The translations under genes were made by a program, and so were the position numbers. This document shows, piece after piece, positions 1-50,019 of a DNA stretch of 50,019 nucleotides. Position 1 is the first letter of the stretch. Each line of letters starts with the position of its first letter. The DNA is from Chloroflexi bacterium OHK40. Lineage in GTDB: Bacteria; Chloroflexota; Chloroflexia; Chloroflexales; Chloroflexaceae. The stretch spans positions 1 to 50,019 of the forward strand of contig SFCB01000284.1 in the NCBI GenBank assembly GCA_004367505.1, given 5' to 3'. Below the pieces are notes generated by a model, which was not told the DNA's origin, made no database searches, and saw only the letters and a program-made list of their open reading frames with translations.

Positions 1-51
1 CATCATGACTGTTACCCTTAACACTTCGTCACCTGAGCCAGCTACAACCTG

Positions 52-60
52 TGGTATGAT
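52..60 (+). promoter_or_regulatory. Extended -10 promoter for the OmpR-type regulator
   Basis: A TGG-TATGAT sequence forms an extended -10 element with no recognisable -35 box 17 bases upstream. The expected transcription start near 67 leaves a leader of about 60 bases before the ATG at 130. Assignment is by motif only. Confidence 0.45.
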
Positions 61-129
61 CACTCCAGGGAATCCCCCCAACCACCGCATATGTACAGCG
101 CTCCGGCGAATGCCGTGGAGGCACGCCCC

Positions 130-828
130 ATGCCCCTTGCCTTCACCATCCTAGTAGCGAGCCTGGGATCCAGGGTGGAGGAGTTTCTCGTCGCCGCGCT
201 CAGCGGTCAGGGCTATGAGGTCCGTTCAGCACTCGGGCTCGAGCAGCTACTCACAACCGTTAGCCGCACGATCGATCTGGTGCTGCTCGACATCCCCGAC
301 GAGGACGGACTGGCCCACCTTGGCACGGTGCGCGCCGCAAGCCAGGGAGCGCTGGTGGTGCTGGGGCCTCGCCGGAACGATCGGCTGCTCGTTGCCGCCC
401 TCGAACAGGGAGCCGACGATTACGTCCCTCGCCCTTTTCGCACCGACGAACTGCTCGCCCGCATTCGCGCCCAGCTACGCCGCCGCCAGCGCAACCAGGG
501 CGCCGCCATAAGCTTCGGGCGCTTCCACCTCGACCCACACAGCCGCGAGGCTTCCTTCGACGGGACCCCCCTCACGCTCAGCGCCGAAGAGTTTGCGCTC
601 CTCACGACGCTCGCCGCGCGCCCGGGGCACCTCTACCCCGCCGATACGCTCGTCCAGCAGATCTGGGGCAGCGGCCAGGACGCAACCGACCACCTTGCTT
701 CGGCCATCGAGCGCCTGCGCGGCATGATCGAGGCCGACCCGCGCTCCCCAAGTGTGCTCGGAGGCGATATGGCCCATGGCTTCTGGATCGGTGGCGCCGT
801 CCAGGAGCGCGAGCTGAACGCTGAGTAG
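130..828 (+). CDS. OmpR-type winged-helix response regulator with degenerate receiver
   Basis: This 232-residue protein has an N-terminal receiver-like fold (about residues 5-115) and a C-terminal winged-helix DNA-binding domain of the OmpR/PhoB type (about 125-222, with the usual ALLTTLAARPG helix and YPADTLVQQIWG segment). The phosphoacceptor Asp is kept (LLD, Asp54). The acidic pair after the first strand is replaced by Ala-Ser, the conserved Thr/Ser is missing, and the usual Lys of the DDYxxKPF motif is Arg101. It may therefore act without phosphorylation. I chose the ATG at 130 because GGAGG lies 8 bases upstream; an in-frame ATG at 91 lacks a ribosome site. No histidine kinase lies next to it, and its targets are unknown. 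Confidence 0.82.
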   Translation: MPLAFTILVASLGSRVEEFLVAALSGQGYEVRSALGLEQLLTTVSRTIDLVLLDIPDEDGLAHLGTVRAASQGALVVLGPRRNDRLLVAALEQGADDYVPRPFRTDELLARIRAQLRRRQRNQGAAISFGRFHLDPHSREASFDGTPLTLSAEEFALLTTLAARPGHLYPADTLVQQIWGSGQDATDHLASAIERLRGMIEADPRSPSVLGGDMAHGFWIGGAVQERELNAE

Positions 829-885
829 CTTGAGGCGCGGGGATGGGGGAAAGAGCCATCCGGCCCGCCAGCACGCCCTGGGCCT

Positions 886-1003
886 CGCGCCGCAGGAGCC
901 CGCGCAGGCGGGCTTCGCCTCCCTGGAGCCGCGCGCTTCAGCGCCACGACACGCGAGGGGCTGGGTTCCCGCGTGCGCCGGAACGACACCCGGGCGTTGG
1001 TGT
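886..1003. repeat. REP-like dispersed intergenic repeat, copy A
   Basis: This part of the 829-1124 spacer carries a 20-base block at 929-948 (CCGCGCGCTTCAGCGCCACG). Its exact reverse complement is at 6401-6420. A diverged GGGTTCCCGC...GGAACGAC unit follows. The flanking segment reading GCAGGCGGGCTTCGCCTC is shared, in reverse complement, with the spacer near 30530. It is non-coding and resembles REP elements. No other feature was seen in this spacer. Confidence 0.6.
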
Positions 1004-1124
1004 CACGCTCGCGCAGGTGGGCGTGAAGGCCAGCAGCACGTCCCAACACCATGAACCACAGCTCTGACCAGACATTCTGTCCGCCCCTGACGGGGCGCGA
1101 GAGAGGAGGACAGGAGGCTATGTC

Positions 1125-1343
1125 ATGATCGTCTCAGGCACCCGCGAGGCAACAATCCGGGAGGTGCAGCCGGTAAACATCCACGGCACCATCTTCTACG
1201 ACCTTGTCTACATCCACGAGGGAGAGACGAAGCCGCGCCGGGCGCGGGTGGGCGCCGAGAGTGTCTACCCGGGCATACAGCCGGGGGATCGGGTGCTGGT
1301 GAGCTACCTGATGAACGTGGCGACGGGGGTCGAGCGGCGCTAA
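1125..1343 (+). CDS. Small conserved-looking protein of unknown function
   Basis: A 72-residue ORF is preceded by a strong AGGAGG at 1112-1117, 7 bases from the ATG, which supports it as a real gene. The sequence is rich in beta-strand-like residues (TIREVQPVNIHGTIFYDLVYI, then RVGAESVYPGIQPGDRVLVSYLMNVATGVERR). This suggests a small SH3- or OB-like barrel, but that is only an impression from residue pattern. There are no cysteines, membrane segments or catalytic motifs. It stands alone between a repeat-bearing spacer and the convergent M16 genes, so context gives no function. Confidence 0.65.
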   Translation: MIVSGTREATIREVQPVNIHGTIFYDLVYIHEGETKPRRARVGAESVYPGIQPGDRVLVSYLMNVATGVERR

Positions 1344-1417
1344 CACGATGCTGCGGAAGGATGACCAACTGGGCGTGTACATAGCTTGCTACTGCCGTGG
1401 TCCACGCCCCTGTCCCC

Positions 1418-2710
1418 TCACGCCCCTGTCCCCTCTCCGCCCGACGCCGGCGGTCCAGCCACAGCCAGCACATAGCGATCGGTGGTGAGGTAGCGGCGGG
1501 CCGTCTCCACGATCTGCTCGCGCGACACGCCCTCGATGATGGCCGGGTAGCGCTCGACGAAGTCCAGCCCGAGCCCGTAGCGCTCGATCGCCAGCAGGGT
1601 GCCGGCGATGCCATCGTTCGTCTCCAGGCCAAGCACCATGCTTCCGGTCAGGTAGGAGCGCGCGTCGGCCAGCTCCTGCTCGGTGGGTCCCTCGGCCACG
1701 AACTGTGCCACCTCGTGGAGCACCGCCGCGATTGCCCGCTCGACATTGGCCGGGTTGACGCCCGCCACCGCCGACCAGGGTCCTGTGCCAACGTCGGCCT
1801 CCAGACCACTGTAGCAGTAGTAGGCCATCCCCTGCTTCTCGCGCACGTTCTCGCCCAATCGGCCGCCCAGCCCGAGACGCCCGAGGATCATGTTCGCCAG
1901 CATCGCCGCGTAGAAGTCCGGGTCGCTGCGGCGCAGCCCGTGCACCGCCCAGATCAGATCGGATTGAACCTTGCCGGCCATCGGGATATCGCGACGCCGG
2001 ATGGTTTCCAGAGGCGGCACGGGCGCCAGATCGAGGGCCGGCGGCTCACCGGGGCGCGCCCAGCCCCCCAGGTACTGTTCCAGAAGCTCGATCACCGCAG
2101 CGGGCTCGACATCGCCCACCACGGCCACGGCGCCACCAGCGGGGTGATAGCCCTCGTGGAAGCGCAGCAGATCGTCCCGACCGAGGTCCTGCACCGTCGC
2201 GACGCTGCCGCTGGAGAGCCGGCTGTAGGGATGCTCGGGCGGGTAGAGCAACTCGCGGGCGGCCCGGCTCGCCTGGGTGCCCGTCTCCTGCTCGCTCTCA
2301 CGCAGCCCGAGGAGGAACTGGGCGCGCAGCTTCTCGACCTCGTGGGCCGGGAAGGTGGGACGCGCCAGCATATCGGCGAGGATCTCGATCACCAGCGGCA
2401 GATCCTCCGTCAGGGCCTTCGCCCCGAAGCCGCTGCTATGGAGGCCGCCGCCAGCGTTGACGCTACAGCCGCGCGCTTCGGTCTCGGCCACGATCTGCTG
2501 GTAGCTGCGCTCACCGGCGCCACGAATGAGCGCCGCGCCGGTAAACACGGCAAGACCGCTCTGGGAGGCTGGCTCGTGCACCGCGCCGATCCGCAGCTCG
2601 CCGCGCACACTTACCGTGGGCGTAGTGGGGTTACGCTGGATGAGGGCCACCATCCCGTTTGCCAGCACGTGACGGGTAGCCCCGGCGATCCCGCTGCGGT
2701 GCGTGCTCAT
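1418..2710 (-). CDS. M16-family peptidase-like protein, non-catalytic subunit
   Basis: A 430-residue homologue of the M16 (pitrilysin/MPP-like) family, with two roughly equal halves. The zinc-binding HxxEH motif is absent: the corresponding stretch reads AVFTGAALIRGAG. The C-terminal half keeps the conserved stretch that helps close the active site (YLTGSMVLGLETNDGIAG, then AIERYGLG). In this family, inactive subunits pair with a catalytic partner, and the upstream gene is exactly that partner, of identical length. The two genes share an ATGA overlap, so translation is probably coupled. No signal peptide was seen, so the complex is probably cytoplasmic. Substrates would be unfolded peptides; this comes from family knowledge. 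Confidence 0.88.
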   Translation of the reverse strand: MSTHRSGIAGATRHVLANGMVALIQRNPTTPTVSVRGELRIGAVHEPASQSGLAVFTGAALIRGAGERSYQQIVAETEARGCSVNAGGGLHSSGFGAKALTEDLPLVIEILADMLARPTFPAHEVEKLRAQFLLGLRESEQETGTQASRAARELLYPPEHPYSRLSSGSVATVQDLGRDDLLRFHEGYHPAGGAVAVVGDVEPAAVIELLEQYLGGWARPGEPPALDLAPVPPLETIRRRDIPMAGKVQSDLIWAVHGLRRSDPDFYAAMLANMILGRLGLGGRLGENVREKQGMAYYCYSGLEADVGTGPWSAVAGVNPANVERAIAAVLHEVAQFVAEGPTEQELADARSYLTGSMVLGLETNDGIAGTLLAIERYGLGLDFVERYPAIIEGVSREQIVETARRYLTTDRYVLAVAGPPASGGEGTGA

Positions 2711-3999
2711 GCTGGGCTCTCCTCGTCGGTGGGCACGAAGTGGCCGACCACACGCCGCCGCTCGGTAAGATACTGCCGGGCCACCCGGCGCACGTCATCG
2801 GCCGTCACGGCGGCTAGCTCGTCAAGTAGCGACTCCGTACGACGATAGCTATCCAGCACCTCCCACATACCGAGCTGCATCGCCTGGCCCGTGACGCTCT
2901 CGCCGCTGTAGGCCACCTGCGCCCGCACCTGCTTGAGCACACGGGCAAGCTCGTCGGCGGCCACACCCTCCTGCTGGATCTTATCGACCTCGCGCAGCAG
3001 GGCCCCCTCCACCTCAGCGGCGGTATGGTCGGCGCTTACCGTCGCGCTCAGTTCGAACAAAAAGGGGTCGCGAGTCGGGAGATAGCTGCTATAGGCCGAG
3101 GCCGCCAGGCCCGTCTCCACGAGGGCGCGGTAGAGTCGGGCGCTGCGGTTCGTCTGCGCGCCGCCACCCATAAAGTTGAGCGACCTGGCGCCGCTCAGTA
3201 CCGCGTCGAGCACGGCCATCGGCGCGAAGTCCTTGCTGCGACAATCGGGCGCCAGGTAGCCAATCTGCACATACTCGGCGGGGCCGGGACGGCGAATGAT
3301 GACGCGCCGTTCACCCTGAGGCTCCGGCTCCACGGCGCGAGTCCGGGGCAGGGCCGGGCCAGCGGGCAGATCGGCGAAGTAGCCCTCGACGGTGCGCAGC
3401 ATCACATCGGTGTCGAAGTCGCCAACGAGCACCAGCACCGCGTTGTTCGGCGTGTAGAAGGTCTGGTAGTAGCTGTAAAGCTCTTCGCGTGTCATCGCCA
3501 GCAGATCGCTTTTGTAGCCGATCACCGGGTGGTGGTAGGGGTGCGCCGTAAAGGCAATCGCCTTGACCGCCTCGTCGAGCCATGTCTCCGGGTAGTTGGC
3601 GTAGCCCTCGAGCTCGGAGATGATCACCGTGCGCTCGCTCTCCACCTCTGGCGGATCAAAGAGCGCGTTGACCATCCGGTCGGCCTCGATGCGCAGCCCG
3701 ATCTCGATGCGGTCGGCGGGGAGCGTCTCATAGTAGGCGGTATAGTCGATCCAGGTAAAGCCGTTGAAGGTGCCGCCATTGCGGGCAATCAGCCGGTCGA
3801 ACTCGCCACGAGGGACGCTCGGCGTGCCCTTGAAGAGCATATGCTCAACCCAGTGGCTGATACCTGTCTGACCACTCGGCTCATTCCGGCTGCCCACACG
3901 GTACCAGACCCAACTGGTGGCCACGGGGGCGCTGTGGGCCTCGCGCGTGAGCACGAGCATGCCGTTGGGCAGGGTATGGGCCTCGACAGGTGCACTCAT
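2707..3999 (-). CDS. M16-family zinc peptidase, catalytic subunit
   Basis: A 430-residue M16 peptidase with the inverted zinc motif HWVEH at residues 49-53 and the downstream glutamate region EVESERTVIISELE (about 118-131) supplying the third ligand. The N-terminus LPNGMLVLTREAHSAPVATSWVWYRVGSRNE is typical of the family. I chose the ATG at 3999 because AAGGAG lies just upstream. The reading frame stays open for another 64 codons, but that stretch overlaps the hydrolase gene and looks non-coding. It overlaps the next gene by four bases and very likely forms a heterodimer with it, like bacterial paired M16 enzymes that degrade peptides in an enclosed chamber. Confidence 0.92.
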   Translation of the reverse strand: MSAPVEAHTLPNGMLVLTREAHSAPVATSWVWYRVGSRNEPSGQTGISHWVEHMLFKGTPSVPRGEFDRLIARNGGTFNGFTWIDYTAYYETLPADRIEIGLRIEADRMVNALFDPPEVESERTVIISELEGYANYPETWLDEAVKAIAFTAHPYHHPVIGYKSDLLAMTREELYSYYQTFYTPNNAVLVLVGDFDTDVMLRTVEGYFADLPAGPALPRTRAVEPEPQGERRVIIRRPGPAEYVQIGYLAPDCRSKDFAPMAVLDAVLSGARSLNFMGGGAQTNRSARLYRALVETGLAASAYSSYLPTRDPFLFELSATVSADHTAAEVEGALLREVDKIQQEGVAADELARVLKQVRAQVAYSGESVTGQAMQLGMWEVLDSYRRTESLLDELAAVTADDVRRVARQYLTERRRVVGHFVPTDEESPA

Positions 4000-4009
4000 G
4001 GGGGCTCCT

Positions 4010-4975
4010 TCAGCGATCGCGCTCAGGCGGCTGGTCGCAGATGCGCAGGGTGAAGCGGTGTACAAAACGGACGATGGCGCGGGGCCGTTCACGCTGGGGC
4101 AGGTGGCCGCAGCCGGGCAGCACGAGTAACTCGGCGCCGGGCAGGTTATCGCGGAAGAACTCGAACGACCCGGCGGGCAGGAAGGTGTCACGGCTGCCCC
4201 AGACGAGCGCGGCGGGTACGCGGATCTGGCGCAACTCCTCGGGGGTGAAGAAGCCTGCGGCGCGTGGGTCGGCGGCGTTGGCGGCCTCTACAGCGGCAGC
4301 CACAAACTGGCGCACGCTCTCGCGCATGAAGAGCTCCTGGAAACCGCGCTGGGCCAGGTAGAGTGGTGCTGGCACCCGCCCGAACATCTGGCGGTAGATC
4401 GCCCGCACCGTCCGCAAATCCGGCACGGCCACCGTGTTCACGAAGGGGTCCCAGGAGCTCCGGCCCTGGAGCAGGGCCCCACCCGGGTCGAGGAGCACGA
4501 TCCCGCAAGTGAGCTCGGGAGCCTCCAGGGCAAGGCGCGCGGCCACCCAGCCACCCATCGAGTTGCCGACGAGCAGCGCCGGGCGCCCAACCACCTCGCG
4601 CACGAGCGCGGCGAGCACGGCCACCTGGTCGGCGATCGTCGCGTAGCGCCGCCCCGGCGGGTTGCCGCTCAGCCCGAAGCCCGGCAGGTCGAGGGCATAG
4701 ACCGGGCCGATCCGGGCGAAGCCGCCGATGGTGAAGGCCCAGGTGAGGGCGCTATCGGCAATCCCGTGCACGAGTACTACCGGGACGTTTGGGCGAGCGC
4801 CTGGCAGCGCAGGACGCTCGTACCAGTGGGTGAGCACGCCCGCGAGGCGCCGCTCGCGGCTCACGGCGCCCGAACGCAGCAGCGCGCGCCTGGTGACGCC
4901 GAGCGCCAGAGGGATGAGCACCCGTGAGAGGGGCTCTCCGAAGCTTACCTGGCGCCTGAGTTCGTGTTCGGTCAT
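4010..4975 (-). CDS. Alpha/beta hydrolase
   Basis: This 321-residue alpha/beta-hydrolase shows the oxyanion strand VVLVHGIADSALTW, the nucleophile elbow GNSMGG (Ser in GxSxG), an acidic residue in WGSRD and the catalytic His in GCGHLPQ near the C-terminus. The start at 4975 is chosen because the protein from MTEHELRRQ onward is hydrolase-like, whereas the 87 codons upstream are low-complexity and overlap the galK 3' end. Substrate is unknown; the family includes esterases, lipases and C-C hydrolases. It is followed after 10 bases by the M16 pair and is probably co-transcribed with it. Confidence 0.87.
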   Translation of the reverse strand: MTEHELRRQVSFGEPLSRVLIPLALGVTRRALLRSGAVSRERRLAGVLTHWYERPALPGARPNVPVVLVHGIADSALTWAFTIGGFARIGPVYALDLPGFGLSGNPPGRRYATIADQVAVLAALVREVVGRPALLVGNSMGGWVAARLALEAPELTCGIVLLDPGGALLQGRSSWDPFVNTVAVPDLRTVRAIYRQMFGRVPAPLYLAQRGFQELFMRESVRQFVAAAVEAANAADPRAAGFFTPEELRQIRVPAALVWGSRDTFLPAGSFEFFRDNLPGAELLVLPGCGHLPQRERPRAIVRFVHRFTLRICDQPPERDR

Positions 4976-5126
4976 CCCTCGCCCTGCCTTCCAGGCTCTG
5001 GCCAGGCACGATACGGCTCCGCGCAAGGGCCGCGCGCAGGGGGCAGCGCTGGGAGGGTGCGATCCCGGTTGGGCGGTGCCATCCTGCGGCGATTCGCCGG
5101 GCGGCTGCGGCATTGATCTGCCAATC

Positions 5127-6290
5127 CTAATACGCCGCAGCGCGGCTGACGCCCTCGGAGGGGGTGCAGACGAGCACCCGGGGCTCCAGACCGGTGCGGG
5201 CGCGGTACTGCTCGGCAAGGGCGGCGGTGAACTCATCCACGGCGCCGATACGCACCATGCTCACGGTGCTGCCGCCAAAGCCACCGCCGGTGATACGCGA
5301 GCCGTAGCAGCCGGGCAGGTGCAGCGCCAGTTCCACGAGTGTGTCGATCTCCGGCACGCTCACCTCGTAGTCGTCGCGCAGGCTCTCGTGCGACTGGCGC
5401 ATCAGCGCGCCGAACCGGGCCAGGTCGCCACTCTGGAGAGCTGCCGCAGCCGTCTGGGTACGCCAGATCTCGCTCACCACGTGACGAGCGCGCCGCAGCA
5501 CCTCGGGCGATAACAGATCGGCATTGGCCTGGAGCTGCTCGGGGCTCACGTCCCGCAGGGCGGTGATCCTGGGCATCCGCACCTTCAGCAGGCGCACGGC
5601 CTCCTGGCAGGCCGCCCGGCGGTCGTTGTACTCCGAGCCCACCAGACTGTGGCGCACGCCGCTATCGCAGACTACCACCCGCACGTCGGGGGGGATCGGG
5701 ATCGGCGTGTAGCTCAGGTCGCGGCAGTCGAGCAGCAAGGCGTGGCCGGCACGACCAAGCGCGGCCATGAACTGGTCCATAATCCCGCACTGCATGCCTA
5801 CGAAGCTGTTCTCAGCGCCCTGGGCGAGCAGAGCCAACTCCTCGCCGAGCAGGTTGATGTTGTTGAGCAGTTGGAGCGCATAGCCCACAGCCACCTCAAG
5901 CGACGCCGACGACGAGAGCCCGGCACCGAGAGGCACATCGCTTTCGATCAGCAGGTCTGCCCCGACGATGGGGAGATCGCGGGCGAGCAGCCCCTTCACA
6001 ACACCACGGACATAGTTGCTCCAGGGATGCTCAGTGCTGCGCTCGATCGCGTCGAGCGAGAAACTGTCCTCGGCATCGAACTGACCGCTATGGACCCGCA
6101 CCGTCCGGTCCGGACGGGCACGGGCCGCCACAAAGGTCGCCCGGTCGATCGCGATCGGTAACACGAACCCCTCGTTATAATCGGTGTGCTCGCCGATCAG
6201 GTTGACTCGCCCGGGAGCGCGAACGATTAAACGTGGGTGGATCCCAAAGCGTCTGGCAAAAGCGTCGCGAAGGTCGCTGATCTCTGGCAT
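5127..6290 (-). CDS. galK: Galactokinase
   Basis: Galactokinase phosphorylates alpha-D-galactose at C1 with ATP, the first committed step of the Leloir pathway, in the cytoplasm. The 387-residue protein has the family signature [18 protein letters not shown] (about 29-46), the ATP-binding loop [11 protein letters not shown] (120-130) and a catalytic Asp in GIMDQF (Asp172). The C-terminus has the third GHMP motif, [19 protein letters not shown]. The ATG at 6290 is used because GAGGAG sits 6 bases upstream; a TTG two codons earlier is less likely. No galT, galE or galactose transporter lies beside it. The gap of 151 bases to the hydrolase gene could still be read through. Confidence 0.96.
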
Positions 6291-6325
6291 GGCCAACTCC
6301 TCATAACTCGGACGCGCTTCGCGCT

Positions 6326-6354
6326 AGTCTACCATACTGATTGTCGCCTGGCAC
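6326..6354 (-). promoter_or_regulatory. Sigma-70-like promoter for galK
   Basis: Reading the minus strand, GTGCCA is followed after 17 bases by TAGACT, and TGG directly precedes the -10 box (extended -10). The transcript would begin near 6319, giving a leader of about 30 bases that contains a small GCGC-GAA-GCGC hairpin. Confidence 0.5.
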
Positions 6355-6394
6355 ACTGCCCCGCGCCCCAGGGTGACGTATGGCCTGCACCCCC

Positions 6395-6470
6395 GCGTGC
6401 CGTGGCGCTGAAGCGCGCGGCGAGGGGGAGGCAACGCCCGCCTGCGCCCAGCGCGACCCCGTGCCAGGGC
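6395..6470. repeat. REP-like dispersed intergenic repeat, copy B
   Basis: The block CGTGGCGCTGAAGCGCGCGG at 6401-6420 is the exact reverse complement of 929-948. It is followed by GAGGCAACGCCCGCCTGCGCC, related to the third copy at about 30530. This copy lies in the spacer between galK and selB and lacks the complete GCGGGAACGAC hairpin. Confidence 0.6.
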
Positions 6471-6481
6471 CGGTATCGACC

Positions 6482-8434
6482 CTACGCCAGCACCCGCCCC
6501 TCACCCTCGCGCCGGGTAATCTTGCGCTCATCAAGGTGCTCAAGGAAGGCCAGCGCATACTTCCGGCTGCTCCCGAAGCGGTCCCGCAGCTGCCCAACAC
6601 TCACACTGCCCTCACGGACGATCGTCGTCTGGACCCACGCCAGCAACTCGGCGTAGATTTCTGGCAGCAAGTAGACATCGGGCGCCACCCGTACAAAGAT
6701 GCGCCGCTCAAGCGCCCACGCCAGCAACTCGCCGTCGAGATCGGGAGCAGGCGGGCTGTAGGGCGCCCGGCGCATCGCCGCAAGGGCCGCATCGAGCGCG
6801 TCCTGCTCGGCGGGACCGGGACGCGGGTCGTGGCCTGCCAGCCAGACGCTTGTTTCATCGCGGCCTACCACCTGCTGGCGCGCCGCCTCTTCGACCACCA
6901 CAGCCAGCGCCCGTGGTGTCAGGCGCAGCCGCTGGCGCAACTCCTCACGGGGCATACCCCGGCGCAGCGGGAACCTGGTGTGGTAGGCCCGCAGCGCCGG
7001 CTCCATGCGCTCAACGAGCCGCGCCCAGCCCGCCGAGGCGATCAGCAGGCCCGGCTGGCGAGGGGCTGGCGTCCGCTCAGCGGTGGAAACACCCTGCGAT
7101 CCGGCGGGCGCAACCATCTCCTGCCCCCCCGGCTCCCCACCCCCATGCGCCTCTCTGAGCTCGGAGAGCACGAGGATGCGCCCCTCCCGCGCCAGGCGCT
7201 CCGTGATCTGCCGCGCCACGGGTGCCGCTACGCCGGGCAGCGCCTCATCCAGGGGGCGGGGCGGGCCATCGCCAAGAGCCTGCAACAGCAACTCGGCCGG
7301 GTCGCCACGGGCGAGCGTCTCCAGGGTGGCGAGCACCTCCGGGCGGAAACGGCGATGGCGCGGCGGATGGGCGTCCACCACCTGGCCGCCCGCGACCGTC
7401 CGGCCCGGGGAGGGCACACGCAGGATGCAACGGTCGCCACGCGCCACGGCCACCGGTCGCTCCAGACGCACCTGAGCCCAGCCGCTCGCGCCGGGCTCAA
7501 GGGCCTCGGCATCGAGCAGGGTTACACGGCAGCGCACCTCGGCCGCGCCAGTAAAGAGATCGAGAGCCGCATTCTGCACGATCGGGGCGGGCGCATCGTC
7601 AAGCACGCGCAGCCTGAGATCGAATATGCTCGTTGGACGCAGCGTATCGGGTGGGGCCAGCACATCACCACGGGCGATCTGCCTATGGTGCACCCCGGCC
7701 AGGTTAACCGCCACACGGGTGCCTGGCAGGGCCACCTCCTCCCGCTGCCGGTGCGTTTGCAGACCGCGCACACGGGCGCGCAGGCCCGCTGGAAGCACCG
7801 CGAGCTCCTGGCCCACCGCCAGGGGGCCATCGATGAGCGTCCCGGTGACGACCGTACCGAACCCACCGATGGTGAACGAACGGTCAACGGGCAGGCGGGG
7901 CGCGCCACGAGCAACGGAACGGCTCGGCGTCGCGTCAAGAGCCAGATCGAGTGCTCGGCACAGGGCATCGAGGCCCTGGCCGCTGCGAGCCGACACCGGA
8001 ACCAGAGCGGCGTGCTCCAGGCTGCTCCCGCGCAATCGCCCGCTCACCTCCTCCCGGACCAACGCCAGCCACTCATCATCGACCAGATCAGCCTTCGTCA
8101 GGGCTACCACACCGTGGCAGACCTCCAGCAGATCGAGGATCGCGAGATGCTCGACGGTCTGGGGCATCACCGACTCATCGGCGGCCACCACGAGGAGGGC
8201 CGCATCGAGACCACCCACGCCCGCGAGCATATTCTTGATAAAGCGCTCGTGGCCGGGAACATCGATCAGGCTCACGCTGCGGCCAGACGGGAGCGTCAAC
8301 CACGCAAAGCCGAGATCGATGGTCATCTCCCGGCGCTGCTCCTCGGCCCAGCGGTCCGGATCGATCCCGGTCAGGGCTTTCACGAGCGTCGACTTGCCGT
8401 GGTCCACGTGGCCGGCGGTGCCGATAACGTACAT
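6482..8434 (-). CDS. selB: Selenocysteine-specific translation elongation factor SelB
   Basis: SelB is the GTPase that brings Sec-tRNA(Sec) to UGA codons marked by a SECIS hairpin. The 650-residue protein has an EF-Tu-like G domain (GHVDHGKS at 8-15, DVPGHE at 58-63, TKAD at 113-116). Beta-barrel domains follow, including FTIGGFGTVVTGTL. A long C-terminal region of winged helices ends with VSVGQLRDRFGSSRKYALAFLEHLDERKITRREGE, the SECIS-binding end of the family. I chose the ATG at 8434 because the GTPase fold begins there; upstream codons overlap the divergent glycosylase promoter region. No selA, selD or tRNA-Sec gene was recognised in the window, so its Sec machinery must lie elsewhere. Confidence 0.94.
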   Translation of the reverse strand: MYVIGTAGHVDHGKSTLVKALTGIDPDRWAEEQRREMTIDLGFAWLTLPSGRSVSLIDVPGHERFIKNMLAGVGGLDAALLVVAADESVMPQTVEHLAILDLLEVCHGVVALTKADLVDDEWLALVREEVSGRLRGSSLEHAALVPVSARSGQGLDALCRALDLALDATPSRSVARGAPRLPVDRSFTIGGFGTVVTGTLIDGPLAVGQELAVLPAGLRARVRGLQTHRQREEVALPGTRVAVNLAGVHHRQIARGDVLAPPDTLRPTSIFDLRLRVLDDAPAPIVQNAALDLFTGAAEVRCRVTLLDAEALEPGASGWAQVRLERPVAVARGDRCILRVPSPGRTVAGGQVVDAHPPRHRRFRPEVLATLETLARGDPAELLLQALGDGPPRPLDEALPGVAAPVARQITERLAREGRILVLSELREAHGGGEPGGQEMVAPAGSQGVSTAERTPAPRQPGLLIASAGWARLVERMEPALRAYHTRFPLRRGMPREELRQRLRLTPRALAVVVEEAARQQVVGRDETSVWLAGHDPRPGPAEQDALDAALAAMRRAPYSPPAPDLDGELLAWALERRIFVRVAPDVYLLPEIYAELLAWVQTTIVREGSVSVGQLRDRFGSSRKYALAFLEHLDERKITRREGEGRVLA

Positions 8435-8544
8435 AGGGCGGGTGCCAGTTGGAGCGTGCCGGAGGCGCGCGATTGACGCATGGCGTATAGTGAATGCTAT
8501 GGCCATTGTACCAAACTCGTGACGTGGCCCTGGAGCCAGCCCCG

Positions 8545-9141
8545 ATGCACCTCGACTACACCCTGGCCACTGAGCACCTGTGCGCCGCCGACCCGGTGCT
8601 GGGCGCGCTGATCGCCCGGATCGGGCCGGTCGAACTCCAGCCGACGGGGCACAGCTTTGCCACCCTGGCCAGCGCGATCGTCTCGCAGCAGATCTCGGTG
8701 CAGGCCGCCGCCGCGATCATGCGGCGCCTGGAGGCGACTGCGGGCACCATCACGCCCGAAGCGATCCTGGCCACCTCCCCGGAGAACCTACGGGCGGCCG
8801 GCCTCTCCACGGCGAAAGCGGGCTACCTGCTCGACCTGGCGGCCCGCGCCGTTGCCGGCGCATTCGACACCCTGCCCACCCTCAGCGACGAAGCGGCGAT
8901 CGCCAGGCTCACCGCCGTGAAGGGCATCGGCCTCTGGACGGCCGAGATCTACCTCTTATTCGCCCTTGGGCGGCCCGACATCCTCCCCGCCGGCGACCTC
9001 GGCCTGCGCTACGCCATCCACCGCTTCTACGAACGCCCCGCGCCGCCCACCCCGGCGGAGGTGCGCGCCCTTGGCGAGCCCTGGCGGCCCTACCGCAGCA
9101 TCGCCGCCTGGTACCTCTGGCGGGCCCGACGTCACCTCTAA
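8545..9141 (+). CDS. DNA-3-methyladenine glycosylase II (AlkA-type, HhH-GPD)
   Basis: This 198-residue enzyme belongs to the HhH-GPD superfamily of base-excision glycosylases that remove alkylated bases. The helix-hairpin-helix is LTAVKGIGLWTAEIYLLFALGRPD (about 122-145), followed by the glycine-proline loop and the catalytic Asp151 in PAGDLGLRYA. The N-terminal part SFATLASAIVSQQISVQAAAAIMRRL is typical of bacterial AlkA lacking the extra N-terminal domain. No FeS-cluster cysteines are present, which excludes Nth/MutY. I prefer the ATG at 8545, where the conserved fold begins and a TGGAG lies upstream. It is divergent from selB. Confidence 0.9.
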   Translation: MHLDYTLATEHLCAADPVLGALIARIGPVELQPTGHSFATLASAIVSQQISVQAAAAIMRRLEATAGTITPEAILATSPENLRAAGLSTAKAGYLLDLAARAVAGAFDTLPTLSDEAAIARLTAVKGIGLWTAEIYLLFALGRPDILPAGDLGLRYAIHRFYERPAPPTPAEVRALGEPWRPYRSIAAWYLWRARRHL

Positions 9142-9218
9142 AGCCCCCTCATCCTGCCCCTGCGCGTGCGCGCCTTCGTGCTCGTCACCTTCATGTTCGT
9201 CGGGGGCCGCAATAAGCT

Positions 9219-9247
9219 TTGCATTCCGTACTATCTCGTGCTATGAT
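9219..9247 (+). promoter_or_regulatory. Sigma-70-like promoter for rph
   Basis: TTGCAT and TATGAT are separated by exactly 17 bases. The predicted start near 9254 gives a leader of about 20 bases that includes the AAGGAG ribosome site. This is one of the clearest promoters in the window. Confidence 0.75.
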
Positions 9248-9273
9248 ATGTCAACACCGAAGGAGCGCATGCC

Positions 9274-9987
9274 ATGGAACGCCGCGCGGGCCGCCGGCAC
9301 GATCAACTCCGCCCTCTGGCGATCACACCTGGGGCCGCGCCCTATGCCGAAGGTTCGGCGCTGATCGTCTGCGGCGACACGCGAGTGCTCTGCGCCGCGA
9401 GCGTCGAGGAGTCGCTGCCGGGGTGGCTACGGGGCCAGGGGCGCGGTTGGGTCACCGGCGAGTACGCGCTACTTCCACGGGCCACCCTCACCCGCAATCG
9501 GCGCGAGCGGGCCGGCGCCAGTGGGCGCACCCAGGAGATCCAGCGCCTGATCGGTCGCTCCCTGCGCGCCGCAGTCGACCTGGAGGCCCTCGGCGAGCGC
9601 ACCATCACTGTTGACTGCGACGTCTTGCAGGCCGACGGGGGCACCCGCACCGCAGCGATCACCGGCGGCTACGTGGCCCTCGCCCTGGCGTGCGCCCGCC
9701 TCGTCGCCGAGGGCAAGCTCGCCACCAGCCCGATCATCCGCGCCGTGGCGGCTGTCAGCGCCGGTGTGGTAGGTGGCACGCTCATGCTCGACCTGGACTA
9801 CACCGAGGACAGCAGCGCCGACATGGACTGCAACGTCGTCATGACCGATACCGGCGCCTTCGTCGAGGTGCAGGCCACCGCCGAGGGTGAGCCCGTGCCC
9901 CCCACGGCGCTCAATGCCCTGCTTGAGCTAGCAGCCGGCGGAGTAGCGCAACTCCTTGCCGCGCAGCGGGAGGCGCTGGGAATGTAA
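9274..9987 (+). CDS. rph: Ribonuclease PH
   Basis: RNase PH is a phosphate-dependent 3'-5' exonuclease that trims the 3' trailer of tRNA precursors and forms a hexameric ring. The 237-residue product has the usual length and the family blocks [73 protein letters not shown] and [19 protein letters not shown]. The ATG is preceded by AAGGAG. The following TPR gene begins 24 bases after the stop and is probably co-transcribed. In many bacteria rph adjoins rdgB; here rdgB is 20 kb away on the other strand. Confidence 0.96.
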
Positions 9988-10011
9988 CGCCGCATCGAAA
10001 GCGAGCACGCC

Positions 10012-11244
10012 ATGCACGACGACCAGGCACGCGAGATCGCGCTGCGCCACCTTCAGCAGGGCCTTGCCCTGGAGCAGGCCAACCGTATGGCCGAGGCCGT
10101 TGAGCACTATCGGCAGGCGATCGCCGGCAACCCCCATCTTTGTGACGCCCACAACGCCCTCGGCCTCTACTACCAGCGCAGCGGCCTCCTCGCCAAGGCC
10201 GCCGACGAGTTCCGGATCGTGGCCGGCCTGGAGGGCGACTTTCTCGCCTACTTCAACCTCGGTTACGTCCTCGTCGAGCTCGAACGCTACGACGAGGCCC
10301 TGGATGCCTTTGGCCACTGCCTCGCCCTCGCCCCCGACGACACCGCCACCCACTTCGAGCTCGCGCTCATCCACCTGCTCCGTGGCGAGTACCAGCAGTC
10401 GCTGGAGCGGCTCCAGCTACCCCTGCGCTGCTACCCCGACGACTGGGAAGTCCACAACATGCACGGGCGCTGCCTGCTCGGGCTGCGCCGCTATGACGAG
10501 GCCACCGCCGCCTTCGGGCGGGCCCTGGTGCTCGCCAACTCGGTCCTCGCCCAGGCCGAGATCGTCGACAACCTTGCCACGGTGGAGCGCCACCGCGAAT
10601 TTCGCAGCCTCACCAGCCTCAAAGATCAACTCTACGCCCAGGAGGGCGTGATCTACCTCGGCACCGCCACCGACGACGGGCTCCAGGTGAGCGAGGCAGC
10701 CGACTTCCACTTCAGCTTCGCCGACATCGCGACGACCCTGCAGCGCCTGAAGGCTCTGGCGGCAAGTGCCGGCTGGCGCTTTAGCGCCGCGATCGCCGCC
10801 GATACCCTGGCTCGCCCCCTCGCCGAGGCCGTGGCCCGCATGCTCGATATCCCGCTGCGCCGCGCCGAGGATCTCACCCCCGCCGATCGGGCCTTGCTCG
10901 TCTTCGCGGTGGCCAGAGAGGCCGAGCTGTTGTTGCTCACCCTGGAGCGGCTTCCCTGCCCGGCCACGGCCTTCTGCCTCGGCCTGAACTGGCTTCGCTA
11001 CACGCGGGTGCTGCCCGACGTGGTCGGCGTGACGGTGCGCGGCACCTGTAGCGTGCCCTGGGAAGCCTCCCTGCGCCGCCTGCGCGCCGATGGTGCCCCC
11101 GCGCCGGTGGTGAGCGCCGCTGTGGCTGCGGCGGCCGCCCAGATCAGCCAGGCCGTGCGCGATACGCCCCTGGACCCGAACCTCCCCCGCCAGATCCGCT
11201 ACTATACCCGCACCCATCGCCGCGTCAATGTGAGCGCGTCCTAG
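10012..11244 (+). CDS. Tetratricopeptide-repeat protein of unknown function
   Basis: A 410-residue protein whose first half (about residues 5-180) contains at least four tetratricopeptide repeats, for example ALRHLQQGLALEQANRMAEA, AHNALGLYYQRSGLLAKAAD, AYFNLGYVLVELERYDEALD and EVHNMHGRCLLGLRRYDEAT. The second half (about 190-410) is a separate alanine- and leucine-rich region. It includes EAELLLLTLERLPCPATAFCLGLNWLRYTRV and is not a family I recognise. There is no signal peptide or membrane segment, so it is probably a cytoplasmic scaffold. It follows rph closely; that spacing is the only functional hint. Confidence 0.85.
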   Translation: MHDDQAREIALRHLQQGLALEQANRMAEAVEHYRQAIAGNPHLCDAHNALGLYYQRSGLLAKAADEFRIVAGLEGDFLAYFNLGYVLVELERYDEALDAFGHCLALAPDDTATHFELALIHLLRGEYQQSLERLQLPLRCYPDDWEVHNMHGRCLLGLRRYDEATAAFGRALVLANSVLAQAEIVDNLATVERHREFRSLTSLKDQLYAQEGVIYLGTATDDGLQVSEAADFHFSFADIATTLQRLKALAASAGWRFSAAIAADTLARPLAEAVARMLDIPLRRAEDLTPADRALLVFAVAREAELLLLTLERLPCPATAFCLGLNWLRYTRVLPDVVGVTVRGTCSVPWEASLRRLRADGAPAPVVSAAVAAAAAQISQAVRDTPLDPNLPRQIRYYTRTHRRVNVSAS

Positions 11245-11254
11245 CTCCGTGCTA

Positions 11255-11283
11255 TTGACGCCTACACGATTCCGTGATATGCT
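11255..11283 (+). promoter_or_regulatory. Sigma-70-like promoter for uvsE
   Basis: TTGACG is followed after 17 bases by TATGCT. The start near 11290 gives a leader of about 23 bases. The promoter begins 10 bases after the TPR gene stop, so uvsE can be expressed on its own. Confidence 0.75.
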
Positions 11284-11312
11284 CTACCTGTTATCGGCTA
11301 TCACGGGTTCGT

Positions 11313-12239
11313 ATGATCAGGCTCGGCTTTGCGGTTCGTGCCCCGGAGCACCCGGATCTGGCCAGCATTGGGCGGGCCGTGCCGCACCTGAGTGTGGCCC
11401 TGGCCCATCTGGCCGATATGCTTAGCTACGTCGAGCGGGCAGGCATTCGCTTCTACCGGGCTGTATTGCCCCCGCCCAGGGGCGGGTTCGCCGAGATCGA
11501 GGCCTGCGCCGGGCAGCTAGAGGCGCTGGCCGAGCGGCTCGCCCTGGCAGGGATACGCCTCGGCACGCACCTGCCACCCGGCCTGCCGCTCTGCGCCGCC
11601 GACGAGGCCCGGGCGGGGGAGGCAATGGCGGCCATCGAGCTTACCGCCGCCCTGCTCGAGGCTCTGGACGGGCGCCAACCACCCGCCCCACCCGAGGCCA
11701 CCATGGTCGCGCATCTGGGTGCGCCCGCCGGGGATGATACGGCCAGCGCGCGCTTCGCCACCCGCTACCACAGCCTCTCGGCCCGCGCCCGGGCGCGCCT
11801 GGCGCTGGAGCACGATGCGGCAGGCACCAGCCTGGGGCGCCTGCTGGCCCTCCATCAGCGCTGCGGCGTGCCGATCGTCTTCGATGCGCTCCACTGGGAG
11901 CTTTACAACCCGGAGCGGCTGCCGCTCGGGCTGGCTCTTGGCCTGGCCCTCGCCACCTGGCCACCGGGTGCGCGGGCCGAGGTACACCTGAGTAGCCAGC
12001 GCAGCGAGGCTCATCTCTTGCCCGGCCGGGCCGGCGCGCCAGCGCGGGTGCTGCCACCCCGGCCCGGGCAACACGCCGACTTTATCGCCCCGGGCGACCT
12101 TGAGCGCCTGCTGCGGGCCGCCAGCGGCCTCCCCCCCTTCGACCTCATGCTGGAGGCCAAGGCGGGCGACATGGCCCTCCGGCGTCTGCGCACGGAGCTC
12201 GCCCGCCGGAGCCCCGAGCTCGCAGTGCGGCTGGGGTAG
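11313..12239 (+). CDS. uvsE: UV DNA damage endonuclease (UvsE/UVDE family)
   Basis: UvsE nicks DNA immediately 5' of UV photoproducts and some other lesions, starting a repair route independent of UvrABC. The 308-residue protein has the TIM-barrel metal-ligand pattern of the family: LGFAV at the N-terminus, GIRFYRAVLPPP, THLPPGLPL, MVAHLGAPAGDDTASARF, LALEHD, VFDALHWEL, EVHLSSQ, GQHADFI and the final FDLMLEAKAGDMALRRL. Sequence between motifs is divergent and rich in Ala and Leu. The ATG at 11313 is used because it opens the conserved MIRLGFAV strand and fits the promoter. A function in photoproduct repair suits a sunlit or phototrophic relative, but that is inference. Confidence 0.87.
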   Translation: MIRLGFAVRAPEHPDLASIGRAVPHLSVALAHLADMLSYVERAGIRFYRAVLPPPRGGFAEIEACAGQLEALAERLALAGIRLGTHLPPGLPLCAADEARAGEAMAAIELTAALLEALDGRQPPAPPEATMVAHLGAPAGDDTASARFATRYHSLSARARARLALEHDAAGTSLGRLLALHQRCGVPIVFDALHWELYNPERLPLGLALGLALATWPPGARAEVHLSSQRSEAHLLPGRAGAPARVLPPRPGQHADFIAPGDLERLLRAASGLPPFDLMLEAKAGDMALRRLRTELARRSPELAVRLG

Positions 12240-12243
12240 ACCA

Positions 12244-12252
12244 TGCTATAAT
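12244..12252 (+). promoter_or_regulatory. Extended -10 promoter for the cyclophilin gene
   Basis: TGC-TATAAT is a perfect extended -10 element with only a weak -35 region (overlapping the uvsE 3' end). The expected transcript starts near 12259 and has a leader of about 70 bases. Confidence 0.6.
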
Positions 12253-12329
12253 GGCGTCACTGTACGGGCGCACCATCGTGTGCGCCCCCACTGTGTCAGC
12301 CCCACCGAGACCTTGACGGAGCACTACCC

Positions 12330-13103
12330 GTGAGCCAGCCCCGCCCCAAAGGCAAGCAACCAGCCCCTGCCTCTAGCCCTCTGCCGGGCATCCTTTCGGC
12401 CGTCGTCGTCCTGCTGGTGCTCGGCCTGGTGGCCGGCCTCCTGATCAGCCGCGCTGGTGACACCTCAAACACCCAGGCCACAGCCGTAGCACCGGTTGCC
12501 ACCGAGAGCGCGGCACTCCCCACGGCCCCCGCCGCTGAGCTACCCACGGCCGGTCTACCACCCGATACTCTGCCGACGGCCACCACCTATACCTATAGCG
12601 CCCCACCACCGATGACGATCGACCCGGCCGGAGAGTACATCGCCACGATCGCCACCCCCCGTGGCGATATCGTCATCGAGCTCCTGCCCGAGATCGCCCC
12701 CCAGACGGTGAACAGCTTCGTCTTCCTGGCCAGGCAGAACTTCTACAATGGCCTCACCTGGCACCGCGTACTGCCCGGGTTCATGGCTCAGGGCGGCGAC
12801 CCGACGGGCACCGGCACTGGCGGTCCTGGCTACACCATCCCCGCCGAGTTCACCAACGAGCTAACCTTCGATGGCCCTGGCGTGGTGGCCATGGCCCGCT
12901 CGGCGGACCCGGACAGTGCCGGCTCGCAGTTTTTCATTACCACCGCTGCCGCGCCCTTTCTGAACGGCCAGTACACCATCTTCGGCCGGGTGATCGAGGG
13001 CCAGGAGATCGTCGATGGCATCCCCCTGCGGGACCCGGACAACCCCGCCGATCTCACTCGCCCCGGCGAGACGATCCTCAGCATTACGATCACCGAGCAG
13101 TAG
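12330..13103 (+). CDS. Membrane-anchored cyclophilin-type peptidyl-prolyl isomerase
   Basis: A 257-residue protein starting at GTG, with GGAG 8 bases upstream. Residues 21-41 form a single hydrophobic segment (ILSAVVVLLVLGLVAGLLISR) that acts as signal anchor or uncleaved signal. A Thr/Ala/Pro-rich linker follows (about 45-95). The cyclophilin domain (about 100-257) has the catalytic Arg block LTWHRVLPGFMAQGGDPTGTG, then GGPGY, GSQFFITT and LNGQYTIFGRVIEG. It would assist folding of exported proteins at the outer face of the cytoplasmic membrane by catalysing prolyl cis-trans isomerisation. The gene ends just before a strong hairpin shared with the convergent cluster. Confidence 0.93.
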   Translation: MSQPRPKGKQPAPASSPLPGILSAVVVLLVLGLVAGLLISRAGDTSNTQATAVAPVATESAALPTAPAAELPTAGLPPDTLPTATTYTYSAPPPMTIDPAGEYIATIATPRGDIVIELLPEIAPQTVNSFVFLARQNFYNGLTWHRVLPGFMAQGGDPTGTGTGGPGYTIPAEFTNELTFDGPGVVAMARSADPDSAGSQFFITTAAAPFLNGQYTIFGRVIEGQEIVDGIPLRDPDNPADLTRPGETILSITITEQ

Positions 13104-13115
13104 CGCGCTACACAG

Positions 13116-13150
13116 AACGCCCGCCTGGCATCAGGTGCCAGGCGGGCGTT
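13116..13150. terminator. Bidirectional hairpin terminator
   Basis: A perfect 15-base-pair stem (AACGCCCGCCTGGCA and its complement) with a 5-base loop lies between the convergent cyclophilin and MutL-like genes. The stem ends in TT on the plus strand and the arms begin with AA, giving a short U tract in both directions. The symmetric position between two stop codons supports termination for both. Confidence 0.82.
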
Positions 13151-13163
13151 CCTGTTCTCGTGC

Positions 13164-15224
13164 CTACTTCCTGCGCCCAAACAGCCCGCGCCGCTTCGGC
13201 GGCTCCACCGTCTGCCGCAATGCGTCCAGGTCGGAGTCGAACCCGCGAGCGGCGGGCTGTGGGGCGCGCTCCTGCGCCCGCAGCTCATCGAGCGAAATGC
13301 GCCGCCCGGCTGGCGCCGCTCCCACCTCGCCCACCGGCTCGTCCCGCCCGGCAGCTGGGGCGACCGGCACCACCTCCAGCGGCTCCGACGCAAGCGGCTC
13401 CGTGTCGCCGTAGGGGCTCCCACCCTGCTCCACACCCAAAGCCACCAGCCATTCCCAGATCAGGCCGCGGCGCTCACGTGACTCCTCCGGCAAGGCGAGC
13501 GGCCGGCCACGCGCGTCGATCACCACGCCAAGCACGCTCCCGGCCACATCGCCGCCCTCCGAGGAGACGGTCTCACCGGGGGCTGCGGAGCCGATCTGTA
13601 CCCCCGCCGCCGGCCGCAGGGTGATGCGCCCGTAGCGGCCCGGCGGCAGCGCCAGGCGCGCGATCTCGCCGTGGCGCACCACCCGCTGCTCGCTACGCCC
13701 GCCGAGCACGCGCAACTCGACCTCGAGCACCACCTCGCCGCGCCGGCCTTCGCCGAGCGGCACGATCACGCTCGCCAGCGGTGTGTTGCGCAGCAGGTCG
13801 CGATCGACCACGGTCACCGCCGCGTCGGCGTCCAGGCCGGCAAGGGCACCACCCACCGGCAGGAGCCCGAGCATATCGAGGTAGACATCAAGAACCGGGT
13901 GCTCATGGGCACCACCAGGCTCCAGGGCATCGAGCAGTGTTAGCAGCGCCAGGCCTGGCTGGGGCGCGTGAGCGAGCACGCCCCCGCCGGCCAGCAGCCA
14001 GTCGTAGTCGCCCACGGACGCCTCATCACTTAACGCCGCATAGGCGGCCCGCAGCGCCTCACGGGCCAGCGCGTGCTCGACGAGCAGATCCTCGCGACTG
14101 GCGGGGAGCAACTGCGGGCGCAGGGCCCGGTTGAGCAGGCGCTCGATCAACTCGGCCTCACCGATTGGGAAGGGCAGCCAGCGCGCGATTGGCCCAACCG
14201 AACCGCCCTCCAGCAACCCCGTCAGACCGTAGCCAATCCCGGTGGTGCCGAGCACCGCTGGGTGATAGCGCCCCGGCGCCGCATAGAAAGCCGACGTCGC
14301 GCTGGAACCGACATCGACGCTGAGGACGCGGCGGCCCGTACGCTCCGCCAGAAAGCGCGTCATCAGCCCCTCGACATCACAAACGGTGCGCACAGGCACG
14401 CGGCTCATGCGGCGCAGTGCTGGCAAGCCGGGTAGCCGGGGAAGGATCTGCTTCTCGTAGAGCCGCACCAACTCCTGCCGAGCCGGGTTCAGGTTGGCCC
14501 GATCCAACGCCGGGCGCAGATTGTCGACCACAAAGAGCTCTGCCCGGTCGGAGAGCGCGGCGATCACTTGCTCCCGGGCCAGACTATTGCCGGCATAGAT
14601 CACTGGCCGCGCCGTAAACTCCTGGCGTTGCTGGCCACTCGAGTCCACCCCGGTGCTGAGAGCCGTCAGCCCCACGATGTGGGCCAGCCGGTTGACTGCA
14701 TCGACCGCACCGCGCTCGAGGCCCCCGGCGATCAGCACAGCATCGGGCTGTAGGGTGAGCAGGCTCTCCACCTGGCGCTCGATCCACGACTGCTCAGCGG
14801 GGCCGAGGTTCATCTGGCCTGCCGCATCGTCGAGGGTCACTGTCTGGAGCAGGGAGGTATAGGTCGCCCGGCTCGCGTGAGTGGCGCTACGGGCCGAGAC
14901 ATCCCCAGCGATGGCGGTGATCACCAGCGCCATCGTGCCAGCCGCGCTGGTGACGGCCACGAACTGGTTCACGCCGTCGCGCTCGCTGTTCTGGGGCATG
15001 ATCAACTGGCCCTCGCGGAGCAACTGCCGGCCCGTCATCTCCGAGATCTGGGCCGTGGCTTCGAGGATGCCATAGAGCGCATTCTGGTACGGCGCCTCGA
15101 CGCTGCTGGTGGCCTCGGCGTGGCCGACCATGCGGCTCTCACCATCCACCTGGTCGATCAAGGTCACCCGGGTGATCTGGCTACCGATCTCGACCACCAG
15201 CACCGCCCCCATACTCTGCGCCAT
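13164..15224 (-). CDS. MutL/GlmL-like ASKHA-fold ATPase, last gene of the membrane cluster
   Basis: This 686-residue protein resembles the family annotated as glutamate mutase accessory protein MutL/GlmL (an actin/Hsp70-like ATPase), not mismatch-repair MutL. Two ASKHA phosphate loops are visible: VLVVEIGSQITRVTLID (about 8-24) and VLSVDVGSSATSAFYAAP (about 300-317). DAVLIAGGLERG near 161-172 and LLAGGGVLAHAPQPG further on are adenosine-type motifs. The last 150 residues are an unrelated beta-rich plus Pro/Glu-rich tail ending in a basic EPPKRRGLFGRRK. No B12-dependent mutase gene lies nearby, so a reactivase role is doubtful. It follows a multi-pass membrane gene by 24 bases and probably works with the cluster as a membrane-associated ATPase. 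Confidence 0.75.
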   Translation of the reverse strand: MAQSMGAVLVVEIGSQITRVTLIDQVDGESRMVGHAEATSSVEAPYQNALYGILEATAQISEMTGRQLLREGQLIMPQNSERDGVNQFVAVTSAAGTMALVITAIAGDVSARSATHASRATYTSLLQTVTLDDAAGQMNLGPAEQSWIERQVESLLTLQPDAVLIAGGLERGAVDAVNRLAHIVGLTALSTGVDSSGQQRQEFTARPVIYAGNSLAREQVIAALSDRAELFVVDNLRPALDRANLNPARQELVRLYEKQILPRLPGLPALRRMSRVPVRTVCDVEGLMTRFLAERTGRRVLSVDVGSSATSAFYAAPGRYHPAVLGTTGIGYGLTGLLEGGSVGPIARWLPFPIGEAELIERLLNRALRPQLLPASREDLLVEHALAREALRAAYAALSDEASVGDYDWLLAGGGVLAHAPQPGLALLTLLDALEPGGAHEHPVLDVYLDMLGLLPVGGALAGLDADAAVTVVDRDLLRNTPLASVIVPLGEGRRGEVVLEVELRVLGGRSEQRVVRHGEIARLALPPGRYGRITLRPAAGVQIGSAAPGETVSSEGGDVAGSVLGVVIDARGRPLALPEESRERRGLIWEWLVALGVEQGGSPYGDTEPLASEPLEVVPVAPAAGRDEPVGEVGAAPAGRRISLDELRAQERAPQPAARGFDSDLDALRQTVEPPKRRGLFGRRK

Positions 15225-15248
15225 AGCTATCGATCTCGCTTGCTGTTG

Positions 15249-15911
15249 TTACCCGAGCGGCGCTCGCAGCCAGTTTAGCAAAAACTCCAGCCGCGCGTTC
15301 AGCGCGGTGAGGTAGGTGAGTAGCGCCCCGGCCAGAAAGAACCCGAACGCGACCATCAGCAGCCAGCGGCCAAGCCGGGCCCCCGCCGCCACACCGCGCC
15401 CCAGGACCGTCTCACGCGGCACCGTAAAGTAGAAGGCACAGAGGGTGAGCACCACCCCGAAGACGAGGAGTGCGGTGCCAACCGCCTGAAGCGGATCGGC
15501 GCTCACGGGCCGCGCGGTGTCGAGCAACTGCGGCCCCAGGGTACCCACCAGGGCGCCACCAACGGCCAGGGCGGTGCCCACACCGAAGAGCAGCGCCAGC
15601 GGGATGTTGGCGAGCCAGGAGAGGGCCTGGCGGCGGGTCAGCCGTGTGAGCAGGAGCAGCCCGAGCAGCCATGGGACGAGCCGCAGCGTCAGCGCCACAG
15701 GGTTGCCGGCATCCCGCACAACGCCGAGTGCCGCCGGGCGCAACACCTGATGGTAGACCACCACGAAGGCGTAGCCAAGGGAGACGCCAACGAAGAGATA
15801 CTGCACAACCCGAAAGCCGGGGTTATCGCCGAAGAGCCGGCTAAAGACGAGCAGGGTGAGCAGCGCGGCGACTCCGCCGCCAAGCAGCGTGGCCAGGGCA
15901 TCCGGGCTCAT
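15249..15911 (-). CDS. Multi-pass membrane protein of unknown function
   Basis: A 220-residue integral membrane protein with about six hydrophobic segments, for example ATLLGGGVAALLTLLVFSRLF, YLFVGVSLGYAFVVVYHQVL, LVPWLLGLLLLTRL, IPLALLFGVGTALAVGGALVG, GTALLVFGVVLTLCAFYF and WLLMVAFGFFLAGALLTYL. I recognise no enzyme motif. Its start codon overlaps the stop of the WL(R)-repeat gene in an ATGA, and the MutL-like gene starts 24 bases after it, so the three are almost certainly made together. It could form the membrane channel or platform of a complex with its neighbours; that is inference from gene order. Confidence 0.8.
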   Translation of the reverse strand: MSPDALATLLGGGVAALLTLLVFSRLFGDNPGFRVVQYLFVGVSLGYAFVVVYHQVLRPAALGVVRDAGNPVALTLRLVPWLLGLLLLTRLTRRQALSWLANIPLALLFGVGTALAVGGALVGTLGPQLLDTARPVSADPLQAVGTALLVFGVVLTLCAFYFTVPRETVLGRGVAAGARLGRWLLMVAFGFFLAGALLTYLTALNARLEFLLNWLRAPLG

Positions 15912-18832
15912 GCGGCGCCTCCACCGGACTCAGATCCTCGCCGGCTCGGGCGCACCGCCAGGTTCAGCAGGAGGCCGACCACCAGCAGCCCGAGGAAGAC
16001 GACCACGGCGTACCAGAGCAGCCCTGTGGCCCGACCGATGGCCGCCCCATCGGCCCCGGCGGCGCTGGCGCTGAGCGCGAGCGCCCCGTGCTGGCCCGCC
16101 ACGTGGTACACGTTGGGCAGACGCAGGTAGGGCTGGGCAAGGGGCTCAGCCTCCTGCGGCAGCAGAAAGGCAATCGGCACCTCAGGCGCAACCCGGTGAA
16201 CCTGCTCCATCCATACCTGCACGTCCTGGGGCTGATCAGCCAGCACCACGATCAGCGCGAGATCGCGCACGCCGCTGATCCGTGGGCTGCCGTCGGCGTT
16301 GTTGGCCACAAGCCCCTGACTCGCGTCCTGGCCGTCAAAATCGGAGCGGAGCTCACCGCGCAGATCCTGGGCCAGGCTGCGCAGGGCCAACTCGCCGCCG
16401 GGCCGGTAGCCGAGCAGCACATAGTCGCGCCCGCCGAATGGCACGCCGTTTTCGTTGTTATAGCCCGCCGCCCGCAGCGGCTCGATCAGGTCGAAGGAGA
16501 GGAGCGTTCCCTGCAAGTCGGTACTGACGAGGATCAGCCTGGTCCGATTGGCGACCAGCCGGGCGGTAATCGCCTGCTCGAGCGGGCGCAACTCGGCGCT
16601 ACGCTGGGCGGCCCACTCGTAGGCCACCAGCGCGACATCGTCGGCATCGAGGCTGTCGAGCAGTGCCCCGAGCTCGGCGGCACCAGGCGCGCTGGGCGCC
16701 TCTGTCCCGAAGGGCGCGGTGAACTGCGGGAAGAGCAGGCCGAGGATCAGGGCCAGCACGAAGAGGGCGTAGAGCAACCGGTCGATCCCGATCCGCTGCA
16801 GCAGGCCCGGCGCCCTGGGCGCCGGCACCGCCACAGGTGCCGGATACGGCGATCGGGCGAGGCTCTGCAAGAGGCCCACGGCGGCCACCTGCTCGGCAGT
16901 GCGCTCGTAGCCTGGCCGCAGCGGTCGTGCAATGGCGGCGGCCTGGACGGGCAACTCGGCCTCGTCGTCCTGGTCCGGGCTCCCGAGGCGTCGCAGCCAC
17001 TCCAACTGCTGGCCCTCAGCGCTGTCGCGTGGGAGCTCCGGTTCAGGGACGCGCAGCCAGGGTGGCAACTCGGCTCCCTTGAGAAAGCTGTGGCTGTCGC
17101 CCTCCTCGGCCACCGGGGCTACCGGTGCTGGCCGCCGGATGGGTGTGGCGGGCTCGGGGCGTGGTGGAGGCGCAGACGGCTCATCGGATACACCCCGCAG
17201 CCAGGCCGGCAACCCGGGGTCGCCACCCGAAGCGGGGCCGCCCGACGCCGGATCATCGCCCTGGAGCCACGGCGGCAGATTTCCGGCAGGACGCGAGGGT
17301 GCGCCAGGTGCGGGCGAGGCAGGCGTCTCATCTCGCAGCCAGGCCGGAGCGGCCTCGTCGGACGCGGGGATCTCGCTCGTCCCCCAGAGATCGGTCGCAC
17401 CCGGCTGCCCACCGCCGGCCTCGCGCTCAGAGGGGTCCGGCTCGCGTAGCCAGGCCGGAACATCATCGGCCTCCTCAGACGTGAGTGGCGGCTCGCGCCC
17501 CGCCTGGTGCCAGCCCGGCGAGCCAGTCCCCGATGCGAAGCCCGCTGTCCCCGACTCAGCCTCCCGCAGCCAGTCCGGGATCTCCTCGGCCTCCTCGTCG
17601 CCGGGCCGTACGACGGCAGGCGCCTCCTGCGAGGGTGCAGCAGCCTCCGCCGATGGCGGAACTTCCGCGCCCCGCAGCCAGGCTGGAACCTCCTCATCGC
17701 CCGTCCCCGGTCGCTCGGGCTCCGCGCCCCGCAGCCAGGCCGGCACCTCCCCCTCGCCCGTCTCCGGCCGCTCGGGCTCCGCGCCCCGCAACCAGGCCGG
17801 CACCTCCTCATCGCCCGTCTCCGGCCGCTCGGGCTCCGCGCCCCGCAGCCAGCCTGGCACCTCCCCCTCGCCCGTCCCCGGCCGCTCGGGCTCCGCGCCT
17901 CGCAGCCAGCCTGGCACCTCCCCCTCGCCCGCCTCCGGCCGCTCGGGCTCCGCGCCCCGCAGCCAGGCCGGCACCTCCTCATCGCCCACCTCCGGCCGCT
18001 CGGGCTCCGCGCCCCGCAGCCAGGCCGGCACCTCCTCATCGACCATCCCCGGCGTAGATCCAGGCGGAGCAGCTTGGGAGTCCTCAACATCGCGCAACCA
18101 GGCGGGAACCTCAGCCCCGGCCGTCAGGTTCGGGGCTGGTTCTGAGTCGGCGAGCCACTGGGGCACGCTGGCCGGATCGCGCGGAGGCGCGGACTGCTCC
18201 CCAGAGTCGGCGGCGATCACATCACGCAGCCAATCGGGAACTTCGGCAGCCGATGCCGTATCATTCCGGGGCACACCGGCCGGCCAGTTTGCCGAAACGG
18301 TGCTGGCGTCGGCGCCAGGACCATCATCGGCGAGCCAGCCCGGGACCTGCGGATCGACGAGCGGCTGGGATTCGGGCGCAGGCTCTGCCGCCACGGCCCG
18401 CTCTACCTCATCAACCGAGAGGTCGCGCAGCCAGTCGGGAACACCATCGTCGGGCTCCTCGGGTGTACTGATCGGCTCCGAGAGCGGCTCCGAGCGTGCA
18501 TCCGGGTCCTGGCCGATACTGCGCAGCCAATCAGTGACCCCAACGGGCATCTTGATTCGCGAATTGGTTGTCGGTGGTTCTTCAGGGGCTGGCGGCTCAC
18601 GGGCCGGCGGCTCCTCCGATACCGGCTGGCCCGCACCCAGGCTATTGAGCCACGCAGTGGCGCCGGAACTCGCGGAGCGCCCGGGCGGCGGCTCAGGCGC
18701 AGCCGAGTCTACCTCGCGCTGCAGATCGCGCAGCCAATCCGGCACATCGTCGGCAGACGGCGGGGCCTCGCCGGGACCAGCCGGACGCCGGGGGAGCGGC
18801 ACATTGCGGAGCCAGGGCGGCAGGTGTTCCAT
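15908..18832 (-). CDS. Large WL(R)-motif repeat membrane protein
   Basis: This 974-residue protein has about 23 short motifs of the form P-x-W-L-R-[DG], spread over residues 1-650 between Pro/Glu/Ala/Ser-rich linkers. Seven motifs lie in near-identical 19-residue repeats (EVPAWLRGAEPERPETGDE type). A transmembrane helix follows at about 683-705 (LLYALFVLALILGLLFPQF), then a folded extracytoplasmic-looking domain of about 230 residues (VALVAYEWAAQRSAELRPLE, then RDYVLLGYRPGGELALRSLAQDL). A second helix is at 938-960. The motif region is probably cytoplasmic and disordered, with the WLR motifs as docking sites. I use the ATG at 18832, where the motif pattern begins (MEHLPPWLRN), two bases after the previous stop. 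Function unknown. Confidence 0.82.
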   Translation of the reverse strand: MEHLPPWLRNVPLPRRPAGPGEAPPSADDVPDWLRDLQREVDSAAPEPPPGRSASSGATAWLNSLGAGQPVSEEPPAREPPAPEEPPTTNSRIKMPVGVTDWLRSIGQDPDARSEPLSEPISTPEEPDDGVPDWLRDLSVDEVERAVAAEPAPESQPLVDPQVPGWLADDGPGADASTVSANWPAGVPRNDTASAAEVPDWLRDVIAADSGEQSAPPRDPASVPQWLADSEPAPNLTAGAEVPAWLRDVEDSQAAPPGSTPGMVDEEVPAWLRGAEPERPEVGDEEVPAWLRGAEPERPEAGEGEVPGWLRGAEPERPGTGEGEVPGWLRGAEPERPETGDEEVPAWLRGAEPERPETGEGEVPAWLRGAEPERPGTGDEEVPAWLRGAEVPPSAEAAAPSQEAPAVVRPGDEEAEEIPDWLREAESGTAGFASGTGSPGWHQAGREPPLTSEEADDVPAWLREPDPSEREAGGGQPGATDLWGTSEIPASDEAAPAWLRDETPASPAPGAPSRPAGNLPPWLQGDDPASGGPASGGDPGLPAWLRGVSDEPSAPPPRPEPATPIRRPAPVAPVAEEGDSHSFLKGAELPPWLRVPEPELPRDSAEGQQLEWLRRLGSPDQDDEAELPVQAAAIARPLRPGYERTAEQVAAVGLLQSLARSPYPAPVAVPAPRAPGLLQRIGIDRLLYALFVLALILGLLFPQFTAPFGTEAPSAPGAAELGALLDSLDADDVALVAYEWAAQRSAELRPLEQAITARLVANRTRLILVSTDLQGTLLSFDLIEPLRAAGYNNENGVPFGGRDYVLLGYRPGGELALRSLAQDLRGELRSDFDGQDASQGLVANNADGSPRISGVRDLALIVVLADQPQDVQVWMEQVHRVAPEVPIAFLLPQEAEPLAQPYLRLPNVYHVAGQHGALALSASAAGADGAAIGRATGLLWYAVVVFLGLLVVGLLLNLAVRPSRRGSESGGGAA
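17667..18042. repeat. 57-bp in-frame tandem repeat (about 6.6 copies)
   Basis: Seven copy starts fall at 57-base steps from 17667 to 18009, and each copy encodes one 19-residue EVPxWLRGAEPERPxxGxx unit of the WL(R) protein. Copies differ by only a few bases, while WLR motifs elsewhere in the gene have diverged linkers. This points to recent expansion of one unit. Copy number may vary between strains. Confidence 0.9.
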
Positions 18833-18834
18833 GG

Positions 18835-19500
18835 TTAGCGATCGAGGTAGGGCGTATCGAAGCCAAGGAGCACACGCACCCCGGCCACGAGGGCGCCGAT
18901 AGCGGCACCGATCAGCAGGCCCCGAGCGCCCGCCAGAGCCACGTAGTCGTTCAGCCACTGGACGGCGACCCCGACCGCTGGCAGCGCGGTCACTGGTGGA
19001 ATCTGGGTCACCAGCACAAGGGCAGCCACGATCACAATCACGATCGCCTCGGGGCTACCGCGACCAAGGGCCCGAAGCGCCGCGCTCAGGGCAAAGAATG
19101 CCAGCAACGCGAGCAGACTACTCGCCAGCGGCTCATAGACCACCCGAAACACCGTCCGGATGGGCACCTCAGCCAGGCTCTCCGGCAACACAAAACCTGC
19201 CCGACCGGGCAGCGGGAAGAAGATCCCCGTCACCACCACCGCGAGCATGCCAACGATGAGCAGCAGACTGTAGCCCCAATCGGCACTGCGGGCCTGCACA
19301 CGCCGGGCATGGGTACCCGCCACACTCACGAGTCCGAGGAGCAGGCCGACCGCTGTGATCACTGCCGCCCAATCCACGAGCAAGCCTGCGAGCGCGGGCA
19401 ACTGGCCGCCAGCACCAGCAAAATCGAGCAGGACGATCAGCCCGGCAACACCGGCGATCAGCACCGCAAGGAGGCGTTTTGGATCGCGTAGCAGCGACAT
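18835..19500 (-). CDS. Multi-pass membrane protein of unknown function
   Basis: A 221-residue membrane protein with about six hydrophobic segments, including LLAVLIAGVAGLIVLLDFAG, WAAVITAVGLLLGLVSVAG, SLLLIVGMLAVVVTGIFFPL, LASSLLALLAFFALSAAL, AIVIVIVAALVLVTQIPP and GLLIGAAIGALVAGVRVLLG. The C-terminus is a short cytoplasmic FDTPYLDR tail. The start at MSLLRDPKRL (19500) is preferred to a codon three positions upstream; neither has a clear ribosome site. It sits between the DUF6754-like gene (gap 108 bases) and the WL(R)-repeat gene (gap 2 bases). No family recognised. Confidence 0.78.
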   Translation of the reverse strand: MSLLRDPKRLLAVLIAGVAGLIVLLDFAGAGGQLPALAGLLVDWAAVITAVGLLLGLVSVAGTHARRVQARSADWGYSLLLIVGMLAVVVTGIFFPLPGRAGFVLPESLAEVPIRTVFRVVYEPLASSLLALLAFFALSAALRALGRGSPEAIVIVIVAALVLVTQIPPVTALPAVGVAVQWLNDYVALAGARGLLIGAAIGALVAGVRVLLGFDTPYLDR

Positions 19501-19608
19501 GAGGATCAAGGGTAGAGGAGCTGGAAGATTGAAGACAATGCCCGTCAGTCCAGGGGCTTACCAGATGCGGCTGCTCCGACCGCCTGCCCAGCATCCGCGC
19601 ACCGGGCC

Positions 19609-20409
19609 CTACAGGCCAGGCAAGGGTGGCAGCCCGAGGGAAGGCTGGATCAAGCCGTAGACAAAGCCACCAAGCAGCAGCACAATCGCCGCCGAGCGCA
19701 GCACATCCTGCGTGAGCAGGCGCGCCGCAGCCGGGCCGGGCGGGCCGAGATAGGCCTCTGCGGCGAAGATCTCCTCGCCGATCAGTGTGGCAGGAGTCGT
19801 CAGCATCATCAGCGGGAGCGCCACACTCCCGGTGGTACCCGCCACCTGGGGCAAGCCCCGTTGCGCGCCATCCTCGCCGATCAGCAAATACTCCTGGCCG
19901 AAGCCTCCGATTGTCGCGCTGGCCTCAAGCGGCTGACGGGCGTGTAGCGTCGTGATGCCCACCGCGTAGGCGAGATCGTCGCGGTGGGCCAGCAGTTGTA
20001 CGCGCGCTGGGTCATAATCCTGGGCCTGGCCCGCCACCTGGTAGGCCTGCCGCACACTCCCACGCAGGGCCAGATGCGCAACGACATCGCCGGAACTGAG
20101 CAGGATCGGCGCGCCATTGAGCGCGGCCTCACCCGCCACCCGCTCGGCCACCAGCAGGCCCGCCAGAAGCTCGGCGGCAGTGGCGCGGCTCCCATCAGCG
20201 GCACCAAGCGCGCTGGCACCAGGTGACACATGCACCGCCTGCCCCGTCTCCGCGCCGCGCCCCAGCGCCGCCCGCAGCGTCTCCAGGGCGGGCAGTGGCC
20301 GCCGGACTGGAAGGCGCCCGCCGCTCACACGCGCGTGGTGCAACCACGTCAGCGCCACCACGACGAGCACGAAGCCCAGGAAGAGAATGGTGTTCTGGGG
20401 AAGAGCCAT
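19609..20409 (-). CDS. DUF6754-like membrane protein, first gene of the cluster
   Basis: A 266-residue protein with an N-terminal helix (ILFLGFVLVVVALTWLHHARVSG, about 6-28) and a C-terminal helix (VLRSAAIVLLLGGFVYGLIQ). Between them is a soluble domain with QAVHVSPGASALGAADGSRATAAELLAGLLVAERVA, APILLSSGDVVAHLALRGSVRQAYQVAG and EASATIGGFGQEYLLIGEDGAQRG. From memory this matches the family called DUF6754, which has no known function and is common in Chloroflexota; a profile search would settle it. The ATG at 20409 starts the MALPQNTILFLG helix. It is led by a consensus promoter and is the first of five co-directional genes. Confidence 0.72.
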   Translation of the reverse strand: MALPQNTILFLGFVLVVVALTWLHHARVSGGRLPVRRPLPALETLRAALGRGAETGQAVHVSPGASALGAADGSRATAAELLAGLLVAERVAGEAALNGAPILLSSGDVVAHLALRGSVRQAYQVAGQAQDYDPARVQLLAHRDDLAYAVGITTLHARQPLEASATIGGFGQEYLLIGEDGAQRGLPQVAGTTGSVALPLMMLTTPATLIGEEIFAAEAYLGPPGPAAARLLTQDVLRSAAIVLLLGGFVYGLIQPSLGLPPLPGL

Positions 20410-20474
20410 GGGCGGGGCTCCGACCGGGCGTACCGGCACAACTCTTTACAGGATCAGCGCGATTTCTCGCGATG

Positions 20475-20503
20475 AGTGTACCCCAGTCAAAACCCTTTGT
20501 CAA
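20475..20503 (-). promoter_or_regulatory. Consensus sigma-70-like promoter of the five-gene membrane cluster
   Basis: On the minus strand a perfect TTGACA is followed after 17 bases by TACACT. The transcript would begin near 20468, in or at the edge of a small CGCGA-GAAA-TCGCG hairpin (20458-20471), leaving a leader of about 59 bases before the DUF6754-like gene. This is the best -35 box seen in the window. Confidence 0.8.
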
Positions 20504-20515
20504 CAGACAGCGGTA

Positions 20516-20761
20516 CTAACCCTCGAGCGATGGGTCGGCGAGCAGCCGGCGCAACTCCGGCCAGGTGGCCGCATCGGCGAGCGCGCTGGCCAGGGGCCCG
20601 GCCGCAGTTCCCGTCAGCAGGGGCAGGCTAAAGCGGGCGATCGCGCTATTGATTACATCGAGCGGCGCGAGCATCTCCAGCAGCACAGCGGTAGGAGTAC
20701 GCAGCCCGGCCCGATCCACGGCGGCGACAGCCCGGCGCAACTCGTCGGCCCATGTGTCCAT
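20516..20761 (-). CDS. Small protein of unknown function coupled to the SRPBCC gene
   Basis: An 81-residue, mostly helical protein (MDTWADELRRAVAAVDRAGLR, then PLASALADAATWPELRRLLA). Its ATG overlaps the TGA of the preceding SRPBCC gene by one base, a strong sign of coupled translation. There are no cysteines or obvious membrane segments. No family recognised. It is the last gene of the pfkA group and its stop is immediately upstream of the promoter of the next cluster. Confidence 0.6.
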   Translation of the reverse strand: MDTWADELRRAVAAVDRAGLRTPTAVLLEMLAPLDVINSAIARFSLPLLTGTAAGPLASALADAATWPELRRLLADPSLEG

Positions 20762-21204
20762 CAGTCGCCCTCCACCGTGCGCTTCAGGGCCTGAAGAAAC
20801 TCGCTGGCGAGGCGCGCAAAGCGCTCGCGCTGGGTGGCATCAATGATCCCGACGAGCAACTCCGGCAGGTCGAACGAGTCGACCCGCTCGATCCGATAGC
20901 GGCCATCGGCCAGCGGCACGACCAGGCAGCGGTTGATACCAGTGAGGGGCGGAAAGCTCATCTGAAATCTCGTACTGCGAGCGAGCGGCGCATAATCCAG
21001 CACCTCCAGGTCGGTGTGAACGAGACCAGCCCGCAGACGGAAGCGGAAGCCGGGACCGGGGGCGCCGGCGGCGGGCAATTCCACGCGGACATGCTCGAAG
21101 GACGGCATCCACATAGGCCAGCGGCCAAAGTCGTCGAGCACGGCGAAGATCCGCTCCGGCGGGGCGGTGGTTACGGCGCTCGCACAGATCTCATAGCTGA
21201 TCAT
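20761..21204 (-). CDS. SRPBCC (polyketide cyclase/START-like) family protein
   Basis: A 147-residue protein with the helix-grip fold pattern: ICASAVTTAPPERIFAVLDDFGRWPMWMPSFEHVRV at the N-terminus, a beta-sheet middle region, and a long C-terminal helix ITDATQ-like (IIDATQRERFARLASEFLQALKRTVEG). SRPBCC proteins bind small hydrophobic ligands or act as cyclases; which applies here is unknown. It lies between a 77-residue unknown gene and an 81-residue gene to which it is translationally coupled. Confidence 0.82.
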   Translation of the reverse strand: MISYEICASAVTTAPPERIFAVLDDFGRWPMWMPSFEHVRVELPAAGAPGPGFRFRLRAGLVHTDLEVLDYAPLARSTRFQMSFPPLTGINRCLVVPLADGRYRIERVDSFDLPELLVGIIDATQRERFARLASEFLQALKRTVEGD

Positions 21205-21236
21205 ACACAGGAATGGCGGAAGCGCAGGGCTGGCGG

Positions 21237-21470
21237 CTAGGCCCGCCCCCGCTCCCGCCAGAGCGCCCAGCGGTGGCGCAGCAACTCGGCGGGCAGCCGT
21301 GCGGGAAGGTACGCTCCAGCGGACGTGACGACAACCGCCTCGACGCCGCGCGGCACGTGGCCGACGGTACGGGCGATCCGGCCATCGAGGGCGGGCTGAT
21401 AGAAGAGTACCGCCGCAATCTGGTCGAACGGCAGATCGAGGCCGTCATAGCCGAGCCAGAGCGTATCCAT
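21237..21470 (-). CDS. Small protein of unknown function downstream of pfkA
   Basis: A 77-residue ORF whose likely ATG (21470) lies 10 bases after the pfkA stop. The product reads MDTLWLGYDGLDLPFDQIAAVLFYQPAL, then a basic C-terminus (PAELLRHRWALWRERGRA). It may be a small regulatory or PH-like beta protein, but no family is recognised. A longer frame starting inside pfkA at 21521 is possible and less likely. Confidence 0.55.
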   Translation of the reverse strand: MDTLWLGYDGLDLPFDQIAAVLFYQPALDGRIARTVGHVPRGVEAVVVTSAGAYLPARLPAELLRHRWALWRERGRA

Positions 21471-21480
21471 AGCCGTCAGA

Positions 21481-22554
21481 CTAGAGTCCATCGCCGAAGG
21501 ACACCCCGAGACTACGGCCACAGATCACCAGATCGCTGTGCGGGCGCACCGTCTTCAGGTGGCCGGTAGCCTCGGCCAGCGGCACCATCGTGATCTCCTG
21601 CGCGCGCAGGGCGACCATCTCGCCGAAAACACCCTCCTGCGCGGCCTTCACAGCAGCGGCACCGTAGCGTGTGGAGAGCAGGCGGTCGTAGGGCGAGGGC
21701 GAGCCGCCACGCTGGATGTGGCCCAGCACCACGACGCGGGTGTCTTTGCCGGTCAGCTCTTCGAGCTTACTGCCTACCCAGTGGCCGATCCCACCGAGAC
21801 GCCCATCGGAGACGTACATCTCGGTACCGCCTCGGGGTCGCGCGCCCTCGGCCACCACAACGATGCTGAAGGTGCTGCCCGACGCCTCACGCTGGCGCAC
21901 CTTCTCCGCGACAATCTCTATATCGAAGGGGATCTCGGGGATCAGGATGATATCGGAGCCGCCGGCGAGGCCGGCGTGCAGCGCGATCCAGCCAGTATGG
22001 CGGCCCATCACCTCGAGCACCATCACGCGGTTGTGGCTGGCGGCGGTGGTGTGGAGCCGGTCGATCGCGTCGGTGGCCACCTGCAGCGCCGTGTCGAAGC
22101 CGAAGGTCCGGTCGGTACCTGCCAGATCGTTGTCGATCGTCTTGGGCACCCCGATCACCGGCGCGCCCAGCTTATAGAGCTCCATGGCGATGCGCTGGGT
22201 GCCCTCACCACCGATCGTGATCAGCCCGCGCAGCCCGAGCTCGCGGATCGCGTTGACAGCCTGCACATAGGGATCTTCCTCCGGCGGCAGGTCGGTGCGC
22301 CGGGATCCGAAGTGCCCCTTGTTGGTTGTGCGCAGGATGGTGCCACCCCGGGGAAGCAGGCCCTGCACATCGCTGTTGGTAAGGACGCGATAGGACTTTT
22401 CGCCGAGGAGACCCTCGAAGCCGTCTTCGATGCCCAGTACTTCCCAGCCGAGACCGGAGGCCGCCTTCACCACCGCGCGGATGACCGCGTTCAGACCGGG
22501 TGCATCGCCGCCGCTGGTCAGTACACCGATCCGCTGTCGAGCGCTTGTCGCCAT
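21481..22554 (-). CDS. pfkA: 6-phosphofructokinase, group III type
   Basis: PfkA phosphorylates fructose 6-phosphate to fructose 1,6-bisphosphate, the committing step of glycolysis. The 357-residue protein has VLTSGGDAPGLNAVIRA (11-27), GGEGTQ (115-120), PKTIDND (137-143, catalytic Asp141), and EVMGRHTGWIALHAGLAGG. At the two phospho-donor positions it has Gly118 (the ATP-type residue, Gly104 in E. coli) and Lys138 (Lys rather than E. coli Gly124). This combination is seen in group III enzymes that use ATP, whereas PPi enzymes carry Asp at the first position. So ATP is the likelier donor. The start has GGGAG just upstream. Confidence 0.94.
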   Translation of the reverse strand: MATSARQRIGVLTSGGDAPGLNAVIRAVVKAASGLGWEVLGIEDGFEGLLGEKSYRVLTNSDVQGLLPRGGTILRTTNKGHFGSRRTDLPPEEDPYVQAVNAIRELGLRGLITIGGEGTQRIAMELYKLGAPVIGVPKTIDNDLAGTDRTFGFDTALQVATDAIDRLHTTAASHNRVMVLEVMGRHTGWIALHAGLAGGSDIILIPEIPFDIEIVAEKVRQREASGSTFSIVVVAEGARPRGGTEMYVSDGRLGGIGHWVGSKLEELTGKDTRVVVLGHIQRGGSPSPYDRLLSTRYGAAAVKAAQEGVFGEMVALRAQEITMVPLAEATGHLKTVRPHSDLVICGRSLGVSFGDGL

Positions 22555-22630
22555 GCCACTCTCCCTTCAGGAGCCGCTTGTCTGGGTTGCCGTGGACCTG
22601 CCCTGCATTCGGTCGCGTGGTGTGCGCCCA

Positions 22631-22636
22631 ATTATA
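22631..22636 (-). promoter_or_regulatory. -10 box upstream of pfkA
   Basis: A perfect TATAAT on the minus strand lies about 77 bases upstream of the pfkA start. The -35 region (GCCACT at the 17-base position) is poor, so the call rests on the -10 box alone. Confidence 0.45.
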
Positions 22637-22707
22637 CCACCCGGCCCGAGCCGAGTGGCGTTCTGTCCGGTAGGTACTGGCCCGCGCAACAATGCCTGTG
22701 CCAGGGG

Positions 22708-23808
22708 TTATGCAACGTGCTCCAGCCGGTCGCGCAGTACCCGGAGAAACGCGGCAGCCTCCCGGTGGTCAAACACACGCGCATCGTAGCTGAGGGTCAG
22801 GGTGCCCAGGGGGCGCCGCGCCAGGCCGGCGCCACCCACGGCAACGCGCATGGCCGGCGCGGCGACGCTGAGCGCGGCGGCAGTGCCGGGCAACGGCGGT
22901 GAAGCGCTGGCCCAGCCAACACCGCCGGCCAGGCTCACCACGGCGAAGGTCGCCGCAGCCAGATCCGCTACCTCCGGCCCGGCCAGCGCCCGCGCCACCC
23001 CCCTCAGCGTCAGGTCGCCCGCGTCGCGCACCAGGCGCCAGCCCAGACGCCCGCCCTCACCCGTCTGCGCCACCGCCAGGTGGATGCGCCGCCGCAGTAG
23101 CAGCGCGTCCTCGCTCCAGCGGGCGTTGAGCAGGGTATGGGCGGGTAGCAGCGCCGCAACCGCTTCGACCACACAGCTTCCCAGGTCGAGAGGCAGCCCC
23201 AGCCGCGCGAACGCCGGGCGTAGCGCCCTCACCCGCTCCAGAGCAGCGCCCGCATCGAGCTCTACCGTGGCCGTAGCAATCGGCAGTGGGCCCGGTATGC
23301 TCACGCCACCTCCGAGCGCTCGTGGGGAGGGGGCGAATGCTTGCCCGTTGCCTGGCACACGCGCACCGGCTGGGGGCTGGCCGTTGGCCGCTGGCCAGGC
23401 AGCCACGATGGCCCGGCGCACATCGGCAGCGACAATCCGGTTGCCGGAGCCACTACCAGCGAGCGAGGCGAGCTCAACACCGTGGGCCAGCGCAATCCGC
23501 CGGGCCAGGGGCGTCGCGCGCGGGCGCCTCACCGGCGCGGCAGCCTCCACCTTGCCAGTGGGCCGCTGCCCCTCTACGCTCGCCGCAGGCCCAAGCCGCG
23601 CCAGCAACCCACCGGGCGCAACCCTGGCCCCCACGGCGAGCGGCGCCTGGAGCAGCCCCGTGGCCGGCGCGGGGAGCAGCACCTCGGCCCGCTCGGTGAG
23701 CACGATCAGCAGCGGCGCCCCCCCGACAACCGCTTCACCCTCCCGTACCAGCCAGCGCATCACCGTCGCGGCGCCGCCCGGAAGCGACGGAAGCATTACA
23801 TCTTCCAT
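22708..23808 (-). CDS. Degenerate E2-like (2-oxoacid dehydrogenase acyltransferase family) protein
   Basis: A 366-residue protein with the layout of a dihydrolipoamide acyltransferase: lipoyl domain (about 1-75), subunit-binding domain (RATPLARRIALAHGVELASLAGSGSGNRIVAADVRRA), flexible Pro/Ala linker and a CoA-acyltransferase-like domain. Two key residues are missing. The lipoyl attachment site, normally Asp-Lys-Ala, reads TERAEV, so Lys is Arg. The acyltransferase motif DHRxxDG reads DARVFDH, so the catalytic His is Ala and the Gly is His. I checked both by reading the DNA. It cannot work as a normal E2, and no E1 or E3 gene adjoins it. It may be a structural or regulatory remnant, or an adapted scaffold. 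The ATG at 23808 follows AAAGG. Confidence 0.8.
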   Translation of the reverse strand: MEDVMLPSLPGGAATVMRWLVREGEAVVGGAPLLIVLTERAEVLLPAPATGLLQAPLAVGARVAPGGLLARLGPAASVEGQRPTGKVEAAAPVRRPRATPLARRIALAHGVELASLAGSGSGNRIVAADVRRAIVAAWPAANGQPPAGARVPGNGQAFAPSPRALGGGVSIPGPLPIATATVELDAGAALERVRALRPAFARLGLPLDLGSCVVEAVAALLPAHTLLNARWSEDALLLRRRIHLAVAQTGEGGRLGWRLVRDAGDLTLRGVARALAGPEVADLAAATFAVVSLAGGVGWASASPPLPGTAAALSVAAPAMRVAVGGAGLARRPLGTLTLSYDARVFDHREAAAFLRVLRDRLEHVA

Positions 23809-23893
23809 AACCACCTTTCGCCCCCGTCACGGTTGCCGCATCCTTTGCGTTCGCCCCCTTCGCGTTCCCATCCACCACCTTCACCGCGTTCGA

Positions 23894-26506
23894 TCAGCCG
23901 GACTTCACCGCCTCGGCCCAGAAGGCTTCGACCTTCTGCTTGAGCAGCGCGTGCTCCGGGCGGGCGAGCTGCGGGTCATCGGCGAGGAGCGATTCGGCGG
24001 CAACGCGGGCAGCGTGGAGCAGCCGGGTATCGGCGAGTTGGGCCACCTTCAGGTCGGGCGTGCCGCTCTGGCGGGTGCCGAAGAACTCGCCGGGCCCGCG
24101 CAGCTGTAAGTCGATCTCAGCGAGCTTGAAGCCATCGGTGGTCCGCTCCATCGCCTCCAGGCGCTGCTTCGTTACCTCATTGTCGTCCTTGTCGGAGATC
24201 AGAATGCAGTAGCTCTGGTGTTCACCCCGGCCGACGCGCCCACGAAACTGGTGCAACTGGGCCAGGCCGAAGCGCTCCGCGCCCTCGATCACGATCGTCG
24301 AGGCATTGGGGATATCGATACCCACCTCGATCACCGCAGTGCTCACCAGAATGTCGAACTGACGCTCGCGAAAGGCCACCATCACCTCGTCCTTCTCGCG
24401 CGGCAGCATTCGCCCGTGCAGCAAGGCCACGCGCAGATCGGGGAAGACCTCGCCCTGCAGCCGCTCGTACATCTCCTCGGCGGAGGGCAGGTCCACCTTC
24501 TCGCTCTCCTCCACCAGCGGGCAGATCACGAAGGCCTGGCGCCCCTTCTCGATCTCGCGGCGCATATGGCGGTAGGCCTTCTCGCGCTCAGCCTTGCGCA
24601 CCCAGCGGGTACGGATCGCCTGGCGGCCGGGCGGCAACTCATCGAGCACCGAGGTGTCCAGATCGCCGTAGATGGTCATGGTGAGCGTGCGAGGGATGGG
24701 CGTGGCGGTCATCACCAGCATGTGCGGGTTGAAGCCCTTGTCGCGCAGGCGCTGGCGCTGCTCTACCCCGAAGCGATGCTGCTCGTCCACCACCACCAGG
24801 CCAAGCGAACTGAAGCGCACATTGTCGGTGATCAGCGCGTGGGTGCCCACCACCAGGTCCACCTCACCCCTGGCGATCCCCTCCAGCACACGGCGGCGCT
24901 CCCGGGCCCCCAGGCTGCCGGTGAGCAACGCCACACGTACGCCCTGGCCACCCATATCTTCTGCGTCGCTCATGCCGAGCAGGGCCTTGATCTCGGCCAG
25001 CCGAGCGGCCTCCTCCGGGTCGAGCCGCTGCTTCCAGTCCTCACCCTCAGCGGCTACCCTGGCTTCGCGCGGCACCGCCACCTGGCCAAGCAACCGCTTG
25101 AGGCCCTTGTAATGCTGCTCGGCGAGGATCTCAGTAGGGGCCATCATCGCGCCCTGGAAGCCATTGCCGATCGCCTGCAGCAGCGACGCGGCGGCCACCA
25201 CCGTCTTGCCCGAGCCCACATCACCCTGGAGCAGGCGCGCCATCGGCACGGGCCGGCCCATATCGGCGAAGATCTCGGCCAGGGCCCGCTGCTGAGCACC
25301 GGTGAGGCTGAAGGGCAGCCTGGCCTGCAACTCGGCGTGCAGCTCGGGCAAGAGCCGCATGGCATAGCCGAGCTCGCCCTGCCAGAGGAGCTTGCGCTGC
25401 ACCACGCCGATCTGGATGAAAAGGAACTCGTCGAACCCGATCCGGGTGCGGGCTCGTGCGAGATGCTCCGGGCTGTCGGGGTAGTGGATCTGGCGCAGCG
25501 CCTCGCTGAGGGGCATCAGGCCGGCCCGCGAGCGGACGGGCTCAGGCAGGTGGTCCGGCACGTGCGGGGCCACCGCGTCCACCACCTGCTTCATGACGGT
25601 GCGAGCATTGCGCTCAAGCAGGCCGCTCGTAAGCGGGTGCACCGGCACGAGCCGGCCAGTGTGCAGGGTATCACCATCGGCGACGTAGGGCTCCCACTTT
25701 GGCCCGGCGAACTGCCGCATACCCAGGTAGGCCCCAACCTTGCCGCTCACCACCACCATGCGGCCCACGGTGAGCTGCTTTGTCAGCCAGGGCTGGTTGA
25801 AGAACACCGCCTTGATCGTGCCGCTCTCGTCGCTGAGGCTCACCTCAACTCGCCCGCGCCCGCCGCCAACCAGCCGCACATCCGTCACTTCGGCCACGAT
25901 CGTCTCACTGGCGCCCACCACCAGGTCGGCGATGCGCTTCTGCGAGCTGTAGTCGTCGTAGCGGTGGGGGAAGTGGTACAGCATATCCTCCACCGTCTTG
26001 AGGCCGAGGCGTTTAAAGGCATTGGCGTTGGAGCGCCCGATCCCCGGCACCGCCTCCACCGGGTCGCTCAGGGCGAGCGGGCCGGTACTCACCGGGGTTG
26101 CCTGAGCGCGCGGGGAACGGGCCCGCCGCGCGGGCCTGGGAGCGGCAGAAACACTCTCACCGGGGGAGGCTGCCAGGAGAGCCGGCGGCGGAGTCTCAGC
26201 CGCCTTCCCGCTCCCCGCCTCCTCCGCACCCGCTGGCGCGCCGGGCTGCTGGCGAAAGAGCGCCCGCAGCCCATCGAGGGCCTGGCCCACATTGCTACGG
26301 CGCTCGCGGATCGTCTGCCCGCCGTACCCCTCGAGCAAGGCCAGAGCCGCGCGCACAGCCGGCACAGCCAGGGCACCATTGGCCTCCGCGCGCCAGCGTT
26401 CCAGGAACAGCTCCAGCCCCTCGACGACGGCGGCATCGTCGCATCCCCGGCGGTACTCGGCGGCCAGCACCTTACCCAGGCGGATGATGTGGTCTTTGTC
26501 CTGCAT
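23894..26506 (-). CDS. recG: ATP-dependent DNA helicase RecG with N-terminal extension and insert
   Basis: RecG is a monomeric branch-migration helicase that rewinds stalled forks and processes D-loops and R-loops. The 870-residue protein has an N-terminal extension (about 1-145) carrying a disordered Pro/Ala-rich stretch, then the wedge domain (about 146-285) and the helicase motifs. Visible motifs are GDVGSGKT (428-435), DEQHRFG (574-580), VMTATPIPRTL and QFRGRVGRG. About 40 charged residues (481-521) are inserted between motifs Ia and II. The usual length is about 690-780, so this is longer. I use the ATG at 26506 (MQDKDHIIRLGK). Confidence 0.95.
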   Translation of the reverse strand: MQDKDHIIRLGKVLAAEYRRGCDDAAVVEGLELFLERWRAEANGALAVPAVRAALALLEGYGGQTIRERRSNVGQALDGLRALFRQQPGAPAGAEEAGSGKAAETPPPALLAASPGESVSAAPRPARRARSPRAQATPVSTGPLALSDPVEAVPGIGRSNANAFKRLGLKTVEDMLYHFPHRYDDYSSQKRIADLVVGASETIVAEVTDVRLVGGGRGRVEVSLSDESGTIKAVFFNQPWLTKQLTVGRMVVVSGKVGAYLGMRQFAGPKWEPYVADGDTLHTGRLVPVHPLTSGLLERNARTVMKQVVDAVAPHVPDHLPEPVRSRAGLMPLSEALRQIHYPDSPEHLARARTRIGFDEFLFIQIGVVQRKLLWQGELGYAMRLLPELHAELQARLPFSLTGAQQRALAEIFADMGRPVPMARLLQGDVGSGKTVVAAASLLQAIGNGFQGAMMAPTEILAEQHYKGLKRLLGQVAVPREARVAAEGEDWKQRLDPEEAARLAEIKALLGMSDAEDMGGQGVRVALLTGSLGARERRRVLEGIARGEVDLVVGTHALITDNVRFSSLGLVVVDEQHRFGVEQRQRLRDKGFNPHMLVMTATPIPRTLTMTIYGDLDTSVLDELPPGRQAIRTRWVRKAEREKAYRHMRREIEKGRQAFVICPLVEESEKVDLPSAEEMYERLQGEVFPDLRVALLHGRMLPREKDEVMVAFRERQFDILVSTAVIEVGIDIPNASTIVIEGAERFGLAQLHQFRGRVGRGEHQSYCILISDKDDNEVTKQRLEAMERTTDGFKLAEIDLQLRGPGEFFGTRQSGTPDLKVAQLADTRLLHAARVAAESLLADDPQLARPEHALLKQKVEAFWAEAVKSG

Positions 26507-26577
26507 GCCAGTGCACAGCGTGATTGCTCCACCTGGAACCACCGCCATCCTTCGGTCACATACGCGGGGCGCCCGGC

Positions 26578-27432
26578 TCAGACCTCCTCGAGCCCCTCGA
26601 AGACCGTCACGCCCATGGCGCCGGGGCCGAGGTGGGCGGCGATGGCGGGCCCGAAGCGGACGATCTGCACCCGGCCACGGGGAAAGATCGGATCGACCTT
26701 CTCCAGCAGCTTCTCCACGTCCTCCGGCGTCGTGGCGTAGAGCACCGTCACGTCTTGCACACGCGGGAAGTCCTCAATAAAGGTAAAGAGCCCCTCGATC
26801 GCTTTGGCGCGCGTACGGGTGCGCTCGTAGGGCACGATCTCCCCCTCGTCGAGGATCATCAGCGGCTTGATGCGCTGCATCGATCCGAGCACCGAACCGG
26901 CCAGCGTGAGCCGCCCGCTCTGCTCCAGGTACTCCATTGTATCGACGAAGAAGACCACGTGGGTGTGGCGGATGGTCGCATGAACGAGCCGGCTGATCTC
27001 CTCGGGCGTGCCACCGGCGCGGGCCGCCTCAGCGGCGGCGATCACCACCGAGCCCATGCCCATCGACGCCGACTTGCTGTCCACCAGCTCGATCTTCGTG
27101 GTGCTCGCTGGCAGGCGCGATCGGGCCAGGGCGGCGTTCGCGTAGATGGTGCCCAGGCGCGTGCCCAGGTGAATGGAGAAGACATGATCGACGGTACCGA
27201 TCAGCCCCCGGTACGTCTGCTCCAGGGCGGCCGGGCTCGGTGCTACGATCTGCACCCGCTGGTGCCCACTGGCCATCTGCTCGTAGAGCTGCTCGTCGCT
27301 GATATCGATGCCCACCCGCAGGAGTTTATCATCCACCCGGGCCAGCACCGGTACAACCTCGATCCCTAACTCTCGGGCCAACTCCGGCGGGATGTCGGCG
27401 GAGCCGTCGGTGACAACTTTGATATGCGCCAT
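26578..27432 (-). CDS. DegV-family fatty-acid-binding protein
   Basis: A 284-residue DegV protein. In this family each protein holds a fatty acid between two domains and, in Firmicutes, serves as the FakB partner of a fatty acid kinase FakA. The signatures are IKVVTDGSADIPPELA at the N-terminus, FSIHLGTRLGTIYANAALA and VDSKSASMGMGSVVIAAAEAA, with TMEYLEQSGRL in the middle. No FakA-like kinase was seen in the window. The ATG at 27432 starts MAHIKVVTDG. It is divergent from bL28, with the two promoters in a spacer of under 100 bases. Confidence 0.91.
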   Translation of the reverse strand: MAHIKVVTDGSADIPPELARELGIEVVPVLARVDDKLLRVGIDISDEQLYEQMASGHQRVQIVAPSPAALEQTYRGLIGTVDHVFSIHLGTRLGTIYANAALARSRLPASTTKIELVDSKSASMGMGSVVIAAAEAARAGGTPEEISRLVHATIRHTHVVFFVDTMEYLEQSGRLTLAGSVLGSMQRIKPLMILDEGEIVPYERTRTRAKAIEGLFTFIEDFPRVQDVTVLYATTPEDVEKLLEKVDPIFPRGRVQIVRFGPAIAAHLGPGAMGVTVFEGLEEV

Positions 27433-27449
27433 AAGCGAGCCTGATTCGT

Positions 27450-27478
27450 TTGCCAAAGGCCCCGCGGTATGGTATATT
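27450..27478 (+). promoter_or_regulatory. Sigma-70-like promoter for rpmB
   Basis: TTGCCA is followed after exactly 17 bases by TATATT. The transcript would start near 27485, leaving a leader of about 42 bases. Confidence 0.75.
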
Positions 27479-27526
27479 CTCGCGGAGATAGACCCAGAAG
27501 CCCTTGAGGAATTGGAGCGGACTACA

Positions 27527-27712
27527 ATGGCAAAGTGCGAAATGTGTGGCAAAGGCCCTTCCTTTGGCCACAATGTCAGTTTCTCGAAGCGCCGCACCAA
27601 CCGGATGTGGCGCCCCAACCTGCAGAAAACCACCCTCCCCGCCCCGGACGGGAAGGGCATCCAGGTACGGATCTGCACCCAGTGCATGCGCACGATGGTG
27701 AAGGCTCGCTAG
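27527..27712 (+). CDS. rpmB: Large ribosomal subunit protein bL28
   Basis: A 61-residue bL28 in the zinc-binding (C+) form, with two CxxC pairs: CEMC (4-7) and CTQC (50-53). The core GKGPSFGHNVSFSKRRTNRMWRPNLQ is typical. It is part of the 50S subunit near the tRNA exit site. The ATG has GGAG 9 bases upstream. It stands alone, with its own promoter and a strong hairpin downstream. Confidence 0.96.
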   Translation: MAKCEMCGKGPSFGHNVSFSKRRTNRMWRPNLQKTTLPAPDGKGIQVRICTQCMRTMVKAR

Positions 27713-27733
27713 CCTCCAGCGGCGGCGACATTC

Positions 27734-27769
27734 GAAGAGGCCAGTGTCCGGGAGGACGCTGGCCTCTTC
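27734..27769 (+). terminator. Hairpin terminator after rpmB
   Basis: A 16-base-pair stem (one G-U pair) with a GGGA loop starts 21 bases after the rpmB stop, followed by a weak CATTTGCC. It also lies downstream of the convergent ilvE, whose stop is about 140 bases away, so it might serve both. Confidence 0.65.
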
Positions 27770-27911
27770 CATTTGCCAGCACCGCCGGGCTCGCGGCGGG
27801 CCTCGCCTCCCCGCCACACGCCCCGGGGCGTGCTCAAGACTCGTCAGGTGCAGCCGGGCCTCGTAAACTCCCGGTATTATAGCCCAAGGCTGCGGCCGGT
27901 GCAACCGCACC

Positions 27912-28838
27912 CTAGGGCTCCACGTACTCCAGCCAGCCGTAGCGATCGTCCCGCTCGCCCTGCACCACGGCGAAGAAGGCCGCCTGCACCTCGCCCGTGA
28001 TCGGCCCGCGCCGGCCCGCCCCGATCCGCACCCGGTCCACCGAGCGGATGGGGGTGACTTCGGCGGCTGTGCCCGTGAAGAAGAGCTCGTCGGCCACGTA
28101 GAGTAACTCGCGCGGGATCACCTGCTCCCGCACCTCGACGCCCAGCTCCCCGAGCAGGGTGATGACCGTCTCCCGCGTGATGCCGCTGAGGATGGAGGAA
28201 CTGACCGGCGGGGTATAGACCACGCCATCACGCACGACGAAGAGGTTCTCGCCGCTGCCCTCGCTGACGTGGCCGCCTGGATCAAGGGCGATGCCTTCGG
28301 CGTAGCCGTTGGCCAGCGCCTCCATCTTGATCAGCTGGGAGTTCATGTAGTTGCCCCCCGCCTTTGCAAGGGCAGGCATGGTGTTGGGGGCAAAGCGCTG
28401 CCACGAGGAGACGCACACATCCACACCCTGTTCCATGGCCTCAGCACCCAGGTACTTGCCCCACTCGATCGTGGCGATCGCCACCTCCACCGGGTTGTTC
28501 AGCGGGTTGACGCCGATCTCGCCATAACCCCGGTAGACCACTGGCCGGATGTAGCCGGCCCGCAAACGGTTGGCCCGCACGGTCTCCTTCACTGCGGCCA
28601 CGAGCTGCTCCTGCGTGTACGGCAGCTCGGTGCGATAGATCCGCGCCGAGTCGATCAGCCGGCGTATGTGGGGGGTCAGCCGGAAGACCGCAGTGCCACG
28701 GGGCGTTTCATAGCAGCGGATGCCCTCGAAGAAGCTGGTGCCGTAGTGCACCACGTGGCTCAGCACATGGATCCGCGCCTCGTCCCACGGCACCAGCTTC
28801 CCGTTAAACCAGATCACGTCCATTTTTGCGAGCGGCAT
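27912..28838 (-). CDS. ilvE: Branched-chain amino acid aminotransferase
   Basis: This PLP-dependent class IV aminotransferase interconverts leucine, isoleucine and valine with their 2-oxo acids. The 308-residue product has [13 protein letters not shown] (31-43), [18 protein letters not shown], and the PLP lysine in [12 protein letters not shown] (Lys159), followed by [13 protein letters not shown] and [16 protein letters not shown]. The ATG at 28838 has a strong CAGGAGG upstream. The MBL-fold gene stops 49 bases upstream on the same strand, so the two are probably co-transcribed. Confidence 0.96.
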
Positions 28839-28887
28839 TGCCCCCTCCTGATCCATCTCCAGGCTGCAACAGCACAACACACACAGA

Positions 28888-29712
28888 TCACAGCAGACGC
28901 CGCTGGACAAGCAAGCGATCTTCGGCGCGCCATGTGGGCGCGGCGGCGGGGCCCTTCGGCGAGCGCCGGGGTAGGACACCAAGGCGCACGCCCGTTACGC
29001 CAGCGAGGCTCAGCACCCGGCGCACACCAGCGGCGGCAACCTGCGGGGTGTTAGTCTGCTGCGAGAGGTGCGCAAGCCACACGTCGCAGGGCGTGGTGGC
29101 ACAGACGTGGGCCAGCAACTCGCCGCACTGCACGTTGTCCAGGTGGCCGCGCGGGCCAATGATACGCTGCTGGATCGCCCAGGGGTACGGTGCGGCTCGC
29201 ATCAACTCACGGTCGTGGTTGGCCTCAACCAAGATCAGGTCGGCGCCCCGGAGGCCTGCCGCCACCTCCTCGGTCCAGCTCCCCAGATCCACCGCGATCG
29301 CCACGGTAGCGCCGGCCGCGCTCACGCGCAGACCCACCGGATCGGCGGCATCGTGGGGCAGGTGGAAGCTGCGGAGCTCAAATGGGCCGAGCGCCGCGAG
29401 TTGGCCTACGGGGAGGATCTCAACAGCGAGGCCATCAAGCTCTGCGCCCATGGCCACGCGGGTCCCCTCGTTGCACACCACCGGGATGCAGTAGCGGCGG
29501 GCGAGGGCGGCGGCGCTCAGGGCATGGTCGCCGTGCTCGTGGGTCAGCAGCAGGGCGCGGATCTGCCCGGGCTCAGCCCCCTGGTAGCGCAGCAGGCCCT
29601 CCAGAGTGCGCAGGGCGATTCCGCAGTCCACCAGCAGCGCGTCCTCGCCGCAGCGCAGCAGCAGGGCGTTGCCGCTGCTACCGCTGGCCAGTGATGTGAC
29701 GGTGAGGCTCAT
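28888..29712 (-). CDS. MBL-fold metallohydrolase (YycJ/WalJ-like)
   Basis: A 274-residue metallo-beta-lactamase-fold protein with HxHxDH as HEHGDH (58-63), an N-terminal strand [22 protein letters not shown] typical of the YycJ/WalJ subgroup, and later ligands in [20 protein letters not shown] and [15 protein letters not shown]. WalJ-type proteins are thought to be nucleases linked to DNA replication or repair; the substrate here is not established. It lies between rdgB and ilvE, all on the minus strand. Confidence 0.88.
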
Positions 29713-29823
29713 ACAACTCTGCTCAGCGGCAGTGTTCGCAACACGCCGGGCCTGAGCCGCGCCAAACAGCGCGCCCCATGGCGGCCCAGTTCCGGGAAAG
29801 GGCAAGCCACCCGTTGCATCGGC

Positions 29824-30420
29824 CTATGATCCTTCCGCCCACTGGGCGAGGATGGCGCGGGCGGCGCGGGCGGCGACGGCGCGGTGGCTGATCTGGTTCT
29901 TGCGCTCGGCAGGCAACTCGGCGAGGGTCGCGTCTTCGTCGAGCACGTAGAAGAGCGGGTCATAGCCGAACCCGCCGCTGCCCCGGGGCTCCAACTCGAT
30001 CACGCCGGGCAGCGTACCCTCAGCAAAGGCGGTGGGCTGTCCGGGGCGCGAAAGGGCAATCACGCAGACGAAGCGGGCCAGGCGCGCATGCCAGGGCACA
30101 TCCTTTAACTGGTCGAGCAGGTAGCGCAGCTGGGCTTCGCCCTTCACCCCGCCGTAGCGCGCCGAGTAGACGCCAGGCGCGCCCCCGAGGGCGGCCACTT
30201 CGAGACCGCTATCGTCGGCCAGGGTGGGCAGGCCGCTCAGAGCCATGTAGCCCTCGGCCTTGAGTGCGGCGTTGGCGGCAAAGGTCGTGCCCGTCTCCTC
30301 GATCTCGTCGGGGATGCCGAGCTCGTCAAGGGTGCGCAGGCGCAGGCCAAGGCCGTCGAAGATCGCCGCAAATTCGCGGAGCTTGCCGGGATTACGAGTG
30401 GCGATGAGGAGGTCGCGCAT
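29824..30420 (-). CDS. rdgB: RdgB/HAM1 non-canonical purine NTP pyrophosphatase
   Basis: RdgB hydrolyses dITP, ITP and XTP to the monophosphates, keeping deaminated purines out of DNA. The 198-residue protein has the N-terminal block IATRNPGKLREFAAI, the site DDSGLEV, VYSARYGG and GFGYDPLFY at the C-terminal half. The start is at 30420. Only 6 bases separate it from a -10 box, so transcription probably begins at the A of the ATG, giving a leaderless message with no ribosome site. MBL-fold and ilvE genes follow on the same strand. Confidence 0.95.
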   Translation of the reverse strand: MRDLLIATRNPGKLREFAAIFDGLGLRLRTLDELGIPDEIEETGTTFAANAALKAEGYMALSGLPTLADDSGLEVAALGGAPGVYSARYGGVKGEAQLRYLLDQLKDVPWHARLARFVCVIALSRPGQPTAFAEGTLPGVIELEPRGSGGFGYDPLFYVLDEDATLAELPAERKNQISHRAVAARAARAILAQWAEGS

Positions 30421-30426
30421 AGGGGG

Positions 30427-30456
30427 AGTCTACGGCCAGCGGCCCGGCTCTGTCAA
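30427..30456 (-). promoter_or_regulatory. Sigma-70-like promoter giving a probably leaderless rdgB mRNA
   Basis: On the minus strand a perfect TTGACA is followed after 18 bases by TAGACT. Only 6 bases lie between the -10 box and the rdgB ATG, so the expected start point is the initiation codon itself. Confidence 0.7.
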
Positions 30457-30502
30457 GTTCAGGATGCTGCCGGGCCATGACGTATGTTCCTGCCCCCGGC
30501 AG

Positions 30503-30790
30503 GCCGTGGCGCTCAAGCACGCGCCTCTGGTGAGGCGAAGCCCGCCTGCGTGGGTTCCCGCTGGCGCGGGAACGACAAGGTGGTGGAGCAGGCTGTGGCC
30601 AGGATGACCCTGGCTCCCCGCTTGCGCTGGGTTCCCGCTGGCACTGAGTTCCCGCTGGCGCTGGGTTCCCGCTGGCGCGGGAACGACAAGGTGGTGGAGC
30701 AGGCTGCGGCCAGGATGACCCTGGCTTCCTGCTGGCACTGGGTTCCCGCTGGCGCTGGGTTCCCGCTGGCGCGGGAACGACAGGGCAGTG
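30503..30790. repeat. REP-like dispersed repeat (copy C) expanded into a tandem array
   Basis: The spacer 30421-30911 holds the block CGTGGCGCTCAAGCACGCG (30505-30523; the other copies differ by about two bases) and then several hairpins TTCCCGCTGGCGCGGGAACGAC. The unit GGGAACGACAAGGTGGTGGAGCAGGC recurs with a period of 111 bases, followed by a further copy about 94 bases on. Shorter TTCCCGCTGGC sub-repeats of 18 bases fill the gaps. Frames through this stretch look low-complexity and non-coding. The rest of the spacer holds the two promoters. Confidence 0.75.
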
Positions 30791-30832
30791 GACAGGTGCG
30801 CAAACGGACGCCTGCCCCCGCGATTACCCGCG

Positions 30833-30861
30833 TTGACTGCCACGATCGCATCGAGTACAAT
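30833..30861 (+). promoter_or_regulatory. Sigma-70-like promoter for the UbiA-family gene
   Basis: TTGACT is followed after 17 bases by TACAAT. The start near 30868 gives a leader of about 44 bases before the ATG at 30912. Confidence 0.72.
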
Positions 30862-30911
30862 CAGGCGTCGCTACAGATCATCGCCCGGGTCTCGTACCCG
30901 GCACAGGACGC

Positions 30912-31880
30912 ATGAGCAACCTTTCGACCGACCGCCCCATTAGCGCCGCAGTTCCCGCCAGGCCCAATGCCCTGCGCGAGTTGCTCAAGGCCATGCGCCC
31001 GCGCCAGTGGGTCAAGAACTCCTTCGTCTTTGCAGCGATCGCCTTCTCCGAGAACCGCCTCTGGCAGTTCTGGGACCGCGACGTGGGGCCCGCCTCGCTC
31101 CTGCGTGTCATCGGTGCCTTCGTGGCCTTCTGCATGGCCGCCAGCGCCATCTATCTTATCAACGACCTGGTCGATATCGAGAAGGATCGGGCCCACCCGA
31201 AGAAGCGCCACCGGCCCTTCGCCTCGGGCCGCCTTAGCCCCACCGTGGGTGCCGCAACCGCTGCGACCCTCATCCTCGCTGTGCTCCCACTGGCCTACAT
31301 ACTCGACCCGGACTTCGGCTTCCTGGCCGTGCTGACCACCTATGTCGCCGTCCAGGGCTTCCTGTACACCTACTGGCTCAAGAACGTCGTGCTCATGGAC
31401 ATTCTGGTGCTCGCGGCCGGCTTCGTGCTGCGGGCAGTGGGCGGCGCCGCAGTGATCGATGTGCTGATTACGCCCTGGCTCTTGCTCTGCATGCTGCTCC
31501 TGGCGCTCTTTCTCGGCATCGGCAAGCGTCGCCACGAGCTCACTCTCCTGGAGAGCGGTGCCGGCGAGCACCGCCGCATCCTCCAGGAGTACTCGGTGCC
31601 CATGCTCGACCAGATGATGTCAATCGTCACCGCGAGCATCATTATGGCCTACAGCATCACCGCCTTCCTTGCGCCCGTGGCGCCCCAGGAACCTTACCCG
31701 ATGCTGATGGTCACCATCCCCTTCGTGATCTATGCGATCTTCCGCTACCTTTACCTGATCTACCAGCGCGGCGAGGGCGGCGCCCCCGATGAACTGATCC
31801 TCAGGGATCTGCCCCTCGCTGGCAGCGTGATCCTCTGGGGGCTCACGGTGCTCGCGGTGCTGCTGCTCTTCCCGAGCTAG
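30912..31880 (+). CDS. UbiA-family prenyltransferase (decaprenyl-phosphate phosphoribosyltransferase-like)
   Basis: A 322-residue multi-pass membrane protein with the aspartate-rich motif INDLVDIEKDRAHPKKRHRPFASG (83-106) and a second motif GIGKRRHEL (about 198-206). That motif pair is typical of the UbiA branch that transfers a phosphoribosyl group from PRPP to decaprenyl phosphate, as in arabinogalactan synthesis, rather than of quinone prenyltransferases. There are about eight hydrophobic segments. The next gene is an isopentenyl phosphate kinase, so both act in polyprenyl metabolism. The true acceptor and donor are not known in this phylum. Confidence 0.84.
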   Translation: MSNLSTDRPISAAVPARPNALRELLKAMRPRQWVKNSFVFAAIAFSENRLWQFWDRDVGPASLLRVIGAFVAFCMAASAIYLINDLVDIEKDRAHPKKRHRPFASGRLSPTVGAATAATLILAVLPLAYILDPDFGFLAVLTTYVAVQGFLYTYWLKNVVLMDILVLAAGFVLRAVGGAAVIDVLITPWLLLCMLLLALFLGIGKRRHELTLLESGAGEHRRILQEYSVPMLDQMMSIVTASIIMAYSITAFLAPVAPQEPYPMLMVTIPFVIYAIFRYLYLIYQRGEGGAPDELILRDLPLAGSVILWGLTVLAVLLLFPS

Positions 31881-31939
31881 GGAATGAGGATCAGAGGGCA
31901 CGGCACGGACCCAACCATTACTCCCCCTGCCTGTCCCCT

Positions 31940-32749
31940 ATGTACACATTCGTCAAACTTGGCGGCTCCGTCATCACCGATAAGGCCGGGCAGGAGGCTG
32001 CCGACCTGCCGCTGATCGGGCGTCTGGCCGCCGAGCTCGCCGATGCCCGCAGCGCCAGCCCCACCCTGCGCCTGATCATCGGTCACGGAAGCGGATCCTT
32101 CGGCCACCTCTACGCCGCCCGCTATGGGGTGCATCGCGGGATCTCACCTGGGGGCGATTACCACGGCTTCGCCCTGACCGCCGCCGCCGCCCTGCGCCTG
32201 AACCGCATCGTCGTGGATGCGCTGATCGCCGCCGGGCTGCCCGCGCTCTCCCTTCAGCCCTCCGCCTCGCTCCGCAGTCGATCCGGCCAGATCCTCGCCT
32301 GGGAGACCAGCCCGATCGCCGAGGCCCTGGCGCGGGGCCTGCTCCCCGTGATCCACGGCGACGTCAGCTTTGACGAGACCCAGGGCTCGGCGATCGTCTC
32401 CACCGAGGCTCTTCTGGCCCACCTGGCTCTCGCCACCGACCTGCGCCCTGCCCGCATCATTCTCGTCGGCGAGGACGCCGTCTATACCGCCGATCCTCGG
32501 GTGGAACCGAACGCCCAGCGCGTGCCCCTGATCACCAGCGCCAACCTCCCCGCCGTGCTTCACGGCGCTGGCGGCTCCCACGCCGTGGACGTCACCGGCG
32601 GTATGCGCAGTAAGCTTGAGCTGATGTGGCGCCTTGTCCAGGCCATCCCCACCCTCGAAGTGTACCTCGTTGGCCCCGCCCCCGGCACCCTGCGGGCGGC
32701 CCTCCTGGGCCACGCCCTCGACTCCGGCACGATCATCCGTAGGGAGTAG
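31940..32749 (+). CDS. Isopentenyl phosphate kinase
   Basis: A 269-residue amino-acid-kinase-fold enzyme with the phosphate loop FVKLGGSVITDK (Lys6, Lys15) and the diagnostic His in GHGSGSFGHLY (His56). Other blocks are GDVSFDETQGSAIVSTEAL and the C-terminal GTIIRRE. IPK phosphorylates isopentenyl phosphate to IPP, the last step of the alternative mevalonate pathway. From memory, that pathway was demonstrated in the Chloroflexota member Roseiflexus castenholzii with a phosphomevalonate decarboxylase partner. Its 60-base gap from the UbiA-family gene suggests co-transcription. The decarboxylase gene is not in this window. Confidence 0.91.
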   Translation: MYTFVKLGGSVITDKAGQEAADLPLIGRLAAELADARSASPTLRLIIGHGSGSFGHLYAARYGVHRGISPGGDYHGFALTAAAALRLNRIVVDALIAAGLPALSLQPSASLRSRSGQILAWETSPIAEALARGLLPVIHGDVSFDETQGSAIVSTEALLAHLALATDLRPARIILVGEDAVYTADPRVEPNAQRVPLITSANLPAVLHGAGGSHAVDVTGGMRSKLELMWRLVQAIPTLEVYLVGPAPGTLRAALLGHALDSGTIIRRE

Positions 32750-32752
32750 CCC

Positions 32753-33736
32753 GTGTCTCCCAACGACTTCATCGCCCGCCGCCGCGCTACCTGGGAGCGC
32801 CTCAGCACCCTGCTCGACCGGGCGGGCGCCGATCTGGGCGGCCTCTCCGCCGCCGAACTGCGCGAGCTTGGCCGCCTCTACCGCCAGGCCGCCGCCGACC
32901 TGGCCGTCGCCCGGCGCGACCTGGGTGGCCATGCAGTGGTCGCCTACCTCAACGGCCTGGTGGCCCGCGGCCACGGGGCGATCTACCGCGAGAGCGGGGC
33001 CGGTGGCGCGGCCCGCGTGCGCTCGTTCTTCGCCACCGATCTCCCACGGGCCTTCCGCGATACCTGGCCCGCCACCCTCGCCGCCTGCCTGATGTTCCTC
33101 CTGCCGGCCCTTGCCGGCTTCGCCGCCACCTTCGCCGACCCGGCCCTCGCCGGGGCGCTCGTGCCTGGCGCCGAACTGGTGGTAGAGGACGTGCAGCAGG
33201 GCGAGGAGTGGTGGCTGCGCATCAACGAGGAGGGCCAGGCGATCGCGGCGGCGGAGATTATGACGAACAATATCGGGGTGGCATTTCGCGCCTTCGCTGG
33301 CGGGGTGCTGCTTGGCGTCTACACGCTCTACGTACTCGCCCTCAATGGCCTGCTACTCGGCGTGGTGGCCGGCGCAGCCCAGCGCTTCGACTTCGCCGAC
33401 AATCTGTGGGGCTTTATCGCCGCCCACGGCGTGATCGAGCTCAGCGTGATCTTCATCGCCGGTGGGGCGGGCCTGCAGCTCGGCTGGGCCATCCTGCGCC
33501 CCGGCCTGCTGAGCCGCCGGGCCGCGCTGGTGGTGGCCGCTCGCCGGGCGCTGCTGCTTGTGCTGGGTTGTGTACCGCTCCTCGCGATCGCCGGGCTGAT
33601 CGAGGGCTTCATTTCGCCCGCCCCCCTCCCGCTGGCTCTCAAGCTCGCCGTGGCCGCTGGCTCGGGTGTGGCGCTCTATGCCTACCTGCTCGGCGTCGGG
33701 CGGGGTGATCGCCGTCACGGGGAGCCTGGCTCGTAG
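32753..33736 (+). CDS. SpoIIM-family membrane protein (stage II sporulation protein M)
   Basis: A 327-residue SpoIIM-family protein, starting at GTG three bases after the IPK stop. It has a cytoplasmic N-terminus of about 100 residues and then about five hydrophobic segments: TLAACLMFLLPALAGFAATFA, VAFRAFAGGVLLGVYTLYVLALNGLLLGVVAG, VIELSVIFIAGGAGLQLGWAIL, ALLLVLGCVPLLAIAGLIEG and ALKLAVAAGSGVALYAYLLG. The conserved WGFIAAHGVIELSVI block marks the family. SpoIIM acts in septal membrane remodelling in sporulators; in non-sporulating bacteria its role is unclear. No partner AAA or RDD gene lies beside it. Confidence 0.87.
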   Translation: MSPNDFIARRRATWERLSTLLDRAGADLGGLSAAELRELGRLYRQAAADLAVARRDLGGHAVVAYLNGLVARGHGAIYRESGAGGAARVRSFFATDLPRAFRDTWPATLAACLMFLLPALAGFAATFADPALAGALVPGAELVVEDVQQGEEWWLRINEEGQAIAAAEIMTNNIGVAFRAFAGGVLLGVYTLYVLALNGLLLGVVAGAAQRFDFADNLWGFIAAHGVIELSVIFIAGGAGLQLGWAILRPGLLSRRAALVVAARRALLLVLGCVPLLAIAGLIEGFISPAPLPLALKLAVAAGSGVALYAYLLGVGRGDRRHGEPGS

Positions 33737-33781
33737 CGGCGCCACCAGGTGCGCGGCATCGCGCGGGGAGCGACACCGACC

Positions 33782-35845
33782 TCACGGCAGCAGCCGGATC
33801 GACTGGACAACCACCGTCCCGCCGTCGCCGGCGCTCACCGGGTCGAGGCGCAGACCGCCCACCACCCCCTCCCATCCCGGCGCGTCCCGCAACGCCAGTA
33901 CGTAGGTGTGAGGGCCTGGCCCTGGCTGTAGCTCCCAGCGGATCGAGCGGGCTTCGTCGGCCTGACCTGCGCCGTCAAGGAAGAAGAGTTGGGCGTCGCG
34001 CGCCCCGGTATCAGCCGCAAGCCGCAGCTCCACGGCGCCGTAGCGGGCCGTGTCGAGGCGCACGGGCGGGCTGGTGAGCGCCGGGTCGGTCCCCGGCCGG
34101 AGCGCCCAGCCTGGCAGCGCGCTTGCGGCTGGCTCCGCGCCAGTAACGCGCCAGCCCCAGCGCCCGCGCGTAAAGTCCCATCCAGCGCCATCGGCCAGTG
34201 CCTGAGCCCCCGCGATCCGCCGGTAGGCCGGCAGGCCCTCTCCCAGCGCAACCGGCTCGGTGGCAGGCAGGAGCGGCTCATAGCACGCGGCCACCACCTC
34301 GGGGGCGAGGCCCAGGCGCTGGGCCGGCGTAGGTGGTTCGCCGGGTGGCGCGGGTGGTGGTCGGATCGCGTCCTCCGCGATCAGCACGGCGTAGCCGGCG
34401 ACCAGGGTCTCGTCCACCCGCCCGTGGATCAGCGTGCAGGCCGCCGACCAGTCGCCGCTGGCCGCCATCGCCTGACTGAGCGAGATGACATTCGGGCGGC
34501 CCTCGTAGAACGGCAGGTAAAGCTCGGGCAGGCCATCTGGCGCCACGATCAGATCGCCGGGCGCGCTGTGCGCGGCCAGGGCCGCCGCCGCTACCCGCTG
34601 CAGGTCGCGGCTCGCATCGCCGCGCCGCGCAATGCTGGCGCCGTTGATCCCGAGCATAGCCAGCCCACCCACCAGGAGCGCCAGCGACCACAGCTTCCCC
34701 TTAGCCGCCGGGGCCTTCCAGGGCCGGGGGGCGCCCACATCCCGGCCCTCGCCCGGCCAGCGATCAGCGTCCCACACCGCCAGGAGCACGAGCAGGTAGA
34801 ACGGCGGCAGGCTCGCGATCCAGAACTCGATATTGTCGGGCTCCCACCAGAGAAAGAAGGCCCCGTAGGCGAGCAGCCAGGCCGCGCACACCGCCACCGC
34901 ACCCCGGGGCGCGCGGCGCAGCCCCTGCCAGCGCAGCAGTAGTACCAGCACGAGCCCGAGACCAATCACCGCTCCGCCGGGCCGGGCGAGCGTACCGGCC
35001 AGACCCGCCCCCAGCAGCGGCAGCTTCGCGCTGTCCACTGGCCCGCCCCAGTAGCCGGTCGTCGCATACCCGGCCGCCCAGGCCACCAGCTCACCCCAGG
35101 AGCGAAAGCCGCTCACTCCGAGCCCCACCCAGAGGTAGGCCCCACCCACGATCAGGGCCAGAGGCAGCCCGTAGGCGAGCAGCAGGGCCACGCCACCCCG
35201 CACCCTACCGGGAGCACCCCATCCTCCGAGCCCGAGCAGCAGCGCAACCAGGGCCGGCACGCAGAGGAGCACATTTGTCTGGTGGAAGAGCACGGCGCAG
35301 CCCTGTACGGCGCCGAGGCCGGCAGCGAGCCGTAGCGAAGGTGCGCGGGCGAGGGGTAGCAGCAGCCCGAGGGCAACGATCAGGAAGACCGCCGCGATCG
35401 TATAGACCTCCACCTCGACTGCGTAGTACCAGTAGGCGTAGCTCGCGCCGAGCAACAGCCCGCCGAGTGCGCCCGCCGCCACCTGGCCCGTCTCCCGTCG
35501 CGCCACTACCGCAAAGAGCGCCACTCCCAGGGCACCGGCGATGGCGTTGGCAACCTGCAACAGCCGCTCCGCGCTCCCTGACCATCCAGACGCGGCCGCC
35601 AACCCACGGATCAGCGCGCCGAACGGCCCATAGGCCAGGTGGTGGGGATGGAACAGCTCGCGCCAGGGTTTCCGGTCAACATCGAGGATGTAGGAGAGCG
35701 CGTCGTAGGTATGGACATCGGTCAGCGTGAGGAGATAGAGCGCCAGGAAACCGGCGCCAGCCACCAGGCTGAGGGCCAGCACCTCATACCATCGCACCCG
35801 GGGGCGACGAGGCTCACAGACGTGCACCGGCTCAACATCTGGCAT
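33782..35845 (-). CDS. Large multi-pass membrane protein, GT-C-like glycosyltransferase
   Basis: A 687-residue protein with about ten hydrophobic segments in residues 20-430 and a soluble C-terminal part of about 260 residues. The first extracytoplasmic loop TLTDVHTYDALSYILDVDRKPWRELFHPHHLAYGPFG contains the acidic and His-rich layout of GT-C glycosyltransferases (a DUF2723- or O-mannosyltransferase-like family). No close family could be named. The C-terminal part includes a beta-rich, carbohydrate-binding-like end. It lies convergent to the SpoIIM gene with only 45 bases between. Substrate unknown; polyprenyl-linked sugars are a guess from the neighbours. Confidence 0.7.
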   Translation of the reverse strand: MPDVEPVHVCEPRRPRVRWYEVLALSLVAGAGFLALYLLTLTDVHTYDALSYILDVDRKPWRELFHPHHLAYGPFGALIRGLAAASGWSGSAERLLQVANAIAGALGVALFAVVARRETGQVAAGALGGLLLGASYAYWYYAVEVEVYTIAAVFLIVALGLLLPLARAPSLRLAAGLGAVQGCAVLFHQTNVLLCVPALVALLLGLGGWGAPGRVRGGVALLLAYGLPLALIVGGAYLWVGLGVSGFRSWGELVAWAAGYATTGYWGGPVDSAKLPLLGAGLAGTLARPGGAVIGLGLVLVLLLRWQGLRRAPRGAVAVCAAWLLAYGAFFLWWEPDNIEFWIASLPPFYLLVLLAVWDADRWPGEGRDVGAPRPWKAPAAKGKLWSLALLVGGLAMLGINGASIARRGDASRDLQRVAAAALAAHSAPGDLIVAPDGLPELYLPFYEGRPNVISLSQAMAASGDWSAACTLIHGRVDETLVAGYAVLIAEDAIRPPPAPPGEPPTPAQRLGLAPEVVAACYEPLLPATEPVALGEGLPAYRRIAGAQALADGAGWDFTRGRWGWRVTGAEPAASALPGWALRPGTDPALTSPPVRLDTARYGAVELRLAADTGARDAQLFFLDGAGQADEARSIRWELQPGPGPHTYVLALRDAPGWEGVVGGLRLDPVSAGDGGTVVVQSIRLLP

Positions 35846-35865
35846 AGCGGACCGCGCGACGCGCT

Positions 35866-36258
35866 TCAGACACCCTCAATCCGAAGCAGATCGCCCACGG
35901 CGGTCCCGGTAGAAGCGATCGTCCCGGCCGGCAACTCCACCACATAGCGCGCGCCCCGTGCCCCCGCATAGGGCCGGTACGGCGGCATTGCGGCGGTGAG
36001 GCCCACCACCCGGTGCTGGCGGCTCACGAAGACCACATCGATCGGGAAGCGCATAAAGAAGCTGTGCACACTGGAGCAGGGCTCGATCAGCAGCCCCGCC
36101 CCCGGCGCAAGCTCAGCGCGACCCATCAGCCCCCTGCCACGCGCCAGGAAGCTTCGGGCCACCTCGCAGCGCTCCGCCAGCGCCACGCCCCGCGTCGTAT
36201 TGATCACCTGAACAAGCACACAGCGCCCTTCGCGCCCTTCACGCTTAGCCACCACCAA
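35866..36258 (-). CDS. DUF192 family protein
   Basis: A DUF192 protein of up to 130 residues, with the conserved CSSVHSFFMRFPIDVVFVSRQHRVVGL core and GARYVVELPAGTI. Function of the family is unknown. It overlaps the end of the TadC gene by up to 14 bases, and DUF192 genes often accompany Tad loci, so an accessory role in the pilus apparatus is a reasonable guess. The start is unsettled: TTG/GTG codons at 36258-36250 or a GTG further in (VLVQVINTTRG). Confidence 0.8.
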   Translation of the reverse strand: MVVAKREGREGRCVLVQVINTTRGVALAERCEVARSFLARGRGLMGRAELAPGAGLLIEPCSSVHSFFMRFPIDVVFVSRQHRVVGLTAAMPPYRPYAGARGARYVVELPAGTIASTGTAVGDLLRIEGV

Positions 36259-37165
36259 AGCTCGTCACCAGGCGGGGCACGGCAGGCCCGAGGATCACCA
36301 CGAAGAGCGCCGGGAAGATCAGAAAGACCATCGGGAAGAGCATCTTGATCGGCGCCTGCTGCGCCAGTTCCTCGGCCCGCTGCCGCCTGCGGATGCGCAT
36401 CTGGTCGGCCTGCAGCCGCAGGATCTTCGACATCGAGACGCCCAACTGGTCGGCCTGGATCACCGCCGCCGTGAAGGTCTGCACATCCTCCACCCCGGTA
36501 CGCTGGGCCAGGTCCTTCAGGGCCTCACGGCGGGTGCGGCCAAGACGGATGTCGGAGAGCACCTTCTTGAACTCACGGCTGAGCTCATCGTCCCACTTCT
36601 GCGTCACCCGCTGCAGAGCCAGGTCGAAGGCCAGGCCGGCCTCCACGCTGATACAGAGCAAGTCGAGCGCATCGGGCAGCGCCTTCGTGATCGCGCGCTT
36701 GCGCTGAGCGATCCGCCGGCCAAGCCACATCACCGGCAGCATATAGCCGAGCAGAAAACCGATCGCGCTATACATCAACGCCTGGGGCAGCGGCATGGTC
36801 CGGAAGGTCACCAGCGTAATCAGCACCCCGAGAACGAGCGCGAGCACCACTCGCAGACCCACAAACATCGCCGGGGTGATCCCGCCGGGGTTACCGGCCA
36901 TTTGCAGGTTCACCCGCAGGCGCTCGGCGCTCTGCTTGGGGCCATACTTGCCGAGGACGGCCAGGATGCTCCTGGCAGCCGGCACGATCACCCGCTGCGT
37001 GAAGGGCTGCTGCAACTCGAGCTCTTCGAGCGTCAGGGCCCGCTCGGTGAACTGGTTCAGGCGCTCGCCGATCGCGTTCGGCTGGCGAAAGCGCACCAGG
37101 CCGAAGATGATCAGCCCCACGCCAGCCAGCAGCAGCAGCGCCAAAAGCAGCATCGGTGAGATCAT
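36245..37165 (-). CDS. tadC: Tad pilus inner-membrane platform protein TadC
   Basis: A 306-residue type II secretion F-domain protein. The N-terminal helix (LLLALLLLAGVGLIIFGLVRF) is followed by two hydrophobic segments in the middle. The F domain (about 155-280) includes ALPDALDLLCISVEAGLAFDLALQRVTQKW and RRQRAEELAQQAPIKMLFPMVFLIFPALFVVI. With TadB it forms the inner-membrane platform on which CpaF works. The ATG has GAGGT 6 bases upstream. Confidence 0.92.
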   Translation of the reverse strand: MISPMLLLALLLLAGVGLIIFGLVRFRQPNAIGERLNQFTERALTLEELELQQPFTQRVIVPAARSILAVLGKYGPKQSAERLRVNLQMAGNPGGITPAMFVGLRVVLALVLGVLITLVTFRTMPLPQALMYSAIGFLLGYMLPVMWLGRRIAQRKRAITKALPDALDLLCISVEAGLAFDLALQRVTQKWDDELSREFKKVLSDIRLGRTRREALKDLAQRTGVEDVQTFTAAVIQADQLGVSMSKILRLQADQMRIRRRQRAEELAQQAPIKMLFPMVFLIFPALFVVILGPAVPRLVTSFGGG

Positions 37166-37225
37166 CGCAGCACCTCTACGAGAACCACACGGATCGTCCG
37201 GAACCCCGGGCGTCGGCGGGTCCGA

Positions 37226-38218
37226 CTACACCTCAATATCCATGATCCGCATAATCACGAAGTAGCCAATCACGATCATCACGAGCGAGGTAACGGGCAG
37301 GCAGCACCATGCCTCCGGCGGCATACCGAACGTGAAGATCGGCGCCATATACTCCGGGTTCACCGTGGAGATGAAAATCGCCAGGCCGATCGGCAGGCCG
37401 GTGATCACCCAGGCCGAGATGCGGCCCTGGGCAGTGAGCGTGTTGATCTCGCCTTTGATGCGCACCCGCTCACGGATGGTATGGCCGATCGTATCGAGGA
37501 TCTGGGCGAGGTTGCCACCCACCTCCATCTGGATGTTCACCGCCGTGATCAGCAGATCAAGGTCGTCGGAGGGCATGCGCCGCAGCAGGTTGCTCAGCGC
37601 CTCCTCGGTGGTGCGCCCGAGGCCAACCTCCTGCACCACGCGCCGGAACTCCGACGACATCGGCGCCGGCGCCTCACGCGCCACCATGTCGAGCGTCTGC
37701 AGGAAGCTATAGCCGCCCCGCAGCGCATTGGCCATCATGGTGATCGTGTCGCCGAGCTGATTGTTGAAGGCCGTCACACGGCGCCGGGCCATGATCACCA
37801 CATAGAGGTTGGGCAAGAAGGAGAAGAGCACCCCCCCCACGAGCGCCGAGGCGAACTGCGCCGCCGGGCTGGCCCGACCGATGTACATGCCCAGGCCCGC
37901 GCCGAGGAGCGCGCAGATCAGCTTCAGGCCGATGAACTCGGCCACCGTCAGCTTCAGATCGGCCCGCGCCAGGTCGCGCTGAATGTTCCCGCCCCGCTTA
38001 CTCTGCGAGACCACCCGGTCGATCTGTTCGAGCGCCTGGCGGGGGCTAGCCTGGGGCTGGGCCGGGGCCCGCCCGGCGAACTCGCTCAGCCGCTCCGCGA
38101 CATTGTCGCGCCGCCCGCCCCGCAGCACCAGGCCCAGAATGGCGAAGAGCAACAACGAGAGGAGCCCGAGGCCCACCAGGGTGATCGGCAGCAACTCAGG
38201 GGAGAGGAGGCGTTCCAT
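37226..38218 (-). CDS. tadB: Tad pilus inner-membrane platform protein TadB
   Basis: A 330-residue F-domain protein. The N-terminal helix and two central hydrophobic segments are followed by the F domain (about 175-290), including DTITMMANALRGGYSFLQTLDMVAREAPAPMSSEFRRVVQEVGLG and INIQMEVGGNLAQILDTIGHTIRERVRIKGEI-like sequence. It pairs with TadC. It follows the ATPase gene by 81 bases and precedes tadC by 60. Confidence 0.92.
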   Translation of the reverse strand: MERLLSPELLPITLVGLGLLSLLLFAILGLVLRGGRRDNVAERLSEFAGRAPAQPQASPRQALEQIDRVVSQSKRGGNIQRDLARADLKLTVAEFIGLKLICALLGAGLGMYIGRASPAAQFASALVGGVLFSFLPNLYVVIMARRRVTAFNNQLGDTITMMANALRGGYSFLQTLDMVAREAPAPMSSEFRRVVQEVGLGRTTEEALSNLLRRMPSDDLDLLITAVNIQMEVGGNLAQILDTIGHTIRERVRIKGEINTLTAQGRISAWVITGLPIGLAIFISTVNPEYMAPIFTFGMPPEAWCCLPVTSLVMIVIGYFVIMRIMDIEV

Positions 38219-38299
38219 AGCTCGTTCCCGCGTGGGCTGGAGGCTGGCGGCCAGGCCATCGCACGTTCTCAGGCCACCCCCAGGCTCCAGTATCCGATC

Positions 38300-39688
38300 C
38301 TAGAAGCTAAAGCGCTCCCCGCTGCCGAAAATGTTCGGCGGCAGGAAGATGTTCAACGACTCGAACTTCTCGATGAAGCGCGGCCGCACACCCGTGGGGC
38401 GCAACTGGCCGATGATGCGGCCCTTCTCGTCGATACCCGTCTGCTCGAAGACGAAGATATCCTGCATCACCACCACGTCGCCCTCCATGCCCGACACCTC
38501 GGTGATCTGGGTCACCTTACGCGAGCCGTCCTTCAGGCGCGACTGCTGGACGAAGAGCTGCACGGCGGAGACGATCTGCTCACGGATGGCGCGGGCCGGC
38601 AGATCCATGCCCGCCATCAGGCACATCGTCTCGATGCGGGCCACCGCATCGCGCGGAGTGTTGGCGTGGATCGTCGTCATCGAGCCATCGTGGCCCGTAT
38701 TCATCGCCTGGAGCATATCCAGCGTCTCACCGCCACGGCACTCGCCCACGATGATCCGCTCGGGCCGCATACGCAGACAGTTGATCACCAGGTCGCGGAT
38801 CGTCACCTCGCCCCGGCCCTCCACGTTCGGCGGGCGCGACTCGAGGCTCACCACGTGGTCCTGGCGCAACTGCAACTCGGCGGCATTCTCCACCGTGATG
38901 ATCCGCTCGTCCTCGGGGATGAAGGAGGAGAGCACATTGAGCAGGGTGGTCTTGCCGGAGCCAGTGCCGCCGGCAACCACGATGTTGGTGCGGGCCTTCA
39001 CGCAAGCGCCGAGGAACTCGGCCATCTCATTGCTCATCGAGCCAAAGCGCACCAGATCGTCCACGGTGAGCTTATCCTTGCGGAACTTGCGGATGGTGAT
39101 CGTCGGCCCATTCAGCGCGAGCGGGCGAATGATCGCGTTGACACGGGAGCCATCGGGGAGGCGGGCGTCCACCATCGGCGACGACTCGTCGATACGGCGA
39201 CCGAGGGGCGCCACGATCCGGTCGATGATCCGCAGCACGTGCTCGTCGTTGCTGAAGGTCACGTCGGTGCGGATGAGCTTCCCGCGCTTTTCCACGTAGA
39301 TCTGGCGCGGGCCATTGACCATGATCTCGCTGATCTCGGGATCGGCGAGCAACTGCTCGATCGGCCCCAGACCAACGATATCGGCCTCGATCGCCTCGAA
39401 CATGCGCTGGCGCTCGCTGCGGGTGAGCACGATGCTCTCACCATCGAGGATCGACTGGAAGACCTCTTCCACCTGGCGGCGCACCTTCAGCTTGTTGGAG
39501 AGGTCCAGCTTCGGGTCCAGTTCATTGATCAGCCGGTTCTGCACCCGCAGCTTGATCTCGTTGAAGGTGTCATCGGCGCCGGGCGCCGCGTGCCGGATGG
39601 GGGGCGGCGGTGCGCCTGGCCGTTGAGCCGGTGGGATGGCACTCTCGCTGGATGGAGTGGTGCCACCGATGCGCTTGAGGAGTGACAT
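38300..39688 (-). CDS. cpaF: Tad pilus motor ATPase CpaF/TadA
   Basis: This hexameric secretion ATPase of the type II/IV family powers pilus assembly and disassembly. The 462-residue protein has VVAGGTGSGKTTLLNVLSSFIPEDERIITVENAAELQL (Walker A and the Asp box), GRGEVTIRDLVINCLRMRPERIIVGECRGGETLDMLQAMNTGHDGSMTTIHAN and the CpaF N-domain LADPEISEIMVNGPRQIYVEKRGKL. The start has GGAAGG upstream. It lies between cpaE and tadB. Confidence 0.96.
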   Translation of the reverse strand: MSLLKRIGGTTPSSESAIPPAQRPGAPPPPIRHAAPGADDTFNEIKLRVQNRLINELDPKLDLSNKLKVRRQVEEVFQSILDGESIVLTRSERQRMFEAIEADIVGLGPIEQLLADPEISEIMVNGPRQIYVEKRGKLIRTDVTFSNDEHVLRIIDRIVAPLGRRIDESSPMVDARLPDGSRVNAIIRPLALNGPTITIRKFRKDKLTVDDLVRFGSMSNEMAEFLGACVKARTNIVVAGGTGSGKTTLLNVLSSFIPEDERIITVENAAELQLRQDHVVSLESRPPNVEGRGEVTIRDLVINCLRMRPERIIVGECRGGETLDMLQAMNTGHDGSMTTIHANTPRDAVARIETMCLMAGMDLPARAIREQIVSAVQLFVQQSRLKDGSRKVTQITEVSGMEGDVVVMQDIFVFEQTGIDEKGRIIGQLRPTGVRPRFIEKFESLNIFLPPNIFGSGERFSF

Positions 39689-39815
39689 AGTGGGCCTTCC
39701 TTCGAGCGAGCAATCCTGACGCGGGGTCCGTTGGCGTGCTGGCCTGTACTGGTTCGCGGGACGGTGGCCCGTGCCAACCTCGCCGTCCTGGCGGAACGGT
39801 GTGTTGTGGCGCTGG

Positions 39816-41093
39816 CTAGCGCTTGATCAGCCGGGAGAAGAGGCCCCCCTGCTTCTGGCCACTATCGGCCGGGGCCACCACCGCGCCGGCCCCGGGCGCT
39901 GCCGCCGCCCGCGCCACGACCGTCAACTCGCGGGCCAGCGCACCAATATCGCGGGCCACCTGGTGGGTAGGCTTGCCGATCATCAGCGGCACACCCTGGT
40001 TGATCGAGAAGGTCATATCCTGGGCGGCGTCGCCGATCTGCATCGTGATCTTGCGCTGGATGTTCTTCTCCACATCGTCGGCGCGGATGCCGGTGCGGTT
40101 CGAGGCCTTATTGAGCACCAGCATCACCTTCTCCGGCGGATACTCCAGCAGGTCGGCCACCTCGAGGAAGAGCTTGATGTTGCGGATGCAGTGCATCTCC
40201 AGCGTCATCAGGGTCACGATCCGGGTAGCCATATCCAGCACGGCTAGCGAGCGATCCTGGAAAGAGGCGGGCGTATCGACGACGATATAGTCGAACTCGC
40301 GCTTCATCGCCTCCAGGATGGCCCGGATATGATCGGAGGTCACGAGCTCGCCGCGCTGCGGGTCGGGCGGGGCGAGCAGCACCTTGATCTGCGAGGTGTG
40401 GGTGGCGAGCACATCGTTGAGCAAGTCGCGGTCGAGCTCGTCCACACGCTGCGCCAACTCGATCACCGTCTTATCGGAGCGCAGATTGAGGATCACCGTC
40501 AGGTCGCCGAAGATCACATTCGCATCCACCAGGGCCACCCGCTTGCTGGTGAGCTGGCGAATCGCCACGGCGAGGTTGGCGGCCACCGACGAGGTGCCAA
40601 CGCCACCCTTCGGGCTGAAGACGGCGATGATCTGGCCCTCAGAGCCGGCCTCGCCGAGTATTGCCGAAGCCGGGCCACCGGCACTCGGCGCCACCGTGCG
40701 CGGGCGAGTAGCGGCCAGCTTATAGACGTGGCGGATCGACTTGTAGAGGTCGTCGGCGCTGATCGGCTTGGTGAGAAACTCGCGAGCCCCGGCGAGCATG
40801 GCGCGGCGGAGATAATCCGTCTCGCCCTGAACGCTCATAATGATCACCTGCACCGAGGGGTCCTGGGTCATGATCGCCTCGGTGGCGGCAATCCCGTCCA
40901 TATCCGGCATGTTGATGTCCATGAGGATGACATCCGGCCGGTGCTGCTTGGCGAGGGCCACCGCCTCACGGCCATTGCTGGCCTTCGCGATCACCTCGAT
41001 ATCTTTCTCAAAAAAGAGCAGTTTCTCAAGCTGATCGCGCGTGTCGATAATATCATCGACGATCATGACGCGGATCTTCTCGCCCTCGGTCAT
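39816..41093 (-). CDS. cpaE: Receiver-domain CpaE/TadZ ATPase
   Basis: This 425-residue protein joins a full receiver domain (about 7-125) to a ParA/MinD-type ATPase (about 155-400). The receiver is canonical: Asp13-Asp14, Asp59 phosphoacceptor in ILMDINMPDMDG, and Lys109 in FLTKP. The ATPase has the deviant Walker A motif SPKGGVGTSSVAANLAVA (from about 160) and FDYIVVDTPASFQDRS. CpaE places the pilus machinery at a pole. Here phosphorylation could control it, whereas most CpaE have degenerate receivers. The ATG at 41093 has GAGGAG 8 bases upstream. Confidence 0.92.
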   Translation of the reverse strand: MTEGEKIRVMIVDDIIDTRDQLEKLLFFEKDIEVIAKASNGREAVALAKQHRPDVILMDINMPDMDGIAATEAIMTQDPSVQVIIMSVQGETDYLRRAMLAGAREFLTKPISADDLYKSIRHVYKLAATRPRTVAPSAGGPASAILGEAGSEGQIIAVFSPKGGVGTSSVAANLAVAIRQLTSKRVALVDANVIFGDLTVILNLRSDKTVIELAQRVDELDRDLLNDVLATHTSQIKVLLAPPDPQRGELVTSDHIRAILEAMKREFDYIVVDTPASFQDRSLAVLDMATRIVTLMTLEMHCIRNIKLFLEVADLLEYPPEKVMLVLNKASNRTGIRADDVEKNIQRKITMQIGDAAQDMTFSINQGVPLMIGKPTHQVARDIGALARELTVVARAAAAPGAGAVVAPADSGQKQGGLFSRLIKR

Positions 41094-41191
41094 TGGTGTT
41101 GCTCCTCGCTGCTTGCCGCACTCACGCGAACAGGGAGTGGGGAGCACCTAAAGCGCCCCCGGACTCCCGTGCTCAACCGTTGTCTGCCACC

Positions 41192-41197
41192 ATTATA
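41192..41197 (-). promoter_or_regulatory. -10 box upstream of cpaE
   Basis: A perfect TATAAT on the minus strand stands about 100 bases upstream of the cpaE ATG in the spacer 41094-41412. The -35 region (ATGCAG at 17 bases) is weak. I saw nothing else in this 319-base spacer. Confidence 0.45.
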
Positions 41198-41412
41198 CCG
41201 GCTGGCGGCCTCTTCTGCATGTCCTGCGCGTACCGCCCACGGCCGTAGGCGATGCCGGGTGACCCACCCCCGGGCAGTGCGCGTCCGGGCTGGCCCGCGT
41301 TCGTTGCCAGTTTCCGGGATCACGAGCGGCGCGCCTGGCTGCTGGCTCCAGATGGTGGCGCCGGGGCGCCCCTGGTGAACACCCGGCCCTCCCGCACCAC
41401 CATAGCCAACCA

Positions 41413-42459
41413 CTAGGGCACCCGCGTCGGCGCGGCGGTACGGGTCGGCTCGGGCGTAAAGGCCTCCTGCTCGCTGAACACGCGCGGGGGGAGCGGGCGG
41501 GGCAGGGGCAGCCCGAACTCGGAGACAAGCTGGTCCAGCGTGACACCGATCGTCGGCTCGAAGGCGGTATCGCCGGCGCCACGGAGCACGAGTACCATGC
41601 GCGCGTTCGCCGCCAGGGCGAACTCCATCAGCTCGACCTCCTGGTCATTCACGGCGAGGATGAGCGTCCAGGCGCCCTGGGTGATCGTACCACTCGTAGC
41701 CCCGGCCTCGGCGGCGGCCGGGTCGATCGGCTGGCCCGACTCGTCAACCTGGGGGAGGCTGCCGCTCTCGGCGGGGGCGGCGCCATCCTCGGGGGTAGCC
41801 TCGGCGCTCACGGCGGGCCGCACAATCCGCACCACCTGGGCACGCTGGACGATCGTCTTGGTCGTATTCAGCTGTACCTCGGTCAACTCGCGGATCAGCT
41901 CGGGCTGCGTGCCAGCGGTAGCGTCGCCAGGTGTAAAGCCGGTGGGGTAGGACTGCCGGCGCGTCACGGTAAAGGTGGCCACCACATCGACAAAGTCGCC
42001 CTGGGTGATCGTATCCGCGACACCGGAGAGGTTATTGACCACGAAGGGATAAGCCTTATCGCGGGGCCGGTTGGGCTCGGCGGTGGGCAGTTGCTGGGAG
42101 AGCCCTGGTTCGGTGAGGGCCAAGCGCACGATGATCTCGTTGGCGCGGAACGCACGGGTGGTGAGCTTCCCCTCCACCTCGCTAATACTTGAAAGATTCT
42201 GATCGGGGTCGAACTCGGTCTGCGGGATGGTGATCACCTCGAGCAGGGTGAGGCCATCGGAGATCACGGTATTGGCGGAGATGTCGACGCGGGCGCGCAC
42301 GACTTCCACCTCCGGCACCTCGGTGGGTAGCGCCGAGGTGGGCGCCTGACCGCCGATCAGGCCACCGGTCGCGCCGGGCTGCAGGAAGAGGAAGAGGGCG
42401 ATCGCCCCCACGATCAGGATGAGGCCGATCAGCAGAATCAGCACGCCACCACGCCGCAT
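41413..42459 (-). CDS. cpaB: Tad pilus assembly protein CpaB/RcpC
   Basis: A 348-residue protein with an N-terminal membrane helix (VLILLIGLILIVGAIALFLFLQ) and a SAF-like domain (VEVVRARVDISANTVISDGLTLLEVITIPQ). The longer CpaB core follows (FVVNNLSGVADTITQGDFVDVVATFTV and WTLILAVNDQEVELMEFALAANARMVLVLRG). CpaB is usually periplasmic and linked to secretin assembly; here no secretin was found in the window. A Pro/Thr-rich C-terminal tail (PTRTAAPTRVP) follows. Confidence 0.86.
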   Translation of the reverse strand: MRRGGVLILLIGLILIVGAIALFLFLQPGATGGLIGGQAPTSALPTEVPEVEVVRARVDISANTVISDGLTLLEVITIPQTEFDPDQNLSSISEVEGKLTTRAFRANEIIVRLALTEPGLSQQLPTAEPNRPRDKAYPFVVNNLSGVADTITQGDFVDVVATFTVTRRQSYPTGFTPGDATAGTQPELIRELTEVQLNTTKTIVQRAQVVRIVRPAVSAEATPEDGAAPAESGSLPQVDESGQPIDPAAAEAGATSGTITQGAWTLILAVNDQEVELMEFALAANARMVLVLRGAGDTAFEPTIGVTLDQLVSEFGLPLPRPLPPRVFSEQEAFTPEPTRTAAPTRVP

Positions 42460-42519
42460 AGAGAGACTTCCTTCCTATCAGGAGCGGTCGCGCGGGAACC
42501 GAGGAGACAGACTGTCGCC

Positions 42520-42528
42520 ATTATAGCA
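42520..42528 (-). promoter_or_regulatory. Extended -10 promoter for cpaB
   Basis: On the minus strand TGC-TATAAT forms a perfect extended -10 box with a weak -35 region. The start would be near 42513, with a leader of about 54 bases. Confidence 0.6.
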
Positions 42529-42618
42529 CACGCTGGCAAGTACGGAAGTGGGTTTACTGCATCGCCAGGGGCAAGTGGCCTTTACACTTTGTGCTGGGAT
42601 GGCCAGGGCAGACGGTTG

Positions 42619-42653
42619 GGCCGAGGCATGTGCGTGGGACACATGCCTCGGCC
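42619..42653 (-). terminator. Hairpin terminator after the Kelch-type gene
   Basis: A perfect 14-base-pair stem (GGCCGAGGCATGTG and its complement) with a 7-base loop lies 26 bases after the stop of the Kelch-type gene. There is no long U tract, so strength is uncertain. It separates the upper Tad genes from cpaB, which has its own promoter. Confidence 0.65.
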
Positions 42654-42678
42654 GCTCAAGGGTGGAGCCTCTCGGGGC

Positions 42679-45282
42679 CTAGCGGCGGATCAGCGGCAAG
42701 TTGATCAGGTTGGTGCAGCCGTTGGTGGTAAAGGTGCGGATCACCGGCTGGTTGCTGTTGATGTCCTCGCCGCGATTGTTGACCTCGCCGGCGTCGCCCT
42801 CGGGCACATAGTTCCAGAGGTCGATCAGCACCGCCACCGCGTAGTTGCCCGGCGTACAGAAGAACGACCGCACGTCATCCACGGGCTGGCCGGTGGTGCG
42901 ATCGAGCCACTGCTGAGGGCCGCTGTTTTGTAGCAGCAATTCGGCCCCCGGCGTCATCTGGGCCTTGTACACCGGGTAGAAGGCCTGGATGGGGCAGGCC
43001 GAGTCGGGGTAAGTGCCGTCGGCCAGCGGCAGCGTGGGCGGTGTCAGGGTGGGGGGCGTCGAGCCAATGGGGGACGAGACAGCGCAGAGGGTCACCCAGA
43101 AGCTCCCATCGTCTTCGAGGCCGGCAGAGACGGTGTTCTCTACACCTTCGAGGCTCAGGTTGCGCACGGTCACGTCGAAGCGAGCGAGGCCGCCGTTCGC
43201 CGCCTGGGCGATCTCGAACTCCTTGAGCCGGATGTCGACATTGCCGGCCACCACCTTCTCGATGCTCACGTTGAAGAGCTTTGGCGTAATCGAGGGGTTG
43301 GCGGGAGCCACCGGCTGGCCGTTGGTGTCGAGGCCATTCTGCACGAGGCGGGCGCGGTACTGGATGCAGGTAGCGCTGAAGTCGGTACCGCCAAAGGCGT
43401 CGCGCAGGGTGACGGCATTAAAAGGGCTGCCGGCGGTGCTGGGCTGCGAGTAGAAGTTCGAGCCGGTATCGCCGTCGAGGGTAAACCACGGATCGGAGCC
43501 GCTGAAGACCGTCTCGTCGGGGCAGGTAGGATTGGAGCGAAGCACCTTGCGGAACTGCACGATGATATCGGCGTTCGGATTGGCGCTGCGATCCAGGCCG
43601 GTGGTCCAGCGGATGGCGAGCACGCGAGCGTTCTTCTGCTGGCTGTCGCGAGTGATGGTGATATTGAAGACGGTGGAGTAGTACCAGCCATCGACCATGC
43701 GGCGGCTCTCGGAGGCCTCGTCGGCGCCGCCGATCTTGCCACGGCGGATGGAGGCCAGAGGTGTGCCGGAGGCATCGTTGCCGCCGACCACCCATGCCCA
43801 GGCCGAGCCGAGATCGCCCGAGGGGTTGTCGGCGGGTGGCAGGGCATCCATGAGCGCGGCACCGGCATCGGTGCGCACCCCCACCACATTGGCGGTATTC
43901 TGGGCGCCGAGGAAGTACTCGGTACCGCCGGGGATGCGCTGGAGGTTGAGCGAGTCGTCGAAGACGGCGGTGAGCACCTTGTTGTAAGCGCTGGACTGCA
44001 GTTCGGTGCGGGCGCCGCCGATGATGTAGAGCTTGTTGTTGTAGGCCAGGCTAGCCGCGCCCTGAATGCCGCCCTGCTCCAGGGTCACCTCATCGCCGTT
44101 GGTATTGGGTTCGGTGGTCCAGGTGAGGGCCCCATTGCTCGGGTTGATATCGGCACGGTAGACGAAGTTGTTGATCTCGCTGCGGCCAACATTCACGAAG
44201 CCGCCGGCAACAAAGATCGCCTCGTCGAGGGTGGTACCGGCACCACTATTGACGGTGGTCAGCGCAGCTGTTGCGGTATGGTCCACCAGGCCGAGGGGGC
44301 CAGTGGTAGTGGGCGAAGGATCGATCACTGGCACATCGGGGCCACGGGCCCAGGGGGTGGTGGTGCCGCCATCGTTGGGGTTGCGCAGGGAACCGGTCGT
44401 CGTGTCGATCTCGGTATAGAAGACGCTGTCCTCGATCGCGCTCTCAGCGGTGAAGAAGCCGTAGGTGGAGAGGCCACCAATCACATAGAGGTAGGTCTTA
44501 TTGGCGCTGGTACGTACGATGGTGGCGGTAGCGCCCTCAACACCGCGGGCGAGGGTATCGCCATCGAACTGGGGGGCGCTTGGCAGGGTTGGGCCCTGGG
44601 TCCAGACGATATCGCCCGCAGCGTTGACAGCGCCGATCTGCACCCCGTTGGAGGTAAAGTCGGTGCAGTCGATGGTGTTGATCACGCCGCCGATCACATA
44701 GATATAGCCGGTGTTGTTGCCGGTGCTCACCCCGGCTACCGCAGCGCGGGTTCGCTGCGAGACCTCGCCGGGGCACTCATCGTTCTGCTCGATGGCGGGA
44801 AGGGGATCGTTGAGCCAGAACTCATCGGCGAAGCGCGGGTCGGTCTCGGCGACGCCGTGGGGCTGGATGGCACCGGTCTCCTGGTTAACGGTTGCCCAGA
44901 AGGCGGAGTCGGTGCTGCCGCCGGAGCCGGTGCCCGTAATGGCAAAGAGCCGGTTGCCGAGCACTACCACACCGGCGTTGGCGCGGGCCTCGGGGAGCGG
45001 CACAGCCGACTCATCCCAGGGGTTCAGAAAGCCAACAGGAGCGAGCAACACGGCGCCTGCGGTATCGGCAGGATTGGAGGAGATGGGATTGGTCTCGGCG
45101 CTGAGGGAGGTACGCTGGAAGCTCCCACGGGCGAACTCATTCTGGCGATCATCGAGGGTCTGAATCTCGCTCTGGGTCTGAGCGCCGGTGGGGCCGCCCG
45201 GCAGCAGAGCGAGCACAGTCAGCGCGACCGCCGCAAGGGCGAGGCGTCGGGCGAACCGGCGCACGTACAGACGTGCCAACAC
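42679..45282 (-). CDS. Secreted Kelch-like beta-propeller protein in the Tad locus
   Basis: An 867-residue protein starting at GTG with a near-perfect AGGAGGT 5 bases upstream. Residues 1-35 form a signal peptide (basic start, ALAAVALTVLALL, cleavage near GAQTQ). Residues 100-520 contain about six Kelch-like blades, marked by NRLFAITGTGSGG, YIYVIGGV, YLYVIGGLSTYG, EAIFVAGGFVNVG, KLYIIGGARTE and WAWVVGGNDASG. A beta-rich C-terminal region of about 300 residues follows, ending in NLINLPLIRR. It is probably a cell-surface or pilus-tip protein; that inference rests on its place between the vWA TadG-like gene and cpaB. Confidence 0.82.
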   Translation of the reverse strand: MLARLYVRRFARRLALAAVALTVLALLPGGPTGAQTQSEIQTLDDRQNEFARGSFQRTSLSAETNPISSNPADTAGAVLLAPVGFLNPWDESAVPLPEARANAGVVVLGNRLFAITGTGSGGSTDSAFWATVNQETGAIQPHGVAETDPRFADEFWLNDPLPAIEQNDECPGEVSQRTRAAVAGVSTGNNTGYIYVIGGVINTIDCTDFTSNGVQIGAVNAAGDIVWTQGPTLPSAPQFDGDTLARGVEGATATIVRTSANKTYLYVIGGLSTYGFFTAESAIEDSVFYTEIDTTTGSLRNPNDGGTTTPWARGPDVPVIDPSPTTTGPLGLVDHTATAALTTVNSGAGTTLDEAIFVAGGFVNVGRSEINNFVYRADINPSNGALTWTTEPNTNGDEVTLEQGGIQGAASLAYNNKLYIIGGARTELQSSAYNKVLTAVFDDSLNLQRIPGGTEYFLGAQNTANVVGVRTDAGAALMDALPPADNPSGDLGSAWAWVVGGNDASGTPLASIRRGKIGGADEASESRRMVDGWYYSTVFNITITRDSQQKNARVLAIRWTTGLDRSANPNADIIVQFRKVLRSNPTCPDETVFSGSDPWFTLDGDTGSNFYSQPSTAGSPFNAVTLRDAFGGTDFSATCIQYRARLVQNGLDTNGQPVAPANPSITPKLFNVSIEKVVAGNVDIRLKEFEIAQAANGGLARFDVTVRNLSLEGVENTVSAGLEDDGSFWVTLCAVSSPIGSTPPTLTPPTLPLADGTYPDSACPIQAFYPVYKAQMTPGAELLLQNSGPQQWLDRTTGQPVDDVRSFFCTPGNYAVAVLIDLWNYVPEGDAGEVNNRGEDINSNQPVIRTFTTNGCTNLINLPLIRR

Positions 45283-45486
45283 GAGCTACCTCCTAATGCT
45301 ACACGCGAGGGTGGGGCGCGCGCCACTGCGGCAACCCACCGGCATGGGGGCGGACATCCTGGCCTACCTGGTGGAGGCGCCGGGCAGGGTCACAAGCGGG
45401 CAGGCGTCATGGAGCGGGCTGCGCCCGCTCCGGCGCACCAGGCGGCGCCTGTCCAGGAGGATGGCGATCATCCGTACACGAGCGTG

Positions 45487-45526
45487 AGCCGGGCCACGGG
45501 GAGAGCGTGCTCCCCACAGCCCGGCT
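45487..45526 (-). terminator. Hairpin terminator after the vWA gene
   Basis: Outer stem AGCCGGG/CCCGGCT and inner stem GGGGAG/CTCCCC (loop AGCGTG) lie 34 bases after the vWA gene stop. A U tract is not visible, so confidence is moderate. A second, 9-bp hairpin is at 45411-45431, in the same 277-base spacer. Confidence 0.45.
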
Positions 45527-45559
45527 CCTGCGAGACAGGCCGGTGGGCCTGCCCGGGGG

Positions 45560-48163
45560 TTACGGATTGGTTGTGGCACACACGTCGCCAAAGAGGCGCA
45601 GCTGCAGGTCCTGCTGGATCACCTGGTTGAAGCTGCCGGCCTGGTTCGACTGGGGGCCGACTTCAACCGGAATGCTCGTACGCACCTCGTCGCCAACCGC
45701 GATCAGGCTATAGCGGCGAGGGCCAGCGGAAGGCGGATCGAGCGGATGGCGGTAGAAGAGGTACGGCGTCAGCTGATAGGTACCCCGGGGCACGTCCTCC
45801 TTGCGGTAGGTGAGCGTACCGTTGGAGTCGGCGGTGATCGGAATATTGATCCGCGTGCCATTAGAGGGATCTTCGAGGATCACCTCACCGACGGTGGGGT
45901 AGACGAGGCCAGCGACGGGCACAAAGTGATCCGGCGGGATGGTGCTGCGCCAGGGCTCGCCACCGTCGAGGGCATCGGAGCGGGCCACGCAGAGACCGGA
46001 CTCAACCTTGGTGTTGATCGCCTCCATGATCTTATCGACGTTCGTCTTCCCGTTGGCGTCGAAGGTGAGCGTATCGGCGGAGAAGTAGTAGCTCGGGAAG
46101 GAGGCGATGCTATCCTTCAAGCCGGTATCGGGGATGTTCGAGAGCGAGATAGCGAAGACCTCGACGTTATTCGCCTGCAGGTTCTGCTTGCTCACATTGC
46201 CCGCCTGAGTGATCGGGCGATCCATCCCTCGGTACACCCCACCGCCACGCACGCCATCACCCGTCACCTGACAGGAGGCGATCTCGACCACATTGCGGAC
46301 GCGGCAGACGTGGCCGATGGGGTAGGTGTTGATATCGCTCGAGCCGCCGTGAAGGTTACTGGCGCTGGTGTTCAGGAACTGGTTGGAGACACCGTCGGTG
46401 ATGAAGATCACCACCCGCTTGTACTCCCAGGTCTTGCCTAGTTCCGTCACCGTTTTGGGGGCGTTATCGAAGGCCAGGGCGGCGCGGTAGAGACCAGCGG
46501 CGCCGTTGGTACCGCCGGAGGTGCGATACCGGTCCCCACTGTAGGCGCCAGCGTCGTTGATGTTGCGGATGATCTGGTCCGGATTGCTCGAGAAGGTGCG
46601 GAAGTTGCTGGTGCCGGTGCGCTGCACGCTCTGTGTGAACCAGACAAGGGCCATCTGGTCAACCGGGCGCGTTGTATCGCGCTGACTGCCGTTGCCATCC
46701 ATATTGGTGGAGCGGACAAGGGCCTCGATCGCGCGCTTGGCCACCGTGACGCGGCGCTCGTTGACATTGTTCCAGTAGTACGTGGGGCCAGTCCCCGTCA
46801 CCTGAACGGCCGGGGCTCCATCTGGGCCATTGGCGCACTGCCAGAAGGTCTGGCCGTTCGGCGGCCGCCCCGGACCGCGATCACACTGGCCGGCGAAGTT
46901 CGCGCTCATCGAGCCGGAGACATCGAGGACGACGACATACTGGATGGGCTTACGTTCGGTGGGAATGTACTGGTACTCGGGCCAGAGGGAGACATTGCCG
47001 AAGAGCACATAGGTCTCACCTGGCTGGGGCGCGCCGGTATAACTGCAGGCCGTCTGCTGGCGCACGGCGCTACCAAGATAGATCATGTCGAAGTACTTCT
47101 CGCCGCTCTGCTGGCCCATCTCGAGCATTACAAAGAGGCCAAGATCGACGACCTGGTAGCGCGCGTTGGAGCCGTTTCCGAAGGCGGTATCATAGATCGG
47201 GAGCACGAGGCGGGTACCGGCATCAATATGGTACTGGATCTCCGGGTCCACCCGTTGATTGTAGCCCGTCGTACCCCAGACCCAGTCGCCGACGTTAAGC
47301 TGGCCGGGCTTCTCGGGGTAGGAGGCTGGCCTGTCGGAGTTGGGCCAGGGGGCCTCGTCGAAACCGTAGGCGAGGCTGCCCTCGGGGCTGAGACCGGCCT
47401 CCAGGGCCTCGGCGCTATTGGCACCGGGGACACCATCGCGCCAGCGGAGCCAGCTAAAGCCGCCGGGGCCAGGGCCATCCTGGGCGTCGAGGCGCATCGC
47501 GGTACGGCCACGGTAGGGGCCACTGGAGATAATGCGCCAGTTGTTGTCGGGAGTACCGAGGGGCGCCTCAACATCCTGGCTGCGGAAGCGGTCGCCGTCG
47601 ATCCACTTCACGTTGATCCCGATCGGGAAGATGCCATTGCCGGCCGGGCAAACGCCCGCGTGGGATGTCGCGCTGATCGGCAGGTCGGGGCGACCGACGA
47701 CGCGGGCGAAGTAGGTACTGACGCGGCCCTTAAGGTTCACCTGGATAAAGGCCACGTTGTTGGGCACAGGGTTGGAGTTGTTGGTAATACTCGCGGCGCC
47801 AGAGATCAGCTTACCCTGAGCATCGAGGTAGTAAGCCTCGAGCTCGAGCCGCTCATCCTCCGAGTTGGTTCCAGGGGGAACCACCTCGACGCCATTGGCG
47901 CTGAGCGAGTTGACAATCGCGTTGTAGATCGTCTGGTTGGTGGTGGAGCCGGTGCGGGCGAGGTAAGCGTTCATACCGGCGAGGGAAGCGGCGTTTGCCG
48001 CAGCCACCGACTCGCGCTCCTCGGAAAAGGTATTGCCGACGTCCACCGAAAGGCCGACCATCGCCACCAGGACGACGATCATCAGGCCGATAAGCGGCAG
48101 GCTCTGGCCTCGTCGGCGGGCCGCCGCGATTCGGCGAGCGCCCTTCCATCGAATGCGGGACAT
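45560..48163 (-). CDS. TadG-like von Willebrand A protein
   Basis: An 867-residue protein with a TadE/TadG-type N-terminal helix (GQSLPLIGLMIVVLVAMVGLSVDVG, about 19-43), a region of about 350 residues without recognised domains, then a vWA domain. The MIDAS motif DVSGSMS is near residues 413-419, with VIFITDGVSN near 585. A C-terminal region of about 230 residues follows, with a beta-rich domain (GEVILEDPSNGTRINIPITADSNGTLTY). It would sit at the cell surface and bind ligands through metal, in the manner of pilus-associated adhesins. ATG at 48163, with GGAGG 5 bases upstream. Confidence 0.88.
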   Translation of the reverse strand: MSRIRWKGARRIAAARRRGQSLPLIGLMIVVLVAMVGLSVDVGNTFSEERESVAAANAASLAGMNAYLARTGSTTNQTIYNAIVNSLSANGVEVVPPGTNSEDERLELEAYYLDAQGKLISGAASITNNSNPVPNNVAFIQVNLKGRVSTYFARVVGRPDLPISATSHAGVCPAGNGIFPIGINVKWIDGDRFRSQDVEAPLGTPDNNWRIISSGPYRGRTAMRLDAQDGPGPGGFSWLRWRDGVPGANSAEALEAGLSPEGSLAYGFDEAPWPNSDRPASYPEKPGQLNVGDWVWGTTGYNQRVDPEIQYHIDAGTRLVLPIYDTAFGNGSNARYQVVDLGLFVMLEMGQQSGEKYFDMIYLGSAVRQQTACSYTGAPQPGETYVLFGNVSLWPEYQYIPTERKPIQYVVVLDVSGSMSANFAGQCDRGPGRPPNGQTFWQCANGPDGAPAVQVTGTGPTYYWNNVNERRVTVAKRAIEALVRSTNMDGNGSQRDTTRPVDQMALVWFTQSVQRTGTSNFRTFSSNPDQIIRNINDAGAYSGDRYRTSGGTNGAAGLYRAALAFDNAPKTVTELGKTWEYKRVVIFITDGVSNQFLNTSASNLHGGSSDINTYPIGHVCRVRNVVEIASCQVTGDGVRGGGVYRGMDRPITQAGNVSKQNLQANNVEVFAISLSNIPDTGLKDSIASFPSYYFSADTLTFDANGKTNVDKIMEAINTKVESGLCVARSDALDGGEPWRSTIPPDHFVPVAGLVYPTVGEVILEDPSNGTRINIPITADSNGTLTYRKEDVPRGTYQLTPYLFYRHPLDPPSAGPRRYSLIAVGDEVRTSIPVEVGPQSNQAGSFNQVIQQDLQLRLFGDVCATTNP

Positions 48164-48358
48164 GGAATCCTCCGTCCGTGTGCGTACTGGGTTGCTGGCT
48201 ACGATTGCGCGGATTAGGGCTACAGGCGCAGACCGGCTGCGGCGCGCCGCACGATCCACCCGGGGCTCTATGTCAAACCACAAGCGCCGTTCAGTCAGGC
48301 GAGGAGTGGCGCCGCGCGGCGGCTCCGGGAAGCGCCGAACACCGTTTGTGGCTTCAGC

Positions 48359-48958
48359 TTAATTGGGCGTATTGTAGAACGAGCTACGAATAGGCATCAC
48401 CGTCGCCACCTGGAGCCGCACCGTATCGGCGAAGGCCGGAGCGAGCGGGAAATTGAAGCGATAGTTGTAGCGCAGTGTCACCCGGATCCAGCAGTTCCGG
48501 CCACCATTCTGCATTCCGGAGCCAGGGGTGCTGGTGGGACACGTCCCGGTGAGGTTGCGCGGGTCGGAGCCGCCGAGGAGCTGCACATAGATGAAAGCGT
48601 TGGGATTGCGCACATCGGTAAGCAGCGGGTTCGTCTCGGTAGAGTCACGCACACCGTTGTTATCGAGATCGAGCAGATTGGCGAAGCCGACACCGCTCTC
48701 GCCATTGGCGCCACGGATACGGGCGGGAATCTGGGCGTAGTTGAGCGTCACCTCGCGGAGGCTCCCATCGCTATTCAGAACCTGAACCGGGTAACTGCCG
48801 AAGGTGGCCCCCTCCTGGGCGGCGGTGCGCATAGCCTGGAGAGTAAAGAAGATCAGGCCGAGGTCGACCGCAGCGGCGAGCAGGAAGAAGATCAGCGTCG
48901 CGGCGAGGGTAAATTCGACGAGGGCCTGGCCTTTGGTGCGGCGGTTTCGGCGCAGCAT
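48359..48958 (-). CDS. TadE-family pseudopilin
   Basis: A 199-residue TadE-like protein with a basic leader and the motif KGQALVEFTLAATLIFFLLAAAVDLGLIFFTLQAMRTAAQEGA (about 9-51), the N-terminal helix of Tad pseudopilins. The remainder is an extracytoplasmic beta-rich domain. It follows the first TadE gene by 15 bases. A 195-base spacer, without a clear promoter, separates it from the vWA gene. Confidence 0.9.
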   Translation of the reverse strand: MLRRNRRTKGQALVEFTLAATLIFFLLAAAVDLGLIFFTLQAMRTAAQEGATFGSYPVQVLNSDGSLREVTLNYAQIPARIRGANGESGVGFANLLDLDNNGVRDSTETNPLLTDVRNPNAFIYVQLLGGSDPRNLTGTCPTSTPGSGMQNGGRNCWIRVTLRYNYRFNFPLAPAFADTVRLQVATVMPIRSSFYNTPN

Positions 48959-48973
48959 GGAGCTCTCTCCGCG

Positions 48974-49561
48974 CTAGGGGGTCGTGGTCAACTCGCGCCA
49001 GGATTCCATATCCTCGGCGCAGGCGACACCTTTGAGCCGGGTGGGATCATTGCCGAGGTTCTCCAGCGAGCGGCGCTGGGTCACCTGGAGATTAATCGTC
49101 CCGCTGGAGCCACCGAAGCGAAGCAGATCGAAGAGGGGCGTTATCCCGCGTACGGGGTAGGTGATCGTCACCTCGATCGGGCCGCGATCGGTCAGGTTGC
49201 GGGTGTCGCCGCCGTTGGGGTAGCGGATGGTCACATAATCGGCGACATCACGATTCTCGTTGATAGTACCACCGAAGAGAGTCGTATCGGACTCAATCGC
49301 GAGGTAAATCGCATTCACGCAAGGATCGCCGCGCTGGCCGGGATAGTCGCTGTCGGGGGGCGGCGAGCTGGCATAATCGAGCCAGGACTGGTAGGGCGGG
49401 AGCTGGGCAGCGGCCTCGGCGCCGTTGCGGGCGGCCTGCGAGACGGTAGAGTAGGCGTAGATCAGATAGCCGAACTCCATGATGCCGAAGAGCACAAGCA
49501 GGAGGATTGGCAACACGAAGGCCATCTCAACGATAGACTGGCCATGTAGATGGCGACGCAT
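48974..49561 (-). CDS. tadE: TadE-family pseudopilin
   Basis: A 195-residue TadE-like protein with the helix GQSIVEMAFVLPILLLVLFGIMEFGYLIYAYSTVSQAARNGAEAA (about 7-52) and a beta-rich domain with two cysteines. The ATG at 49561 is preferred because GGAGG lies 5 bases upstream; a TTG four codons earlier is less likely. It is the first gene of the Tad group in this window, with its own promoter. Confidence 0.9.
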   Translation of the reverse strand: MRRHLHGQSIVEMAFVLPILLLVLFGIMEFGYLIYAYSTVSQAARNGAEAAAQLPPYQSWLDYASSPPPDSDYPGQRGDPCVNAIYLAIESDTTLFGGTINENRDVADYVTIRYPNGGDTRNLTDRGPIEVTITYPVRGITPLFDLLRFGGSSGTINLQVTQRRSLENLGNDPTRLKGVACAEDMESWRELTTTP

Positions 49562-49593
49562 AGCAGCCTCCAACGCTTCGAACCCGCACGGTG

Positions 49594-49622
49594 ATTATGC
49601 AACCCGGTCATAGGACCCTCAA
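49594..49622 (-). promoter_or_regulatory. Sigma-70-like promoter for the first tadE gene
   Basis: On the minus strand TTGAGG is followed after 17 bases by CATAAT. The start near 49587 gives a leader of about 26 bases. This would begin the tad transcript inside the window. Confidence 0.6.
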
Positions 49623-49732
49623 TAGTCAAATGGTACCGTAACGCCAATCTGGGCCACAAATAGGCGAAAGGGGCCACGAACAGCGCGAAATGATCCGTCG
49701 CCTGGGATGTGCCGGAGGTTCCTGGCCCCCGG

Positions 49733-49855
49733 GGTGCCGTGGCGCGGAAGCGCGCGGCGGGCCGTGGCGCGGAAGCGCGCGACGATGAAGAGGTGAAGCT
49801 CGCCTGCGCTGGGTTCCCGCCTGCGCTGGGTTCCCGCTTCCGCGGGAACGACGGA
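49733..49855. repeat. REP-like dispersed repeat, copy D
   Basis: Two tandem blocks of CCGTGGCGCGGAAGCGCGCG (period 24) are followed by CGCCTGCGCTGGGTTCCCGC repeats. A perfect TTCCCGC-TTCC-GCGGGAA hairpin with a terminal CGAC comes next. It is the same family as copies A-C. The rest of the 49623-50019 end spacer shows no further gene; short frames there are not convincing. Confidence 0.72.
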
Positions 49856-50019
49856 CCCAGGGCGGGGTGGGCGCTACCACCGTGCCTGCGTGTCCCCAGG
49901 AACGCGGGGGGCTGGATGCCACCCAGGGCCTTCGCATATTTTCCAGTGAGATCACCGCGTTCTGATGCAGAGTAGCGAGAAGGAGGGGAGGTCAGGTAGG
50001 ATGGCGGCAGCAACCAGCG

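Follow-up and report, generated by a model that had tools for sequence, protein, structure and literature searches.

An E2-like protein of the Chloroflexales without lipoyl lysine and catalytic histidine: a candidate E3BP-like adaptor

The pE2 gene and its product

The window (the whole stretch of 50,019 nucleotides that was analysed, from Chloroflexi bacterium OHK40) carries the pE2 (pseudo-E2) gene on the minus strand at 22708..23808. It is flanked on the same strand by recG upstream (23894..26548, 85 bp gap, named from its translation) and by pfkA, encoding 6-phosphofructokinase, downstream (21481..22554, 153 bp gap, orthologue named by Pfam). The gene, of which orthologues were found, encodes 366 amino acids between an ATG start and a stop at 22708-22710. 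An alternative in-frame GTG lies 6 bases 5′ of the ATG at 23808; the ATG is the better start because a Shine-Dalgarno-like AAAGGTGG, read directly in the sequence, precedes it at 23818-23811 of the minus strand.

The product has the order lipoyl-like domain, peripheral subunit-binding domain (PSBD; Pfam E3_binding) and E2 acyltransferase domain, all coordinates being of the minus strand. The lipoyl-like domain (residues 1-74; 23587..23808) was all-strand in the model and lacked the lipoyl lysine: the site read TERAEV, with Arg40 (366-residue numbering; codon 23689..23691) aligned in place of Lys. The PSBD comprised residues 96-131 (23416..23523) and was followed by a disordered linker rich in Ala, Pro and Gly (23290..23415), with pLDDT < 50 at residues 138-174. 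The acyltransferase (CAT-fold) domain (residues 174-366; 22711..23289) was devoid of the N-terminal arm and of the active-site motifs. Its motif read YDARVFDH, with YDAR in place of DHR and Ala343 (codon 22780..22782) at the position of the catalytic His. Two domains scored above the Pfam cut-off (E3_binding, 1.3e-11; 2-oxoacid_dh, 6.3e-12) and Biotin_lipoyl fell just under it (21.8 vs 22.1 bits); the latter was above the cut-off in several relatives and the domain was absent in one genus, g12. A preliminary description of the gene had reported an intact frame with a good start, a subunit-binding domain, Arg for the lipoyl Lys in TERAEV, and DARVFDH for DHRxxDG. Our reading agrees with it on these points, and adds the loss of the N-terminal arm and of a second active-site motif from the acyltransferase domain.

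The AlphaFold model (with six relatives) had a mean pLDDT of 72 and showed three ordered domains, the linker being disordered. Compared with E2 cores, the modelled CAT domain reached Z scores of up to 19.6 at 3.2 Å over 193 residues, the highest (VIA-align) being with the E2b core of M. tuberculosis (6zzn); this structure search bears on the CAT domain and hardly on the lipoyl-like domain or the PSBD. The E2 fold is predicted to be kept in the CAT domain. The second active-site motif, FTIxN-x-G, which we take to correspond to the region of the active-site Ser558 in Azotobacter E2p, was lost, and the loop-helix before it was shortened. The N-terminal arm was considered missing because the Pfam acyltransferase match started at profile position 25-28 in most pE2s with a single match; in other pE2s split matches leave the start of the CAT domain unsettled, and one Chloroflexus member started at position 7. 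Moreover, the C-termini of pE2s did not have the PExLLL tail of PDH/OGDH-type E2s, which was likewise absent from the E2 type on contig C86.

The PSBD was the most regular part of the protein, with E3_binding above the cut-off in 10 of the 10 members scanned and with its arginines retained. Residue 101 in its first helix, presumably equivalent to the E1/E3-contacting Arg135 of Geobacillus E2, was Arg in 32 of 36 pE2 rows vs 21 of 64 E2 rows. Four pE2s of genus g12 (L009, L011, L013 and L014) retained the PSBD and the CAT domain and had lost the lipoyl-like domain; they start near the PSBD, and no lipoyl-like sequence was found upstream.

Distribution, loss of the active residues and selection

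A protein search of the order Chloroflexales (82 genomes), with further searches for divergent members, gave pE2 relatives in at least 37 genomes from all four families: 22 of f1 (the family of the window), 7 of f2 (six genomes of genus g20, and G049), 5 of f3 and 3 of f4, the last count including G063 with contig-end fragments only. The carriers include Oscillochloris sp. ZM17-4, Chloroflexales bacterium ZM16-3 and Candidatus Chloroploca; we take genome G007 to be Chloroflexus aurantiacus, g20 to be Herpetosiphon and g32 to be Roseiflexus-like. In g32 and several f1 genomes the searches for pE2 gave authentic E2s only, owing either to gene loss there or to insensitive searches. In one genome (G021; L033 and L135), the lipoyl-like part was out of frame with the rest of pE2, a possible assembly frameshift.

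Beyond the order, a search of 400 genomes of the phylum gave profile scores of at least 350 bits in Chloroflexales only, and the matches outside the order that were read were authentic E2s with DHR. Some true pE2s score below 350 bits (those of g12, which do not have the lipoyl-like domain, and those of Herpetosiphonaceae), so that score alone does not decide pE2 status, and distant members may exist outside the order. A scan of 85,000 species, which reaches close relatives only, returned six genes with YDAR, all from Chloroflexales, 73 others with DHRxxDG, and one ended by a contig edge.

In a one-profile alignment, in which a few rows represent one gene fetched twice, Lys occupied the lipoyl position in 0 of 30 pE2 rows (those having a lipoyl-like domain) vs 64 of 64 authentic E2 rows. 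The corresponding counts for the catalytic His were 0 of 36 vs 70 of 70; the rows were sorted by the DHRxxDG motif, and the His comparison thus holds partly by construction, whereas the Lys comparison and the tree do not. The lipoyl position of pE2s was taken by R, Q, T, W, S, D, V or H, and the catalytic position by A (27 rows), T (6), S, G or V. A quick tree of 75 rows, in which 43 were authentic Chloroflexota E2s, placed one change on a single branch (SH-aLRT 100) that split pE2s from E2s, with pE2 members grouped broadly by family.

Both residues were thus missing in orthologues of all four families, which form one well-supported clade. The double loss is not due to chance because both losses were found in every relative read, and a recent mutation or sequencing error in the window is ruled out by conservation throughout Chloroflexales. 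The loss is ancient, and pE2 is almost certainly an E2 paralogue that was inherited vertically and is catalytically dead; known E2 chemistry is not expected of it. In common with bacterial E2p, E2o and E2b (PF00364-PF02817-PF00198), pE2 has the order lipoyl domain-PSBD-CAT and, as modelled, the CAT fold; unlike them, it is devoid of the lipoyl Lys, the catalytic His, the Ser/Thr-Asn active-site motif and the N-terminal arm. We did not file it as an E2 because two defining residues, the lipoylatable lysine and the catalytic histidine in DHRxxDG, are both missing.

Purifying selection acts on pE2. In close pairs (Nei-Gojobori), dN/dS of the whole gene was 0.22-0.47, with 95% intervals below 0.65. 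By domain, the CAT domain gave 0.18-0.41 and the PSBD 0.05-0.58; the lipoyl-like domain gave 0.67 in one pair and 0.13-0.37 in six others, and the linker, where computable, had the highest values of the gene, 0.45-0.79. More distant Chloroflexus pairs, for which dS was large or saturated, mostly gave 0.10-0.23. For recG and pfkA beside it, dN/dS was 0.02-0.12, meaning that pE2 changes faster than they do; the dead domains are therefore selectively kept, under a constraint below that of housekeeping genes.

Gene neighbourhood

Across 29 loci, pfkA lay directly behind pE2 in 20, and one more had it 4 kb away on the opposite strand; recG was upstream in 20. The neighbour kept across families was pfkA. 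Six loci, five from f3 and one from f4, had pE2 directly after etfB-etfA on the same strand, at a distance from etfA of 62-483 bp, with pfkA following pE2. An acyl-CoA dehydrogenase gene preceded etfB-etfA-pE2 in five of these six loci, these gene names being confirmed by Pfam in one locus. The ~980-bp gene upstream of pE2 in f3 and f4 had been considered for E1-beta, and Pfam identified it as etfA. The genome of the window holds an acyl-CoA dehydrogenase-etfB-etfA set on contig C282, without pE2.

No E1, E2 or E3 gene was found beside pE2 in the window or among its recurring neighbours in the 29 loci. The genome does encode about four authentic E2s as well as E1s and proteins of E3 type, and its E1-type and E3-type genes all lie on other contigs; the preliminary description had noted that no E1 or E3 gene adjoins pE2. 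We rejected the idea that pE2 is left over from an E1-E2-E3 operon at this site, since neither E1 nor E3 occurred on the contig of the window or among the genes that recur beside pE2.

Other arrangements were also seen. In genus g12 (L009, L011, L013, L014), pE2 was adjoined by the conserved gene that usually comes after pfkA, with pfkA itself missing from between them. In Herpetosiphonaceae (L176:5196-8306 and L144:5928-9314), pE2 was transcribed away from genes for sigma-70 and DUF5667 proteins, and the neighbourhood differed from that in the remaining Chloroflexales. At 15908-18958 of the window (minus strand), a protein of 1016 residues is encoded in which membrane-like segments come after tandem EVPAWLRGAEPERPETGD-type repeats; relatives of varying length were near pE2 in 15 of the 29 loci.

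Proposed role and alternatives

We consider pE2 to be probably a non-enzymatic binding or scaffold subunit. The preliminary description had suggested a structural pseudo-E2 or a new role, a view supported by the two checks that it had called for, as homologues form an order-wide clade without both residues and purifying selection acts on the gene. By analogy, a non-catalytic adaptor working like eukaryotic E3BP, with partners that we infer, has in our estimate about an even chance of being the correct reading. E3BP (protein X, PDHX) is an E2 paralogue with a PSBD and an inactive E2-derived core domain (PMC10156792, PMC7494870). The adaptor was ranked first because a selected PSBD on an E2-type fold is what eukaryotic E3BP presents (PMC10156792), and because the genome has E1, E2 and E3-type proteins. 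The CAT-fold domain of pE2 would dock on the core of an authentic E2 or self-trimerise, and the flexible linker would display the PSBD, which would recruit E3 or E1 as the peripheral subunit of a 2-oxoacid dehydrogenase. In this manner pE2 would alter the E1 or E3 content of the complex, adding no catalytic arm, and the E3BP-like arrangement would have arisen separately in bacteria.

In favour of the adaptor we counted the loss of Lys and His, the single clade, the dN/dS values, the regularity of the PSBD, and the retention of PSBD and CAT in g12. Against it, the missing N-terminal arm and PExLLL tail may prevent the entry of pE2 into an E2 cage, and the etf and acyl-CoA dehydrogenase genes beside pE2 in two of the families point to another partner; the separation from E1, E2 and E3 genes and the evolution faster than that of recG and pfkA also count here. 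It is rather improbable that the order has evolved its own E3BP-like subunit that does without a lipoyl arm and couples 2-oxoacid dehydrogenase components to ETF/acyl-CoA dehydrogenase; the literature searched describes no such assembly from bacteria.

Ranked second, and unlikely on balance, is a scaffold or regulator of acyl-CoA oxidation, in which pE2 would bind ETF or acyl-CoA dehydrogenase, flavoproteins like E3, or sense acyl-CoA in its dead CAT pocket. The five f3 loci and the f4 locus with etfB-etfA directly before pE2 speak for such a role. However, the established partners of the PSBD are the E1 and E3 subunits of 2-oxoacid dehydrogenase complexes, the acyl-CoA dehydrogenase-etfB-etfA set of the window's genome is on another contig without pE2, and the neighbour common to the families is pfkA. 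Somewhat more doubtful is that free pE2 titrates E1 or E3 off working complexes and so lowers their flux. A PSBD without catalytic arm or site, the missing C-terminal tail of cage-forming E2s and the linkage to glycolytic pfkA would suit such a competitor, but that linkage is by itself no proof of regulation, and neither a regulatory element nor data on expression turned up for pE2. An enzyme with new chemistry in the altered acyltransferase pocket is very unlikely: the CAT fold is predicted to be kept and the YD-x-R motif is regular, yet the position of the catalytic His is taken by Ala, Thr, Ser, Gly or Val and not by any one new polar residue, the lipoyl position is variable, and the invariant residues are mostly Gly, Pro and Ala plus the YD-R frame. 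A decaying pseudogene or assembly artefact, which the faster evolution, the failure to find pE2 in many Chloroflexales genomes and the lipoyl-like domain lost in one genus might suggest, is scarcely credible, being ruled out by dN/dS well below 1 and open frames in more than 30 genomes, besides the single clade and stable synteny.

Like eukaryotic E3BP, the preferred comparison, pE2 is an E2 paralogue with a PSBD and a core domain that, by its residues, is E2-derived and catalytically inactive; the fungal E3BP core is also reduced. Unlike eukaryotic E3BP, pE2 is bacterial, forms a separate clade among Chloroflexota E2s and lies outside a PDH operon. It also has no lipoyl lysine, a residue retained in mammalian E3BP. 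At most, pE2 would resemble E3BP in how it works, and we did not file it as E3BP. MRPS36/KGD4, which serves as E3 adaptor in the 2-oxoglutarate dehydrogenase complex of eukaryotes and has no reported prokaryotic orthologues (PMC9974300), is similarly a separate non-catalytic subunit proposed as an E3 recruiter, but it is a different protein and not an E2 paralogue.

A literature search, covering few subscription journals, found no bacterial E3BP, E2 pseudoenzyme or Chloroflexus E2 data; this literature describes an E2 paralogue that binds E3 as a separate, non-catalytic protein as a feature of eukaryotes. Mammalian and prokaryotic cores were contrasted in PMC11700594, and PMC10156792 left open why mammalian complexes retain inactive E2 paralogues. 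An ancient, selected and doubly dead E2 in culturable bacteria, Chloroflexus and Herpetosiphon among them, would allow this question to be tested. For annotation, caution is advisable, as pE2s exceed Pfam thresholds and would be labelled E2 enzymes. A subunit-binding domain also occurred outside any E2, in a contig-start ORF of another contig (L193:78-1100; G000, contig C279), together with an apparent alpha/beta-hydrolase region.
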